Source of the DNA: Propionivibrio dicarboxylicus
GTDB lineage: Bacteria > Pseudomonadota > Gammaproteobacteria > Burkholderiales > Rhodocyclaceae
NCBI RefSeq assembly: GCF_900099695.1
Contig: NZ_FNCY01000009.1
Location: 17,350-81,349 of the forward strand
Length of the DNA: 64,000 nt
Direction: 5' to 3'
Notes under the pieces: model-generated
The model's input: the letters and a program-made list of their open reading frames with translations, nothing else
Database searches by the model: none
Told to the model about the DNA's origin: nothing
Shown here: piece after piece, positions 1-64,000 of the stretch
Layout: every line of letters starts with the position of its first letter
How positions within the stretch are numbered: position 1 is the stretch's first letter
Program-made: the position numbers and the translations under genes

Positions 1-24
1 CCCTTTGAGGAGAGAGTGAGGTCT

Positions 25-99
25 TGCTATGCGCTAGGCCGCGAGCGCAGGCGAGACAAGGCGCAGACCGCCGCCGCATAGCAGCGCTATGCAAGGCGG
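25..99. repeat. Palindromic intergenic element downstream of ftsZ
   Basis: The gene-free stretch after ftsZ contains two alternative dyads. TGCTATGCG at 25-33 can pair with CGCATAGCA at 75-83. A tighter hairpin is formed by CCGCC-GCATAG (71-81), loop CAGCG, and CTATGC-AA-GGCGG (87-99). The arrangement looks like a REP/ERIC-type extragenic palindrome. No second copy was seen in the window, so the repeat status is inference. It could also serve as the 3' end of the dcw transcript, although no U-run follows on the minus strand. Confidence 0.4.
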
Positions 100-133
100 G
101 ATGCAACGCCGTATCGCCAAGCGCAGCCGGCCG

Positions 134-1309
134 TCAATCGGCTTGTTTGCGGAGGAAGGCCGGAATGTCATACCGATCCACCCCGCTGTTCGCCAGCGCC
201 TCGACCGTCGTGCTGCGCCCCTTGCGTACGATCGCGGGCACGTCAAGCGAGCCATAATCGATCGCCGAGGACGAAGCCGCAAAAGCGCCATCCGTCCCGG
301 TCGCCTGCACCACCGGCGTATCAACAATCGAGAAGCCCTGGCGACGGACCTGTGCCTGACCGAGGCCGGTGGCGACAACCGTGACGCGGATTTCCTCACC
401 CATCGACTCGTCATAGACGGCGCCGAAGATGATATGCGCGTCCTCGGCGGCGAATTCGCGCACCGTGTTCATCACTTCGTTCACTTCCTTCATCTTCAGG
501 CCGCGCGTCGAGGTGATATTGACGAGAACCCCCTTGGCACCCGACAGATTGATGCCTTCGAGGAGCGGCGAGGCCACCGCCTGCTCGGCGGCAATGCGGG
601 CGCGATCGACGCCGGACGCATTGGCCGACCCCATCATCGCCATACCCATTTCACCCATGACCGTGCGCACGTCTTCGAAGTCGACGTTGACGAGGCCCGG
701 GAAATTGATGATCTCGGCAATCCCGCCGACGGCGTTGCGCAGCACGTTGTCCGCCGCCTTGAACGCCTCTTCCATCGACACGTCGTCGCCAAGCACGTCC
801 ATCAACTTGTCATTGAGGATGACGATCAGGGAATCGACGTTCTTCTGCAGTTCGGCGATGCCGGCTTCGGCGATTTTCAGCCGCTTGCCCTCGAACATGA
901 ACGGCTTTGTCACGACGGCAACGGTCAAAATACCCATTTCACGCGCCACTTCCGCGACGATCGGCGCGGCACCGGTTCCCGTGCCACCGCCCATGCCGGC
1001 GGTGATGAAGACCATATGCGCACCCTTGAGCGACTCGGCGATCTGCTCGCGCTCTTCGTTGGCGGCCGTCCGCCCGGCTTCGGGCTTGGCACCGGCACCC
1101 AGACCGCTCTTGCCGAGCCGGACCTTGCGGTGCGCGACCGAGCGCTTGAGCGCCTGCGCATCCGTGTTGGCGGCAACGAAGTCGACGCCCATCACCCCTT
1201 CGCGGATCATGTGATCGACGGCATTGCCGCCTGCTCCCCCGACGCCGATCACCTTGATCACCGTCCCCGAATCGCTTGCCGCTTCTTCTCTGTCGATGAT
1301 TTCAAACAT
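134..1309 (-). CDS. ftsZ: Cell division protein FtsZ
   Basis: Tubulin-like GTPase that polymerises into the Z-ring at midcell and recruits the divisome. The 391-residue protein has the tubulin signature GGGTGTG at about 107-113, the N-terminal nucleotide-binding glycines (GVGGAGGNA, about 22-30), a short variable linker, and the conserved C-terminal anchoring peptide DIPAFLRKQAD that binds FtsA and ZipA. Length is normal for the family. The start is supported by a GAGGAGAG ribosome site just upstream. It is the last gene of the dcw cluster seen here, 35 bases after ftsA; that gap leaves room for an extra internal promoter but none is clear. Confidence 0.98.
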   Translation of the reverse strand: MFEIIDREEAASDSGTVIKVIGVGGAGGNAVDHMIREGVMGVDFVAANTDAQALKRSVAHRKVRLGKSGLGAGAKPEAGRTAANEEREQIAESLKGAHMVFITAGMGGGTGTGAAPIVAEVAREMGILTVAVVTKPFMFEGKRLKIAEAGIAELQKNVDSLIVILNDKLMDVLGDDVSMEEAFKAADNVLRNAVGGIAEIINFPGLVNVDFEDVRTVMGEMGMAMMGSANASGVDRARIAAEQAVASPLLEGINLSGAKGVLVNITSTRGLKMKEVNEVMNTVREFAAEDAHIIFGAVYDESMGEEIRVTVVATGLGQAQVRRQGFSIVDTPVVQATGTDGAFAASSSAIDYGSLDVPAIVRKGRSTTVEALANSGVDRYDIPAFLRKQAD

Positions 1310-1344
1310 GACGCTCTCCTCTACAAAAAACCGTTAAGAATTGA

Positions 1345-2574
1345 TTAGAAATTTTTCTCGAACCACGACTTCATGCGCCCGAACACCTGCTTGACGTCGC
1401 GCGTCTCGCGTACCTTGAGGCCCCGCTTGCGCTGCGCCTGGGCCTCCATGAGCAAGCCGCAAGCCGTGGCAAAACGCGGGTTCTGCACGACATCGGCCAG
1501 CGCACCGTTGTATTTCGGGATGCCGAGACGGACCGGCATGTGGAAGACTTCCTCGCCCAACTCGATCATTCCCGGCATCACCGAGGAGCCGCCGGTCAGG
1601 ACGATGCCGGACGACAACACTTCCTCGAAACCGGAGCGACGCAACTCGGCCTGGATCAGTTCGAAGAGTTCCTCGACGCGCGGCTGGATCACATCGGCCA
1701 GGGCACGACGCGACAGGCGGCGCGACGGACGATCGTCGACACCGGCGACATCGAGCACGTCCTCGGGATCGGCGAGATCCGACAACGCACAACCGAACTT
1801 CCGCTTGATTTCCTCGGCCTCGCGCGTCGGCGTGCGCAGTGCCATGGCAATGTCATTAGTAATCTGATCGCCGGCAATCGGAATCACCGACGTGTGGCGA
1901 ATCGCGCCCTGCGTCCAGATGGCAAGATCGGTCGTCCCGCCGCCGATATCGATGAGGCAGACGCCGAGATCCTTTTCGTCCTCGGAGAGCACGGCATAAC
2001 TCGACGCCAGCGGCTGCAGCACCAGGTCGTTAACTTCCAGACCGCAGCGCCGCACGCACTTGACGATATTCTGCGCCGCCGAGACCGCACCGGTGACGAT
2101 ATGCACTTTCACTTCCAGGCGGAATCCGCTCATGCCGATCGGCTCGCGGATGCCGTCCTGGTCGTCGATGATGAATTCCTGCGTCAGGATGTGGAGAATC
2201 TCCTGGTCCGCCGGAATCGGCATCGCCCGCGCCGTCTCGACGACCCGATCGACATCCATCGGCGTGACTTCCTTGTCCTTGATCGCCACCATGCCATTCG
2301 AATTGAAGCTGCGAATGTGGCTGCCGGCGATGCCGGTATAGACGTCCTTGACCTTGCAGTCGGCCATCAACTCGACCTCCTGCATGACGCGCGAGATGGT
2401 CGCCACCGTTTCCTCGATGTTGACCACTACGCCTTTCTTGAGACCGCGGGAATCCTGAGAGCCCATGCCGACGATGTTGAGCCGGCCTTCAGGGGTGATC
2501 TCCGCGACGAGAGCAACGACCTTGGTCGTGCCGATGTCGAGTCCGACGATGAGTTCTTTGCTATCCCTACTCAT
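1345..2574 (-). CDS. ftsA: Cell division protein FtsA
   Basis: Actin-like ATPase that tethers FtsZ filaments to the inner membrane and recruits late division proteins. The 409-residue protein shows the actin-fold phosphate motifs DIGTTK (about 13-18) and DIGGGTTD (about 209-216), plus a C-terminal amphipathic helix ending KSWFEKNF that acts as the membrane anchor. The start codon overlaps the ftsQ stop as ATGA, and AAGGGA lies upstream, so translation is probably coupled. Product and length match the family without oddities. Confidence 0.98.
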   Translation of the reverse strand: MSRDSKELIVGLDIGTTKVVALVAEITPEGRLNIVGMGSQDSRGLKKGVVVNIEETVATISRVMQEVELMADCKVKDVYTGIAGSHIRSFNSNGMVAIKDKEVTPMDVDRVVETARAMPIPADQEILHILTQEFIIDDQDGIREPIGMSGFRLEVKVHIVTGAVSAAQNIVKCVRRCGLEVNDLVLQPLASSYAVLSEDEKDLGVCLIDIGGGTTDLAIWTQGAIRHTSVIPIAGDQITNDIAMALRTPTREAEEIKRKFGCALSDLADPEDVLDVAGVDDRPSRRLSRRALADVIQPRVEELFELIQAELRRSGFEEVLSSGIVLTGGSSVMPGMIELGEEVFHMPVRLGIPKYNGALADVVQNPRFATACGLLMEAQAQRKRGLKVRETRDVKQVFGRMKSWFEKNF

Positions 2575-3332
2575 TGTTTCCCTTTACTCTCTGAAAGCGG
2601 CGCCGCGGGGACGTTGACGCGCAACGCAAACCCGTTCGGATACCGCATATCGACGACACTCGGGCGCTGACGCGCGGCGGTCAGCACACTCGGGTAATAC
2701 TCGACGAAACGCTCGATGCGCTGGCGAATCGGCGCCTTCGCCTGCTGCCGGCCCAACTCGACGAGCATGCCGTCGTCCAAGCGAATCTGCAGTGCCTGGC
2801 GCGCCGAAACGTTGAGCACCTTGGGCCAGCGGCCGACCGGCTTCATGATCGATTCGGCCAGCCGAAAGTAGCCGAGCATCTCCGGCGCCATGCCCGGCGG
2901 CCCGACCAGAAGCGGCATCGGCGTCGCCGGCGGCACCGTCATCACCGCCGAGAAGACCTCGCCATGCGTGTTGACCAACTGTCCCGTCGCCTGCCCCCAG
3001 AAGGCCACAGGCTCGTGCTCCTCGATCGTCACCTCGAGGCGTCCGGGCCATTGGCGCCGCACCTCGGCCTGCCGCACCCACGGCAGCTCCTCTAGCGCCT
3101 GCCGCACGCCTTCCAGGCTGACGCTGAAGAAATTCCCCCGTAGCCGTCCGGCCAGCGAGCGCTCGACCTCGTTGCGCCGCACTTCGCGCAACTCGCTCTG
3201 GAAAACCACTTCCCTGAGCGGGAACCATGGCATGCGCGCTCCCCAGACGACGGCAGACACCAGCAACGACGCCGCACCGGCGACCCACAAGAGGTCGGAG
3301 ACGGCGATCATCAGTTGCGGTTTGTTCCACAT
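2571..3332 (-). CDS. ftsQ: Cell division protein FtsQ
   Basis: Bitopic inner-membrane divisome scaffold that binds FtsB and FtsL. The 253-residue protein has a short cytoplasmic N-terminus, one transmembrane segment at about 9-31, then a periplasmic POTRA domain starting with the FPLREVVF strand (about 37-44) and the beta domain. It lies 3 bases after ddl and overlaps ftsA by 4, in the standard ddl-ftsQ-ftsA-ftsZ order. Sequence conservation in this family is low, so the call rests on topology, POTRA-like motifs and gene order. Confidence 0.95.
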   Translation of the reverse strand: MWNKPQLMIAVSDLLWVAGAASLLVSAVVWGARMPWFPLREVVFQSELREVRRNEVERSLAGRLRGNFFSVSLEGVRQALEELPWVRQAEVRRQWPGRLEVTIEEHEPVAFWGQATGQLVNTHGEVFSAVMTVPPATPMPLLVGPPGMAPEMLGYFRLAESIMKPVGRWPKVLNVSARQALQIRLDDGMLVELGRQQAKAPIRQRIERFVEYYPSVLTAARQRPSVVDMRYPNGFALRVNVPAAPLSESKGKQ

Positions 3333-3335
3333 CGA

Positions 3336-4247
3336 TCATCCCAGCGTCGCGTGTTCGAGCACGCGCAGCACCAGCGCGTCGTAAGAAATCCCGGCCACCC
3401 GTGCCGCCATCGGCACCAAGGAGTGATCGGTCATGCCCGGCGAGGTATTCACCTCAAGGAAATACGCCTTGCCGGCCTCATCCATCAGAAAATCGACACG
3501 CCCCCAACCGCGGCAGCCGAGCGCCCGGAAGGCCTCGAGTGCCTGCGCGCGCAACTCGGCTTCGCGCGCTTCGGGCAATCCGCAGGGGCAGAGATATTTC
3601 GTGTCGTCGCGCAGATACTTCGCTTCGTAATCGTAGAAATCGGTGGCCGGCACGATCCGGATGATCGGCAGCGCTTCGTCGCCAAGAATGGCAACGGTAT
3701 ATTCGCCACCAAGAATGCCCTGCTCGGCGATCACCAGCCGGTCATGCGTCACCGCCTCGCCGAAGGCTGCCGCCAACGCGCCCGGCTCACGCACCTTGCT
3801 GACGCCGATCGACGATCCCTCGCTCGCCGGCTTGACGAAGAGCGGCAAGCCGAGACGCCGTTCGACCGCGGCGAAATCGCTCGATGCATCGAGCATGACG
3901 AAATCGGGGACCGGCAAACCGACCGCCTGCCACAGCAGCTTCGTCCGCCACTTATCCATGCCGACCGCCGAGGCCATGACACCGCTGCCGGTGTAGGGAA
4001 TACCCATCAACTCGAGCGCCCCCTGGATCGTTCCGTCTTCGCCACCGCGCCCATGCAGCATGACAAATACACGATCGAAGCCGGCCAGCTCACCGAGCGA
4101 GCGCTCGGCCGGGTCGAATGCCTGCGCATCGACGCCTTGCCGTTGCAGCGCCGCCAACACGCCGGCACCACTCTTCAAAGACACTTCCCGCTCGGCCGAA
4201 ACGCCGCCCAGCAGGACCGCCACTTTTCCAAATTCCGCCATCATCAA
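3336..4247 (-). CDS. ddl: D-alanine--D-alanine ligase
   Basis: Cytoplasmic ATP-grasp ligase that makes the D-Ala-D-Ala dipeptide for the peptidoglycan stem. The 303-residue protein has the N-terminal [11 protein letters not shown] motif (about 14-24), the ATP-grasp segment [14 protein letters not shown], and the C-terminal [13 protein letters not shown] loop carrying Mg2+ and substrate contacts. Length matches DdlB. Three tandem ATG codons open the ORF; the first overlaps the murC stop (ATGA) and was chosen for that reason. Its place between murC and ftsQ is as in enteric bacteria; murB is not in this cluster. Confidence 0.97.
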
Positions 4248-5632
4248 CCTTTGACCAATTTCCCGGGGACTGCACCGATCGAGCCGGCCCCCATCGTAAT
4301 CACCACATCGCCATCACGCGCCACGTCGAGAATCACCGCCGGCATATCGGCGATCTCCTCGACGAACACCGGCTCGACCCTACCTGCGACACGCAATGCG
4401 CGTGCCAGGGAACGCCCATCGGCGGCAACAATCGGCGCTTCACCCGCGGCATAGACGTTGCCTAAGACAAGTGCATCGACGCTGCTCAGCACGGCGACGA
4501 AATCCTCGAAACAATCGCGAGTCCGCGTATAGCGATGCGGCTGAAATGCCAACAGCAAGCGACGGCCGGGAAAGGCGCCGCGTGCTGCTGCGATCGTCGC
4601 CCGCATCTCGGCCGGGTGATGACCATAATCGTCGATCAGCGTGAACTGACCGCCCGACGGCAACGCGATCTCGCCATAGCGCTGGAAGCGCCGCCCGACC
4701 CCCTTGAACTCCGCCAGCGCCTTCATGATCGCGGCATCGCTGACACCGACTTCGGTCGCCACGGCGATTGCCGCCAACGCGTTGAGCACGTTGTGCATGC
4801 CCGGCAGATTGAGCGTCACCGGAAAACGGCTGATGCTGCCATTGACGCGCACGCAATCGAATTTCATCTGGCCGTCCTGCGCGACGATGTTTTCCGCTCG
4901 CACGTTGGCCGACTCGGCGAGACCGTAGCTGACGATCTGCTTCGATACCTGCGGCATGATTTCGCGCACGTTCGGGTCGTCGGCGCACAATACGGCAACG
5001 CCATAAAACGGGAGGCGCTGCAGGAAATCGACGAACGTCTGCTTGAGCCGACCGAAGTCGTGCCCGTAGGTTTCCATGTGATCGGCATCGATGTTGGTAA
5101 CGATCGAGATCACCGGCGACAGATACAGGAAGGACGCATCCGACTCGTCCGCCTCGGCCACCAGAAAATCGCCCGATCCGAGCCGAGCATTGGCGCCGGC
5201 GGCATTCAGCCGCCCACCAATGACAAATGTCGGGTCCATGCCGCCTTCGGCCAGAATCGACGCCACCAGACTCGTCGTCGTCGTCTTGCCGTGAGTACCC
5301 GCCACCGCGATGCCCTGCTTGAGCCGCATCAATTCGGCCAGCATCTGCGCACGCGGCACCACCGGCACCTTGCGCGCGCGCGCGCCCTGAACTTCCGGGT
5401 TGTCCTCGCGCACTGCCGTCGACACCACGACGGCATCGGCATCGATCACGTTCTCGGCCGCATGACCGACGGCGATGCGAATACCGAGCCCGGCGAGACG
5501 GCGCGTCGTCGGATTATCAGCAAGATCGGAGCCGCTCACGCCGAAACCGAGATTGCATAGCACCTCGGCAATCCCGCTCATGCCGGAGCCACCGATGCCG
5601 ACGAAATGGATGTTCTTGACTTTGTGTTTCAT
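4244..5632 (-). CDS. murC: UDP-N-acetylmuramate--L-alanine ligase MurC
   Basis: Cytoplasmic Mur ligase that adds L-alanine to UDP-MurNAc, the first step of stem-peptide assembly. The 462-residue protein begins with the nucleotide-sugar motif [12 protein letters not shown] (about 12-23) and carries the ATP loop GTHGKTTTT (about 112-120). The central-domain motif ADESDASF and the C-terminal DDYGHHPAE follow. It overlaps murG by 4 bases upstream and ddl by 4 downstream, so all three are likely translationally coupled. Confidence 0.98.
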
Positions 5633-6690
5633 TTCACCAGTTCCTCACATGCGCTCGCCACCGCCTCGACCGCTTCCGGTTTGGCCAGGGACCGCGCTTT
5701 CTCTGCCATCTGCAGCAGCTGCCCGCGCGTGTAGTTGCGGAGCAGACTGACCGATTCCGGCGTCAATTCCGATTGCGGCAACAACACCGCGCCGCCAACC
5801 CGCGCCAGGAATTTGGCATTGGCCGTCTGATGGTCATCGACGGCATGCGGGAAGGGAACGAGAATGCTGGCAACGCCCGCTGCCGCCAATTCGGCGACCG
5901 TCAGCGCGCCGGCACGGCACAGCACCAGGTCCGCCCAGGCATATGCTCCTGCCATGTCTTCGATAAAGGCAACGCAATCGGCATGGACACCGGCAGCCGC
6001 ATAATTCGCTTTCAACTCATCGATGTGGCGCGCACCGGCCTGATGGACGACGAGCGGCCGCTCGGATTCCGCGATCAGGCTCAGCCCCTGCGGCACGATC
6101 TCGTTGATCGCTGCCGCACCGAGGCTGCCGCCAAGCACGAGCAGGCGAAGCTGCGCCGGGCGCCCGGCGAAACGCTCGGCCGGCGGCGGCAGCGCGGCGA
6201 TGTCGGCGCGCACCGGATTGCCGACCCACTCGCCTTGGCGCAAGGCATCGGGAAAACCGCAGACAACACGGCTCGCAACCTTGGCGAGAACGCGGTTGGC
6301 AAGCCCAGCGATCGAATTCTGCTCATGCACAACTAGCGGACAACCGGCCAATACCGCCATCATGCCGCCCGGAAAACTGATGTAGCCGCCCATGCCGAGA
6401 ACCACGTCGGGTCGCACGCGCCGAATCTGCTTCCATGCCTGGAGAAAGCCCGACAGCAGGTTGAGCGGCAGCAGCAGCTTGCGCACCAACCCCTTGCCGC
6501 GCAGCGCACCGAACTTGAGCCAGGCCATTTCGTAACCACGCGAAGGCACGAGCTTGCCTTCCATGGCATCGGGATTACCCATCCAGACGACATGCCAGCC
6601 GCGATCTCGCAGCGCATCGGCAACGGCAAGCCCGGGGAACACGTGACCACCGGTACCACCCGCCATGACAAGGAGCGTCTTCTTTTTCAT
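5629..6690 (-). CDS. murG: Lipid II synthase MurG
   Basis: Peripheral membrane GT28 glycosyltransferase that transfers GlcNAc from UDP-GlcNAc to lipid I, giving lipid II. The 353-residue protein has the N-terminal GGTGGHVFP loop (11-19), the HEQNSIAG lipid I-binding motif, a GGSLGA loop opening the second Rossmann domain, and the DHQTANA sugar-nucleotide contact. The ATG overlaps, as ATGA, the stop of a 36-codon ORF lying between it and ftsW. A GAGGGG ribosome site lies inside that small ORF. Confidence 0.98.
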
Positions 6691-6797
6691 AGCTTCGCCC
6701 CTCGCATAAGCTGCCGATTTTGGCTACGGCATAACACCGGCTTCGCCGGGTTAGCCTGCGCCGAAATCGTCAATTGATAAGCCGCGTGTTCGCTCAT
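6687..6797 (-). CDS. 36-codon small ORF bridging ftsW and murG, repeating the FtsW tail
   Basis: Reading the minus strand from 6797 gives an open frame of 36 codons. Its ATG overlaps the ftsW stop as ATGA, and its TGA overlaps the murG ATG as ATGA. GGAG lies about 8 bases before its start, inside the ftsW end. Its last ten residues, [10 protein letters not shown], are identical to the last ten of FtsW, with mostly synonymous base differences. The rest starts [11 protein letters not shown], has no motif I recognise and no membrane segment. It may be a true micropeptide, or a duplicated coupling unit (Shine-Dalgarno plus overlap) that only passes ribosomes from ftsW to murG. The geometry is directly visible; whether the peptide is made or functional is inference. 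Confidence 0.5.
6732..6753. other. Stem-loop inside the ftsW-murG spacer
   Basis: TAAC-A-CCGGC, loop TTC, GCCGG-GTTA forms a compact stem of about nine pairs with one bulged A. It lies in the middle of the small ORF between the two FtsW-tail copies. No U-run follows, so it looks like an RNA processing or pausing structure rather than a terminator. It may also be the remnant of a small palindromic insertion. Confidence 0.4.
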
Positions 6798-7954
6798 AAC
6801 TTCGCTCCACGCATCAATTGCCGATTTTCCCAATCCACGCGCAGCAGGATGGCGAGCGCGACGCAGTTGGCAAGAATGCCTGATCCGCCGAAACTCATCA
6901 GCGGCAAGGTCAAGCCCTTGGTCGGCAACAGCCCCATGTTGACGCCCATGTTGATGAACCCCTGAACGCCGATCCAGATGCCGACCCCTTGCGCGACCAG
7001 CGCCGGATACAATCGATCGAGCGCGACAGCCTGGCGACCGATGATGAAAGCGCGCTGAACGAGCAGTCCGAACAGGGCGATGACAACGACCACACCGGCG
7101 AAACCAAGTTCTTCGGCAATCACCGCCAACAGGAAATCGGTATGCGCTTCGGGTAAGTAGAAGAGCTTTTCGACGCTGGCGCCGAGACCGACGCCCAGCA
7201 ATTCGCCGCGGCCGAACGCGATCAGGGCGTGCGACAGTTGATAACCTCGCCCGAAGGCATCGGACCAGGGATCCATGAAGCCGAAGATACGGTCGCGTCG
7301 ATACGGCGAGACGATGATCAGCACCGTAAACGCCACCATCAACAAGACGATCAGGACGGCGAACAGACGCGCCCGCATGCCGCCGAGGAACAGGATGCCA
7401 ATGGCAATCGAGATGATGACGACGAAGGCGCCGAAGTCCGGCTCCTTGAGCAGCAGCACGCCAACAATGAACATCGCCGCGGCCATCGGCAGGAACGCCT
7501 TCTTGAGATCATGCATGTGCGGCATCTTGCGCACCGTGTAGTCGGCGGCATAGAGGACGGCAAACAGCTTCATCAACTCGGACGGCTGCAGGTTGACAAG
7601 GCCGAGCGACAACCAGCGCCGGGCGCCATTGACGTCGCGCCCGATACCCGGCACCAACACCAGCGCCAGCAGGACGAATCCGGCGACGAACAACCACGGC
7701 GCCAATTTTTCCCAGACTTTCAACGGAACCTGGAAAGCCATCCCGGCACCGATCAGCCCGATGGCCAGGAAAAAGCCATGACGAACGAGAAAATAGGCGG
7801 GATGATTCCCGGTATGCCGTCCCGCCTCGGCGATCGCGATCGAAGCCGAATACACCATCACCATGCCCAGCAAAAGCAGAAACAGCCCGCTCCAGAGCAG
7901 GGCCAGATCGACTTCGGCGGGTTCGCGGCGCGGCGTATCGAAGGACGGAACCAT
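6794..7954 (-). CDS. ftsW: Lipid II polymerase FtsW (SEDS family)
   Basis: Polytopic inner-membrane SEDS glycosyltransferase that polymerises lipid II into septal glycan together with FtsI. The 386-residue protein has about ten hydrophobic segments and the family signatures [17 protein letters not shown] and MSFGGSG near the C-terminus. Its ATG shares one base with the murD stop. The last codons ([10 protein letters not shown]) also contain a GGAG ribosome site for the next frame and recur about 107 bases downstream, just before murG. Gene order murD-ftsW-murG is the usual one. Confidence 0.98.
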
Positions 7955-9321
7955 CAGTCGCCCCCACCGGCAAGTTCGCGCACAGCGGCGATGAAAACTT
8001 CGGCGCGATGGGCATAGTTACGGAACATGTCGAAGCTGGCGCAGGCCGGCGACAACAGCACGGCATCGCCGGCTTTCGCCTGCTCGGCACACCAGCGCAC
8101 GGCCGCATCCATATCGGCGCAGACCTGTGTCGGCAGACCGCAGCCATCGATCGCCCGACCGATCAGTCCGGCATCGCGCCCGATCAGTGCCACCGCACGT
8201 CCGTGCATCGCCAGCGCCGCACGCAGCGGCGTGAAATCCTGGTCCTTGCCTTCGCCACCGAGAATGATCGCCACCTTGCGGCCCAAGCCCTGCAGCGCGG
8301 CGAGCGTGGCGCCGACATTCGTCCCCTTGGAATCGTCGAAATAGGTGACACCGGCTATGTCGGCCACCTTCTCGACGCGATGCGCCAATCCGGAGAAACG
8401 CATCAGCCCATCGAACAGGCTGTGCGGCGCAACACCGACGCCCTCGCACAGCGCCAGCGCCGCCATGACATTGGCGGCATTATGCAAACCGGAAATCGGC
8501 AGCACCGCGATCTTGACAAGGCGCTCGGCGCCCCGCGCGATCCAGCCGCCGTCGATGCCGTAATCATTATTCCGGCTCGGACGATCGAGGCCAAAGGAAA
8601 CGCAGCGCTCGCCGGCATCCGCCCAGCTTGCGACCACGGCGTCGTCGCGATTGAGGACGCGGACCTGCGCGCCGGCGAACACACGCGCCTTCGCGGCGGC
8701 ATAGCCGGCCATGTCGCCATGACGATCGAGATGATCCTCGCTAACATTGAGCACCGTCGCCGCATCGGCGGCCAGCGACTGTGTCGTTTCGAGCTGGAAG
8801 CTCGACAGCTCGACAACCCATACCTTCGGCATGGCGCCCGAATCCTGTGCCGCCATCAGCGCATCGAGCGCCGACGGAGAAATGTTGCCGCACGCCACCG
8901 CCGTCATGCCGATGGAATTGAGCAGATGCGCTGTCAGCGCGGTCGTCGTGGTTTTTCCGTTGCTGCCAGTGATGGCGATAAGGCGCGAAGCCGACGCGTG
9001 TCGACGCACGCCCCAGACGAACAATTCGATTTCGGAGACGAGCGGTACGCCGCGCGCCAATGCCGCCTGCACGGCGGGCGTCTCGACCGGCACGCCCGGA
9101 GAAATCGCCATCAGATCGATGCCGGCAAACGCGCTGTCGGGAAAACCGCCGCAGACGAGTTCAGCGGCCGGCAGCGAGGCCTTCAAGGCGGCTGCGTTCG
9201 GCGGCGCCTGGCGGCTATCGACGACGCGTACAGAGGCTCCTTCGCGCGCCAGCCAGCGCGCCATCGCCAGCCCGCTTTCGCCGAGCCCGATGACCAGAAC
9301 CTGTTTGCCTTGCACGTTCAT
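7954..9321 (-). CDS. murD: UDP-N-acetylmuramoyl-L-alanine--D-glutamate ligase MurD
   Basis: Cytoplasmic Mur ligase adding D-glutamate to UDP-MurNAc-L-Ala. The 455-residue protein has an N-terminal Rossmann motif [10 protein letters not shown] (about 12-21), the ATP loop [10 protein letters not shown] (about 118-127), the [11 protein letters not shown] central motif, and a C-terminal [16 protein letters not shown] segment typical of MurD. It is spaced one base from mraY and shares one base with ftsW, which is normal for this cluster. Confidence 0.98.
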
Positions 9322-9322
9322 C

Positions 9323-10411
9323 TTAACGAATCTTCAGCGTTGAGAGGCCGACCAGCACCAGCATGATGGTGATGATCCAGAAACGGACGACGACCTGCGT
9401 TTCCTTCCAGCCGCCCAATTCGAAGTGGTGATGCAGTGGCGCCATGCGGAAGATCCGCTTGCCGCCGGTGAATTTGAAGTACAGCACCTGCGCCGCCACG
9501 GACAGGGTTTCGGCAACGAAGACGCCGCCCATGATGGCCAACACGATTTCCTGGCGGACGATCACGGCGACGGTACCGAGCGCACCGCCCAAGGCCAACG
9601 CGCCGACATCGCCCATGAACACTTCCGCCGGATAGGCGTTGAACCAGAGAAATCCGAGTCCGGCACCGACCATCGCGCCGAGGAACACGGTCAACTCGCC
9701 GGCGCCAGGAATGTAGGGCAGGATGAGGTAGCGGGCGAAGACGGCATTGCCGGCGACATAGGCAAAAATCGACAGCGCCCCGGCGACCAGCACCGTCGGC
9801 ATGATCGCCAGCCCATCGAGACCATCGGTCAGGTTGACGGCGTTGCTGGTACCGACAATGACGAGATAGCTCAGGACGATGAAGCCGATGACGCCGACCG
9901 GGTAGGAAACGGTCTTGAAGAAAGGAACGATCAGTTGCATCTGCGCCGGCACCGTCGCCGTCATACCGAGATACACGGCAACCGCCAGGCCGATCACCGA
10001 TTGCCAGAAATATTTCCAGCGGCTCGCCAGCCCTTTCGGATCGCGATAGACCACTTTTTTCCAGTCGTCATACCAGCCGACGGCGCCGAAGCCGATCGTC
10101 ACAATCAGCAGCACCCAGACGTAGCGGTTCGAGAGATCACCCCACAGCAGCGTCGTCATCCCGATCGCAATCAGGATCAACGCGCCGCCCATGGTCGGCG
10201 TTCCGGATTTCACGAGATGCGTCTGCGGGCCGTCGGTACGCACCGCCTGACCGATCTTCTTGGCCGTCAGCCAGCGAATCACCGCCGGACCGGCGGCGAA
10301 GGAAATCAGCAGCGCCGTCATTGCCGCAAGCACCGCGCGCAGCGTGATGTAGTTGAAGACGTTGAACGCGCGCACATCCTGCGCCAGCCATTGTGTCAGG
10401 ATCAGTATCAT
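9323..10411 (-). CDS. mraY: Phospho-N-acetylmuramoyl-pentapeptide transferase MraY
   Basis: Integral membrane enzyme that moves phospho-MurNAc-pentapeptide from UDP to undecaprenyl phosphate, making lipid I. The 362-residue protein has about ten membrane segments and the hallmark cytoplasmic loops: GTPTMGG, YDDWKKV with paired aspartates, [10 protein letters not shown], and the C-terminal APLHHHFE histidine motif. Length equals the enteric enzyme. It shares one base with murF upstream and is one base from murD downstream. Confidence 0.98.
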
Positions 10412-11799
10412 CAGTGGCTCTCCCCGGCCTTGGTTTCGCCGTCGGCAAGTACCGCATCGACCACGCGCTCCATGCGCATGAAACGGGAGCCCTTGATCAG
10501 CACCGTCGTCTCCGGCGTCATCTCGGACGACAGCCGGGCCGCCAGATCCTCGACGCTCTTGAAGTGCTCGCCGCCCTGCCCGAAGTTATAGGCCGCCACG
10601 GCACTCGACTCGCCGAGCGCAAACAATCGGTCAATGCCCTGGCTCTTGGCATACCCGCCGATTTCGTCATGAAACTGCCCGGTCATGTCGCCGATTTCGC
10701 CCATGTCGCCAAGCACCAGAATTTTCCGACCGATCGTCGCGGCAAGGACATCGATCCCCGCCCGCACCGAATCGGGATTCGCGTTGTACGTATCATCGAG
10801 CAGCGTCGCGCCATGAACGCCGACGCAGCGTTGCAAACGCCCCTTGACGCCGGCAAAGCGTTCCAAGCCCTCGCGCACCGCGGCCAGCGGCACACCGGCG
10901 GCCAAGCCTGTCGCCGCCGCTGCCAACGCGTTGCGCGCGTTATGCGCACCGGGTATTGCGAGACGGATGCGGATTTCCTCGCCTTGCGCGGAAATCGTCA
11001 CCAGCGTTTCAAGGCCATGCGTTTGGCAATGACCGCTCACCGGCGCCTGTCCATCGAGCGAGAAATCCATGACGCGATGGCCGGCGGCTTGCGATCGCCA
11101 CACCCCGGCCCAGCGGTCGTCGGCGTTGATGACAGCGACACCTTGCGCCGACAACGCGCCATAGACCGCGCCTTTTTCGGCCGCAATCGTCTCGACCGTG
11201 CCCATGCCGGCCAAGTGCGCGCGCTGGGCGTTGGTGACGATCGCCACGTCGGGCCGCACGATCGCGGCGAGACTGGCGATCTCGCCCGGATGGTTCATGC
11301 CCATCTCGATCACGGCGGCGCGATGATCGTCGCGCAAACGCAGCAGCGTCAGCGGCAGGCCGATGTCATTGTTCAGATTACCCGCCGTCGCCAGCACATG
11401 GTCGCCGTAAGCGGCGCACAGGATGGCGCCGATCATTTCCTTGGTCGTCGTCTTGCCGTTACTGCCAGTTACCGCGACCACCGGAATCGAGAAACGGGCG
11501 CGCCAGGCGGCGGCCAGTGCCGCCAGCGCCAGGCGGGTATCGGCCACGACGATCAGCGGCAGACCGAGCGACACGAGTTCGTCACGTCCGGCGCGATCGA
11601 CAACGGCCGCGGCGCAACCGGCATCGCGCACGGCGGCGACAAATTGGTGCCCGTCAAAACGATCGCCGCGCAGCGCGACGAACAACTCGCCAGCGCGAAT
11701 CGTGCGGCTGTCGGTCGACACCCCCTCGATCATGGCATCGGCGCCGATCAACTCGCCCGCCATGGCCTGCGCCGCCTGATGCAAGCTCATCATGCTCAT
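10411..11799 (-). CDS. murF: UDP-N-acetylmuramoyl-tripeptide--D-alanyl-D-alanine ligase MurF
   Basis: Cytoplasmic Mur ligase that adds D-Ala-D-Ala to the UDP-MurNAc tripeptide. The 462-residue protein has the MurE/MurF-type N-terminal domain ([16 protein letters not shown], about 28-43), the ATP loop [10 protein letters not shown] (111-120), the [10 protein letters not shown] motif, and the C-terminal [10 protein letters not shown] loop. The start overlaps murE by four bases. Together with ddl it completes the pentapeptide precursor within one operon. Confidence 0.98.
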
Positions 11800-13289
11800 G
11801 CGCGATTCTCCTTGCGCGTCACCAAGGCGGCTCGCGCTTCGTCTACATCGGAAAACGGCCGGCGCACGCCAGCGATTTCCTGATAGGGTTCATGTCCTTT
11901 GCCGGCGAGCAGGATCACCTCGCCCGGTTGCGCCGCCAGCACGGTGCGCCGGATCGCTTCACCGCGATCAACGATGACCTCGGCCATCGGCGCGCCGACG
12001 CGGATTTCCTCGAGAATCGCTTCCGGTTTCTCGCTGCGCGGATTGTCGCTGGTCAGCACGACACGGTCGGCCAACCGCACGGCGATCTCGCCCATCAGCG
12101 GCCGCTTGCCGCGATCGCGATCGCCACCGCAACCGAATATCACGGTCAGACGCGCGCCGCGGGTGTCCGCCAGGCCGCGCAAGGCATTCAGCGCGTTTTC
12201 GAGCGCGTCCGGCGTGTGTGCGTAATCGACGGCGATCAGCGGCTCGTTGTCACCACCGACTTTCTCCAGCCGTCCCGGCGGCGGCGTCAGCCCGGCCAAG
12301 CGCTCCGCCACGGCGGAAGGCGTCAGACCGGCATCGATCAGCACGGCCGCCACCGCCAACAGATTGGAAATGTTGTAGCGCCCCAGCAATCCGGTGTCGA
12401 CCACCGCACGCCCGGCGGGTGTACACAGACGGAAGCGCATGCCGATCAGTGTCTCTTCGACCTGCTCGGCCCGAATCATGCCCGCCCCCTCTTCGCCCAC
12501 ACCGGACTGCGAATAGCACAAGACTTTCGCTGCCGTCGTGCGCTGCGCCAGTTCGCGACCGAAGGGATCGTCGACATTGATGACAGCCAACCGCAACTGC
12601 GGCCAGCGGAACAAACGTTCCTTCGCCGCCGCGTAATCCGCCATCGACCCGTGGTAATCGAGATGGTCGCGCGTCAGATTCGTGAACACGGCCGTATCGA
12701 CCCGAACGGCATCCAGCCGCCCTTCCTCGATGCCAATCGAACTGGCTTCGAGCGCGCACGCCTGGCCGGCATCATCGATAAAGCGCCGCAACCAGCGATT
12801 CAAGGTCGTCGCTTCCGGCGTCGTGAAGCCGGTTTCGACCAGTTGCCCGGAGAATCCCGCGCCCAGCGTACCGATCATCGCGCAACGACGTGGATGCACG
12901 CGCCCGAGCCACTGGCTGATCGTCGTCTTGCCGTTGGTGCCGGTAATGGCGATCAATGACAGCCGCTCGCTCGGCCGCCCGAACACCGCATGGGCCAAAG
13001 GACCGCACAACGAACGCAAATCGTCGGCGGCCAGTTGCGCAACGCGCCACGCAGGATTCCATTCGAATTCGCCGCCGGGTTGCCACACCACGCCGACGGC
13101 CCCGCGAGCGACGGCATCGGCGATATAGCGCCGACCGTCGGCGAGATCGCCCGGATAGGCAACGAAGAGGTCACCGGCCTCGATCTGCCGGCTGTCGTCG
13201 GCGACCCCGGTCGGCATTACGCCAATCGCGGCAAACCGCTGCAGAAGTTCGGCAGCGCGCTGGGCGGGGGTCTTCATTTCTTCACTCAC
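11796..13289 (-). CDS. murE: UDP-MurNAc-L-Ala-D-Glu--meso-diaminopimelate ligase MurE
   Basis: Cytoplasmic Mur ligase that adds the third stem residue. The 497-residue protein has the DSRQIEAGDLFVAYPG N-terminal motif (about 32-47), the ATP loop TGTNGKTT (116-123), and the motif SDNPR in the C-terminal domain. DNPR is the known signature for meso-diaminopimelate specificity, as expected for a Gram-negative wall. The start is a GTG that overlaps the ftsI stop as GTGA. Confidence 0.98.
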   Translation of the reverse strand: MSEEMKTPAQRAAELLQRFAAIGVMPTGVADDSRQIEAGDLFVAYPGDLADGRRYIADAVARGAVGVVWQPGGEFEWNPAWRVAQLAADDLRSLCGPLAHAVFGRPSERLSLIAITGTNGKTTISQWLGRVHPRRCAMIGTLGAGFSGQLVETGFTTPEATTLNRWLRRFIDDAGQACALEASSIGIEEGRLDAVRVDTAVFTNLTRDHLDYHGSMADYAAAKERLFRWPQLRLAVINVDDPFGRELAQRTTAAKVLCYSQSGVGEEGAGMIRAEQVEETLIGMRFRLCTPAGRAVVDTGLLGRYNISNLLAVAAVLIDAGLTPSAVAERLAGLTPPPGRLEKVGGDNEPLIAVDYAHTPDALENALNALRGLADTRGARLTVIFGCGGDRDRGKRPLMGEIAVRLADRVVLTSDNPRSEKPEAILEEIRVGAPMAEVIVDRGEAIRRTVLAAQPGEVILLAGKGHEPYQEIAGVRRPFSDVDEARAALVTRKENRA

Positions 13290-15031
13290 AATGCCTCCTT
13301 GCGCGCCGCATGGCTTTCCGCCATCCGTACCGGCGCATCGGGCGGCACGCCAAGCGTGCGCAGCGCGCCGCTCATGACCGTCGCAAAAATCGGCCCGGCC
13401 ACGTCGCCACCGTAGTGCGCCGCGCCACCGGGTTCATCGATCATCACCGCAACCACCAGACGCGGATCGGACGCCGGCGCAAAGCCAACGAAGGACGCCA
13501 CATATTTCTTCACGTACTGCCCGCCTTCGATCTTGTAGGCCGTGCCGGTCTTGCCGGCAACGCGATAGCCGGGGATCTGCGCCCGTGGCGCCGTCCCGCC
13601 CGGTTGCACCGCCAACTCGAGCATCGCCCGGACTTCGCGGGCGGTTTGCTGGCTGAATACAGGCGTCGCGCCGATCGGATCACCGTCGACGCGCGTCAGA
13701 CTCAAGGGAATGATGTCGCCTTCGCGCGCAAAAACCGTGTAGGCCCGCGCCAACTGGATCAGGGACACCGACAGGCCGTGCCCGTATGACATCGTCGCCT
13801 GCTCGATCGGCCGCCAGGATTTCCACGGACGCAGACGTCCGCCGACCTCGCCGGGGAAGCCGAGGTGCGGCGGCTGACCCAGCCCGACCGCATCGAACAT
13901 TTCCCACATCTGCTGCGGCTGCAAGGTCGCCGCGATCTTCGCCGTGCCGACGTTCGAGGATTTCTGGATGACCTGCGCCACCGTCAAGGCGCCGTGCGGA
14001 TGCGCATCCGAAATCGTCGCCGTGCCAATGGTCAGCTTGCCGGGCGCGCAGTTGATGACGGTGTCGAAACGCACCTTGCCGGCTTCGAGCGCCAGCGCGA
14101 TCGTGAAGGGCTTGAGCACCGAGCCCGGTTCATAGGTATCGGTCAGCGCCCGGTTGCGCAATTGCGCCCCGGTCAGGCGCTCGCGGTTATTCGGGTTGTA
14201 GGTCGGCCAATTGACGAGCGCCAGCACCTCTCCGCTCTTCGCGTCGAGCACGACGGCACCACCGGCCTTGGCCTTGTGATCCGACACCGCCTGCTTGAGA
14301 TGACTGTAGGCGAGATACTGGATCTTCGAATCCAGCGCGAGACGAATGTCCTTGCCGTCCTGCGGCGGACGGATCGAACCGACGTCTTCGACGATCTGCC
14401 CGCGCCGATCCTTGATCACGCTGCGGCTGCCGGGATGACCCAGCAACTGGGGCTGGAACGCCAGCTCGACGCCTTCCAGACCCTTGTCATCGACGCCGGT
14501 GAAGCCAACCACATGCGCCGTCATTTCGCCGGTCGGATAATAGCGACGATATTCCTTGTCCAGACCGACGCCGGGCAGCTTGAGCGCGGCGATGCGATCA
14601 CCGATCTCGGGCGGCAATTGGCGCTTGAGGAAAACGAAACTCTTGTCGCTGGCCAGGCGTCGCGCCAATTCCTTGGCATCCATCTCAAGCAATGCCGCCA
14701 ACTGTTGCGTCTGTTGCGGCGTCAGTCGCGCCTCGGCCGGCAAGGCCCAGACCGACTTCATCGGCGTCGAAATCGCCAACACGTCTCCGTTGCGGTCTGC
14801 AATGCGTCCGCGCGACGCCGAAATCTCGAGTTCCCGCTTATAGCGCGATTCGCCCTTTTCCTGCAGGAACTCGTTGTTCAACACCTGCAGATAGAACGAA
14901 CGACCTATCAGCAGCGCAAAGCCGCCGACAATCAACAGTCCCATCAGGCGCGAACGCCAGGCCGGCAGACGCAGCTTGAGCACCGGACTCTCGGCGAACT
15001 TGTGCGCGCGCGCGCCCTTGAAATTCATCAT
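13286..15031 (-). CDS. ftsI: Septal peptidoglycan transpeptidase FtsI (PBP3)
   Basis: Class B penicillin-binding protein that cross-links septal peptidoglycan in complex with FtsW. The 581-residue protein has one N-terminal membrane anchor (about 27-48), the dimerisation domain with RGRIADRNGDVLA (about 74-86), and the transpeptidase motifs SVLK (304-307, nucleophile serine), SSN (358-360) and KTG (494-496). Length is normal. The first of two tandem ATGs overlaps the ftsL stop (ATGA) and was chosen as the start. Confidence 0.98.
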   Translation of the reverse strand: MMNFKGARAHKFAESPVLKLRLPAWRSRLMGLLIVGGFALLIGRSFYLQVLNNEFLQEKGESRYKRELEISASRGRIADRNGDVLAISTPMKSVWALPAEARLTPQQTQQLAALLEMDAKELARRLASDKSFVFLKRQLPPEIGDRIAALKLPGVGLDKEYRRYYPTGEMTAHVVGFTGVDDKGLEGVELAFQPQLLGHPGSRSVIKDRRGQIVEDVGSIRPPQDGKDIRLALDSKIQYLAYSHLKQAVSDHKAKAGGAVVLDAKSGEVLALVNWPTYNPNNRERLTGAQLRNRALTDTYEPGSVLKPFTIALALEAGKVRFDTVINCAPGKLTIGTATISDAHPHGALTVAQVIQKSSNVGTAKIAATLQPQQMWEMFDAVGLGQPPHLGFPGEVGGRLRPWKSWRPIEQATMSYGHGLSVSLIQLARAYTVFAREGDIIPLSLTRVDGDPIGATPVFSQQTAREVRAMLELAVQPGGTAPRAQIPGYRVAGKTGTAYKIEGGQYVKKYVASFVGFAPASDPRLVVAVMIDEPGGAAHYGGDVAGPIFATVMSGALRTLGVPPDAPVRMAESHAARKEAL

Positions 15032-15303
15032 CGCGCGGCTCCTTCAGGCGCCACGTTGATGACCTTGCCGGTTTCCGGCACGCGCATTTTCAAGCGCTCA
15101 CGGGCAATCTTCTCGATCCGCGGCGAGGTCGCCCAGGTCGACAGTTCCAACTGCAATTGACCGAACTCGACCTCGAGCTGCCGCGACCGTTCCTGCTCGG
15201 CCTCAAGCCCCTGGAACAATTTGCGCGCCTTGTGTTGCGACGTCACTGCGCCGAGCGCGCAGAAAACGGCAATCAAGAGCAGCAGCATATTGACGCGGAT
15301 CAT
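15028..15303 (-). CDS. ftsL: Cell division protein FtsL
   Basis: Small bitopic divisome protein that forms a coiled-coil complex with FtsB and FtsQ and activates FtsWI. The 91-residue protein has a short N-terminus, one membrane segment at about 4-20, and a periplasmic helix rich in Glu, Gln and Leu heptads (about 30-65) with an RIEKIARERLKM tail. The position between rsmH and ftsI, with a 4-base overlap to ftsI, is diagnostic because sequence conservation is weak. Confidence 0.95.
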   Translation of the reverse strand: MIRVNMLLLLIAVFCALGAVTSQHKARKLFQGLEAEQERSRQLEVEFGQLQLELSTWATSPRIEKIARERLKMRVPETGKVINVAPEGAAR

Positions 15304-15304
15304 C

Positions 15305-16243
15305 TCAGGCCGCCTCCGCCAAACGCTCGGCGACGCGCATCACCGCACTACGAGCACGCGGATTGGCGGCAATCTCCTCTGCCGACGGCTTGACCACCTT
15401 GCCGACCAGCCGCAGGGGCGGCGACGGCAAGTCAACCGAACGCAAAGGCAAATGCTTCGGCAAGGTATCGGCGAGCGCGTGCGAGCGCATGAAGCGCTTG
15501 ACGATACGATCCTCGAGCGAGTGGAAGCTGATCACCACCAGCCTCCCCCCGGGGGCCAAAACATTCATCGCCTGTGGCAGGGCTAGAGCAAGCTGCTCGA
15601 GCTCTTGATTGACGTGAATCCGTAGAGCTTGAAAGGTGCGCGTCGCCGGATCCTGGCCGGGCTCACGGGTCCGCACGGCCTCGCGTACAAGCGCGGCGAG
15701 TTCGCCGGTGGTTGCAATAGGCCGCTCGCTCCGAGTAGCCACAATCTTCTTTGCAATCTGGAAAGCAAACCGTTCTTCGCCATAATTTCTAATGACCTCC
15801 GTAATATCCCTGATTCCGGCCTCTGCCAGGAACGAAGCCGCCGTTTCGCCCCGCGTGGTATCCATGCGCATGTCCAGCGGCGCATCAAAACGAAAACTGA
15901 ATCCCCGTGCGCCGTCGTCGATCTGCGGCGAAGAAACGCCGACATCGAGCAGCACACCATCCACCTTGTCGATCCCGAATTGCGCCAGCGCTTCGGCGAG
16001 ATCGCCGAACCAGCGGTGCGCGACGAGCAGCCGACGGTCGTCGATGGCGCGCGCCACCTCCACGGCCTGCGGATCTCGATCGAGCGCCAGCAAGCGCCCG
16101 GCTGGACCAAGACGCGCAAGAATCGCGCGACTGTGCCCGCCGCGACCGAAGGTCCCGTCGACGTAAGTGCCGGAGGGCTTGATTCCCAGCGATTCCACCG
16201 CTTCCTGCAATAAAACCGTCTGATGGAGCGAGCCAAGGCTCAC
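15305..16243 (-). CDS. rsmH: 16S rRNA (cytosine(1402)-N(4))-methyltransferase RsmH
   Basis: SAM-dependent methyltransferase that modifies N4 of C1402 of 16S rRNA; RsmI, encoded near 20 kb, adds the 2'-O-methyl to the same nucleotide. The 312-residue protein has [11 protein letters not shown] near the start, the SAM motif [12 protein letters not shown] (about 27-38), the [11 protein letters not shown] loop, and C-terminal [15 protein letters not shown]. The start is GTG, overlapping the mraZ stop as GTGA, so translation is probably coupled to the regulator MraZ. Confidence 0.98.
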
Positions 16244-16686
16244 AGCGCCAGCCCCTCAAGGTCCGGCGGCAGCAGTTGGTCGCCCATGCCGGTAAATATC
16301 TCCAGTTGCTTCTGCCAGTTCGCATCCGACCAGATTTCGAAATGGCTGCCCTGACCGACGAGCCAGACCTGCTTCTCGAGCAAGGCGAACTGCCGCAACT
16401 CCGGAGCGACGAGCAAGCGACCGACCGAATCGACGCTCTCTTCGCGGGCATTACCGACCAGCAGGCGCTTGATCGCCGCCGACTGGGGATTGAGGCTCGA
16501 CGCCGCCAACACCTTGTCGCGAATCGGCAACCAGGCGGCTTCGGGATAGAGCAACAGACAACGATGCGGATGCGCGGTCAGCACCAACTGCCCAGCCGAC
16601 GCCGCGACGAGCGCTTCGCGGTGGCGCGCCGGTATGGCGAGCCGCCCTTTGGCATCGAGACTCAGCGCTGTCGCACCCTGAAACAT
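16240..16686 (-). CDS. mraZ: Transcriptional regulator MraZ
   Basis: SpoVT/AbrB-type DNA-binding protein that in other bacteria binds repeats in its own promoter and controls the dcw operon. From the ATG at 16686 the protein is 148 residues, begins [19 protein letters not shown] as MraZ proteins do, and has two copies of the DxxGR-containing AbrB half (DAKGRL, and DSVGRLLV further on). AAGGGAG lies 8 bases upstream. A longer in-frame start at 16749 would run through the operator repeats and adds 21 residues absent from the family, so it was rejected. Confidence 0.96.
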
Positions 16687-16728
16687 CCAAACCGCTCCCT
16701 TCGTTGACTCCGCGGGGAAACCAATTTC

Positions 16729-16753
16729 CCCACTTTTCACCACTTTCACCCAC
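16729..16753 (-). promoter_or_regulatory. MraZ box repeats (operator of the dcw cluster)
   Basis: On the minus strand three pentamers GTGGG, GTGGT and GTGGG are spaced exactly ten bases apart (16753-16749, 16743-16739, 16733-16729). A weaker TTGGT continues the register about ten bases later. This is the known MraZ-box architecture of direct GTGGG-type repeats one helical turn apart. The first box touches the proposed -10 hexamer, which fits autorepression. Confidence 0.85.
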
Positions 16754-16780
16754 TTTAAGGCAAAGATTACGCCAACGCAA
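16752..16780 (-). promoter_or_regulatory. Proposed sigma-70 promoter of the dcw cluster
   Basis: Minus strand: -35 TTGCGT (16780-16775), 17-base spacer, -10 TAAAGT (16757-16752). Transcription would start near 16745 and give a leader of about 60 bases before mraZ. The -10 overlaps the first MraZ box. Match to consensus is moderate; the correct spacing and the operator overlap are the main support. Confidence 0.6.
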
Positions 16781-16880
16781 GCGTTTTCTGGCCACTTTTC
16801 CCAATCCGTACAATGACTTAGCCGACAATGCGGAGAAAAATTTTAAAAATTTTTCCCTTAAAAAACAACACGGAAAAAAT

Positions 16881-16895
16881 ACAACTTAAAGTTGT
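16881..16895. promoter_or_regulatory. Perfect palindrome in an AT-rich divergent spacer
   Basis: ACAACTT-A-AAGTTGT is a perfect 15-base dyad between mraZ and the small zinc-ribbon gene. It sits in a markedly AT-rich patch (about 16830-16900, with A and T tracts) within GC-rich surroundings. It could be an operator for a dimeric regulator of either divergent gene. No known consensus was recognised. Confidence 0.4.
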
Positions 16896-17002
16896 TTATC
16901 ACGATCGGGATTGACTCCGCCGCAAAACCCTGCGCACGACCGCCGTTGTATTCCAGCTACAATCGCAGCAGCGTTTCGTTCTATGAATTTGGAATTGCAG
17001 CC

Positions 17003-17212
17003 ATGACATCCGACAACAGCCATCGGTCAGAAAACAAGGGCGCCGCCCTGCCGGTACTGCATCGCTATATTGGTTGCGAAGCCTGCGGCAAACGCATGCT
17101 TGTCGACATCGAGGCAGGCGCCCACGCACACTGCTGCCCGGTTTGTGGCGTCAGCTTCGTCACCGACTACACCGCGGCGGGACTCTCGGTCCGCTTTGAC
17201 GCACACCCGTAA
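17003..17212 (+). CDS. Small zinc-ribbon protein of unknown function
   Basis: A 69-residue protein with two cysteine pairs, GCEACGKR and HCCPVCGVSF, spaced about 20 residues apart as in a zinc ribbon. A polar N-terminus comes before it and an FDAHP tail ends it. I do not recognise a named family. The start at 17003 was chosen because upstream in-frame codons back to 16892 cover AT-rich intergenic DNA and code for low-quality sequence. The gene stands alone, divergent from the dcw operon and convergent with rnpB. Metal binding is inferred from the cysteines only. Confidence 0.6.
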   Translation: MTSDNSHRSENKGAALPVLHRYIGCEACGKRMLVDIEAGAHAHCCPVCGVSFVTDYTAAGLSVRFDAHP

Positions 17213-17304
17213 GCAAGCATTTCAACAGGGGTTGCGCCTCACGCCGATTGATGGCGCAAGGAGGCGGCCGGAAACCAGCCGATCAAGTCACTGACAGAAG
17301 AATT

Positions 17305-17677
17305 GGGAAGCCGGTCGATAAGCCGGGTTCTGTCGTGGGCAACCATTCCTCTAGGCGACCCGTTGCCGAGCCGCTCAAGCAGCCTACCCGGAAGCGACGC
17401 GAGCCACGCCGAATGCTTCCCTATTTGGCCTTGCTTCGGATGGGGTTTGCCGTGCCGTCCGTGTTACCACGTCCGCGGTGAGCTCTTACCTCGCCGTTTC
17501 ACCCTTGCCTGTGCCCGCAGTTGCCTGCATGAGCCATCGGCGGTCTGTTCTCTGTTGCACTTTCCGTCGCCTTTGCCTTGCGGCGTATAGCGCCCGGCCG
17601 TTAGCCGGCATCCTGCTCTATGAAGCCCGGACTTTCCTCCCCGTGCCGAAGCACGCAGCGGTTGCCTGACCGACTTC
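17305..17677 (-). ncRNA. rnpB: RNase P RNA (bacterial class A)
   Basis: Catalytic RNA of ribonuclease P, which matures tRNA 5' ends. On the minus strand the 5' end GAAGTCGGTCAGGC pairs with the 3' end GACCGGCTTC to close helix P1. Conserved regions are visible: GAGGAAAGTCCGGGC (about 17640-17625) near the 5' end, AAGGGTGAAACGGCG and GTAAGAGCTCACCG in the middle, and ACAGAACCCGGCTTA near the 3' end. Ends are set by pairing and are good to a few bases. Short plus-strand ORFs across this region are spurious. Confidence 0.96.
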
Positions 17678-17685
17678 CCGGGCGA

Positions 17686-17691
17686 ATTATA
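17686..17691 (-). promoter_or_regulatory. -10 element of rnpB
   Basis: A perfect minus-strand TATAAT (17691-17686) ends 8 bases before the inferred rnpB 5' nucleotide, the expected distance for a sigma-70 start. No good -35 was seen at 17 bases, because that stretch is occupied by the hairpin that follows the upstream lipoprotein gene. Confidence 0.65.
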
Positions 17692-17716
17692 CCGCCTCGA
17701 CACGCTGCCGAGGCGG
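17692..17716 (-). terminator. Hairpin after the lipoprotein gene, abutting the rnpB -10
   Basis: CCGCCTCG (17692-17699) and CGAGGCGG (17709-17716) form an 8-bp GC stem with a 9-base loop, four bases past the stop of the lipoprotein gene. Only a short TATAATTC stretch follows on the minus strand, so it is at best a weak intrinsic terminator. It separates the lipoprotein transcript from rnpB. Confidence 0.45.
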
Positions 17717-17720
17717 GATC

Positions 17721-18230
17721 TCAGTTCTTCGGCGTGCCGGGAGTGTCGCCGACGGCAGGTGCCACGGCCGGCGGGGCCTCGCTGGACGGGGCCACGGGGG
17801 GTGCGGGCGGCGCCGGCGGGGCCTTCGGCGCCGGCGTAAACACCAATGCACCACCGCGCATTTCGAACGCCCCGACCAGATCGCCCAAACCTTCGTCCGG
17901 CGCCTTGTCGAGCTTGGCGAAGCCTTGGCAGGTGCGCGTCTCGGTCACATACATCCGACCGCCCTGACGGATAATCCAGGCGTCATTGCCCGGCGAAAAC
18001 ACCTCGGTCTTCACCTCAAGGCCCGCATCGGGCATGGCGTGCTTGCGCATGCAATCGGGCATGCGTGCCGCCACCAGCGCATACTGCGCGGTCTTTTCCC
18101 ACGGAAAGCGGGTGATTCGGATCAGGCTGAGCGAATGCGCGCCCCCGGTGATCTCGAACGTCGCCCGCTGGTCCGAACAACCTGCCAACAGGGACAAGGC
18201 CAGCAGAGGAAACAGGCGAAAAACACGCAC
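17721..18230 (-). CDS. Putative lipoprotein with Pro/Ala-rich tail
   Basis: A 169-residue protein with a signal peptide and lipobox LLAGC (cysteine about 18), so probably lipidated and anchored in the envelope. The middle part (about 25-120) is a compact polar domain with several cysteines. The last 40 residues are low-complexity Pro/Ala (repeats of APPAPP type), perhaps a flexible spacer in the periplasm. I do not recognise the domain. It lies 24 bases downstream of pyrC on the same strand, and rnpB follows. Confidence 0.8.
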   Translation of the reverse strand: MRVFRLFPLLALSLLAGCSDQRATFEITGGAHSLSLIRITRFPWEKTAQYALVAARMPDCMRKHAMPDAGLEVKTEVFSPGNDAWIIRQGGRMYVTETRTCQGFAKLDKAPDEGLGDLVGAFEMRGGALVFTPAPKAPPAPPAPPVAPSSEAPPAVAPAVGDTPGTPKN

Positions 18231-18254
18231 GATAATTCTCCCAATAAGTTGCGC

Positions 18255-19298
18255 TTAATCAACCAACTTCCAAGCCACCGTCTCACCCGCCCGCAGCGGC
18301 ACCAGACGCTCGCCATCAGCATAGGGCAGATCGGCCGGCAATGGCCACGACACGCGTTCGAGCGTGCGTGTTCCGGCATTTCTGGGCAGACGATAAAAAT
18401 CCGGGCCATTGAAGCTGGCAAAGGCCTCAAGCCGGTCGAGCGCACCGGCCGCATCAAAGGCCTCGGCGTAGAGTTCCAGTGCCGCCAGCGCGGTATAACA
18501 CCCGGCGCAGCCGCAGGCGGCCTCCTTGGTGTGACGCGCATGCGGCGCCGAATCGGTCCCCAGGAAGAATCGGGGATTGCCCGAAGTCGCCGCCCGAACC
18601 AGCGCCTGGCGATGCGTCTCGCGCTTGAGCACCGGCAAGCAGTAGTAATGCGGACGCACCCCACCGGTAAAGATGGCGTTGCGGTTGTACAGAAGGTGAT
18701 GCGCCGTGATCGTTGCCGCGACGTTGTCACCCGCCGACGCGACATAGGCGGCCGCGTCTGCCGTCGTGATGTGCTCGAAAACGACGCGCAAGCCAGGATG
18801 GCGCCGCAACAGAGGCTGCAGCACCGTCTCGATGAAGACGTTCTCGCGGTCGAAAATATCGATCGCCGGATCGGTCACTTCGCCATGGACCAACAGCGGC
18901 ATGCCGCAGCGCGCCATCTCGGCGAGCGCGGCGTCGCACTTGGCGAGATCGGTCACCCCGGCGTCCGAGTTGGTCGTCGCACCGGCCGGATATAGCTTCA
19001 CCGCCTTGACCACACCGCTCTCGAAAGCCCGCCGGATTTCGTCGGCCGGCGTATTGTCGGTCAAATACAGCGTCATCAGCGGCTCGAAGCGGCTGCCGGC
19101 GGGAAGCGTGGCGAGAATGCGCTGACGGTAGGCCAGCGCGGCGTCGAGCGTGGTCACCGGCGGACGCAGGTTCGGCATGATGATGGCACGGGCGAACTGC
19201 CGCGCCGAATGAGGCAGGACCGCCGCCAGCGCGGCGCCGTCGCGCAGATGAAGATGCCAGTCGTCCGGACAGGTCAGCGTGATTCGATTGGGCGCCAT
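18255..19298 (-). CDS. pyrC: Dihydroorotase PyrC
   Basis: Zinc amidohydrolase of de novo pyrimidine synthesis that interconverts carbamoyl-aspartate and dihydroorotate. From the ATG at 19298 the protein is 347 residues, close to the enteric enzyme. It has the metal motif [10 protein letters not shown] (His15, His17), the carboxylated lysine context VKLYPAG (about 100), further histidines in LLVHGEVTD and VFEHITT, and the C-terminal GTDSAPH aspartate motif. The ORF is open further upstream, including an ATG at 19328, but family alignment favours 19298. Confidence 0.96.
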
Positions 19299-19362
19299 GA
19301 TCTTGTCTTGAAATGGGGATGCAGCCATTCTAGCAAAGGCAACGCCGCGCCGTCGCCATCGT

Positions 19363-20238
19363 TCAGCCCAAAGCGTCCGGCGCTTCCGCCGCCTCGGCCA
19401 CGGCGCGCAGTTCCAATGCGCGTGCGTACAGGGCATTCTTCGGCGCCCCGGTGATGACATGGGCAAGCCGCGCCGCCTGTTTGACCGGCAGACCGTCGGC
19501 AAGCAGCAGGCCAAGCACTCGTTCGCCGTCGCCGGCATCCTTGTCAGGCTCGGCGCCGGAGACGATCAGGACGAATTCGCCGCGTTGCCGGTTGGCGTCG
19601 GCATTCAACCAATCGACGGCCTCGCCGAGCGGACAGACATGAATCGTCTCGAACAACTTGGTCAGTTCGCGCGCAACGACCAGCGTGCGCGAGGCCCCAA
19701 GAACCGCTGCCAGCGACGCCACCATCTCGACGATCCGGTGCGGCGCCTCATAAAACACCAGCGCACACGGCAGATCGGCAAGTTCGCGCAACGCCTCCTC
19801 GCGTTGCCGTGTCTTGGCCGGCAGGAATCCGTAGAACAGGAAATGCGGCGACAGCAAACCCGACGCCGACAAGGCGGTGATGGCCGCACACGGCCCCGGC
19901 AGCGGCACGACGCGAAAACCGGCGGCACGCACGCGGGCGACGAGTCGCGCGCCTGGGTCGGAAATCGCCGGGGTGCCGGCATCGGAGACAAGCGCCACCG
20001 ACTCGCCGGCCTCAAGGCGCGCAATGATCTGCCCAGCGGCCGCTTCCTCGTTGTGTTCATGCGTCGCCAGCAACCGCGCCGACACGCCGAAATGTTTGAG
20101 CAACGGCGCACTGTGCCGCGTATCCTCGGCCGCCACCCAGTCGACTTGCCGCAACACCTCGATGGCGCGCTGTGTCATATCTGACAGGTTTCCGAGCGGG
20201 GTCGGTACGACATACAATGCGGCGGCTTCTTGCGTCAT
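19363..20238 (-). CDS. rsmI: 16S rRNA (cytidine(1402)-2'-O)-methyltransferase RsmI
   Basis: Tetrapyrrole-methylase-fold enzyme that 2'-O-methylates C1402 of 16S rRNA, the partner modification of RsmH. With the ATG at 20238 the protein has 291 residues. It opens with [18 protein letters not shown], has the [15 protein letters not shown] motif, [16 protein letters not shown], and the catalytic-domain [13 protein letters not shown]. An upstream GTG at 20274 is in frame but would overlap yraN and is not needed. It is divergent from yraN with only 13 bases between start codons, the same pairing as E. coli yraL/yraN. Confidence 0.95.
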
Positions 20239-20251
20239 GGCGGAGACTTCG

Positions 20252-20614
20252 ATGAGGGACGACAACGATACCACGACCGCCCGCGGAAAACGCGCCGAGG
20301 ATCAGGCGGCACGCTTCCTCGAACGACGAGGACTGACGGTGTGGCGCCGCAATTACCGCTGCCCCGGTGGCGAGATCGACCTCGTCTGCCATGACGGCAA
20401 GACCTTGGTATTTGTCGAGGTCCGCCAGCGCCGCGATCGCCGCTTCGGCGGCGCCGCTGCCAGCATCACGACGACGAAGCGGGAACGGATCGTGCGCGCC
20501 GCCCACCACTTCCTCGTCGCCGAAAGAAAAACCGGGAGCGATTGCCGGATCGACTGCGTCCTGATCGACGGCGACGAAACGACCTGGCTCCAAGATGCGA
20601 TCTCCGCTGATTAG
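20252..20614 (+). CDS. yraN: YraN family protein (UPF0102), predicted nuclease fold
   Basis: A 120-residue protein with the UPF0102 pattern: RGKRAEDQAARFLERRG near the N-terminus, then the PD-(D/E)XK-like core GGEIDLVCHD (Glu41, Asp43) and FVEVRQR (Glu56). Its biological role is not settled; a DNA or RNA end-processing role is inferred from the fold. The ATG at 20252 has GGAG seven bases upstream, lying in the 13-base gap to rsmI. Its 3' end overlaps the next gene by 20 bases. Confidence 0.92.
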   Translation: MRDDNDTTTARGKRAEDQAARFLERRGLTVWRRNYRCPGGEIDLVCHDGKTLVFVEVRQRRDRRFGGAAASITTTKRERIVRAAHHFLVAERKTGSDCRIDCVLIDGDETTWLQDAISAD

Positions 20615-21026
20615 GCGCCTTCGCCTCGCGCTGCTGGCGGCGCTGACCACACCGGCAATCGCAGCCGATGCCATCCGGATTCTGGTGCAACGCTCGCCGC
20701 TGGCCGGCAGCCAGTACTATACCGCGCCCCAACGCTGGCGCGAACTTCAAGCCGGTGACCGTCTCGAACTCGTGCGCGAAGCCGACAACCGCCACGACCG
20801 CAATGCCGTTCGCATCGACTGGCGTGCGCAAACGCTGGGCTATGTGCCACGCGCCGAAAACCGTTCCGTCGCGCGCGCCCTCGACGCCGGCGAACGACTC
20901 GTCGCACGCATCGCCGCCTTGCGCGAGGACCCCGACCCGTGGCGTCGGATCGAGTTCGAGATTTTCGTCGTTCTCGGAAACGATCCGGCACTCAAAGGAA
21001 GCAAGCCGGGAGAAATGTTAGACTAG
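20595..21026 (+). CDS. Secreted HIRAN-domain protein
   Basis: A 143-residue protein with an N-terminal signal peptide (basic [10 protein letters not shown], hydrophobic core, cleavage near AIAAD at about 23-25). A single HIRAN-type domain follows (about 30-125), shown by [16 protein letters not shown] and [24 protein letters not shown] domains are best known as DNA-end-binding modules in helicases, so an exported solo copy is unusual. No catalytic domain is attached. It overlaps the end of yraN by 20 bases and is followed 28 bases later by the SIS gene, so it belongs to the same operon. Export is inferred from the leader only. Confidence 0.8.
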
Positions 21027-21054
21027 CGCCTTCGTTATTTGCCGCCACCACACC

Positions 21055-21645
21055 ATGGATCTGATTTCACGTATCGGGCAGCACTTCGCCGACAGTGCCC
21101 AAACCAAGCTCGACGCCGTCGAATTGCTCTCGCCCCTGATTGCTCAGGCCGCCGAAACGATGGTCGCGAGCCTTGTTGGCAACGGCAAGGTATTGGCCTG
21201 CGGCAACGGCGGTTCGGCCGCCGACGCCCAGCACTTCGCCGCCGAACTTGTCGGCCGTTTCGAAGTCGAGCGTCAGGGCCTCGCCGCTATCGCACTGACC
21301 ACCGACACTTCGATCATGACCGCCGTCGGCAACGACTACGGCTACAACACCATCTTCGAGCGCCAGGTCCGCGCGCTCGGCCAGAGCGGCGACGTACTGC
21401 TGGCGATCTCGACCTCGGGCAATTCGCCGAGCATCATCGAGGCGATCAACGCCGCACACGAGAACGACCTGCGCGTCGTCGCACTGACCGGCAAGGGCGG
21501 CGGAAAAATGGGTGCGATGTTGCGCGACGGCGACATCCACCTCTGCGTCCCCTCTTCCCGCACCGCACGCATTCAGGAGGTCCACCTGCTGACCATCCAC
21601 TGCCTCTGCGATGCCATCGATTGTCTGCTTTTGGGAGTTGAATGA
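21055..21645 (+). CDS. gmhA: SIS-domain phosphoheptose isomerase / DiaA-type protein
   Basis: A 196-residue SIS protein. GmhA converts sedoheptulose 7-phosphate to heptose 7-phosphate for LPS; its relative DiaA binds DnaA at oriC. The location (yraN, then this gene, then dolP) is that of E. coli diaA, and the C-terminal [21 protein letters not shown] strongly resembles DiaA. Yet GmhA catalytic positions are kept: [17 protein letters not shown] with Glu64, plus Gln174 and His182. The downstream heptose adenylyltransferase supports an LPS role. Isomerase is the preferred call; a DiaA role cannot be excluded. Confidence 0.85.
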
Positions 21646-22283
21646 TGAACAAGCGTCTGATTGCCGCCCTCCTGCTCGGCGCCACACTGCTGCCCACCCT
21701 GCAGGGCTGCCTCCCGCTGGTCGCCACCGGCGCCACGGTCGGTGTTCTGGCCGCCGTCGACCGCCGTTCGGTCGGCACGCAAACCGAAGATGAGTCGATC
21801 GAATGGAAAGCCTCGGCGCGCATTCGCGACAATCTCGGCGACCGCGCCCACGTCAACGTCACCAGCTACAACCGCAAGGTCCTGTTGACCGGCGAAACCT
21901 TCACCGAAGAAGCCAAGGCCGAGGTCGACCGCCTTGTCCGCGACGTCCCTAACGTCCACGGCACCTACAATGAACTGGTGGTGGCGCCGTCCTCGTCGTT
22001 CACCGCGCGCAGCAATGACGCCTTCATCACCTCGAAGATCAAGAGCCGCTCGGTCGATAACGGCAAGTTCAATCCGGTGCACGTGAAGGTCGTCACCGAG
22101 GCCGGCGTCGCCTTCCTGCTCGGCACGGTCACCCAGGCCGAGGCCGACGCGGCCCTGCACGTCGCCGCGACCACCGCCGGCGTCAAGAAGGTGGTCAATC
22201 TGCTCGAGATCATCAGCGTCGCGCGCGCCCGCGAAATCGATGCCGCGCCGGCCAATGCCAAGCCTGGCAACGAGCCTCGCTGA
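21642..22283 (+). CDS. dolP: Outer-membrane lipoprotein with two BON domains (DolP/YraP)
   Basis: A 213-residue lipoprotein with lipobox LQGC (Cys23) and two BON phospholipid-binding domains at about 48-115 and 123-195. In E. coli DolP localises to the outer membrane and division site and supports envelope integrity. The first ATG overlaps the stop of the SIS gene; a second ATG follows directly. The C-terminus ends in a short Ala/Pro/Asn-rich tail. Gene order yraN-diaA-dolP supports the name. Confidence 0.93.
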
Positions 22284-22294
22284 CCCGCCGCCCG

Positions 22295-22798
22295 ATGAGT
22301 GCAGATACGATGGATCACCCGACCCCTGCCTTTGAAACCAAGATCGTGGCACCGCAGGATCTGCCCGCCCGGCTGGCGCAGTTGCCGCGTCCGCTGGTGT
22401 TCACCAACGGCTGCTTCGACATCCTGCATCGTGGCCACGTCACCCTGCTCGGGCAAGCCCGCGCGCTGGGTGCGTCGATGATCGTCGCGCTCAACACCGA
22501 CGCATCGGTGCGCCGCCTGGGCAAAGGCGATGACCGCCCGGTCAACGCGCTCGCCGACCGCCTCGCCGTCATGGCGGCTCTCGAATGCGTCTCGCTGGTA
22601 ACCTGGTTCGACGAGGACACGCCGATCGAGCGCATCCTCGACTGCCGCCCAGACATCCTCGTCAAGGGCGGTGACTGGCCGGTCGAAAAGATCGTCGGCA
22701 ACACCGAGGTCGCCGGCTGGGGCGGAAAAACGGTATCGATCCCGTTCATCCACCAGAAGTCGACGACCGCCCTGCTCGAGAAGATCCGCAAGCTCTAA
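22295..22798 (+). CDS. rfaE2: D-glycero-beta-D-manno-heptose 1-phosphate adenylyltransferase
   Basis: Nucleotidyltransferase that makes ADP-heptose for the LPS inner core. The 167-residue protein is the stand-alone form of the HldE C-terminal domain: TNGCFDILHRGH with the HxGH motif (45-48), LNTDASVRRLGKG, and the C-terminal KSTTALLEKIR. It follows dolP by 11 bases and likely closes the operon. The kinase half of HldE is not in this window. Confidence 0.95.
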   Translation: MSADTMDHPTPAFETKIVAPQDLPARLAQLPRPLVFTNGCFDILHRGHVTLLGQARALGASMIVALNTDASVRRLGKGDDRPVNALADRLAVMAALECVSLVTWFDEDTPIERILDCRPDILVKGGDWPVEKIVGNTEVAGWGGKTVSIPFIHQKSTTALLEKIRKL

Positions 22799-22800
22799 CC

Positions 22801-22826
22801 ATGAGGCGACCGCGCGGTCGCCTCAT
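22801..22826. terminator. Perfect 26-base palindrome between convergent genes
   Basis: ATGAGGCGACCGC is followed directly by its exact reverse complement, giving an 11-bp stem with a 4-base loop in RNA. It starts 2 bases after the rfaE2 stop and is followed by only a short TT. It lies between rfaE2 and the convergent aldo/keto reductase gene and can serve both as a bidirectional terminator. Confidence 0.7.
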
Positions 22827-22840
22827 TTCCCTTCAGTCCC

Positions 22841-23827
22841 TCAGGCAATCGCCTCGACATCGGCGCGCATCGTCGCGATGTCGGCAGCATCGAGAACGAT
22901 ATCGCCGCCCTTGGCGTTGTCTTCGATCTGGTGCAGTTTGCGGGCGCCGCACAGGACACTGACGTTACTGCCGTTGCCTTGCGCCGCCGTCCAGCCGATC
23001 ACCAGCTGGGTCATCGAACAGCCGTATTTCTTGCACAACGGCGCCCAGCGTTCCGACAAGGCCGCGATCTTGCTCAGGTTCTCGGGCTGGAACCATTTGA
23101 TCCGACTGCGCGCCAGCCCCATTTCGACCTGCGTCGCCGCCGTGATCTTGCCAGTCAGGATGCCGCGCTCAAGCGGCGAATACGCCTGGAACGTGACGCC
23201 GTGCGTCCCGCAGAGCCCCATGAGCCGGTCACCGACGCCGCGGTCGAGCATGCTGAATTTTTCCTGGATGAGATCAAGCTGGCCGGCCGCCACGTACTCC
23301 ATGAACTGCGCGTCGCTGAGGTTGGACGCGCCGATCGCGCGGATCTTGCCCTGCCGCTTGAGTTCGCCCAGATAACCCATGGTATCGGCAATCGGGCACG
23401 GAAACTCCGGCAATTCCTGCCAATGCACGATGTAGATGTCGATGTAATCAGTCTTCAGGCGACGCAGGCTGGCCTCGACTTCCTGCGCCAGACTTTCCGG
23501 ACGCGAGTTGCGCACGATGCGCACGCCATCGCGCTCCATCATGAAGGCGCCTTCGCCAATATCCCAGCGCAGACCACACTTCGTCGACAACACATAATCG
23601 CCGCGACGCCCCGTCAAGGCTTTGCCGACAACCTCCTCGCTGTGCCCCAAGCCGTAGGCCGGCGCGGTATCAAGCAAAGTGACGCCGAGATCGCGGGCGC
23701 GATGGATCGTGCGCACCGACTCGGCATCGTCGCTCGCGCCCCACATGCTGTCGCCACCGATCGCCCAGGCGCCGATCCCGACCACCGACGCTTCAATGCC
23801 CGACTTCCCGATTTTCATGCTGCGCAC
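22841..23827 (-). CDS. Aldo/keto reductase family oxidoreductase
   Basis: A 328-residue NADPH-type aldo/keto reductase with the catalytic tetrad Asp53, Tyr58 (in APAYGLGHSEE), Lys83 and His135 (IVHWQ). It resembles the AKR11/YdhF-like general aldehyde-reducing group; the substrate cannot be read from sequence. The start is GTG at 23827, six bases after AAGGAG; the ATG three codons later is an alternative. It is a single-gene unit convergent with rfaE2. Confidence 0.92.
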   Translation of the reverse strand: MRSMKIGKSGIEASVVGIGAWAIGGDSMWGASDDAESVRTIHRARDLGVTLLDTAPAYGLGHSEEVVGKALTGRRGDYVLSTKCGLRWDIGEGAFMMERDGVRIVRNSRPESLAQEVEASLRRLKTDYIDIYIVHWQELPEFPCPIADTMGYLGELKRQGKIRAIGASNLSDAQFMEYVAAGQLDLIQEKFSMLDRGVGDRLMGLCGTHGVTFQAYSPLERGILTGKITAATQVEMGLARSRIKWFQPENLSKIAALSERWAPLCKKYGCSMTQLVIGWTAAQGNGSNVSVLCGARKLHQIEDNAKGGDIVLDAADIATMRADVEAIA

Positions 23828-23961
23828 GTTATGCTCCTTGACTGGCCAAAACGTTGATTATGCGCCACCCGATCGGCATTGAGTAGTCTATGCGCACGAC
23901 ATGATATCGGCGGCCTCTTTCGCCAAGCGCGGCGTGCTGCTCAGATCACTGAAACAAGCGT

Positions 23962-24837
23962 TCAGTCCCGGGCGAGAAAGCCCTCGATCGCGCGCGCCAC
24001 CTGCTCCGGCTGGTCATGCTGGACGTTGTGACCGGCATCGTCGATGGCGACGACGCGGACGTCGCGAAAACACGCAACGCGCCGGGCGAATTCGGGCGGA
24101 TCGTTGCCAAAACGCAAATTGGCATAGCCATGACTGGCGATCGCCAACAACACCGGCGCCTCGATCCGTTGCCAGCAGGCCAGGTTATCCTCGGCGTGAT
24201 AGACCATCGGTGAGGGCACGCGATGCCAAGGGTCGCAGTTCAACTCGACCGACCCATCGTCGCGGAAGCGGCAGAGATGCTGTGAAAGGAAGGCGGCACG
24301 CGTCTCGGAAAGGCGCGGATTCATTTCGATGAAGCGTCGTGCGAAGGCTTCGCAATGCGGGTAGGCGCCGCCGCTCGGCGTGCGCGCCAGATGTCGCAGC
24401 CAACGACCGATCAGCGTCGGCGAGTCCTCGTCGGGCGCCGGCTTCAGCCCGAGAAAATCGAGCATGACGAGTTGCGCCACGCGCTTCGGACACGCACCGG
24501 CGTAGATCCCGGCGATGTTGGCGCCCATGCTGTGACCGACCAGGCGCGCCGGCCGCCCCGGCGAATAATGCGCCAGGATCTCATGCAGGTCGGCGTAGTA
24601 ATCGGGAAACCAGTAGGGACGTGACAACCACTCGGAATCGCCGTAACCGCGCCAGTCGGGCGCGATGATGTGCCAATCCTGGGCCAGCGCATCGACGACG
24701 AACTGAAAGGTCGGCGAGGCATCCATCCAGCCGTGCAGAAAGAACACGACGGGACTGCCTTCCGCGCCCCAGTGACGGATGTTGTAGCGCAGGCCACGAA
24801 TGGTGATGCGCTCACTGCGGGAGATGCGGTGCTTCAT
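23962..24837 (-). CDS. Alpha/beta hydrolase
   Basis: A 291-residue alpha/beta-hydrolase-fold protein. It shows the oxyanion motif HGWMDAS (about 35-41), the nucleophile elbow GHSMG (Ser103), and a late histidine in DAGHNVQHDQP near 269, giving the Ser-His-acid arrangement. No signal peptide is seen, so it is cytoplasmic. Substrate is unknown; sequences of this kind are annotated as hydrolases of esters or small lactones. It lies downstream of alaS, separated by a strong terminator. Confidence 0.9.
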   Translation of the reverse strand: MKHRISRSERITIRGLRYNIRHWGAEGSPVVFFLHGWMDASPTFQFVVDALAQDWHIIAPDWRGYGDSEWLSRPYWFPDYYADLHEILAHYSPGRPARLVGHSMGANIAGIYAGACPKRVAQLVMLDFLGLKPAPDEDSPTLIGRWLRHLARTPSGGAYPHCEAFARRFIEMNPRLSETRAAFLSQHLCRFRDDGSVELNCDPWHRVPSPMVYHAEDNLACWQRIEAPVLLAIASHGYANLRFGNDPPEFARRVACFRDVRVVAIDDAGHNVQHDQPEQVARAIEGFLARD

Positions 24838-24861
24838 GCAGATATCAATCGACCGTGAAAT

Positions 24862-24894
24862 GAAAAAGAAACGGCCACCGTTCCCGGTGGCCGT
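24862..24894 (-). terminator. Intrinsic terminator of alaS
   Basis: ACGGCCACC (24871-24879), a 6-base loop, and GGTGGCCGT (24886-24894) form a 9-bp stem. On the minus strand it is followed by TTTCTTTTT. It lies 24 bases past the alaS stop. Confidence 0.85.
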
Positions 24895-24917
24895 CGTTTT
24901 CTCATGGCATCAAACGC

Positions 24918-27533
<2,616 letters not shown>

Positions 27534-27633
27534 CGGATATGCCCTGCGATGTGCTTGATTTCAAAGAATCGGCGATTTTAGCACCGAATCCCGTGATTAC
27601 CGAAGCTTGCAACGCGGCCTTGCCCCTTCGGAA

Positions 27634-27667
27634 AATCACAAAAAAACCCGCCGGGATCGGCGGGTTT
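27634..27667 (-). terminator. Intrinsic terminator of the solute-binding protein gene
   Basis: AAACCCGCCG (27644-27653), loop GGAT, and CGGCGGGTTT (27658-27667) form a 10-bp stem. On the minus strand it runs into TTTTTTTGTG. It lies 24 bases past the stop of the solute-binding protein gene and upstream of alaS. Confidence 0.9.
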
Positions 27668-27690
27668 CGAACGAACCGTATGACCGGAGC

Positions 27691-28992
27691 TTACTTGCGT
27701 TTCGCGCGTCCGTCCGAGAACGCACGCAAGGCCGAGGACGCCCGCGCCACGGCATGGTCGAGCGCTTCCTTGGCCGGCTTGCGATTCGCCCAGACGGCAT
27801 CGAGTTCTTCCTCGAGGATGCTGCGCACCGGCTCCAGTTGGGCGACACGCAGCTTCGGCGCGGCCGGCTTGCCGCCCAGCTGGTTGAAGGCTACGCGCAC
27901 CGCGGCCATGTCGGCCTGCAGCAGGCGGCTGCCCGCCGTCGCCCGCGCCACCGAAGTGAGCGGCAGGAAACCGTCGACCGCCGTCATGGCGATCTGCACT
28001 TCCGGCCCGAGCAGGTAGTTAACGAACTTGGCAACACCCTTGGCCTCGGCCGGCTTGAGATCGCCGGACACCCAGAGCGAGGCACCATCGGCCAGCGTAT
28101 TCTTGGGCGAGCCATAGACATCGTCGTGGTACGGCAGCGGCGCAACGCCCGCCTCGACCGTCTTGCTCTCGACCAAGGACGGGAACAGCGAGGACGAACT
28201 CGTCAGCATCGCGCATTCGCCGCTGGCGAAGCGGCGGTCCGCCTCATCCCGATGTCCGAAGGTGTGGAAATACTTCGCCTTGTGCCACGACGCCATCATC
28301 GCCACATGCTTGATCTGGACAAGGCCGTTGAACACCGGCGTGCCTTTCGCGTCGCCAACATCGACGCCGCTCCAGGCGCTCATGTTGTCAAGGAAGACCC
28401 AAACCGGCCACGAGGTCGTGAAAGGGCAACGCTCGCCCGACTCGAACAGGCGCCCGGCGACATCCTGCATCTGTTCCCAGGTTTTCGGCGGCGCTTCCGG
28501 ATCGAGCCCGGCTTTGCGGAACGCGGCCTTGTTGATGTAGAGCACCGGCGTCGAGAACGCCAGCGGCAAGGCCATCAACTGCCCCTTGGCATCGGTCAGC
28601 CCCTCGCGCAACTCGGGCGAGAGCTTATTCACGTCGAACGGCTCCTTGGCCGCCTTCATGACCTCGTGCAGCGGGCGGAAACGCACCTTCTGCGCGACGA
28701 AACGCGCCTGTTCCTCGGGTGTCACCAGATTCAGCTGCTTGGGCACATCGCCGGAAACACGACGCACCAAGGTCACCTGCGCGTCCTTCTGCATGCTGTT
28801 GAAGCGCTCGATCAAGGGCTCCAGCCGTTCGGCGCGCTCTTCGTCGAGCAAATGGGAAAATTCGATCTTGACCGGAGAAACCACGGCCGGCGCCGCCGGA
28901 GCCGCCTTCGCCTTTTGCCGTGCGGGCGCCGCATACAGCGGCATCGCTACGATGATGGCGCCGAGCGCCATCCACATCGGAGTCTTACGCAT
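27691..28992 (-). CDS. ABC-type sugar/glycerol-3-phosphate solute-binding protein
   Basis: A 433-residue periplasmic binding protein of the SBP_bac_8 / UgpB-like type. From the ATG at 28992 it has a signal peptide (about 1-22, ending LYAAP). An Ala/Pro-rich linker and a two-lobed binding domain follow, with PLAFSTPVLYINKAAFRKAGLDPEAPPKTWEQ (split here as PLAFSTPVLYINK and AGLDPEAPPKTWEQ) and the WPVWVFLDN segment typical of UgpB relatives. The usual permease and ATPase genes are absent on both sides. The ligand is unknown; glycerol-3-phosphate or a sugar is inferred from family. Confidence 0.85.
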   Translation of the reverse strand: MRKTPMWMALGAIIVAMPLYAAPARQKAKAAPAAPAVVSPVKIEFSHLLDEERAERLEPLIERFNSMQKDAQVTLVRRVSGDVPKQLNLVTPEEQARFVAQKVRFRPLHEVMKAAKEPFDVNKLSPELREGLTDAKGQLMALPLAFSTPVLYINKAAFRKAGLDPEAPPKTWEQMQDVAGRLFESGERCPFTTSWPVWVFLDNMSAWSGVDVGDAKGTPVFNGLVQIKHVAMMASWHKAKYFHTFGHRDEADRRFASGECAMLTSSSSLFPSLVESKTVEAGVAPLPYHDDVYGSPKNTLADGASLWVSGDLKPAEAKGVAKFVNYLLGPEVQIAMTAVDGFLPLTSVARATAGSRLLQADMAAVRVAFNQLGGKPAAPKLRVAQLEPVRSILEEELDAVWANRKPAKEALDHAVARASSALRAFSDGRAKRK

Positions 28993-29212
28993 TACCGTTC
29001 CTCGAAAAGCAAAGGCGAAATTATAGGAGCATGAACGCCGCGTTGTCTCCACACCGATCGAAAAAAGGGGGATAGAGTGCGGACGACCGTCGCCGCAGCC
29101 ATCGGCAACGACGCTGCGGCCCCCATCCGGAAGGCCCTTGCGTCATCATGCCTAGTGCCCGGTTTTTGGTTAGAATGCGGCATTCGCGATTTCTTTCTAG
29201 ACGGGAACTATC

Positions 29213-29587
29213 GTGCCAGACCACCTCGGCCGTGCGTTGCGCCACACGCTGCTTGTCGGAACCGTTCTTTTCGGTCTGACGGCTTGCGACATGGTCCAGC
29301 AAAAACTCGGTCTCGAGGACCCGGTGGCCAAGGCCGCCAAGGCCGATGGCGAAGGCCGCGCCGTCGGCGGCGCCTGCCGCCAGTCGGGCCGCGCGATCGA
29401 AGACTGCTACTCGATTTACTCCTGGCTACCGAAGGCCTCGATCTACGAAGGCTGGCGCGACATGGACGCTTATATGCGCGACAACAAGCTCGAGACCGTC
29501 GAACCACAGTTACCGCCCCCGCCGCCACCTGGCGTCAAACGCAAAGCCGCCCCCGCCGCAGAAGCGAAGCCCGCCGACAAGCACTGA
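29213..29587 (+). CDS. Small putative lipoprotein
   Basis: A 124-residue protein with a GTG start, a signal peptide and lipobox GLTAC (Cys about 25). A conserved-looking middle contains two cysteines (GGACRQSGRAIEDCYSIYSW) and a WRDMDAYM motif, then a Pro-rich segment and a Lys/Ala tail. I do not recognise a named family. It lies alone between the divergent solute-binding protein gene and the helicase gene. An upstream TAGAAT (29171-29176) may be its -10. Confidence 0.75.
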   Translation: MPDHLGRALRHTLLVGTVLFGLTACDMVQQKLGLEDPVAKAAKADGEGRAVGGACRQSGRAIEDCYSIYSWLPKASIYEGWRDMDAYMRDNKLETVEPQLPPPPPPGVKRKAAPAAEAKPADKH

Positions 29588-29641
29588 CCCCCACCAATTG
29601 CGCAAACGCCGCCGACACCGCCGCGGGCCGGCGCAAACGTG

Positions 29642-29647
29642 TATAAT
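29642..29647 (+). promoter_or_regulatory. Possible -10 element for the RhlE-type helicase gene
   Basis: A perfect TATAAT lies 46 bases upstream of the ATG at 29694, in GC-rich surroundings. No good -35 is visible at 16-18 bases, so the promoter assignment is tentative. Confidence 0.45.
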
Positions 29648-29693
29648 CCCCAGTCTATGCTATTGATTCCACGATTATTTGCAGGCGCCTCCG

Positions 29694-31142
29694 ATGCGTT
29701 TTGACGAACTCGGGCTTGCACCCGACCTCCTGAAAGCCGTTTCCGAACAAGGCTATACCGAGCCGACGCCGATCCAGGCGCAAGCTATTCCCATTGTTTT
29801 GACCGGCAAGGACCTCATGGGCGGCGCCCAGACCGGCACCGGCAAGACGGCTGCCTTCACGCTGCCGCTGCTGCAGCGCATCCTGCCTTTCGCCAACCCG
29901 AGCCCGTCGCCGGCGCGCCATCCGGTGCGCGTGCTGATGCTGGCGCCGACCCGCGAACTGGCCATCCAGGTGTACGAGTCGGTCGTTTCCTACAGCAAAT
30001 ACGTCCCGATTCGCTGCTTGTGCACCTACGGCGGCGTCGACATCAAGCCGCAGATCGAAGAGATCCGCCGCGGCGTCGAGGTGCTCGTCGCCACGCCCGG
30101 CCGGCTGCTCGACCTGGTCGAACAGAAATGTCTCAACTTCGGCCAGGTGCAGGCGCTCGTGCTCGACGAAGCCGACCGCATGCTCGACATGGGCTTCATT
30201 CCCGATGTCACGCGCATCATCAATCTGTTGCCGGTGCAACGCCAAAGCCTGCTGTTCTCGGCAACCTTCTCCGACGAAATCAAGAAACTCGCCGACCGCA
30301 TGCTGCAGGCACCGGTGCTGATCGAGGTCGCCAAGCGCAATACGGTGTCCGAAACGATCACCCACCGCGTCCACCCGGTGGCGGCAGACGCCAAGCGCGC
30401 CCTGCTCGTCAAACTCCTGCGCTCGGAAGAATTCAACCAGGTGCTGGTATTCACCCGCACCAAGATCGAAACCAACAAGCTCGCGCGCGAACTCCAGCGT
30501 GCCGGCATTGCCGCCGACTCGATCCACGGCGACAAGAGCCAGATCGACCGATTGAAGGCGCTTGAGGCATTCAAGAACGGGGAAACGCTCGTTCTCGTCG
30601 CCACCGACGTCGCCGCCCGCGGGCTCGACATCGACGACCTGCCACACGTCATTAATTTCGAACTGCCGCACACCCCGGAAGATTACGTGCACCGCATCGG
30701 CCGTACGGGCCGCGCCGGCAAGCAGGGCACAGCGGTTTCGCTGGTCACGGCCGACGAAGTGCAGTACCTCGTCGACATCGAAAAGTTGATCAAGAAGCCG
30801 ATCGAGCAGATCGTCGTTACCGGCTTCGAACCCGAGTACGACTACGAATATCCGCCGAGCGGGCGCAAGAAACACCACCGGCACCCGCCTGCCGCCCCGG
30901 CCGCAGTGGCACCGGCACTCCGGGCACCGCGCGAACGCAGCACCGGCAGGACGCGCCAGAACACAATCGCCGCCGACGGCTTCGATTTCAGCAAGCCCTA
31001 TGAATATCGCGGCCCGCAACCGGTCGCCGCGGCAACCGACACCGCCACCGGCAAAGCAGCACCGGTAACGCACGAACATCCGCACAAGCGCCAGCGCCCG
31101 CTGGCGGCACTACTCGGCGGACTCGGCCACAAGAAGTCCTGA
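29694..31142 (+). CDS. rhlE: DEAD-box ATP-dependent RNA helicase, RhlE type
   Basis: A 482-residue DEAD-box helicase acting on RNA structure, likely in ribosome assembly or cold response. It has the Q motif region ([14 protein letters not shown]), Walker A AQTGTGKT (about 44-51), [28 protein letters not shown], and the C-terminal [10 protein letters not shown]. The last 110 residues are a Pro/Ala and basic extension ending HKRQRPL, as in RhlE proteins. An in-frame TTG at 29679 is also open; the ATG is preferred because RhlE proteins start near MRFDELGL. Confidence 0.94.
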
Positions 31143-31153
31143 ACGACGCCACG

Positions 31154-31177
31154 CCCGGTCACCGCTCGGCGACCGGG
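31154..31177. terminator. Stem-loop between convergent helicase and HDOD genes
   Basis: CCCGGTC and GACCGGG form a 7-bp stem with a 10-base loop, 11 bases past the helicase stop. No U-run follows on either strand. It probably serves as a shared weak terminator. Confidence 0.45.
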
Positions 31178-31190
31178 TCTCAGGACCGCA

Positions 31191-32069
31191 TCACACGGCC
31201 GCTTTGTGATAGCGCTCGAGCACGATATCGGTCAGTTCGGGCAAGGAATCCTCACCCAGACCCAATTCGTCGAACACATCGCCACACACCTTTGACCAAT
31301 CGGGGGTTTCAAGGTGCTGATCGAGATGGTAATAATGGATCGCCAACTGCAGGATAGCGACCATCGTCCGTGACGCATGCATGTCCAGCCGCTCGATCTC
31401 ATGGTGGTGGCGAATCGCGTCGCAGATGAAATTCGGCAATTTCCAGTACTTCCCGACCAGATAGCCGATGACGCAATGATCCGCATTGAAGCGCGCGTCT
31501 TCTTCGACCAAGTTGGCCCAACGCCCGGGCTCGTCGAGACGCATGCTCGCGCAATAGGTCGAAAAGCGCTGCATCAGCACCGGCACCCCACACTCGAGGA
31601 AAACGCCGGCCAAATACGCCTGATCGGGAAAAATATTGCAAACCGTCACGCGTTCGTCGGCGATCAGCATCGCCAACTCGGCAATCGCCTGCGAACGCGT
31701 CCAATAGGCCTCGAACGCCTTGCGGTTGTGCCGCGCCGGCAACGACGCGGACAAGGCTACCGCACGCAGGATATTGGCCGTCTGCTGCAGGCCGATCGCC
31801 TGCAACACCCGCGTCAGCGACGAAAACGGCTGGAACTCGCGATAGGCGGGGCTTTGCACCACTTTGAACAGCGTCGAGACGATGCCGGGATCCTGCGAAA
31901 TGATGCGCGACAGGGTGCGCACGTCGGCAACGCCGCGGGCGAGCGCCTCCTGCAATTCCTGCAGCACGCGCGGCTGCGGCGGAATGGTCACCCCCCGCTC
32001 GAACAGCCGCTTGACGGCGCGCGCTTCGTCGCCGGAAAGATCGACGAGCAGCGATGGATCGATGGCCAT
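31191..32069 (-). CDS. HDOD-domain signalling protein
   Basis: A 292-residue protein made of one HDOD domain (about 20-215). It shows PPQPRVLQELQEAL at the start of the domain, SQDPGIVSTLFKVVQSPAY, the ILRAVALS helix, and an HHHEIERLD motif late in the protein. HDOD proteins are catalytically inactive relatives of HD phosphohydrolases used in signalling, for instance in motility and c-di-GMP networks. The ATG at 32069 has AAGGA upstream; longer in-frame starts (32090, 32150) run into the divergent promoter region. Confidence 0.88.
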   Translation of the reverse strand: MAIDPSLLVDLSGDEARAVKRLFERGVTIPPQPRVLQELQEALARGVADVRTLSRIISQDPGIVSTLFKVVQSPAYREFQPFSSLTRVLQAIGLQQTANILRAVALSASLPARHNRKAFEAYWTRSQAIAELAMLIADERVTVCNIFPDQAYLAGVFLECGVPVLMQRFSTYCASMRLDEPGRWANLVEEDARFNADHCVIGYLVGKYWKLPNFICDAIRHHHEIERLDMHASRTMVAILQLAIHYYHLDQHLETPDWSKVCGDVFDELGLGEDSLPELTDIVLERYHKAAV

Positions 32070-32208
32070 ATTTTCTGTATTCCTTGTCATTTCGGCGTTG
32101 GCGCCGCCTGTCAATGCGGGAATTCCGCCCTGCCGGCCGCCGACGCGCATCCGCTATAATCGAGCGTTCCGGTCCTTTCAGACCGACATTCTCCTCAGGA
32201 ACACAACC

Positions 32209-32781
32209 ATGGGCAACCGTCTTTCAAAAATTGTCACCCGCACCGGCGACGCCGGCACGACCGGACTCGGCGATGGCAGCCGGATCGGCAAGGATAGCCT
32301 GCGTATCGACGTCATCGGCGAAGTCGATGAACTCAACTCGACGCTCGGCGTCCTTCTCGCCGAGGATCTGCCCGAAGCGGTGCGTACGGCACTCACCGGC
32401 ATCCAGCACGACCTCTTCGATCTCGGCGGCGAGATCTGCATGCCCGGATATACCGTCATCAGCGAGGCGCAGGTGCTCCACCTCGAAACGCTGGTCGGCG
32501 AATTCAACGCGCAACTGACGCCACTCAAGGAATTCATCCTGCCCGGCGGCACCCGCGCGGCCGCGCTCGCGCATCTCGTGCGCTCGGTCAGCCGGCGCGT
32601 CGAGCGCCAACTCGTCCGCCTCGCCAACGCCGAAGGCGTCCCGGAGATGACGCGCAAATACATGAACCGCCTCTCCGACCTGATGTTCATCCTCGGTCGC
32701 GTGCTCAACCAGGCCGGCGGACGCGGCGACGTCCTCTGGGTCAACGCCAAGCAGCGTTCGGCCACCCCTGCCGCCGAATGA
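32209..32781 (+). CDS. PduO-type cob(I)alamin adenosyltransferase
   Basis: A 190-residue ATP:cob(I)alamin adenosyltransferase that forms adenosylcobalamin. It shows the N-terminal ATP motif TRTGDAGTTGLGDGSRIGKD (about 10-29), DELNSTLG, the RRVERQLV helix and the C-terminal NRLSDLMFILGR that line the PduO-type active site. The ATG at 32209 follows AGGAACACAACC. A TATAAT at 32155-32160 may be its -10. It is divergent from the HDOD gene and convergent with the UbiA-family gene. No other B12 gene is nearby. Confidence 0.93.
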   Translation: MGNRLSKIVTRTGDAGTTGLGDGSRIGKDSLRIDVIGEVDELNSTLGVLLAEDLPEAVRTALTGIQHDLFDLGGEICMPGYTVISEAQVLHLETLVGEFNAQLTPLKEFILPGGTRAAALAHLVRSVSRRVERQLVRLANAEGVPEMTRKYMNRLSDLMFILGRVLNQAGGRGDVLWVNAKQRSATPAAE

Positions 32782-32805
32782 TGCGCTGACGGGGTAACTC
32801 GACGC

Positions 32806-33678
32806 TCAGGCCAGCAGGGCCACGAGCGTCAGGAACCAGCCGCCGACCGCGACCAGCAGATGCCGGTCGCGCAGGACGGCGGCGGCCGGATCGCCGCCGC
32901 CGCCGCGGCGATGCAGCAGGAACAGGTAGCGAAACATGCCATACACGACAAAGGGCACGGTGTAGATCAGCCGGGTCGTGCCGTGCATCGCCACTGTCTC
33001 GGCGCTGACGGTGTAGAGGCTGTAGCTGATGATCGCGGCGGCCGCGGAAATGCCAATCAGCTTGTCGAGCAGCACCGGGTCATAGTCGTCGAGAACGGCG
33101 CGATGGCTTCCCCCTTGCCCGTCGAGCGCGTTCAGTTCCGCACGCCGTTTGGCGAAGCCGAGGAAGAGCGTCACCATCAAGCCGCACAGCAGCAGCCACT
33201 GCGACGGCGCAATACCGACGCCCTGCGTACCGGCGAGGATGCGCAGCATGAAACCGGCGGCGATGATGAAGACATCGAGCAGGACAACGTGCTTTAGTCC
33301 GCGCGAATAGGCGACGTTCAGCACGACATAGGCAAGCACGATCAGCAGCACCGACACCGACGACGCCAGCGCCAGCACGACCGCCGCTGCCAGGCACAAC
33401 GCCATCAGCATGAAGGCTTCGCCGGTTCCGACCGCACCCGAAGCGAGCGGCCGATGGCATTTTTCCGGATGCGCGCGATCACGCTCGCGATCGGAGAGAT
33501 CGTTGAGCACGTAGATCGCCGACGCCGCCAGCGAAAAGGCCGCTGCCGCCAGCACCACCTGGCGTACCAACGCGGGATCGGTCCAGGCATGACCGAAGAG
33601 CAAGCCGACGAAGACGAAGCCGCTCTTGATCCACTGGTGCGGGCGCAACAACCGCAACCACAGACGCATCCGTCTCAT
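32806..33678 (-). CDS. UbiA-family prenyltransferase, decaprenyl-phosphate phosphoribosyltransferase-like
   Basis: A 290-residue polytopic membrane protein with about nine hydrophobic segments. The two aspartate motifs are NDLSDRERDRAHPEKCHRPLASG (seen as NDLSDRERDRAHPEK and RPLASG) and, later, FAKRRAELNALDGQGG with DDYDPVLLDKL. These match the DPPR-synthase branch of the UbiA family, which joins phosphoribosyl pyrophosphate to a polyprenyl phosphate, rather than quinone-ring prenyltransferases. The start at 33678 has GAGGAG upstream. It lies 10 bases after aroG. No epimerase or arabinosyltransferase partners are present, so the pathway is unknown. Confidence 0.8.
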   Translation of the reverse strand: MRRMRLWLRLLRPHQWIKSGFVFVGLLFGHAWTDPALVRQVVLAAAAFSLAASAIYVLNDLSDRERDRAHPEKCHRPLASGAVGTGEAFMLMALCLAAAVVLALASSVSVLLIVLAYVVLNVAYSRGLKHVVLLDVFIIAAGFMLRILAGTQGVGIAPSQWLLLCGLMVTLFLGFAKRRAELNALDGQGGSHRAVLDDYDPVLLDKLIGISAAAAIISYSLYTVSAETVAMHGTTRLIYTVPFVVYGMFRYLFLLHRRGGGGDPAAAVLRDRHLLVAVGGWFLTLVALLA

Positions 33679-33688
33679 TCCGCGCTCC

Positions 33689-34768
33689 TCAGCGGCTGGC
33701 CACGGCCAGGCGCCGTTCGCGCACGCCATGCGCGAGCGTCTCCAGCACGCGCAGCGAATCTTCCCAGCCGATGCAGGCATCGGTGATGCTCTTGCCATAT
33801 TCGAGCGGACGTCCGGGCGCGAGATTCTGACGCCCCTCGACGAGATTCGACTCGATCATCACCCCCATGACGCGATCTTCGCCACTGGCCAACTGACCGG
33901 CGATATCGTTCGCGACATCGACCTGGCGCTTGAAATCCTTGTTGCTATTGGCATGTGACATGTCGATCATCAGCCGCGCCGCCAGCGCCGCCGAGGCGAT
34001 TTCACGTGCTGCCGCATCGACATGCGCGGCATCGTAATTGGGCGCCTTGCCGCCGCGCAGGATGACGTGGCAATCCTCGTTGCCCGAGGTCGAGACGATC
34101 GCCGAGTGACCGCCCTTGGTGACCGAGAGAAAATGGTGCGGCGACTGCGCTGCACGGATTGCATCGATGGCGATGCGAACGTTGCCGTCCGTGCCGTTCT
34201 TGAAGCCGACCGGACACGAGAGACCGGACGCCAGTTCGCGGTGCACCTGCGACTCGGTCGTGCGCGCGCCGATGGCGCCCCAGGCGATCAGATCGGCCGT
34301 GTATTGCGGCGTGATGGTGTCGAGAAATTCGGTCGCGCAGGCGACGCCGAGTGCATTGACCTCGAGCAGCAGGTGACGTGCCAGGCGCAGCCCCTCGTTG
34401 ATGCGAAAGCTGTTGTCGAGGCGAGGATCGTTGATCAAGCCCTTCCAGCCGACGGTCGTGCGCGGTTTCTCGAAATAGACGCGCATGACGATCAAGAGAT
34501 CCTGCTCGAAGCGCGGGATTTCGGCATGAAGCTTCTTCGCATAATCGAACGCCATATCGACGTCGTGGATCGAACACGGCCCGATCACCACCAACAGGCG
34601 ATCATCGGCGCCATGGAGGATGCGATGGATCGCCTGGCGGGCGGCGAAAGTCGTCTGCGCAGCCTCGGCGCTCATCGGAAATTCGCGGAAGAGATGCGAC
34701 GGCGGCACCAACTCCTTGATCTCGCGAATTCTCAGGTCGTCGGTATTTGGCTTGTTCGGCAGACTCAT
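33689..34768 (-). CDS. aroG: 3-deoxy-7-phosphoheptulonate synthase (class I DAHP synthase)
   Basis: First enzyme of the shikimate pathway, condensing PEP and erythrose 4-phosphate. The 359-residue class I enzyme begins TDDLRIREIKELVPP. It has VIGPCSIHD (metal-binding cysteine about 61), MRVYFEKPRTTVGWKG, GARTTESQVHRELASGLS, FKNGTDGN, and the late DMSHANSNKD and ESNLVEGRQ motifs. Length and motifs match enteric AroG/AroF, which are feedback-inhibited by aromatic amino acids; which inhibitor applies here cannot be read off. The gene is upstream of the UbiA-family gene in a likely two-gene operon. Confidence 0.96.
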   Translation of the reverse strand: MSLPNKPNTDDLRIREIKELVPPSHLFREFPMSAEAAQTTFAARQAIHRILHGADDRLLVVIGPCSIHDVDMAFDYAKKLHAEIPRFEQDLLIVMRVYFEKPRTTVGWKGLINDPRLDNSFRINEGLRLARHLLLEVNALGVACATEFLDTITPQYTADLIAWGAIGARTTESQVHRELASGLSCPVGFKNGTDGNVRIAIDAIRAAQSPHHFLSVTKGGHSAIVSTSGNEDCHVILRGGKAPNYDAAHVDAAAREIASAALAARLMIDMSHANSNKDFKRQVDVANDIAGQLASGEDRVMGVMIESNLVEGRQNLAPGRPLEYGKSITDACIGWEDSLRVLETLAHGVRERRLAVASR

Positions 34769-34900
34769 CGGCCTCTCCTCGTGCGTTGCACTGCTATCCG
34801 TCAAAGAAGCCGATTCTACTCGAAGATCGCGCCCTCGCCGCCAGTGCGGGGCACCGGGGTCGGCTATACTGGCACCACGACATAATGAGGACGCACGACA

Positions 34901-35539
34901 ATGCAATTCTCACAATGGCTGGTTTTCTGCGGCGTCGCCCTGCTCGTCACCTTCACCCCCGGCCCGGCCGTGCTCATGGCGATCGCCAACACCATCGGCA
35001 TCGGCGCCCGGCGCGCCTTCATCGCCTCGCTCGGCAATGCCGTCGGTCTGTTGATCGTTTCCACCGCAGCCATGGCCGGCATGGGCGTTGTCCTCGCCAC
35101 CTCGGCCACCGCCTTCACCCTCATCAAACTCTCAGGCGCCGGCTACCTGATCTATCTCGGCGTCCGGCAATGGCGGAACCGCCATGTGCCGCTCGTGCCG
35201 GACACCGACGCCGAACCGGTGGCGCCGCGCTCGACGCGGCGCCTGTTCGCACAGGGCATGGGCGTGGCGCTGACCAATCCGAAAGCGATCCTGTTCTTCT
35301 CGGCACTCTTCCCGCAGTTCATCCGTCCCGACCTGCCGGTCTTCGACCAGTTCGCGATCCTGACCGTCACCTTCTCCTGCTGCGCGCTCTGTTCGCACCT
35401 CGTCTACATCACGCTGGCCCGCACCTTGCGGCAACAATTCGCGCGCCCTGCCCGCGCCCGTGTCTTCAACATCGCCACCGGCAGTCTCTTCGTCGTGTTG
35501 GGCATCGGCCTGCTGCGCCTGCCACGTCAGGCCGGCTGA
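34901..35539 (+). CDS. LysE/RhtB-family amino-acid exporter
   Basis: A 212-residue inner-membrane protein with about six hydrophobic segments and the LysE/RhtB signature FTPGPAVLMAIANTIGIGARR at the first loop (about 18-38; core FTPGPAVLM). NPKAILFFSALFPQF comes later. Such exporters release amino acids such as homoserine, threonine, leucine or lysine. The substrate is not determined. It has AGGA nine bases before the ATG, and a TATACT at 34865-34870 may be its -10. Divergent from aroG. Confidence 0.92.
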   Translation: MQFSQWLVFCGVALLVTFTPGPAVLMAIANTIGIGARRAFIASLGNAVGLLIVSTAAMAGMGVVLATSATAFTLIKLSGAGYLIYLGVRQWRNRHVPLVPDTDAEPVAPRSTRRLFAQGMGVALTNPKAILFFSALFPQFIRPDLPVFDQFAILTVTFSCCALCSHLVYITLARTLRQQFARPARARVFNIATGSLFVVLGIGLLRLPRQAG

Positions 35540-35617
35540 GGAACGCTGGCGAAAATGCCGCGCGAGCAGCCCCTTGGGCCGCTCCCGGCGCGGTCATGAT
35601 CGAGACGTGTTTCGGAT

Positions 35618-37078
35618 TCAGTCGGTGCCGCCGACCGTCAACCCATCGATGCGCAGGGTCGGCTGACCGACGCCGACCGGCACGCTCTGCCCATCCTTGC
35701 CGCAAGTGCCGACACCGGGATCGAGGGCGAGATCGTTGCCGATCATCGAGACCTGGTTCATCGCTTCCGGCCCGTTGCCAATCAGCGTCGCTCCCTTGAC
35801 CGGGTAGGTCACCTTGCCGTTCTCGATCATGTAGGCTTCGGACATCGAGAAAACGAATTTACCGCTGGTGATATCGACCTGGCCGCCGCCGAAATTGACC
35901 GCGTAGATACCCTTCTTCACCGACCGGATGATTTCCTCGACACTGCGCTCGCCATTGACCATCGTCGTATTGGTCATACGCGGCAGAGGAAGATGCGCAA
36001 AGGATTCACGCCGCGCATTGCCGGTCGGAGCGACGCCCATCAGGCGCGCGTTGAGACTGTCCTGCATGTAGCCGCGCAGGATGCCGTCCTCGATCAGCAC
36101 GGTACGCTGCGTCGGATTGCCCTCGTCGTCGATATTGAGCGAACCGCGGCGCCCGGCCAGGGTGCCGTCATCGACCACCGTCACGCCCTTGGATGCGACG
36201 CGCTGGCCGACCCGTCCGGCGAAGGTCGAACTGCCCTTGCGATTGAAATCGCCTTCGAGACCATGCCCCACTGCCTCGTGCAGCAGGATGCCGGGCCAGC
36301 CCGAACCGAGCACGACCGGCATGCGCCCGGCTGGTGCCGGCCGGGCGTCGAGATTGACCACCGCCTGATGCACCGCCGCCCGAGCGTATTCATGCAGCAT
36401 CGCGTCGGAAAAATAACTGTAATCGGTGCGGCCGCCACCGCCCGCCGAGCCCTGTTCGCGCTTGCCGCCGTCGCCCTCGACAATGACCGTAATCGACACG
36501 CGCACCAAAGGGCGCACATCTGCCGCCAGCCGCCCGTCGCTGCCGGCGACAAGAACCACCTCGTACTCGCCGGCGACATGCGCCATCACCTGCACGACAC
36601 GCGGATCGGCCGCGCGCGCGAAGGACTCGAGTCGTTCGAGCAGACTGACCTTGGCGGCCGCATCCAGCGACGCCAACGGATCATGCGGCAGGTACAGCCC
36701 CGGCGAACGGCCGGCCCGCGCCGACAGCGCCTTGGTCCGCCGCCGCTGTCCGGCCGCCGCGATCGCCCGCACGGCCTTGGCCGCGTCGTCGAGCGCCGCA
36801 ACGCCAATGTCATCGGAATAAGCGAAAGCCGTCTTCTCGCCGGACACGGCACGCACACCGACGCCCTCGTCGATGCTGAAGCTGCCGGATTTGACGATGC
36901 CTTCCTCCAGGCTCCAGGCCTCGGACCGGCTGTACTGGAAATACAGGTCGGCATAGTCGACGTCGTTGCGCATGATTGTCGCAAAGACCTTGTTCAGTGC
37001 CGGAACGTCGAGGCCGTACGGCGCCAGCAGGGTATTCTGGGCCTGCGTCAGCAGGGAAGGGCTATTCTCGCTCATCAT
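35618..37078 (-). CDS. tldD: Metalloprotease TldD
   Basis: Catalytic subunit of the TldD/TldE (PmbA) zinc protease, known for degrading unfolded peptides and for maturation of microcins and CcdA turnover. The 486-residue protein has the metal motif [11 protein letters not shown] (267-277; HExxxH), plus the TldD-typical [31 protein letters not shown] (core [10 protein letters not shown]) and the C-terminal [17 protein letters not shown]. It follows the nitrilase gene by 20 bases, the usual yhdP-nit-tldD order in betaproteobacteria. PmbA/TldE is not in the window. Confidence 0.96.
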
Positions 37079-37098
37079 TCATCCATCATTAAAACCAT

Positions 37099-37935
37099 TT
37101 ACATCACGCGGTGCGTCAACGCCGGCAGGCTCGTCCGTACGTCGGCCAGGCGCTCGTGATCGATATCGCCGACAACGACGCCTTCGCCCTTGTCGAGACG
37201 CGCCAACACAACGCCCCACGGATCGATCAACATGCTATTGCCATGCGTTTCGCGGCGATTCTCATGCAATCCGCCTTGCGCCACGGCGAGAACATAACAT
37301 TGATTCTCGATGGCGCGGGCGCGCAACAGGATTTCCCAATGCGCCCGACCGGTCGTCTCGGTAAATGCAGCCGGAATGACCTGTAAATCAACGACACCGA
37401 GCCGACGATACAGTTCCGGAAAGCGCATGTCATAGCAGATGCTGAGACCGACACGGGCGAAGGGGGTCTCGAAGACCACCGGCTCGCTTCCCGGCTCGAT
37501 CGATGCGCTCTCGTTGTAACGCTCGCCGGCCTTCTCGAAACCGAAGAGATGAATCTTGTCGTAACGCGCGGCGCGCCGGCCTTGCGGATCGTAGACAAGA
37601 CTGCTGTTGAGCACTTTATCCGGGACGCTCGCCGCCAGCGGGATCGAACCGCCAACCAGCCAGATGCCGTGCTGGCGGGCGGTCTGTGCCAGAAAGGACT
37701 GGATCGGCCCCTCGCCATCGACTTCGCGCACGGCGGCCTTGTCACGCTCGCGCAAGCCCATGATCGGGAAATATTCGGGCAGGGCGACGAGTTGCGCGCC
37801 TTGCGCCGCCGCCTCGGCGATCAGACGCCCGGCAGTGGCCAGATTCTCATCGACGCGTGGCGTCGACACCATTTGCACTGCGGCGACGCGGCACTTGCCG
37901 GACGTCACCGGCACATCACTTTGCACTGGGTTCAT
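37099..37935 (-). CDS. Nitrilase-family amidase (Nit1/Nit2-like, deaminated glutathione amidase type)
   Basis: A 278-residue carbon-nitrogen hydrolase with the Glu-Lys-Cys triad: Glu54 in ALPEYFP, Lys127 in YDKIHLF and Cys167 in ICYDMRFPE. These contexts and the HWEILLRARAIENQ segment are typical of the Nit1/Nit2 group, whose studied members repair deaminated glutathione. That substrate is inferred by family. The ATG at 37935 lies 20 bases inside the yhdP end, so the two are likely coupled, with tldD following. Confidence 0.9.
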   Translation of the reverse strand: MNPVQSDVPVTSGKCRVAAVQMVSTPRVDENLATAGRLIAEAAAQGAQLVALPEYFPIMGLRERDKAAVREVDGEGPIQSFLAQTARQHGIWLVGGSIPLAASVPDKVLNSSLVYDPQGRRAARYDKIHLFGFEKAGERYNESASIEPGSEPVVFETPFARVGLSICYDMRFPELYRRLGVVDLQVIPAAFTETTGRAHWEILLRARAIENQCYVLAVAQGGLHENRRETHGNSMLIDPWGVVLARLDKGEGVVVGDIDHERLADVRTSLPALTHRVM

Positions 37936-40900
37936 TGAGCGCTCCGGAAGAAGGAATACCGGGCAAACGCGGGGCTGCGCCCGGCGCATGCAGGGTCGAC
38001 TGCTTCTCGACCTTGGGATCGGCCCAGGTCCCGGTAACAAAATAATCGAAGCCAAACATCTGGTTCAGAGGATTCTGCAACACCTTGTGCGCGAGATAGG
38101 TGGCCACGCCGACCACCGGATGCACCAGTGCGATCCCCAGCGCCGCCGTACTGCCGATCTCCGGCTGGACATTGACGTTCAGGCGCTGCGTCTCATGCTT
38201 GAGATCGACCTCGCCGCGCATGACGATGCGCGCGGCCGTGCTATCGATCTGCAGACGGTCAGTGCTCATCACGCCGCGGCGGACGGCCAACTTGGCATTG
38301 ATCGCGTCGAAGGCCAAGCCCTCGCTGAAGATATCGCGAAAATCGAGCGTGATCCGGCGCGGCAGGCTTTGCAGACTGATCAGACTGACCAGTTTCCCGG
38401 CGCCGGGATCGATCTTGAGGAACTGGCCCTTGGCCGCCTCAAGGTTAAATTCGCCGTCGAGCGAATTGTAGTCAAAGGCCACCGGCGACCCTTTCCAGCC
38501 GAGCCGCCCCTCCAGCCGGGCCGTCGCCGAACGGATCGCTCCCGGAAAACCGAGCCGTTCGAGCAAGGCGCCGACGTCGGTGCTATTGACCTTGAAATCG
38601 AGTTCGGTCTGGTTCTTGCCGTTCGTCGTCACCCACTGCCCGCTACCGGCAAAGACCGCGTGCGGATTGCTCATCTGGATGCGGCCGAGCTTCCACACGC
38701 CGCCTTCGTTGGACGCCAGCAACTCGAGACGACCGAAGCGGCGCGAGCCCAACTGAAAATCCTCGGCGATCACGTCGAGTCCGGGCAATTCGCGCACCGG
38801 ATCGTCCGCATCGGTCTCCGGCTCGTCGCCCATCGCCGAATCGATGACGAACTGCTTGAGCCGCGCCGTCAGCTTGCCGCGACCGCTGCCGTTCCACTGC
38901 AGATCGCCGCTGATCTGGCGAGCGTTCAGGCGAAGCCGCCAGAGTTCGCCAGCGACCTGCGCACTCAGATCGACATCCTTCAGGCGTCTTCCAGAGAACA
39001 CCAGATCAGGCGTCCGGATATTGATCGTATCGGGAACAAACGAGGCCCCGGAGGCAGCACCGGCACCTTTCGCCCCGCTGCGCAGGGCCGCCCGCCAAGC
39101 ATCGAGATCGAGTTGCGGCAGCGTCACGCCGAGCGCTACGCCGCTTTCCGGCAAGCTTTGAGCCCGGCCGACACCGATGCCGCCACGCTCGACGACGAAG
39201 CCCTCGGCCTGTTTGCGGCGGATCAACTGCAAGGAAAGATTCTGACCGAGCGAGGCCGACAACTGGTCGCGCACGACACCGTCATCACGTACCGGACGTT
39301 GCCCGCGACGGACCGGCGCCGTCTGTAACAAGCGCTTTTCGAAGTGTAAAGGCAGGCTTTCCGCAGCCGTCTTGGCAAACGGCGCCGGTAGCGTCGATGC
39401 CAGACCGACCAGATTGGAATCGATGATGAGATCGGCATTGCGCTTGTTGATGTGCACTTCGCCCCGATAGTTCGTCGTTCCCGACAGACGCGACAACAAG
39501 GCCGTATCGCCCTGCTTGCGCAAGGCTTCGATATTGACCGCGCCCTGCGCCGCAATGACGACGCGACCATCCTTTTGCAGCCCGCCACGGATTTTCAACG
39601 GCCCGCCAAACAGGTTGGCGTTGATTTCCGGAATCCTGAGATCGCTGCCGGAGAACTGCACGCTGCCATTGACCTGACGCAAGGGCGGCAGCGCCGTGTC
39701 GACCGTCACCTCGTTGTTCTGGAAGCGATACGCGCCGTCGATCTTCGCCTCGCCGAGTTTCTTCTCGTCGAGCGGAATTTTCAGCGACAGATCGAGATGC
39801 CCGTTGCCAACCGCCTGCATGGTGTCGGTAAAGCGATCGATACGCTCGGCGACCGGACTCTGATCGATGAACTTCAGGAATTCGCTGGTTGCGCCGTCGG
39901 CCTGCCCCTTGACCAGGATGATCGGGTCCTGCGCGTCGAGATCGGGGATTTCGGCCCGCGTCCGACTGAGCTTGGCGCCGAGGATGCTGCCGCGCTGCGC
40001 GTCGACCACCATGCTCTTGCCTTCAAAGCGCAGATTGCCGTAAATACTGCTGAGCTTCGGCCAACCGTCACCGTAATCGAGGTCGACATCCTCCGCCTTG
40101 ACCGTCACCAGGAAGAGTCCTTTGCTCTTGTCGACAAACGGAAAATCTTCCAGATCGCCTTTCAGCGTCAGTTTCGCCTCGCTCGCGCGCCCCGAGAGCA
40201 ACGAGTCGCGCAACCAGTGCCGCGTCGCATCGCCGACGACACGCGGCATGTAGCGCCAGACGGCGCGGGCATCGGCACGCGTCAAGCTGGCGGTCAGGTC
40301 GATCGTCCCCGGCCCCTCGCCGCTATTGCGGTAACGCCCCTGCGCCGTCCCGGCGGCATCCGGCCCGGCGAATTCGACACGTGCCAACTCGGCTTCGAGA
40401 CCGTTCTTGCCGATCTTCCATTGGGCACGAACGTTCAAGGCGTCAAAATCGATACGCGAGGACGGGAAGACGGTCGGCAGGTCGATACTCGACCGTTCCG
40501 ATTGAATCGTCACATTGCCCCCCGTCTCGCTCGCGTCGAGCGCGCCGGAGACCCCCGTAAATCCGGGGAAATAGCCATTGGCCTTGAGGCCCATGCCATC
40601 GAAACGCGCTTTCAGCGAATAGGTCTGCAGGCGTTCGGCATTGCCGCGCCAGCGCACGCTCAGGTCGGCGACCCGTCCGGTCGGCGCGTAGTCGCCAAGC
40701 AGGGTGCGCGTCTGCGCATCGATCGGCATGCGCTCGGCAAGACGACCGAGCGCCGTCAGATCGAGCCGGCTGGCGCTCGCCTTGCCAGCCCCGAGCCCCC
40801 CCTCGGCGGCCATCTGCCAATCGACGGAAAAATCGGTCGGCTCGACGCGGATCGGCTCCGGCGCTTGCTTTCCGTGGAATTCCGGACGCGTTTCCAGCGC

Positions 40901-41914
40901 CACCTGGCGCCCTTTGACCGACACCATCTCTTTGTCCAGCTGCACGGAAATCCGGCCCGACAGGCGCGTCAGATCGAGCGAGGGCAGGTTCTGCGCCAGG
41001 CGGATACTGGCATCCTGCAAGGCGAGGTCGGCGGTGAGTTCGCGCACGGCGCCATCGTCGACCCCGAGCCAGGCACGCAAGGCGCCACGCCCGTGCGGCA
41101 GCGCGAAGGGGTAATCAATCCACTGCCGCCACACCGCCAGATCGATGTCGTCGATCTGCGCGAACATGGTTCCCGTCCAGTCCTCGCGGTCGTCGAGATC
41201 GCTGCCGCGCAAATCGCCGCGCACATCGATCGGGGAGGCCAGTTCGGCCGGCGGACGCGCAGTAAGACCAAAACGGTGGCTGCGACCGAAATTGTCGAGC
41301 GCAAAATTGAGCGCTTCGAGACGCAAGGGCGGTGCCTGGCGCAGCGCATCCTCCCAAACCAGCGTTGCATCGTCGATCCGGATCTTGCGCAAACCGAGAA
41401 TCCAGTCCGAGACATCGACGCTGTCGCCCCCGGAACTCAAGGGAATACCGGCAATGAAAAGCTGGCCGCTCGCGTCGCGGCGCAGATTGAGGGTCGGCGA
41501 ATTGATCCGCAGCAGACGCAAACGCACCTTGCCGCGCGGCACCGACCACCACGAGAGAATCGCCTCGATACGAGAAAACGCCAGCGCCGGACGACCGGCA
41601 GCATCCTTGACCTGAACGTCGAACAGGCTCAAATCGGGATTGATGCCGGACCAGCTCGCTTCGATGCGCCCGATGCTGACCGACTGACCGAGCCCCTGGC
41701 TCACCAGGCCCTCGATCAAGGGTCGATGCTGCTCGATATTCGGCAGGATGCTGTAGCGCAGGGCCAGCACCGCCACGATGAAAGCGAAATACAGGCCGCC
41801 GAACCCCCATGCCGCGGCCTTGAGCAGCCGACGAGCCCACGGGTGTGAGAGCAACGAGCACATGCGCGACAACGGCCGGCCCGACGCCGTTTGCGTCAGA
41901 TCGGACACGGTCAT
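37916..41914 (-). CDS. yhdP: YhdP family AsmA-like envelope protein
   Basis: Very large (1332 residues) inner-membrane-anchored AsmA-clan protein. E. coli YhdP helps move phospholipid to the outer membrane, and long beta-rich bridge-like proteins of this type span the periplasm. One membrane segment lies at about 33-55, followed by long repetitive beta-strand sequence and a C-terminal DUF3971/AsmA region with VGVATYLAHKVLQNPLNQMF and FDYFVTGTWADPKV. The ATG at 41914 has GAGGG upstream; a TTG at 41944 is in frame but less likely. The gene heads the yhdP-nitrilase-tldD unit. Confidence 0.93.
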   Translation of the reverse strand: MTVSDLTQTASGRPLSRMCSLLSHPWARRLLKAAAWGFGGLYFAFIVAVLALRYSILPNIEQHRPLIEGLVSQGLGQSVSIGRIEASWSGINPDLSLFDVQVKDAAGRPALAFSRIEAILSWWSVPRGKVRLRLLRINSPTLNLRRDASGQLFIAGIPLSSGGDSVDVSDWILGLRKIRIDDATLVWEDALRQAPPLRLEALNFALDNFGRSHRFGLTARPPAELASPIDVRGDLRGSDLDDREDWTGTMFAQIDDIDLAVWRQWIDYPFALPHGRGALRAWLGVDDGAVRELTADLALQDASIRLAQNLPSLDLTRLSGRISVQLDKEMVSVKGRQVALETRPEFHGKQAPEPIRVEPTDFSVDWQMAAEGGLGAGKASASRLDLTALGRLAERMPIDAQTRTLLGDYAPTGRVADLSVRWRGNAERLQTYSLKARFDGMGLKANGYFPGFTGVSGALDASETGGNVTIQSERSSIDLPTVFPSSRIDFDALNVRAQWKIGKNGLEAELARVEFAGPDAAGTAQGRYRNSGEGPGTIDLTASLTRADARAVWRYMPRVVGDATRHWLRDSLLSGRASEAKLTLKGDLEDFPFVDKSKGLFLVTVKAEDVDLDYGDGWPKLSSIYGNLRFEGKSMVVDAQRGSILGAKLSRTRAEIPDLDAQDPIILVKGQADGATSEFLKFIDQSPVAERIDRFTDTMQAVGNGHLDLSLKIPLDEKKLGEAKIDGAYRFQNNEVTVDTALPPLRQVNGSVQFSGSDLRIPEINANLFGGPLKIRGGLQKDGRVVIAAQGAVNIEALRKQGDTALLSRLSGTTNYRGEVHINKRNADLIIDSNLVGLASTLPAPFAKTAAESLPLHFEKRLLQTAPVRRGQRPVRDDGVVRDQLSASLGQNLSLQLIRRKQAEGFVVERGGIGVGRAQSLPESGVALGVTLPQLDLDAWRAALRSGAKGAGAASGASFVPDTINIRTPDLVFSGRRLKDVDLSAQVAGELWRLRLNARQISGDLQWNGSGRGKLTARLKQFVIDSAMGDEPETDADDPVRELPGLDVIAEDFQLGSRRFGRLELLASNEGGVWKLGRIQMSNPHAVFAGSGQWVTTNGKNQTELDFKVNSTDVGALLERLGFPGAIRSATARLEGRLGWKGSPVAFDYNSLDGEFNLEAAKGQFLKIDPGAGKLVSLISLQSLPRRITLDFRDIFSEGLAFDAINAKLAVRRGVMSTDRLQIDSTAARIVMRGEVDLKHETQRLNVNVQPEIGSTAALGIALVHPVVGVATYLAHKVLQNPLNQMFGFDYFVTGTWADPKVEKQSTLHAPGAAPRLPGIPSSGALNEPSAK

Positions 41915-42061
41915 GCCCTCACTGCCACCATGAGGCTTTGCCAATTATCGTCAAGCGTCACTAGAATGTCGCAAAAATGAACTCATCCAGGACGCCATTG
42001 TAACGGCTTTGCCCGCCCTCGCCACGCACGCCAGGAAAACGGCTCACCGACAGCCCCCCCC

Positions 42062-44800
42062 ATGACCGACTCGACTCTCTCCGCCGCCCCGCCCGAATGG
42101 CAACCCGCCCTCGCGCACAGCTTCTATCTCCGCCAGGTGCTCGACACCCGACCCGAACTCGTCAGCTGGCTGCTCGAGCACTGGCAGGCGCCCGTCGACG
42201 CGGCGACGATGCAGGCATTCCTCGACACGTCCCCGCCATCCGACGACGAAAGCCTGAAGCGCGTGCTACGCCAGCTGCGCCAGCGCGTCATGGCGGCGCT
42301 GATCGTACGCGACCTCGCCGGCCGCGCGCCGCTCGCCGAAGTCGTCGAAACAATGACGCAACTGGCCGACATCACGACCAACGCGGCACTCGACTTCCTC
42401 CACCGCCAACTCGTCGCAACGTTCGGCGAACCGCTCGACAAGCAAGGACAAGCGCAGCGACTGCTGGTCATCGGCATGGGCAAGCTCGGCGGGCGCGAAC
42501 TCAACGTCTCGTCCGACGTCGATTACATCTTCATCTATCCGGAAGACGGCGAGACGGCCGGACCGGCCGGCGGCGGACGGCGCATCGAGGTCTACGATTT
42601 CTTCAATCGCCTCGGCAAGCGGCTGATCGCAACGATCGACGACATCACCGGCGACGGCCAGGTCTTCCGCGTCGACATGCGTCTGCGTCCGAACGGCGAC
42701 TCCGGGCCGCTCGTCTGCTCGCTCGTTTCGCTCGAAAACTACCTGATCACCCAGGGCCGCGAATGGGAACGCTACGCCTGGATCAAGGCCCGGGTCATGA
42801 ACGCCGGCGACAACCTGCAGCCGGCCTGGGTCACCGCGCTCGACAAGATCGCCCGCCCGTTCATCTTCCGCAAGTACCTCGACTTCGGCGCGATCAACGC
42901 CATGCGCGACCTGCATGCCCAGATCCGTCGCGAAGTCGCGCGCAAGGACAAGATCGACCATATCAAGCTCGGCCCGGGCGGCATCCGCGAGATCGAATTC
43001 ATCGCGCAGGTCTTCCAGCTGATTCGCGGCGGGCGGGAAAGCAGCCTGCAGGTGCGTCCGACGCTCAAGGTCCTGGCCCAACTGGTCCAGCGGCAGCTGA
43101 TCCCGGCCGACCATGCACAGGAACTGACCGAGGCCTACCACTTCCTGCGCACGCTCGAACACCGACTGCAGTACGTCAATGATGCGCAGACGCACATGCT
43201 GCCGACCGGCACCGCAGAACGGCAGCAAATCGCCGTGTCGATGGGCTTTGCCGACTGGCCCGCCTTCGCCGCTGTGCTCGAAGCGCACCGGCAACGCGTC
43301 GCCCGGCATTTCGAGGCGATCTTCTCCGACCCGGAAGAAGGCGTACATCCGCTCACCGGCCTGTGGCTCGAACAGATGGACAGCGACGACGCCCTCGAAG
43401 CCGTCTCCGAACTCGGCTTCCGCCAGGCAAAGGCGATGATCGAGCGTCTGCAAGCATTCCGTCAGAGTGCCAAGTATCAGCAATTGCCGGCCCAGAACCG
43501 CGAGCGTCTCGACATGCTCGGCCCGCGCCTGATCGAAGCCGCGGCGGCGACCAAGACGCCGGACGCCACCTGGCAACGCGGACTGGCGTTCCTCGAAACC
43601 GTCAGCCGTCGCGGCGCCTATCTCGCGCTGATGCAGCAGTACCCTCAGGCCCTCGGCAAACTCGCCGAAATCGTCGGCAGTTCGGCCTGGGCCGCCACCT
43701 ACCTGACACGCCACCCGATCCTGCTCGACGAAGTCCTCGATCCGCGCCTCTACGACATCGCCACCGATGCGACCGGCTTCCGTGACGGCATGCGCCAGCG
43801 GCTGTCCGAAGTCGTCGGCGACACCGAGCGCGAAATGGACATCATGCGCGAGGAGCACCATGCACAGGTCTTCCGCCTGCTGGCCCAGGACATCGCCGGC
43901 CTGCAGACGCTCGAACGGCTGGCCGACCATCTCACCGAACTCGCCGACATCGTCGTCCAGACAACGCTCGACCTTTGCTGGGAACGCCTGCGCCAACGCC
44001 ATCCTCAGCCGGCGTGTGCACCGAAATTCGCGGTCATCGCCTACGGCAAACTCGGCGGCAAGGAGCTTGGCTACGGCTCGGATCTCGACCTCGTGTTGCT
44101 GCACGACGATTCTGAATCCTGCGCCGGCGAACTCTATGCCCGCCTCGGCCAGCGCATGAGTTCCTGGATGTCGAGCCAGACCTCGGCCGGACAGTTGTTC
44201 GATGTCGACTACCGTCTGCGTCCGAATGGCGACGCCGGCATGCTGGTCAATTCGATCGACGCCTTCCGCAGCTATCTGCTCGAAAAGGCCTGGGTATTCG
44301 AACACCAGGCACTGACGCGGGCACGCTTCTGCGCCGGCGATCCGGCGCTCGGCGCGCGCTTCGAAGCACTGCGCATCGAGATCCTGCGCCAACCGCGCGA
44401 TCTCGCCAAACTGCGCGAAGACGTCCTCGCCATGCGCCAGCGCATGCTCGACGCACACGGCTCGAAAAATCAGGACGTCTTCGACATCAAGCAGGACCCC
44501 GGCGGCCTTATCGATGTCGAATTCATCATCCAGTATCTGATTCTCGGCTACGCCCACGCCCATGAGCGCCTGTGCGGCAACCTCGGCAATATCGCGCTGC
44601 TCGGCATCGCCGCCGATCTTGAGCTGATCCCGCACGAGCTCGCCTGGCCGGTGCGCGACATCTACCGCGAGTATCGCCGCACCCAACACGCTTTCCGACT
44701 CGACGGCATCAGCGGCAGCAAGGTCGACCGCGATGCTTTCACCCGCCAGATCGAAACCGTCCGGGCCTTGTGGACCACCGTTTTCGAGACCAACGACTAA
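42062..44800 (+). CDS. glnE: Bifunctional glutamine synthetase adenylyltransferase/deadenylase
   Basis: Controls glutamine synthetase by adding or removing AMP in response to PII. The 912-residue protein has two nucleotidyltransferase domains. The N-terminal deadenylase core has GMGKLGGRELNVSSDVDYIF (about 138-157) and the C-terminal adenylylase core has AYGKLGGKELGYGSDLDLVL (about 660-680). A shared FRVDMRLRPNGDSGPL / FDVDYRLRPNGDAGML motif occurs in each half. Length matches the family. No clear Shine-Dalgarno is seen before the ATG, which follows a run of C. It is divergent from yhdP. Confidence 0.97.
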   Translation: MTDSTLSAAPPEWQPALAHSFYLRQVLDTRPELVSWLLEHWQAPVDAATMQAFLDTSPPSDDESLKRVLRQLRQRVMAALIVRDLAGRAPLAEVVETMTQLADITTNAALDFLHRQLVATFGEPLDKQGQAQRLLVIGMGKLGGRELNVSSDVDYIFIYPEDGETAGPAGGGRRIEVYDFFNRLGKRLIATIDDITGDGQVFRVDMRLRPNGDSGPLVCSLVSLENYLITQGREWERYAWIKARVMNAGDNLQPAWVTALDKIARPFIFRKYLDFGAINAMRDLHAQIRREVARKDKIDHIKLGPGGIREIEFIAQVFQLIRGGRESSLQVRPTLKVLAQLVQRQLIPADHAQELTEAYHFLRTLEHRLQYVNDAQTHMLPTGTAERQQIAVSMGFADWPAFAAVLEAHRQRVARHFEAIFSDPEEGVHPLTGLWLEQMDSDDALEAVSELGFRQAKAMIERLQAFRQSAKYQQLPAQNRERLDMLGPRLIEAAAATKTPDATWQRGLAFLETVSRRGAYLALMQQYPQALGKLAEIVGSSAWAATYLTRHPILLDEVLDPRLYDIATDATGFRDGMRQRLSEVVGDTEREMDIMREEHHAQVFRLLAQDIAGLQTLERLADHLTELADIVVQTTLDLCWERLRQRHPQPACAPKFAVIAYGKLGGKELGYGSDLDLVLLHDDSESCAGELYARLGQRMSSWMSSQTSAGQLFDVDYRLRPNGDAGMLVNSIDAFRSYLLEKAWVFEHQALTRARFCAGDPALGARFEALRIEILRQPRDLAKLREDVLAMRQRMLDAHGSKNQDVFDIKQDPGGLIDVEFIIQYLILGYAHAHERLCGNLGNIALLGIAADLELIPHELAWPVRDIYREYRRTQHAFRLDGISGSKVDRDAFTRQIETVRALWTTVFETND

Positions 44801-44813
44801 TCAAGGAGTCATG

Positions 44814-45689
44814 ATGCCAACCGCGCAACCCGGAATCCTCGCCGCGCCGCCCGCACACGCGCGCTATCTTTCGTTTTCGCTGTCGAACCCCGACCAGATC
44901 AAGGCCTGTCTCGCCGCGCTGTCCGAGCGCATCGACGGCGAATCCACCGTCATCGGCATCGGCACCTCCATCGCTGCTGCGCTGCACGCCGACCTTCCCG
45001 GACTCAAGCGCTGCCCGGCGATCACGGCGCCCGGACTCTCCATCGAGTTGGCACCGGAGGCGCTCTGGCTCTGGCTGCGCGGCGACGACCGCGGCGAACT
45101 GCTGCACCGCGCGCGCCGACTTGTCAGCATCGCGGCGCCGGCCTTCGCGCTGGAAGAGGTCGTCGACGCCTTCAAGCACCGCGAGGGCCGCGACCTGTCG
45201 GGCTACGAAGACGGTACCGAGAACCCAGAAGGCGAGGCGGCCGATGCCGCCGCCATCGTCGGCGCCGGCGCGCTCGCCGGATCGAGCTTCGTCGCGACGC
45301 AACGCTGGCAGCACGATTTCAACCGTTTCGACGCAATGGCCTCAGCGGCGCAGGACAACGCCATCGGCCGCCGCCAATCCGACAACGAGGAACTCGACGA
45401 CGCTCCCGAATCGGCCCACGTCAAGCGCACCGCGCAGGAAAGCTTCAGCCCCGAGGCCTTCGTGCTGCGCCGTTCGATGCCCTGGGCCGAAGGCATGGCC
45501 GGCGGCCTGATGTTCGTCGCCTTCGGCCGTTCGTTCGATGCCTTCGAAGCGCAACTCAAGCGCATGACCGGCGGCGAGGACGGCATCGTCGATGCACTCT
45601 TCGGCTTCACCCGGCCGGTATCCGGCGCCTACTTCTGGTGCCCGGCTCTCCATGACGGTCGCATCGACCTGACGCCGCTCGGTCTCTGA
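44814..45689 (+). CDS. DyP-type haem peroxidase (YfeX-like)
   Basis: A 291-residue dye-decolourising-type peroxidase using haem and H2O2. It has the GxxDG motif GYEDGTENP (130-138; catalytic Asp133), the haem ligand His202 in AHVKRT, and a following RRSMPW arginine. The ferredoxin-like beta fold halves are recognisable. No signal peptide is present, as in the cytoplasmic YfeX/DyP class B group. AAGGAG precedes two tandem ATGs; the second (44814) has better spacing. It begins 13 bases after glnE and may be cotranscribed. Confidence 0.9.
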   Translation: MPTAQPGILAAPPAHARYLSFSLSNPDQIKACLAALSERIDGESTVIGIGTSIAAALHADLPGLKRCPAITAPGLSIELAPEALWLWLRGDDRGELLHRARRLVSIAAPAFALEEVVDAFKHREGRDLSGYEDGTENPEGEAADAAAIVGAGALAGSSFVATQRWQHDFNRFDAMASAAQDNAIGRRQSDNEELDDAPESAHVKRTAQESFSPEAFVLRRSMPWAEGMAGGLMFVAFGRSFDAFEAQLKRMTGGEDGIVDALFGFTRPVSGAYFWCPALHDGRIDLTPLGL

Positions 45690-45692
45690 CGC

Positions 45693-45718
45693 ACAAAGGG
45701 CGGTGACCCGCCCTTTGT
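45693..45718 (+). terminator. Terminator hairpin after the DyP peroxidase gene
   Basis: ACAAAGGGCGG, loop TGAC, CCGCCCTTTGT gives an 11-bp stem 3 bases past the stop. A T-run (TTGTTTTTT) follows about 6 bases later. It lies between convergent genes and may also serve mscL. Confidence 0.8.
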
Positions 45719-45738
45719 CGCCCTCTTGTTTTTTCCGC

Positions 45739-46164
45739 CTATTTCTTCAGGCTGTCGCGGATCTCCCGCAGCAGCAGCACTTCTTCGGGCGTCGGTGGCG
45801 GCGGCGCCGGCGGCTCAGCCCGCTTCAGACGAATCAGCTGCTTGACCATGATGAAGATGATGAAGGCCAGGATGATGAAATTGACAAGGATGGTAATGAA
45901 ACTGCCATAGGCGAAGACCGGCACCTGCGCCTTGCGCAAAGCATCGAGCGTCATGGCGGTACCCGGCGGCACATTGCCGAGCACCAGAAACATGCCGGAG
46001 AAATCGAGCTTGCCGCCCATGATCCAGGCGATGATCGGCATGATCAGGTCGCCGACGACCGAATCGACGATCTTTCCGAACGCGCCACCGACAATCACGC
46101 CGACCGCCAGATCGACGACATTGCCCCGCATGGCAAAGGCTTTGAACTCCTGTAACAACGTCAT
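45739..46164 (-). CDS. mscL: Large-conductance mechanosensitive channel MscL
   Basis: Homopentameric inner-membrane channel that opens under membrane tension to release solutes during osmotic downshock. The 141-residue protein has the conserved N-terminal [25 protein letters not shown] region (N-terminal helix and pore-lining TM1; core [13 protein letters not shown]), TM2 at about 87-110, and a C-terminal helix after a run of prolines. Length is standard. Single-gene unit between two terminator regions. Confidence 0.97.
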
Positions 46165-46206
46165 GACACTCTCCTAGATCAACGACAAAAGGCTTTCCCC
46201 GGACGC

Positions 46207-47364
46207 TCAGATCCGCCGCAGCCGCTCGCCGGCCGCCGACAGGGTGCTGTCCTGCTTGGCGAAGCAGAAACGCACGACGCGATCGTCGCGCCCATCCGGA
46301 TAGAAGACCGACACCGGAATCGCCGCCACGCCGACTTCGCGCGTCAGCCATTCGGCAAATTCCCGATCGGGCAAATCGGAGATCGCGTCATAGCGGACCA
46401 GCTGAAAATAGGTGCTGCGACAAGGCAGAAACTCGAAGCGCGAGCCCTGCAACTGCGCCCGGAAAAAATCGCGTTTCTGCTCGTAGAACGCCGCCAAGCC
46501 GAGATAACGGGAGGGATCGGCCATGTATTCGGCGATCCCTGCCTGGCATGGCGTATTGACCGTGAACACATTGAATTGATGCACCTTGCGAAATTCGTTC
46601 ATCAGGGCGGCGGCGCCGAGTACATAACCGATCTTCCAGCCGGTGATGTGATAGGTCTTCCCGAACGACGAAACGACAATGCTGCGCGCCGCCAGATCTT
46701 CGCGGCTGATGACGCTCAGGTGTTTGCCGCCATCGAAAACGATATGCTCATAGACTTCATCGGAAAGAACGACGATATCGGTATCGCGGACGATATCCGC
46801 CAGCGTCGCGAGGTCATCCGCCGTCATCAGGCTGCCGGTCGGATTGTTCGGCGTATTGACGATGATCATCCGGGTGCGCGGCGACACCAGGCGGCGCACG
46901 CTCTCCCAGTCCGGCCGATAGTCTGGAAATAGCAGGGAAGCATAGACCGCCCGGCCACCGACCGTTTCGATCGCAGGCACGTAACTGTCATAGACCGGTG
47001 CGAAGACGATCACCTCGTCGCCGGGACGCACGAACGCCGCGATCGCCGTGAACAGCGCCTGTGTCGCGCCTGCCGTCACCGTAATTTCGGACTCCGGATC
47101 GAAACGAGCGCCGTAAAGGGACTCGACCTTGGCGCCAATGGCATGCCGCAACTCGGGCAGTCCCGCCATCGGCGGATACTGGTTCCTCCCATTCTGCATG
47201 GCCCGCATCGTCGCCTCGAACAAAGCCGGTTCAGCGCTGAAATCGGGAAAACCCTGGGACAGGTTGATCGCGCCGCACTCGGTAGCCAGACGCGACATGA
47301 CGGTAAAAATCGTCGTCCCGACCCACGGCAGCTTGGAATCGATGGCCAATGAAGATGGAATCAT
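46207..47364 (-). CDS. Methionine-type PLP aminotransferase (YbdL/KAT family)
   Basis: A 385-residue fold-type I aminotransferase. It has LSQGFPDF near residue 35, NTPNNPTG, the SDEVYEHI aspartate segment and the PLP lysine in SSFGKTYHITGWKIGY. These motifs match E. coli YbdL and the kynurenine/glutamine aminotransferase group, which prefers methionine and aromatic substrates. The nearby mtnA suggests it may transaminate the keto-acid of methionine, but that is inference. The ATG at 47364 lies in a less GC-rich upstream region; longer in-frame starts look non-coding. Confidence 0.9.
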   Translation of the reverse strand: MIPSSLAIDSKLPWVGTTIFTVMSRLATECGAINLSQGFPDFSAEPALFEATMRAMQNGRNQYPPMAGLPELRHAIGAKVESLYGARFDPESEITVTAGATQALFTAIAAFVRPGDEVIVFAPVYDSYVPAIETVGGRAVYASLLFPDYRPDWESVRRLVSPRTRMIIVNTPNNPTGSLMTADDLATLADIVRDTDIVVLSDEVYEHIVFDGGKHLSVISREDLAARSIVVSSFGKTYHITGWKIGYVLGAAALMNEFRKVHQFNVFTVNTPCQAGIAEYMADPSRYLGLAAFYEQKRDFFRAQLQGSRFEFLPCRSTYFQLVRYDAISDLPDREFAEWLTREVGVAAIPVSVFYPDGRDDRVVRFCFAKQDSTLSAAGERLRRI

Positions 47365-47538
47365 TATGTTTACAGTAAAATAGAGGTATTGGAAGGTAAT
47401 AGTGTATGGGCATGAAATGCGACAGACAAGCGCAATGCCTGCCCAACCGACGCTTCCGTTGTAGCGCGAAAGACGATTCGTCGTTACGATTCGCATAATT
47501 AGCATACTGGGCAGCTACGGGCAGCTACGATCGGACAC

Positions 47539-48273
47539 ATGAGCACCTCGCACACCGAAGACGAAATCGAACGTTGTACGCTGAGCGGACAACGCGAGGT
47601 TCTATTCCAGCTCCGCAATCTGATCAGGCTGAAGGCCCGTGTTTCCGTCACCTTTGACGAGGGACGGCATAGTTTCCTGACCGTTCTCATCGACCTCTCC
47701 GAAACAAAGAAGCTGCTCTACCTCGATGTCGGCGGCAGTCCGGAGACGAACAAAGCCTTCCTGCGCTCCGAACGCTGTCAGTTCTCGGCGATTGTCGATG
47801 GCATCCGTATCCAGTTTTCCGGACGCAGCCCGCAATTGGCCAAACTGGATGGAGAAGAAGTGCTGGCCGTAGCGATCCCGTCCTCACTGCTGCGCCTGCA
47901 ACGCCGCGACGCATTCCGTCTGCAGTTGCCGTCAACCAAGCCCTACCTCTGCCGCTTCTGGCGCAACACGCCGGAAGAACTGGCCCTGCCGATCTACGAT
48001 ATCTCGGTCGGCGGCATTGGCATCCAGCTCGGCGAGGCACCGAAATTCGAAACGATGCAACGCGTCGAGAACTGCTGGCTCGACCTCAGGGAATCCGGCA
48101 CCTTCGCGGTCACGCTCGAAATACGTTACATCAACCATTCCGAAAGCCTGACCAACAAGCCGATCTGGCACCTCGGTTGCAAATTCGTCAACCTGTCGCT
48201 CGCCAACGAGACGCAGATCCAGCGCTTCATGGCCAGGATCGAGGTCGAGCGGCGCGCCCTTTCCGCCGGCTGA
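47539..48273 (+). CDS. ycgR: YcgR-type flagellar brake protein with PilZ domain
   Basis: A 244-residue c-di-GMP effector. It has an N-terminal YcgR domain (about 15-115) and a C-terminal PilZ domain beginning with the c-di-GMP-binding LRLQRRDAFRLQLP motif (RxxxR, about 117-130), followed by DISVGGIGIQLG (DxSxxG). In enterics YcgR binds the flagellar motor when c-di-GMP is high and slows swimming. No flagellar gene lies nearby. A ten-base direct repeat GGGCAGCTAC occurs twice just upstream (47509-47528). Confidence 0.88.
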   Translation: MSTSHTEDEIERCTLSGQREVLFQLRNLIRLKARVSVTFDEGRHSFLTVLIDLSETKKLLYLDVGGSPETNKAFLRSERCQFSAIVDGIRIQFSGRSPQLAKLDGEEVLAVAIPSSLLRLQRRDAFRLQLPSTKPYLCRFWRNTPEELALPIYDISVGGIGIQLGEAPKFETMQRVENCWLDLRESGTFAVTLEIRYINHSESLTNKPIWHLGCKFVNLSLANETQIQRFMARIEVERRALSAG

Positions 48274-48322
48274 CGCCGGCCCGGCAACCGGCGCGCGAAA
48301 TGTCGCGCCCCCCTCCCCGACC

Positions 48323-49411
48323 ATGAACATCAACGACATCCCGACCCGCACACTGCGCGCCGAACCGTCCGGCAATGCCATTGAAATCATCGACCAGACG
48401 GCATTGCCACACCTGTATCGCACGCTTCGTATCGACACCCTCGCCGGCGCAGCGCATGCCATTCGCGCCATGCAGGTGCGCGGCGCGCCGCTGATCGGCG
48501 TCACCGCCGCCTATGGACTTGCGCTGGCGATGCAGAACGATGCTAGCGAAGCGGCGCTCGATGCGGCGCTTCAGTGCCTCGGCGCAACGCGCCCAACGGC
48601 GGTCAACCTCGCCTGGTCGCTGGCACGCATGCAGTCCAGATTGCAGGCACTGCCCCGTGAGCAGCGTGCCCAGGCCGCCTGGACCGAAGCCGGCACAATC
48701 GCCGAGGAGGACGTCGCTCAGTGCCGCCGCATCGGCGAACATGGACTCGCCCGGCTGCGTCCGCTCGCCAAGTCGTCGGCGCCGATGAACGTCATGACGC
48801 ATTGCAATGCCGGCTGGCTGGCGACGGTCGACCATGGCACCGCGCTGGCGCCGGTATACGCCGCTTTCGACGCTGGCATCGACATCCATGTCTGGGTCTC
48901 GGAGACACGGCCGCGCAACCAGGGCCTGCTGACGGCCTGGGAACTCCGCCAGCACGGCGTTCCCCACACGGTCATCGCAGACAATGCCGCCGGCATCCTG
49001 CTGGCCACGCATCAGGTCGACGCCGTCATCGTTGGCGCCGATCGCATCGCCGCCAACGGCGACGTCGCCAACAAGGTCGGCACCTACCTCAAGGCCCTGG
49101 CGGCACGCGAGGCCGGCGTGCCGTTCTGGGTCGCGGCACCACGCTCGACGATCGATTTCGCCTGCCGGGACGGACAAGCCATCCCGATCGAAGCGCGCGA
49201 TGGCGACGAACTCCGGGTCGTCGGCGGGCTTTCCGAGGCCGGGGTCCCGGCAACGATCCGGCAATTGCCGGCGGATGAAGCCGTCGGCAACCCGGCCTTC
49301 GACGTCACGCCCGCCCGCTTCGTCGACGCGATTGTCACCGAGCGCGGATGCTGCGCGGCCAGCCGCGAGGGGCTGACGTCGCTTTACCCCGAGTGCAGCC
49401 ATGCCCGATGA
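48323..49411 (+). CDS. mtnA: S-methyl-5-thioribose-1-phosphate isomerase MtnA
   Basis: Isomerises 5-methylthioribose 1-phosphate to the ribulose form in methylthioadenosine salvage. The 362-residue protein has the catalytic Cys161 in THCNAG and Asp240 in VGADRIAANGDVANKVGTY, with RGAPLIGV early on. It overlaps the following aldolase start by 11 bases, so the two are probably made together. The usual partners mtnB, mtnC and mtnD are not beside it. Confidence 0.95.
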   Translation: MNINDIPTRTLRAEPSGNAIEIIDQTALPHLYRTLRIDTLAGAAHAIRAMQVRGAPLIGVTAAYGLALAMQNDASEAALDAALQCLGATRPTAVNLAWSLARMQSRLQALPREQRAQAAWTEAGTIAEEDVAQCRRIGEHGLARLRPLAKSSAPMNVMTHCNAGWLATVDHGTALAPVYAAFDAGIDIHVWVSETRPRNQGLLTAWELRQHGVPHTVIADNAAGILLATHQVDAVIVGADRIAANGDVANKVGTYLKALAAREAGVPFWVAAPRSTIDFACRDGQAIPIEARDGDELRVVGGLSEAGVPATIRQLPADEAVGNPAFDVTPARFVDAIVTERGCCAASREGLTSLYPECSHAR

Positions 49412-50066
49412 AACACTGACACTACGCCAGCAACTGATCGAAACTGCGCGCCGGATGGCGCCCTGCGGGCTCAACCGCGGCACCGCGGGCAACCTCAGCG
49501 CACGTGTGAGCGAAAACGGGGCAGACGGATTCCTGATCACCCCCACCGGCATGGCCTATGAGGCGCTGACACCGGACGACATCGTCTTCATGCATCTCGA
49601 CGGCAGCTTCGACGGCCTGCGCAAACCCTCGTCGGAGTGGCGCTTTCACCGCGACATCTACGCCCAACGACCGGAAGCAGGCGCCATCCTGCATGCCCAC
49701 TCGCCGTTCGCCACTACGCTCGCCTGCCTGCGCCGTGACATCCCGGCCTTCCATTACATGATCGCTCGTTTCGGCGGCGACAGCCTGCGCTGCGCCGATT
49801 ACGCGACCTTCGGCACCCAGGCGCTGTCGGACGCGGCGCTCGTTGCACTGACCGGGCGCAGCGGCTGCCTGCTCGGCAATCACGGCATGCTCGTGCTCGG
49901 CAAAGACCTGCCGCAGGCCCTCGCACTCGGCGTCGAACTCGAAGAACTGTGCGAGCAATATTGGCGCGCCTGCCAACTCGGTGCGCCGGTCGTCCTCGAC
50001 GCGACCGAAATGGCCGTCGTCCTCGACAAGTTTTCAACCTATGGCCAACAGGAAGCCTCCCGGTGA
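49401..50066 (+). CDS. Class II aldolase, candidate 5-methylthioribulose-1-phosphate aldolase (Ald2-like)
   Basis: A 221-residue zinc aldolase of the fuculose-1-phosphate / AraD class. It has the catalytic Glu79 in PSSEWRFH, metal ligands His98 and His100 in LHAHSP, and His161 in GNHGM. Its overlap with mtnA strongly suggests the substrate is MtnA's product. In Rhodospirillum rubrum and some E. coli such an Ald2 splits it into dihydroxyacetone phosphate and methylthioacetaldehyde. The alternative is the dehydratase MtnB, which belongs to the same superfamily; residue contexts here look more aldolase-like to me, but this is inference. Confidence 0.75.
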   Translation: MPDETLTLRQQLIETARRMAPCGLNRGTAGNLSARVSENGADGFLITPTGMAYEALTPDDIVFMHLDGSFDGLRKPSSEWRFHRDIYAQRPEAGAILHAHSPFATTLACLRRDIPAFHYMIARFGGDSLRCADYATFGTQALSDAALVALTGRSGCLLGNHGMLVLGKDLPQALALGVELEELCEQYWRACQLGAPVVLDATEMAVVLDKFSTYGQQEASR

Positions 50067-51676
50067 TCCGCATCCAGGAACTGAGACTCCCCCTCGAACA
50101 TCCGCCCGAAGCGCTGCGCGCCGCCGTTGCCGCCCGCCTGCAGCGACCGGCCTCGGCCATCGGCGACATCCGCATTTTCAAACGCAGCCATGACGCGCGC
50201 AAAAAAAATGCGCTGATGTTCATCTACACCGTCGACGTCGAGATCGAGGACGAAGACAGTCTGGTCGCGCAATTTTCGGACGACGCCAAGATCCGGCCGA
50301 CGCCCGACATGCAGTACCGTTTCGTCGCCAACGCCCCCGCTCACCTCGCGTCGCGCCCGGTCGTCGTCGGTTTTGGGCCGGCCGGCATTTTCGCCGCGCT
50401 GGTGCTCGCCCAAATGGGCTTTCGTCCGATTGTCCTCGAACGCGGCAAGGCGGTCCGCGAACGCACGCGCGACACCTGGAAACTGTGGCGCAACCACCAG
50501 CTCGACCCGGAATCCAACGTCCAGTTCGGCGAAGGCGGGGCCGGCACCTTCTCCGACGGCAAGCTGTACAGCCAGGTCAAGGATCCGGGCTTCCTCGGTC
50601 GCAAGGTCCTCAGCGAATTCGTCAAGGCCGGCGCGCCTGAAGAAATCCTCTACGTCGCGCATCCGCACATCGGCACTTTCCGGCTGGTCAGCATGGTCGA
50701 GCGCATGCGCGCCGAAATCGAATCGCTCGGAGGCGAAATCCGCTTCCAGAGCCGTGTCACCGGCCTCGACATCGAAGGCGGGGCGATCCGCGGCGTCACC
50801 TTGGCAAATGGCGAGCATATCGCCACCCGGCATGTCGTTCTCGCCCTCGGCCACAGCGCCCGCGACACCTTCGCGGCGCTGCTCGCGCAAGGCGTCCGCA
50901 TGGAGGCCAAGCCCTTCGCCGTCGGTTTCCGCATCGAACATCCGCAATCGCTGATCGACAAGGCGCGCCTCGGCCCTAACGCCGGCCATCCGCTCCTTGG
51001 CGCGGCCGACTACAAACTCGTTTATCACGCCGGCAACGGCCGCGCCGTCTATAGCTTCTGCATGTGCCCCGGCGGCCAGGTGGTGGCGGCCACCTCGGAA
51101 CCGGGCTGCGTCGTCACCAACGGCATGAGCCAGTATTCGCGCGCCGAACGCAATGCCAACGCCGGACTCGTCGTCAACGTCACTCCGGAGGATTACGGCG
51201 GCATCGACAACCCGCTTGCCGGCATCGAATTCCAGCGCCGCCTCGAAGCCCGTGCCTTCGAACTCGGCGGCGGCACCTACGCGGCACCGGGTCAGCGCGT
51301 CGGCGATTTCCTCGCCGGACGCCCGTCGACTCAGCTCGGCCAGGTCATCCCGTCATACCAACCCGGCGTACACCTCACCGATCTCTCGACCGCGCTGCCT
51401 GACTTCGCGATCGAAGCACTACGCGAGGCCATCCCCGCCTTCGACCGTCAGATTCGCGGTTTTGCCAACCCCGACGCCATGCTGACCGGCGTCGAGACAC
51501 GGACCTCGTCGCCCTTGCGCATTCCCCGTGGCGACGATTTCGAGAGCGTCAATATCAGCGGACTCTTTCCGGCCGGAGAAGGCGCAGGTTATGCCGGCGG
51601 AATTCTCTCGGCCGGCATCGACGGCATCAAGGCGGCGGAAGCCGTGGCGCTTCGCATCCTGGCCGACAATACTTAA
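50063..51676 (+). CDS. FAD-dependent oxidoreductase of the COG2509 type
   Basis: A 537-residue flavoprotein. An N-terminal domain of about 90 residues precedes the FAD dinucleotide motif VVGFGPAGIFAAL (about 99-111). VQFGEGGAGTFSDGKL, the VVLALGHSARDTF segment and a C-terminal GLFPAGEGAGYAGGILSAGIDG FAD motif (core PAGEGAGYAGG) follow. The family is described as uncharacterised FAD-dependent dehydrogenases. The GTG start overlaps the aldolase stop as GTGA and has AGGAAG upstream, so it is co-translated with the mtnA-aldolase pair. Its reaction is unknown. Confidence 0.88.
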   Translation: MIRIQELRLPLEHPPEALRAAVAARLQRPASAIGDIRIFKRSHDARKKNALMFIYTVDVEIEDEDSLVAQFSDDAKIRPTPDMQYRFVANAPAHLASRPVVVGFGPAGIFAALVLAQMGFRPIVLERGKAVRERTRDTWKLWRNHQLDPESNVQFGEGGAGTFSDGKLYSQVKDPGFLGRKVLSEFVKAGAPEEILYVAHPHIGTFRLVSMVERMRAEIESLGGEIRFQSRVTGLDIEGGAIRGVTLANGEHIATRHVVLALGHSARDTFAALLAQGVRMEAKPFAVGFRIEHPQSLIDKARLGPNAGHPLLGAADYKLVYHAGNGRAVYSFCMCPGGQVVAATSEPGCVVTNGMSQYSRAERNANAGLVVNVTPEDYGGIDNPLAGIEFQRRLEARAFELGGGTYAAPGQRVGDFLAGRPSTQLGQVIPSYQPGVHLTDLSTALPDFAIEALREAIPAFDRQIRGFANPDAMLTGVETRTSSPLRIPRGDDFESVNISGLFPAGEGAGYAGGILSAGIDGIKAAEAVALRILADNT

Positions 51677-51734
51677 GCGACCGGGATACGCTGGACAGTT
51701 TGGCGTGCCGGCAATCGAAACAGGGAGAGCGTCG

Positions 51735-51845
51735 ATGAGCGGAACACTCGCAGACGAACCGATGCAGATCGATGACAGCCCGCTCGCTTCCGAAGCACCG
51801 GCGCCGACCGGGAACGTCCTCATCACTGCAATGACGAAAAAATGA
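51735..51845 (+). CDS. Possible 36-codon leader ORF coupled to the DUF3820 gene
   Basis: An ATG at 51735, seven bases after GGGAGAG, opens a 36-residue acidic frame (MSGTLADEPMQIDDS at its start, AMTKK at its end). Its stop overlaps the next ATG as ATGA. It has no recognised motif. The ribosome site and exact coupling are visible in the sequence; whether the peptide has a function or only carries ribosomes to the next gene is unknown. Confidence 0.4.
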   Translation: MSGTLADEPMQIDDSPLASEAPAPTGNVLITAMTKK

Positions 51846-52111
51846 TCGACCCTGAATGCTTCTCGCGGGAGCAACTCCAGCAACTGTTCGTCCTGCGCAT
51901 GCCCTTCGGCAAATACAAGGGTCGGTTCATCGCCGATCTACCCGGCCATTACCTTAACTGGATGGCGCGCGAAGGCTTTCCGAAAGGACGGCTGGGGCAA
52001 CTATTGGCGCTCATGCACGAGATCGATCACAACGGCTTGTCGCCCTTGCTCGACCCGCTGCGACCACGCGCCGGATCGCAGTTGGCGCACCAGGACGGCA
52101 CCGAACCCTGA
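51842..52111 (+). CDS. DUF3820 family protein
   Basis: An 89-residue protein with the DUF3820 pattern: MPFGKYKGRFIADLPGHYLNW (core FGKYKG and IADLP), then EGFPKGRLGQLLALMHEIDHNGL. The related segment occurs in some exonuclease and DNA-repair proteins, but the solo family has no settled function. It is coupled by ATGA to a small upstream ORF. Its last 28 codons lie opposite the end of the convergent LEA-type lipoprotein gene. Confidence 0.85.
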   Translation: MIDPECFSREQLQQLFVLRMPFGKYKGRFIADLPGHYLNWMAREGFPKGRLGQLLALMHEIDHNGLSPLLDPLRPRAGSQLAHQDGTEP

Positions 52112-52554
52112 CGATCAAACGGAAGCGTCCCGACACCGTCGAGTTCAGCCGATCCGAAAATGCGGTAAAACAGGCGCGCCCGGCCATCGCTACGCGCGGC
52201 GCGAAGACGCTCCAGCAGTGTCGTCAGGCGGCTGACGGCCTGGACGTCAAGCTGCGCCGTACCGTTCGCCGGCACCCGCACGGGCTGCACGGAATGTCCT
52301 TGGGCAAACGGCCGGCCATCGAGTTCGACCGAAAAGTCGAGACGACGCAAGGACAGCTCGACCGGATTCGGATTGCGCAGATCGAGAACGAGGGCGAAAC
52401 GCTGCTCGCTCAGGTTGAATCCGGCGAGTTCGATGCTGGCGACATCGACTTCCGGCGCCTTCAAAAGGCTTGAACAGGAAGCCAGCACCAAACAGGCGAG
52501 CATGAGCCCCCCCTGCCGCATCGCCTTCGTCCAGAATCCGCGTATCAACCGCAT
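52027..52554 (-). CDS. LEA type 2 (LEA14-like) lipoprotein
   Basis: A 175-residue lipoprotein with lipobox LASC (Cys about 27). One WHy/LEA14 beta-sandwich domain follows (about 33-145), showing VASIELAGFNLSEQRFALVLDLRNPNPVELSLRRLDFSVELDG (core LRNPNPVELSLRRLDF) and RVPANGTAQLDV. Such envelope proteins are linked to desiccation or stress tolerance by homology only. AAGGGG precedes the ATG. The last 28 codons overlap the convergent DUF3820 gene and read as non-domain sequence, so the original stop may have been lost. Confidence 0.82.
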   Translation of the reverse strand: MRLIRGFWTKAMRQGGLMLACLVLASCSSLLKAPEVDVASIELAGFNLSEQRFALVLDLRNPNPVELSLRRLDFSVELDGRPFAQGHSVQPVRVPANGTAQLDVQAVSRLTTLLERLRAARSDGRARLFYRIFGSAELDGVGTLPFDRQGSVPSWCANCDPARGRSGSSKGDKPL

Positions 52555-52629
52555 GTCATCCCCTTCGCCTCGCCACAGCGTACTGTAATGTAACGAAAAA
52601 CCCCGGCGCGCGTGAAGAGCGCCACGCCA

Positions 52630-52657
52630 TAAAAAAGCCCCGCACGAGGCGGGGCCT
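52630..52657 (-). terminator. Intrinsic terminator of the CoA-transferase gene
   Basis: GCCCCGC (52637-52643), loop ACGAG, and GCGGGGC (52649-52655) form a 7-bp GC stem followed on the minus strand by TTTTTT. It lies about 25 bases past the stop. Confidence 0.9.
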
Positions 52658-52680
52658 GGATTCCGAAAAACCCGGGGCGA

Positions 52681-54183
52681 TCAGCGATAGTCGGCCCAAT
52701 TGATGCCGCGCATGTCGCCGGTCTTCTCGAACTGACGGTGCATGCCATAGGAGGTGCTCAGCGAGAACGGCTCGTGGTTGGTCTTGTTGATCTGCTTCAG
52801 ATACTCGCGCATCTGTTCCTTGTAGTCCGGATGCACGCAGTTCTGGATGATCAACTCGGCGCGCTGCAGCGGGTCCTTGCCGCGCAGGTCGGCGACGCCC
52901 TGTTCGGTGACAACGACGGACACCGAGTGCTCGCTGTGGTCGAGGTGCGAAACGAAAGGCACGACCGCCGAAATCTTGCCACCCTTCGCCGTCGACGGGC
53001 AGGAGAAGATCGACAGGTAGGCAGCGCGCGTGAAGTCGCCCGAACCGCCGATACCGTTCATCATCGTCTTGCCGAGCACGTGCGTCGAGTTGACGTTACC
53101 GGAGAGGTCGAATTCGATCGCGGTGTTCATCGAGATGATGCCGAGACGACGGACGATTTCCGGGTTGTTCGAGATTTCCTGCGGACGCAGCAGAATGTGC
53201 TTCTTGTAGAAATCGAGGTTGCCGATCACTTTCTGCATCGCTTCCTGGCTCAGGGTCAGCGACGTCGTCGAAGCGAACGAGCAGCGGCCGTTCTCGAGCA
53301 GCGGAATCACCGAATCCTGCAGCACTTCCGTGTACATCTCGAACGCCGGGATGTCGGTGCTGCGGCCGATCGCGCCGAGCACGGCGTTGGCGATATTGCC
53401 GACGCCCGACTGCAGCGGCAGGAAGGACGACGGAATACGGCCGGCCTTCATTTCGGCGGCGAGGAAATCGGCAACGTTCTGACCGATCTGGTCGGTTTCC
53501 GGCGTCGCCGGATCGAAGCCGCCGGTCTCATCGACCTGGTTGTTCAGCACGACGGCAACGATCTTCTTCGGATCGAGCAGGCAAATCGGCGAACCGACAC
53601 GCTGCGAAGCCGAATAGATCGGGATTTCCTGACGAGCGGGCGGATCCTTCGGCTCAAAAATGTCATGCAGGCCGAGCAACGCCGCCGGGTGCGCGGAGTT
53701 GAGTTCGAGAATGATCTTGTCGGCACAGTGCAGGTAGGTCGGCGAAGCGCCGATCGACGTCGTCAGCACGACGCCGCCCCCCGAAAGGATGTCGCAGACT
53801 TCGACCACGGCCCAATTGAGCTTGCCGAGAGCGCCGTAGCGCACGGCCTGCGGCAAAGCCGAGAGGTGCATGTCGAAGTATTTGACTTCACCGGAGTTGA
53901 TGAGCTTGCGCAGCGTCGGGTTGCCCATGTACGGCGTACGGAAGCTGATGGCATTGGCTTCGGCGAGGGCGCCGTCGAGCGACTTGCCGGTCGAAGCGCC
54001 GGTCAGAACGCCGACTTTGAACGGACGGCCGGCCGAATGTTCACGCTTGGCCTTTTGCGCCAGCGCAAACGGCACAACCTTGGCCGCGCCGGCCGCGGTG
54101 AAGCCACTGAAACCGATGTTGTCGCCATTCTGGATCATTTCGGCCGCTTCTTCAGCGGTCAGAATCGGGAAAGGTAGTGCCAT
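52681..54183 (-). CDS. Acetyl-CoA hydrolase / succinyl-CoA:acetate CoA-transferase
   Basis: A 500-residue family I CoA-transferase of the Cat1/AarC/ScpC type, which exchanges CoA between succinyl-, propionyl- or acetyl-CoA and acetate in the cytoplasm. It has an N-terminal GFSGFTAAGAAKVVP motif, GGGVVLTTSIGASPTYLHCADK (core GASPTYLHCADKIILE), the active-site region GRSTDIPAFEMYTEVLQD, and the CoA-binding loop GIGGSGDFTRAAY. Length is typical. The physiological pair cannot be fixed from sequence. AAGGAG lies 9 bases before the ATG; the gene is monocistronic. Confidence 0.92.
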   Translation of the reverse strand: MALPFPILTAEEAAEMIQNGDNIGFSGFTAAGAAKVVPFALAQKAKREHSAGRPFKVGVLTGASTGKSLDGALAEANAISFRTPYMGNPTLRKLINSGEVKYFDMHLSALPQAVRYGALGKLNWAVVEVCDILSGGGVVLTTSIGASPTYLHCADKIILELNSAHPAALLGLHDIFEPKDPPARQEIPIYSASQRVGSPICLLDPKKIVAVVLNNQVDETGGFDPATPETDQIGQNVADFLAAEMKAGRIPSSFLPLQSGVGNIANAVLGAIGRSTDIPAFEMYTEVLQDSVIPLLENGRCSFASTTSLTLSQEAMQKVIGNLDFYKKHILLRPQEISNNPEIVRRLGIISMNTAIEFDLSGNVNSTHVLGKTMMNGIGGSGDFTRAAYLSIFSCPSTAKGGKISAVVPFVSHLDHSEHSVSVVVTEQGVADLRGKDPLQRAELIIQNCVHPDYKEQMREYLKQINKTNHEPFSLSTSYGMHRQFEKTGDMRGINWADYR

Positions 54184-54330
54184 GTCGAATTACTCCTTAT
54201 TTCAGGTATGCAAATAGCCGATTAGGATAAGAACCGTGAAATGGTAGCGCATGGCATGGGCGCCGCGACTGCGGCTTTCCACATATTTGAGAGATCGAAA
54301 ATTACGTTGGCGCACTCGAAAAAAACTGCG

Positions 54331-54786
54331 TTAGCGCCCGCTATCCTTGGTGTCGATAAACAGGGTTACCGGCCCGTCGTTAACGAGATGAACTTGCATC
54401 TCGGCACCGAACACGCCGGTCGGAACGACGCGTCCCAGATCCTGCTCCATCTGCCGCACGAACTGCTCGAACAGGGGGCGCGATATTTCGCCCCGCGCCG
54501 CTCGGCTCCATGACGGCCGGTTACCTTTCCTGACCGAGGCAAATAGCGTGAACTGGCTGACAGCGAGCACGTCGCCGCCGACATCGACAATGCTGCGATT
54601 CATCACGCCGGCCGCATCGTCGAAAATGCGCAAACCGGTCAGTTTGGCCGACAGCCAGCGGATATCGGCCTCTTCGTCGGCATCCTCGACACCGACCAGC
54701 ACCAGCATGCCAGCCCCGATGGCGCCAACGACCTCGCCCCCCACTTCGACGCGCGCCTCACGCACCCTTTGTACCAAGGCCCTCAT
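54331..54786 (-). CDS. dtd: D-aminoacyl-tRNA deacylase
   Basis: Removes D-amino acids (and glycine from tRNA-Ala) from mischarged tRNAs. The 151-residue protein has the SQFTLFA motif (about 77-83), the cross-subunit [11 protein letters not shown] Gly-Pro motif near 136-146, and [15 protein letters not shown] at the start. Length is standard. It overlaps the CDF exporter gene by four bases and is probably translated with it. Confidence 0.96.
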
Positions 54787-55772
54787 GCCTGTGCCTCGAT
54801 GTCCGGACGCTCGACCGGCGACATGCGGCGCAACGGATGGACATTGACCTCCGGCTGCAAGGTGACGTGACCGATACCGCGGTGCGTCAGCAGATGCTGC
54901 ATCTCGGCCAGCACCGCCGGCCAGCGATCGAGGGCATCGACGACCACATGCGCCGACAGGGCGATACGGTTCGACGACAGGGTCCAGATATGCAGATCAT
55001 GTACCGAACGCACGCCGTCGACACCTGCCAGCACCTGGCCGATCTCTTCGACCGACAGGGCCGGGGGAACCCCCTCAAGCAATGCATGCACGACCTCGCG
55101 CAACAGCCGCAGGCTCGACGCCAGGATCAGCGCGCAGATCAGCAGCGACAACAGGGGATCGATCGGCGTCCAACCGGTCCGCCAGATCACCGCCCCGGCG
55201 ACAAGCGCCGCCACCGACCCGAGCAAGTCACCGAGCACATGCAGCAGCGCGCCGCGCGTGTTCATCGTCTGCTCGCCTTGCATCAACAACCAGGCAACAC
55301 CAACGTTGACGCACAAACCGATGATCGCCACCACGGTCACCGCCTCGCCATGAATCGCGGTCGGCGTCAGCAAACGGTCGATCGCCGCCATCGAAATGCC
55401 GACCACCACGACCGCCATGAACAGCACGTTCAGCAACGCGGCCAAGGTTTCGACGCGGCCGAGACCATAGGTATGACGGCGGGATGGCGGACGCTGCGCC
55501 AGACGCGCGGCAATCGCCGCCAAGGCCAGCGACGCACTATCGGTCAACATGTGTCCGGCATCGCCAAGCAGGGCCAGGGAACCCGACCAGAAACCGGCCA
55601 ATACCTCGACGCCGGCAAAGCCCAGGGTCAGGGCCAGCGCCCAAACCAGGCGCGGGCCGGCAGCATGGGCGTGATGGTCGTGCGAATGGGAATGCGAATG
55701 ATCGTGCGCGTGGCCATGATCATGGGCATGACCGTGCGTGTGCCCATGCGAATGAAGAGAGTGATCGCTCAT
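54783..55772 (-). CDS. Cation diffusion facilitator (CzcD/ZitB-like) metal exporter
   Basis: A 329-residue CDF transporter expelling Zn2+ (possibly Co2+ or Cd2+) by proton antiport. It begins with a long His-rich stretch (about 6-36, [19 protein letters not shown] type). Six membrane segments follow, with the zinc-site motif [13 protein letters not shown] (HxxxD), the second site HVLGDLLGS and a C-terminal cytoplasmic domain with HDLHIW. The ATG at 55772 was chosen because upstream in-frame codons run into non-coding sequence. Confidence 0.95.
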
Positions 55773-55822
55773 AGTCGGACCATTATACCGTTGCGCCCGC
55801 GCCGGTTCGGGCCGGCCCCGCC

Positions 55823-56497
55823 TCAAACCGGCGCCGGCGCCCCGGCAAAGACCGTCACATCCGACTGCGCGCCGAGGGTGGCCCAGGTCGCAGTATCTCC
55901 GTGCAGGAGCGAAAACGCCCCCGGCCGCAAGCCCGCGCGCGCACTCAGTTCGGCCAACGCCACCAGCACTGACGGCGCATTCGGCGACGACACCGCAATC
56001 ACGGCACCGCCAGACCGCAGAATCGGCACGGCAACGCGCAGCAAGCCCGATATCGGCGCAGCCGGACTCGGCCCGATGGCAGCAAGACAGCACTGTCCCG
56101 AACGGCCCGTGTCACGCAGGCACGCGGCAGCGGCCGACACCTCGTCCGCTGCGGCACGCTCGGCCCAACCCGACTCCTCCTGCAGCAAGCCCGTCAAATG
56201 GCCGTGATAGCGCTCGACGAGCCCTGCCCATCCACACCAGCAGTCCTCCGTCGACGCCGCCCCCCCTGCCCCGGCCACCAACGCGCCACGGGCAGATTCG
56301 CACGCGCGCGCGACTTCCGCCTCACCGCATACCGGAAACCGCCGCACCGGCACGCCGGACTGCGCGCGAAGCAGTATGCCGTACTGCTGACACACGCTCA
56401 GATAGGCATGCCCGCCAATCCAGAGCGGCAAAACTGGCAATGCCGCCACATCCCCCTCGGAAATCCTCAATTCAGTCATTACATCCGCCAATGTCAT
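55823..56497 (-). CDS. Truncated aldehyde-dehydrogenase-like protein
   Basis: A 224-residue protein whose second half follows the cofactor-binding part of aldehyde dehydrogenases: LRVAVPILRSGGAVIAVSSP then SVLVALAELSARAGLRPGAFSLLHGD. The canonical PWNFP and KPS motifs are changed (GPSPAAP and VSS), and the catalytic domain with the active Cys and Glu is absent. It ends by a normal stop. It may be an inactive relative or a decaying gene. It is divergent from the iclR-type regulator, whose palindromes lie between the two, suggesting shared control. Confidence 0.6.
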   Translation of the reverse strand: MTLADVMTELRISEGDVAALPVLPLWIGGHAYLSVCQQYGILLRAQSGVPVRRFPVCGEAEVARACESARGALVAGAGGAASTEDCWCGWAGLVERYHGHLTGLLQEESGWAERAAADEVSAAAACLRDTGRSGQCCLAAIGPSPAAPISGLLRVAVPILRSGGAVIAVSSPNAPSVLVALAELSARAGLRPGAFSLLHGDTATWATLGAQSDVTVFAGAPAPV

Positions 56498-56513
56498 TCC
56501 ACATGATGGTAAG

Positions 56514-56570
56514 ATAGTGCACTATTCGCGGCGCAGTCCTCGCAAGCGGCCGGTCGTTGCGCCGAATAGT
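56514..56570. promoter_or_regulatory. Nested palindromes between the ALDH-like gene and the IclR regulator
   Basis: ATAGTGCACTAT (56514-56525) is a perfect 12-base palindrome. ACTATTCG (56521-56528) has an exact inverted copy CGAATAGT at 56563-56570. Such paired dyads in the divergent spacer are typical of operator sites, probably for the IclR-type protein encoded next door. The assignment to IclR is inference. Confidence 0.5.
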
Positions 56571-56609
56571 ATGCCGGCTCGAACCGAAACGAAAGATCAG
56601 ACAGGAATC

Positions 56610-57389
56610 ATGGCAACTCCCTCCGAAGCCAAGGGTTCAATTCAGGTCATCGAACGCATGATGTCGCTACTCGACGTCCTGGCCGAGACGAACGAAGCGG
56701 CAACCCTCAAGACACTCTCGCAAGCGACTGGCCTGCACCCCTCGACCGCACACCGCATCCTCGCGGTCATGGCGCATGCCCGACTGGTCGAGCGACAGGA
56801 AAACAGCACCTACGCACTTGGCATCCGCCTGCTCGAACTCGGCAACATCGTCAAATCGCGCATCAGCATCGGCGCCGTCGCCCGCCCGTTCATGCAGGAA
56901 CTGCACAACCAGATCGGCGAAGCCGTCAATCTCGGCATCCGCGACCAGGACGACATCGTCTATGTCGAACGCACCTCAAGCGGCCGCTCGCTGGTCCGCG
57001 TCGTTTATCTCGTCGGCGGACGCGCTCCCCTGCACCTGACCTCGCTCGGCAAACTGTTCCTGGCCTCGGACACGCCTGCGGAAGTTCGCGCCTACGCCAA
57101 GCGCACCGGCTTGCCAGGCAAGACCGAACACTCACTGACGCGGATCGAAACGCTCGAGGCGGAATTGGCCACCATCCGGCAAACTTCGATCGCCTACGAC
57201 ATGGAAGAAGCCGAAATCGGCTTGCGCTGCGTCGCCACACCGATCCTCGATGACGAAGGCAAGATCGTCGCCGGCCTGTCGGTCTCGGCGCCGACGGACC
57301 GCCATCGGGACAGTTGGTTGGCGCTGATCAAGCAGACCGCCGAAGAAATCTCGCGAGCGCTCGGCTACCGGCCGACAGCGCATCGCTAA
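56610..57389 (+). CDS. IclR-family transcriptional regulator
   Basis: A 259-residue regulator with an N-terminal winged helix-turn-helix (about 12-75; TLKTLSQATGLHPSTAHRILA) and a C-terminal IclR effector domain (about 90-255) with EEAEIGLRCVATPI. IclR proteins sense small organic acids and repress or activate neighbouring operons. The ATG at 56610 follows AGGAATC; longer in-frame starts (56571, 56517) would overlap the palindromic spacer. The effector and regulon are unknown; the divergent ALDH-like gene is the obvious candidate target. Confidence 0.92.
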   Translation: MATPSEAKGSIQVIERMMSLLDVLAETNEAATLKTLSQATGLHPSTAHRILAVMAHARLVERQENSTYALGIRLLELGNIVKSRISIGAVARPFMQELHNQIGEAVNLGIRDQDDIVYVERTSSGRSLVRVVYLVGGRAPLHLTSLGKLFLASDTPAEVRAYAKRTGLPGKTEHSLTRIETLEAELATIRQTSIAYDMEEAEIGLRCVATPILDDEGKIVAGLSVSAPTDRHRDSWLALIKQTAEEISRALGYRPTAHR

Positions 57390-57392
57390 AAC

Positions 57393-57422
57393 AAAAAAGC
57401 CGCGGACACCGCGGCTTTTTTT
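57393..57422. terminator. Bidirectional terminator between iclR-type gene and pbpG
   Basis: GCCGCGG, loop ACA, CCGCGGC is flanked by AAAAAA on the left and TTTTTTT on the right, so a U-run follows the stem on both strands. It lies between convergent genes. Confidence 0.93.
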
Positions 57423-57436
57423 CATCCCGGAATTCG

Positions 57437-58489
57437 TCAGCCCGGCCCTTTGCCATCGCCGCGGACTGCCGCATGCGTCTGCGTCTTGTGCGAGGCCTGC
57501 GCACTCTCCATCCAGCGCTTGATCCGGTTGGCATCGCCAACGCGCGTCATCTTGCCGGCCGAATCCAGCAAAACGATGACGACCGGTTTTTCCGCGACCC
57601 GGGCCTGCATGACCAGGCACTTGCCGGCCTCATGGATATAGCCGGTCTTCGACAAGCCGACATCCCAGGCGGGACTCTTCACCAACGGGTTGGTATTGCG
57701 AAAAGTCTGTTCGCGCCCACTCACCTCGACCATCGCCTCGGACGTCGTCGACCATTCGCGGATCAGTGGATAGTGATGTGCTGCCGTAACCATGCGCGCC
57801 AGATCATGCGCCGTGGACACGTTATTGCTACTCAGGCCGGTCGGATCCTCAAAGCGCGTGTGCGCCATCCCCAGCGACTGCGCCTTGGCATTCATCGCTG
57901 CGATAAATGCCGACAGGCCGCCAGGATAGTGGCGGGCCAACGCGTGCGCGGCACGGTTTTCAGATGACATCAGGGCAAGCAGGAGCGCCGTTTCGCGACT
58001 GAGGACAGAACCCACATGCAAACGCGAGCGACTCCCGCGCAAGGTGTCGACATCCTCTTCGGAAATAGCGACCGCCCCCTGCAGATTTGGCTGGCTATCC
58101 AGCACCACCATGGCCGTCATCAGCTTGGTGATCGAGGCGATCGGCGCAACCACATCGGCGTTTTTCTGGAACAGGGCATCGCCGGCGCGTTGATCGAGCA
58201 CCAGCGCTGACGCCGAATAGAGCGCCAGTTTCTGGGCTTCGCGCCAGGTATCGGCGGACTGGAGACCGCGTGTCTTGCCGGCCAACTGCGCCGAGGCATG
58301 TGCTTTGCGCGCAACGACCGTCGATTGTTTGACCGACTTGGCAACAACCGCCTTCTGCGTGTGGCTCGCTGCCTTTGGCGCAGCCGTCTTGGCCTTGCTC
58401 TTGTCAAGCGTCGCCGACGAGTTCGCTCCCGCCAGACCACTGGCCATCACTACGGCTAACACCGTCATCGCTTTCAACAAGAAATGCAT
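57437..58489 (-). CDS. pbpG: D-alanyl-D-alanine endopeptidase PBP7
   Basis: Periplasmic low-molecular-weight penicillin-binding protein that cuts D-Ala-DAP cross-links in peptidoglycan. The 350-residue protein has a signal peptide (about 1-22), a Lys/Ala/Ser-rich linker (about 28-75), and the catalytic motifs SITK (119-122), SEN (176-178) and KTG (281-283). The short linker and motif contexts match PbpG rather than the DacA group, which has an added C-terminal domain. The C-terminus ends in a polar tail. Confidence 0.93.
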   Translation of the reverse strand: MHFLLKAMTVLAVVMASGLAGANSSATLDKSKAKTAAPKAASHTQKAVVAKSVKQSTVVARKAHASAQLAGKTRGLQSADTWREAQKLALYSASALVLDQRAGDALFQKNADVVAPIASITKLMTAMVVLDSQPNLQGAVAISEEDVDTLRGSRSRLHVGSVLSRETALLLALMSSENRAAHALARHYPGGLSAFIAAMNAKAQSLGMAHTRFEDPTGLSSNNVSTAHDLARMVTAAHHYPLIREWSTTSEAMVEVSGREQTFRNTNPLVKSPAWDVGLSKTGYIHEAGKCLVMQARVAEKPVVIVLLDSAGKMTRVGDANRIKRWMESAQASHKTQTHAAVRGDGKGPG

Positions 58490-58891
58490 TTACCCAATTC
58501 TCCCAGCATAAGGCCCAAAAAACCGGACAGATTCTAAGCGATTTCGAAACGCAATAGTCAAAATACATACAAAACAAGTAAATACAACGTCAATCCTACA
58601 AATAACTTGAGCACAGTATCGCTGCCGCCGCCAATCCCTACCGCCACAAGGGTCGAATTCGGCAAAAGCATAGGCGCGATTACAATCGATGTGATAGCAT
58701 CTTTCCCGCCCCAACAGTGGCAACAAGAAACATGATGAAACACGCTTCGCAGCGCAGGTTCAGCCCATCCCTCGAACTAGCCGGCGGCGTACTCTCGCCT
58801 CTCCCGGCACTCCCTACATTACAAGACGGGCAGGTTGACCTTGCGTCAATTATGGTTTTTCCAACTACCCAACAGAGAGAGAGTATTTGTC
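58490..58891. other. 402-base spacer upstream of pckG and pbpG
   Basis: Divergent spacer with lower GC than its flanks, especially 58540-58620. It holds a plausible pbpG promoter on the minus strand (separate entry) and presumably the pckG promoter on the plus strand, for which I see no convincing hexamer pair. Short frames in it, including a 61-codon minus-strand frame with a hydrophobic end (58558-58743), lack ribosome sites and known motifs and were not called as genes. Confidence 0.5.
58531..58561 (-). promoter_or_regulatory. Candidate pbpG promoter
   Basis: Minus strand: TTGACT (58561-58556), 19-base spacer, TAGAAT (58536-58531). A start near 58524 would give a leader of about 35 bases. 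Both hexamers match the sigma-70 consensus well, but the spacer is longer than optimal. Confidence 0.45.
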
Positions 58892-60727
58892 ATGAGTCAA
58901 ACTGTACCAATCAATGCACCGTCGTATGTCACCCATGAAGGCCTGAAGCAATGGGTCGCCGAAATCGCCGCACTGACCACGCCGGAGCGTGTCGTGTGGG
59001 CCGATGGCTCCCAGGAAGAATATGACCGTCTGTGCCAGGAACTGGTGGATGCCGGCACCTTCGTCAAACTGAAGAAGCGCAAGAATTCCTACCTCGCATT
59101 CTCCGACCCCTCCGACGTCGCGCGCGTCGAAGACCGCACCTACATCTGCTCGGAAAAACAGGAAGACGCCGGCCCGACCAACAACTGGGAAGCCCCGGCC
59201 AAGATGCGTGACACGCTGAACGGCCTGTTCAAGGGCTGCATGAAGGGTCGGACGATGTACGTCATTCCCTTCTCGATGGGCCCGCTCGGCTCGCCGATCG
59301 CCCAAATCGGCATCGAAATCACCGACTCGGCCTATGTCGTCGTCAACATGCGCATCATGACGCGCATGGGCAAGGACGTTTTCCCGATCCTCGGCAACGA
59401 CGGCACCTACGTCCCCTGCGTGCACTCAATCGGCGCACCGAAAGAGCCGGGCACCAAGGACCCGAAGTGGCCGTGCAACCCGACCACCAAGTACATCGTT
59501 CACTACCCGGAAACGCGCGAAATCTGGTCGTACGGCTCAGGTTACGGCGGCAATGCCCTGCTCGGCAAGAAGTGCCTGGCTTTGCGTATCGCCTCGAGCA
59601 TGGCGCGCGACGGCGGCTGGCTGGCCGAACACATGCTGATCCTCGGCGTCGAGTCGCCTGCCGGTGACAAGCACTATGTCTGCGCCGCCTTCCCGTCGGC
59701 CTGCGGCAAGACCAACTTCGCCATGCTGGTCCCGCCGGCCGGTCTGAAAGGCTGGAAAATCACGACGATCGGCGACGATATCGCCTGGATCAAGCCGCGC
59801 AAGGACAAGGACGGCGTCACCCGCCTCTACGCGATCAACCCGGAAGCCGGTTTCTTCGGTGTCGCCCCGGGCACGAACGATAAGACCAACTTCAACGCAA
59901 TGGCCTCGCTGGCCGAAAACACCATCTTCACCAACGTCGCGCTGACCGACGACGGCGACGTCTGGTGGGAAGGCATGGGCCCGGCGCCCGCCCACGCGAT
60001 CGACTGGCAGGGCAACGACTGGACGCCGGAAATCGCCAAGGAAAAAGGCACCAAGGCCGCGCATCCGAACTCGCGCTTCACCGCCCCGGCCTCGCAATGC
60101 CCGTGCATCGACAAGGATTGGTCGAATGGCGACGGCGTGCCGATTTCGGCCTTCCTGTTCGGCGGCCGCCGCGCTTCGACGGTGCCGTTGGTCTGCCAGG
60201 CCACCGACTGGGAGCACGGCGTCTACACGGCCGCCACGCTCGGTTCCGAAACGACGGCTGCCGCCTTCGGTGCGCAAGGCGTCGTGCGTCGCGATCCGTT
60301 CGCCATGCTGCCGTTCTGCGGCTACCACATGGCTGACTACTACAGCCACTGGCTTAAGATGGGTCCGGTCGCCACCAAGCCGGTGCCGATCTTCATGGTC
60401 AACTGGTTCCGCACGGACGAGAAGGGCGGCTTCGCCTGGCCGGGCTTTGGCGACAATGCCCGCGTGCTGAAGTGGATCATCGACCGTTGTGAAGGCCGCG
60501 TCGGTGGCGTCGACACCGCGCTGGGCACCATGCCCAAGTACGATGACATCGACTGGACCGGTGCCGATTTCAGCAAGGAACAGTTCGAAAACGTCACCAA
60601 GCTCGACAAGGACGTTTGGCTCGGCGAACTCGCTGGCGTCAAGGAATGGTTCGAGAAGATGGGCAGCAAGCTGCCGACCAAGCTCGCCGCCATCCGCGAC
60701 GAACTCGAGGCCAAGTTCAAGGCCTGA
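58892..60727 (+). CDS. pckG: GTP-dependent phosphoenolpyruvate carboxykinase
   Basis: Cytoplasmic enzyme interconverting oxaloacetate + GTP and PEP + CO2 + GDP, central to gluconeogenesis and anaplerosis. The 611-residue protein has the kinase-1a P-loop with reactive cysteine [11 protein letters not shown] (about 284-294), GDDIAWIK metal-site aspartates, FGGRRAST, and the GTP-class segment [22 protein letters not shown] (core FAWPGFGDN). This marks the GTP type, not the ATP type of E. coli. The ATG at 58892 was chosen by family start MSQ...; AGAGAGAG lies upstream. A strong terminator follows. Confidence 0.97.
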
Positions 60728-60749
60728 TCGAGCACGCCTCACGGCACCA

Positions 60750-60775
60750 AAGGCCGCCTTCGGGCGGCCTTTTTT
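60750..60775 (+). terminator. Intrinsic terminator of pckG
   Basis: AGGCCGCC, loop TTCG, GGCGGCCT, then TTTTT. A UUCG-type tetraloop closes an 8-bp GC stem, 23 bases past the pckG stop. Confidence 0.93.
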
Positions 60776-60834
60776 CCTCGCCCCCGACCGTGCCGTGCCC
60801 TCCACCCTTTTTCCTTCACAGGATCACTTCAGCC

Positions 60835-61998
60835 ATGCATCCCCTTTCCGCCAGCCGCCTCGCCAACATCGAACCGTTTCATGTCATGGAGTTGCTGACG
60901 CATGCCAAAGCACTGGAGGCTGCCGGACGCGACATCATCCATATGGAAATAGGCGAGCCGGACTTCCCGACGCCAGCCCCCATCATCGCGGCAGCGCAAA
61001 CGCGCCTCGCCCGCGGCGACATTTTCTACACGCCAGCGCTCGGACTGCCGGAATTGCGCGAAGCGATCGCCGAGCACTACCGCACGCGTTATGGCGTCAG
61101 CATTGCGCCCAGTCGCATTGCCGTCACCGCCGGCGCTTCTGGCGCGCTGCTGCTTGCGCTCGCCTGCATGGTCTCGCCCGGTAGCGAATGGTTGCTCACC
61201 GACCCCGGCTATCCCTGTAACGCCAACTTCGTCCGCGCTTTCGAAGGACTTCCTGTCGGCATCCAGGTTCGGCCAGAAGATCGCTTCCAACCGACGCCGG
61301 AAGACATCGAGCGCCATTGGAACGAACGTACTGGCGGCGCACTGTTCGCCTCACCGGCCAACCCGACCGGAACGCTGATCGACGAAACGGTACTCGGTGA
61401 CATCGCCCGATGCGTCGCCAAGAAAGGCGGCACACTAATCGTCGACGAAATCTACCAAGGGCTGACCTACGAACAAGATGCGCGCAGTGCGCTTTCGATC
61501 AGCGACGATATTTTCATCGTTCAGAGTTTCTCAAAATATTTCAACATGACCGGCTGGCGCCTCGGTTGGCTGGTCGTGCCCGAACGATATACCCGCGACA
61601 TCGAAAAGCTCGCGCAAAACCTCTTCATCGCCGCGTCCACGATCGCACAGTACGGCGCGCTGGCCGCCTTCCTGCCCGAAACGATCGACATCCTCGAACA
61701 GCGACGTGCGGAATTCAAGCGACGCCGGGATTACCTCGTCCCTGCACTGGAGTCGTTGGGCTTTCATCTGCCGGCAAAACCCGAAGGGGCATTCTATGCG
61801 TACACAGACTGCAGCACGCTGACGCCGGACAGTCATCAATTTGCGCTATCACTGCTTGAGCGCGCCGGCGTGGCAGTCACCCCCGGGCTTGATTTCGGCG
61901 TCGCCGCACCCCGATCGCATATTCGCTTTGCCTACACGACGGGCATAGAACGGCTGGAAGAAGCGATCGACAGGATCCGAACGTTTCTCGCCAAATAA
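60835..61998 (+). CDS. PLP-dependent aminotransferase (class I/II, AspC/AlaA-like)
   Basis: A 387-residue fold-type I aminotransferase. It shows HMEIGEPDFPTP (about 36-47), FYTPALGLPELREAI, ASPANPTGTLID, DEIYQGLTYE and the PLP lysine in QSFSKYFNMTGWRLGW. The substrate is not fixed by sequence; relatives are annotated as aspartate, alanine or general aromatic aminotransferases. The ATG at 60835 is preceded by CAGGATCACTTCAGCC with weak ribosome-site character. It is separated from pckG by a terminator, so it has its own promoter or depends on readthrough. Confidence 0.92.
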   Translation: MHPLSASRLANIEPFHVMELLTHAKALEAAGRDIIHMEIGEPDFPTPAPIIAAAQTRLARGDIFYTPALGLPELREAIAEHYRTRYGVSIAPSRIAVTAGASGALLLALACMVSPGSEWLLTDPGYPCNANFVRAFEGLPVGIQVRPEDRFQPTPEDIERHWNERTGGALFASPANPTGTLIDETVLGDIARCVAKKGGTLIVDEIYQGLTYEQDARSALSISDDIFIVQSFSKYFNMTGWRLGWLVVPERYTRDIEKLAQNLFIAASTIAQYGALAAFLPETIDILEQRRAEFKRRRDYLVPALESLGFHLPAKPEGAFYAYTDCSTLTPDSHQFALSLLERAGVAVTPGLDFGVAAPRSHIRFAYTTGIERLEEAIDRIRTFLAK

Positions 61999-62028
61999 CA
62001 AGGGGCTCGACCGAAGCCGGGCCCCTTG
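61999..62028. terminator. Stem-loop between the aminotransferase and histone-like genes
   Basis: CAAGGGGC (61999-62006) and GCCCCTTG (62021-62028) form an 8-bp stem with a 14-base loop that can pair partly. It starts directly after the aminotransferase stop and lies between convergent genes. No long U-run is present. Confidence 0.5.
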
Positions 62029-62068
62029 CGCCGGAGAGGAGACAGGCCGGCGGCCGTCTCCCGGCAGA

Positions 62069-62863
62069 TCACTTCGGACGCGAACCCGTCGGGAACGGCC
62101 AAGCGCCGGTGGGATTCAGTGCCGATTTGATTCCCGGCGTCGCCGCCGTCGAGGGCTGAGCCGAAGCCGGCGCAGCTGCTGCAGGCGCCGGAGCGGGTAC
62201 CGCTGCCTTCTTGACGGGAGCCTTCTTCACCTCGGGTTTCGCCGCAGGCTTGGCTGCTTCCTTTTTCACCGCGACTTTTTTTGCAGCCGGTTTCGCGGCA
62301 GGTTTGGCCTCAACCTTTTTCGCCGCCGGCTTGGCGGCAGCCTTCTTCACCGCCGGTTTGGCGGCAACCTTCTTCACCGCCGGCTTGGCGGCAGGTTTGG
62401 CGGCGGGCTTGGCAACCGCTTTCTTCGCCACGACCTTCTTGGCGACGGCCTTCTTCACCGCTGGCTTGGCGGCCGGCTTGGCAGCAACCTTTTTGGCAAC
62501 CGCCTTCTTCACCGCCGGCTTGGCAGCAGGCTTGGCGACGGCTTTCTTCGCCACGGCTTTCTTGGCGACGGCCTTCTTCACTGCCGGTTTGGCGGCAGGC
62601 TTGGCTACCGCCTTCTTGGCAACCGCCTTCTTCACCGCCGGCTTGGCGGCAGACTTGGCGACGGCTTTCTTCGCCACGACCTTTTTCACCGCAGGCTTGG
62701 CGGCCGGCTTGGCCACGACCTTCTTCGCGACGGCCTTCTTCACCGCCGGCTTCGCTACCTTGACAGCGGCTTTTTTCGCCACAGGCTTGGCGGCGGCTTT
62801 CACTGCAGTTTTCTTGGCAGCAGGCTTCGCAGCCGCCGCCGGTTTCTTAGCACTTGTTGCCAT
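62069..62863 (-). CDS. Histone H1-like Lys/Ala-rich nucleoid protein
   Basis: A 264-residue, very basic low-complexity protein built from imperfect repeats of the type KPAAKPAVKKAVAKK (about 20-215). A Pro/Ala hinge follows, then a distinct non-repetitive tail with LNPTGAWPFPTGSRPK. Such proteins resemble eukaryotic H1 tails and bacterial AlgP or Hc-like proteins and are thought to bind DNA non-specifically. Nucleic-acid binding is inferred from composition. A near-perfect ribosome site AAGGAGGT lies a few bases before the ATG, suggesting high expression. Confidence 0.85.
   Translation of the reverse strand: MATSAKKPAAAAKPAAKKTAVKAAAKPVAKKAAVKVAKPAVKKAVAKKVVAKPAAKPAVKKVVAKKAVAKSAAKPAVKKAVAKKAVAKPAAKPAVKKAVAKKAVAKKAVAKPAAKPAVKKAVAKKVAAKPAAKPAVKKAVAKKVVAKKAVAKPAAKPAAKPAVKKVAAKPAVKKAAAKPAAKKVEAKPAAKPAAKKVAVKKEAAKPAAKPEVKKAPVKKAAVPAPAPAAAAPASAQPSTAATPGIKSALNPTGAWPFPTGSRPK
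62270..62800 (-). repeat. Imperfect tandem repeats inside the histone-like gene
   Basis: The coding DNA is made of degenerate units of about 45-60 bases. Each encodes a Lys-Pro-Ala-Ala block followed by Val-Lys-Lys-Ala-Val-Ala-Lys-Lys. Copies differ at synonymous positions and in length. Such tracts commonly expand and contract by slippage or recombination, so repeat number is expected to vary between strains. Confidence 0.75.
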
Positions 62864-63341
62864 CTCAACCTCCTTCTAGGAAAAAACTGATTAACCCCTC
62901 GTGTAAAACGACTGCGACCCGCCCGCTTTCATTGCGGACCTTTCAACAAGCGCATCGCCGACGCGCACATTGAATCCTCGACAAAACCCGGCAAACGCCA
63001 AACCGACAGAACGCGCGCGACAATGCCATAAGCATGACGCGAAACTCGGAACGAAGCCGAGCCGGTCGGCCAGAAAAAATGGGGAACAGAAGCAGAGAGA
63101 AACGGAGACCAGGCAACACCGTACGACCCCGGTAAGCGCATCATGACAAATAGATTTTCGTGACTCAATAATCCGTTCAAATCTATCAAGGTCCGCTAAC
63201 GGAAACCAGCGCAAGCAACAAGCATCCGGATTCCAATCATTGAAGCTGGCACAAATCGCTGCCACACATCGGCTACTAGATATTGTGCCTCTCTCGTCAA
63301 TCGAGACTAATTGTAGTTTCCGAAAACACTTGACGCAAGAA
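62864..63341. other. 478-base stretch without a recognisable gene
   Basis: GC content drops compared with the flanks, and codon-like structure is lost. The left edge holds the ribosome site and presumably the promoter of the histone-like gene. A minus-strand frame of 124 codons (62891-63265) has no recognised motif, unusual Cys/Phe-rich composition and no good ribosome site, so I do not call it. No tRNA or known RNA was recognised. It may be regulatory DNA or a decayed gene. Confidence 0.5.
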
Positions 63342-63932
63342 TTATTTTGTGCCCTGCATAAAAAACCGCGTTATGCGATTGCGCTCTGCCACTAGCATCG
63401 CAGGCAAACGAGTCCAATCGAAGCGCGTACCGGGGTCAGTCTTGCGCCCTGGAGAAATATCGGCATGTCCCGCCACTGCAGCAATGGGATACCGATGACT
63501 CAAACACGCGACCAGACTCGACAAGCGCCGATATTGCGCCTCTTCGAAGACGTCGTCATCACCGCCTTCAAGTTCGATGCCGATGGAAAAGTCATTGCAG
63601 CGCGAACGCCCCTGCCATGCCGACACGCCTGCATGCCACGCGCGATCGCAGCAAGAAACGAACTGCACCAACTCGCCGTCACGTCGAATAAAAAAATGCG
63701 ACGACACACGCAAGCCCTTGAGCCCGACAAAATACGGATGCGCGGAAGTATCGAGCGAATTAAGGAATAGCCGCTCAACGCAATCACCAGAGAACACCCC
63801 GGGGGGCAGACTGATGGCATGAACGACAAGCAACGATATCGCCATATCGATGGGGCGCGTATCGAAATTGGGCGACGGAACTCGCCGCGCCTCAATCAGC
63901 CATCCATCAGGGCCAAGCGTCATTTCAGCCAT
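63342..63932 (-). CDS. ampD: 1,6-anhydro-N-acetylmuramyl-L-alanine amidase AmpD
   Basis: Cytoplasmic zinc amidase that cuts the stem peptide from anhydro-muropeptides during peptidoglycan recycling; its loss derepresses AmpC in other bacteria. The 196-residue protein has zinc ligands His38 (VVHAISLPPG), His156 and Asp166 in GHADISPGRKTDPG, the catalytic Glu120 region SIGIELEG, and Lys164. Length is typical. The ATG overlaps the end of the upstream PilR-type gene by 8 bases. Confidence 0.96.
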   Translation of the reverse strand: MAEMTLGPDGWLIEARRVPSPNFDTRPIDMAISLLVVHAISLPPGVFSGDCVERLFLNSLDTSAHPYFVGLKGLRVSSHFFIRRDGELVQFVSCCDRAWHAGVSAWQGRSRCNDFSIGIELEGGDDDVFEEAQYRRLSSLVACLSHRYPIAAVAGHADISPGRKTDPGTRFDWTRLPAMLVAERNRITRFFMQGTK

Positions 63933-64000
63933 GGTCGATCCCTAACCGCTCAATGCGATAGCGCAAAGAGCGGAACGTCACGCCAAGCAGACGGGCCGCT
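63925..64000 (-). CDS. pilR: C-terminal end of a PilR/NtrC-type response regulator (cut by window edge)
   Basis: The last 25 codons visible on the minus strand read AARLLGVTFRSLRYRIERLG plus a short end. This is the second half of a Fis-type helix-turn-helix as found at the C-terminus of sigma-54 activators. The TFRSLRYR context is typical of PilR, which with PilS activates type IV pilin transcription. The rest lies outside the window. It overlaps ampD by 8 bases, so ampD is probably expressed with it. Confidence 0.7.
   Translation of the reverse strand, partial: AARLLGVTFRSLRYRIERLGIDHG

Follow-up and report, generated by a model that had tools for sequence, protein, structure and literature searches.

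Why should the end of ftsW, together with its ribosome site and its ATGA, be written twice in a row, and why should the DNA between the two copies be open to translation from one end to the other? The question is raised by the window, i.e. the whole stretch of 64,000 nucleotides of Propionivibrio dicarboxylicus DNA analysed here, where the overlap of ftsW and murG on the minus strand carries an insert of 107 nt in which the FtsW tail, the ribosome site and the ATGA recur. We argue, with a probability that we put at about 0.78, that a mobile element has inserted here and has been tolerated because the micro-ORF that it creates would relay ribosomes from FtsW to murG. The features on which the argument turns are the following.

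6794..7954, minus strand: ftsW, 386 codons, with ATGA at its end; family confirmed by Pfam
6794..6828, minus strand: first direct repeat (DR1), comprising T1, the FtsW tail, GGAG and ATGA
6687..6797, minus strand: putative relay micro-ORF, 36 codons plus stop
6764..6778, minus strand: T', an inverted copy of T1; its predicted pairing with T1 encloses the relay start
6722..6763, minus strand: element core, 42 nt; covariance-model match at 6719-6766, 44.1 bits
6687..6721, minus strand: second direct repeat (DR2), comprising T2, the second copy of the FtsW tail, GAGGGG and the murG ATGA
5629..6690, minus strand: murG, with its start within the final ATGA; family confirmed by Pfam

The junction in the window

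The preliminary description of this DNA had reported a 36-codon frame that fills the gap between the two genes, and so it does: its ATG at 6797 lies in the ftsW ATGA and overlaps the ftsW stop, and its TGA at 6687 lies in the ATGA of murG and overlaps the murG ATG. The two ribosome sites that had been pointed out are likewise in place, GGAG at 6808-6805 and GAGGGG at 6703-6698, each ahead of one start. The two 36-base copies of the FtsW tail (6829-6794 and 6722-6687), described as differing at about seven mostly synonymous positions, differ at exactly seven (a repeat finder gives 83% over 35 bases), of which six are synonymous by eye and the seventh, at the first base, changes Glu to Gln. DR1 has a G just before it and AAAA at its start, as in the insertion motif G|AMAA derived below. 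T' matches T1 at 14 of 15 positions by eye (13 of 14 when computed), and in the predicted RNA fold the stem formed by T1 and T' would enclose the ribosome site and the start of the micro-ORF. The core in the window is shorter than the other cores at ftsW-murG, the second hairpin being absent by eye. Far from this junction, the window also holds dense tandem repeats of 27, 54 and 123 nt (62283-62752, Tandem Repeats Finder), which on the minus strand resemble, by eye, the tail of a lysine/alanine-rich repeat protein.

FtsW was detected in 25 of the 28 genomes of the genus. When the junction was aligned across these close relatives, as the preliminary description had proposed, 24 loci held both genes, of which 7 had related inserts (L002, L003, L006, L007, L011, L018 and L019, the last with three tandem units 116 bp apart), 15 the plain overlap and 2 a short unrelated spacer (L014 and L016); the covariance model described below had no match in the 17 loci without insert. 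The preliminary description had also considered that the duplicated segment might be an assembly artefact, which is unlikely since related inserts occupy the same place in six other genomes of the genus, one of which (G027) is a four-contig assembly. The two element-free spacers measure 54 nt (L016, genome G003) and 24 nt (L014, genome G025); that of L016 is spanned by a GTG-started ORF, which completes a stop-to-start chain at a chance rate of 0.57.

On a tree of FtsW and MurG (23 rows, from 25 loci), the presence of the element requires 4 changes (bootstrap 3-5), which may be gains, losses or transfers. By eye, T1 of the window's own genome matches T2 of G027, and its T2 resembles T1 of G027. 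The swap would be accounted for if an ancestor had held two units and each lineage had lost a different one; multi-unit states do exist, as arrays such as L019 attest. T2 of L006 equals, again by eye, the tail of the element-free L008, which suggests that T1, T' and the core arrived together.

A dispersed repeat with a covarying core

The window spacer belongs to a family of repeats whose core has three helices that covary. In an alignment of 45 cores, a stem of GGC-GMA-GGC with GCC-GNA-GCC carries two hairpins, 92.0% of the cells are paired, and double-change cells number 93 versus 36.4 after shuffling (covariation 0.226 versus 0.079; 0 of 500 shuffles as high). The GC content of the core is 67.5%. 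A possible resemblance to integron attC, with its R/L box architecture, lies in TAAC..GTTA.

The covariance model built on this fold finds a single copy in the window's own genome and matches in 10 of the 28 genomes of the genus, among which a particular form of the core, with up to 3 mismatches allowed, occurs in 5 genomes and at ftsW-murG only. A looser core pattern is present in 26 of 395 genomes of the family, its reversed control in 0; in a species-level genome collection the core pattern occurs in at least 118 stretches, most of them betaproteobacterial by title. Under the stricter filters that we applied to the surveys of order and class, 34 of the 120 genomes from the order had matches to the covariance model, the richest of them with 42 copies. 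In a class sample of 115 genomes the own genome alone had a match and the 114 others none; kinship is known for 21 of these 115, and 19 of the 21 lie outside the order. Genome G046 carries 28 copies and a MAG labelled Bordetella (L120/G789) has 16 matches. Tandem units are spaced at 74 bp in G430, at 116 bp in L019, and over a range of 75 to 162 bp.

Several simpler identities for the insert were considered and rejected. A lone tandem duplication is at odds with a core that is dispersed. A known RNA family is contradicted by Rfam, which gave no match in window positions 6500-7000 at E<=1 and, on seven loci, 5 tRNAs above threshold and 6 sub-threshold matches to other families, none of them on a core by position. 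An origin from phages or plasmids was discarded on the grounds of no match in either (one query each) and 0 stretches in viral contigs; the window spacer itself has one weak 27-nt plasmid match.

Target site, direct repeats and inverted arm

The host sequence from the insertion site through the ATGA flanks the element on both sides as a direct repeat, so that the FtsW tail stays intact and the ribosome site and ATGA of murG are kept. In a first count over the family, for which 108 of 145 copies were usable, direct repeats were clear in 51 of the 108 and inverted arms in 46. The tail of the upstream gene is clearly duplicated in 46 of 117 copies, versus 11 of 117 in the downstream control. Clear duplication is confined to roughly half of the copies, which counts against the model proposed below. 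At 28 distinct clear sites the insertion point follows G in 20 cases and C in 8 (4 of the latter inside arrays by eye), and is succeeded by A in 28, by A in 16 or C in 12, by A in 26 and by A in 24, which yields the motif G|AMAA. Among 24 hand-picked copies, 16 have direct repeats of 24-63 bp (for example 43/43, 53/53 and 44/45 identical); the remaining eight comprise four with repeats of 1-12 bp, two in which whole array units (89 and 95) are repeated and two without a core end. Checked against the MITE class, the direct repeats are long, variable and confined to part of the copies, and the pairing of the ends is partly that of the host-derived T'. By eye, the repeats tend to end just beyond the stop of the host gene (L120, L037), and those of antisense elements (L079, L158, L214) reach past its start; in either orientation one whole copy of the gene thus survives.

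T' is an inverted copy of the first bases of the repeat and usually lies ahead of the core. Over 33 units at ftsW-murG, it shares on average 10.82 of 14 positions with its own T1, 7.64 with its own T2 and 8.04 with T1 sequences from other junctions. The stem of T1 and T' covaries (73 double-change cells versus 29.0 after shuffling; 0 of 500 shuffles as high), and pairing of T' with T2 shows no covariation (30 double-change cells versus 28.8). At a further 22 sites with unlike T1 and T2, T' is closer to T1 in 17 and to T2 in 1, with 4 ties. Because T' tracks T1 away from ftsW as well, it looks like a property of the element, such as templated copying of a hairpin, and not like a consequence of translation. 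Where the two repeats are identical T' is short, by eye about 8-9 nt in L062 and L120. We also note that a CAACACGCC..GGCTTGTTG hairpin before the core is common to several copies at different genes.

A co-directed ORF ends at most 130 nt upstream in 82 of 110 copies, compared with an opposite ORF as near downstream in 41 of 110; these counts refer to ORFs, not annotated genes, and to 110 of 148 copies, 38 lying near edges. NCBIfam identifies as hosts argF, nrdA, proB, metK, smpB, trpE, glmS, rpoA, a GAPDH-family gene, mraY, murA, gpsA, argB, cysH, acs, ccmE and dnaJ; a LivH-type permease lies below the cut-off of its model and the reductase of L111 below those of all its models. Copies also adjoin genes for tRNA-Leu, -Phe and -Ser, and at L043, L044, L067 and elsewhere the element sits, by eye, in a partial second copy of tRNA-Leu(CAA), tRNA-Phe(GAA) or tRNA-Ser(TGA), with the intact tRNA adjoining. 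At L195:57-3065 (G009:C70) two copies lie in frame within an RND-type permease gene whose frame is open over 1003 codons, the NCBIfam match falling in two stretches.

How such an element might move can be pictured as follows. The folded core would join at G|AMAA, its 3' end would fold back and copy the first ~8 nt of the target to give T', and joining of the second strand would leave a variable direct repeat of tens of bases. Since a repeat of this kind could rebuild an interrupted gene end, the element could occupy the last codons of essential genes, as well as tRNA genes. The short T' beside identical repeats and the nearness of T' to T1 in 17 of the 22 other sites would fit. That the family represents a class of mobile DNA which moves through a single-stranded, self-primed hairpin and has been domesticated as a relay at coupled junctions is, taken as a whole, a tentative proposal that we would not bet on. 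As to candidate enzymes, a REP/RAYT Y1 transposase showed no association with the element, PF01797 being found in 6 of 9 copy-rich and 6 of 9 copy-free genomes, all hand-picked, and absent from the copy-rich G046, G009 and G789. Nor did the RVT_1 reverse transcriptase expected of a retroelement: over the same kind of hand-picked sample (18 genomes), PF00078 is found in 4/9 copy-rich versus 3/9 copy-free genomes and is absent from G046, G448, G791, G789 and G009.

Micro-ORF chains at ftsW-murG and at other gene ends

Among 44 distinct ftsW-murG junctions, 13 are empty and 30 filled, and one (L134, filled) was dropped for N. The element is present in 28 of the 30 filled junctions, and in all 28 of these a complete chain of micro-ORFs leads from the FtsW stop to a murG start, against 8.1 expected from dinucleotide shuffles. 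To our mind this is what is new here. Stops or frameshifts in relatives, which the preliminary description had named as the outcome that would speak against its reading, occur in none of the 28. The chain test accepts ATG, GTG or TTG within -9 to +7 nt of a stop and is thus permissive, being satisfied by chance at about 0.3 per junction on average; the two filled junctions in which the element pattern was not flagged, L016 and L255, also have complete chains, at shuffled rates of 0.57 and 0.70. The segments before the core fall into 16 clusters (62% identity cut, 28 junctions), and with the most permissive member taken from each, the log10 product of the chance rates is -9.18.

At ftsW-murG all 25 scored copies have a core length divisible by three (42, 48, 51, 54, 57 or 66 nt; 22 distinct sequences), versus 41 of 102 elsewhere, where the three phases account for 41, 32 and 29 copies (Fisher p 5.6e-9). 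A frame that would serve as relay runs through the core in every one of 24 cases at ftsW, but of 46 other gene ends only 19 have one (Fisher p 2.6e-7); both p-values overstate independence, as the junctions share ancestry. The core-length and cluster counts cover 127 of 148 copies, and of the 21 dropped the three at ftsW-murG are also in phase (54, 48 and 54, the last by hand count); neither core-length count includes cores that decay has put outside the strict pattern, as in L119.

Away from ftsW, the relay frame is found at nrdA (5/6), argF (3/5), LivH-type genes (3/3), trpE (2/2), unnamed genes (2/6), mraY, smpB and glmS (1/2 each) and ccmE (1/1), and at none of the copies at metK (0/4), proB, dnaJ and the reductase (0/2 each) or gapA, gpsA, argB, rpoA, murA, cysH and acs (0/1 each). 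L077 was scored as lacking a relay, since a start 9 nt beyond the stop falls outside the accepted interval; its frame is open by eye. Several of the genes with a relay frame presumably have a co-directed operon partner; for some, e.g. argF, we know of no coupled partner.

The chains at ftsW-murG are not all built alike. In L119 and in the first unit of L145 the core is read in another frame and is still open, in L127 and L212 two units are fused in frame into one ORF, in L019 three overlapping micro-ORFs are chained, and the chain of L211 depends on a TTG start. In L129, an unrelated stretch between the element and murG constitutes a second chained micro-ORF of 54 codons. Searches of the relay peptides against Pfam (6) and NCBIfam (5) gave no match. 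Since the usual frame of the core is open in 73 of 102 copies elsewhere, openness of the core is in itself weak evidence, and the case for a relay, as far as the sequences can make it, would rest on the phase of the core length together with the segment before the core.

Known repeats and known coupling

The closest published relative that we could find is the BRE of Hot et al. 2011 (PMC3110155), a Betaproteobacteria repeat of ~90 bp for which the section on it suggests no function, and which is described there as present in several copies per genome and in variable tandem arrays, usually intergenic and in some cases within coding sequence. Units measure 75-91 bp, a B. pertussis copy lies at 3605317-3605401, and the GC content averages 69.0% in Bordetella. 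Distribution and behaviour as given in that section fit the family studied here, which is likewise multi-copy in Betaproteobacteria (the order counts given above), forms tandem units of variable number (L019, with three at 116 bp; G430, at 74 bp; and others), mostly follows the end of a co-directed ORF (82/110) and lies in frame in L195, and is GC-rich. The window repeat family is therefore probably the BRE, a match made by description and not by sequence. The unit of 107 nt in the window exceeds 75-91 bp, the host tail being counted in our unit. Neither a target motif nor a duplicated gene tail is described in the BRE section of PMC3110155, and that section does not mention an inverted arm, a structured core or a coding role.

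Other systems share single traits with the element, as judged from their descriptions. The RPEs are short palindromic repeats that lie in frame in protein genes and in RNA genes (PMC2229807, PMC10969869), as the element does in L195, but they belong to Rickettsia and the parts of these sources that deal with them mention neither duplication of a host tail nor intergenic relay ORFs. YPAL/RU-2 of Yersinia is, in the account of PMC2229807, not A+T-rich, has internal inverted repeats and makes target duplications of variable size; these span 3-26 bp, versus the 24-63 bp seen in 16 of our 24 hand-picked copies, and the taxon is another. Termination-reinitiation coupling at ATGA, where stop-start overlaps pass ribosomes on, is treated in PMC6728339 and PMC10666635 in the passages that concern us; in the present junctions the micro-ORF of a mobile element has turned a single overlap into a series of at least two. 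In the open-licence PMC literature, only Hot et al. 2011 has such a repeat among the matches listed, and none of these points, by title or abstract, to a relay ORF at ftsW-murG or to the core fold, the target motif, the tail duplication or the self-tracking arm. The matches listed for six exact core strings look unrelated, as far as titles and the beginnings of abstracts tell.

Discussion

The model that we propose begins with a mobile palindromic repeat of Betaproteobacteria, which would have entered ftsW at a G|AMAA site some 35 nt short of the end of the gene. Left untranslated, the resulting gap of 107 nt would be expected to break stop-start coupling. In six gene pairs of E. coli and Haloferax, a distance of ~20 nt is reported to nearly abolish termination-reinitiation coupling (PMC10666635, in the results that bear on distance), and an insert of ~100 nt should thus uncouple murG unless it is translated. 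Only those insertions would then last in which the element, from a start at the FtsW stop, can be translated without interruption as far as the next start; a ribosome that has finished FtsW would take up the micro-ORF by reinitiation and, at its end, pass to murG in the same way. That the element-filled junctions are biased in frame is an observed fact; insertion as the event, reinitiation and selection are what we infer. The ribosome-passing half of the micropeptide reading offered in the preliminary description thereby gains strong support, and its other half, a peptide with a function of its own, is not supported.

That second half deserves to be set beside the other readings. A selected micropeptide that tunes the FtsW/MurG ratio or binds FtsW would account for a C-terminus that repeats residues of the FtsW tail, but this tail is simply duplicated host sequence, the N-terminal parts differ among the 16 pre-core clusters, two units use another frame, and the arrays L127 and L212 fuse units into one ORF. 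With no match in addition among the 6 peptides compared with Pfam and the 5 with NCBIfam, a functional peptide was rejected; we hold it to be scarcely credible, and ascribe to the peptide no supported role. A plain recombination join of two diverged ftsW-murG junctions, with no mobile element involved, had been the other suggestion of the preliminary description. The swapped T1 and T2 alleles of the own genome and G027 and the identity of L006 T2 with the tail of L008 (by eye) speak in its favour, and recombination may contribute, but the join leaves out the core, a dispersed repeat found beside argF, nrdA, proB, metK, tRNA genes and others. Being contradicted by that, the bare join was rejected, and we discount it almost entirely.

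It could also be that the insertion is neutral and its frame open because the junctions have a common ancestry and the element contains few stops. The junctions are indeed not independent, and the core is open in its usual frame at most sites elsewhere (73/102), yet neutrality would hardly account for a core-length phase kept in 25 of 25 copies across six lengths, or for chains in all 16 pre-core clusters when other gene ends have the relay frame in only 19 of 46. The chain, gene-end and core-length results hence disfavour neutral insertion, which we judge very improbable. The main rival to the relay is that the open frame serves transcription, in that ribosomes on the insert would keep Rho from ending the dcw transcript and murG would start independently from its GAGGGG. 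Any translated insert would satisfy this demand, the same open frames are predicted, and T2 does have GAGGGG ahead of the murG start. Protection from Rho, however, needs no micro-ORF that ends near the murG start, yet 28 of 28 chains end there, and in L129 a second chained ORF is made even by additional sequence that lies beyond the element. We consider this explanation unlikely, but it is the one to be taken seriously.

Taken together, we favour a relay of ribosomes from FtsW to murG through a tolerated mobile element. If this is true, evolution has repeatedly run a coupling experiment in which the inserts that survive in an essential overlap are those that keep a ribosome-passing frame, and the need for coupling between ftsW and murG would become directly testable. 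A repeat that was published without a function would gain an anatomy from which its mobility can be studied, with a core fold, a target motif, long direct repeats and a self-copied arm. Natural insertions of this kind would, moreover, amount to a genome-wide readout of the gene pairs that need coupling.
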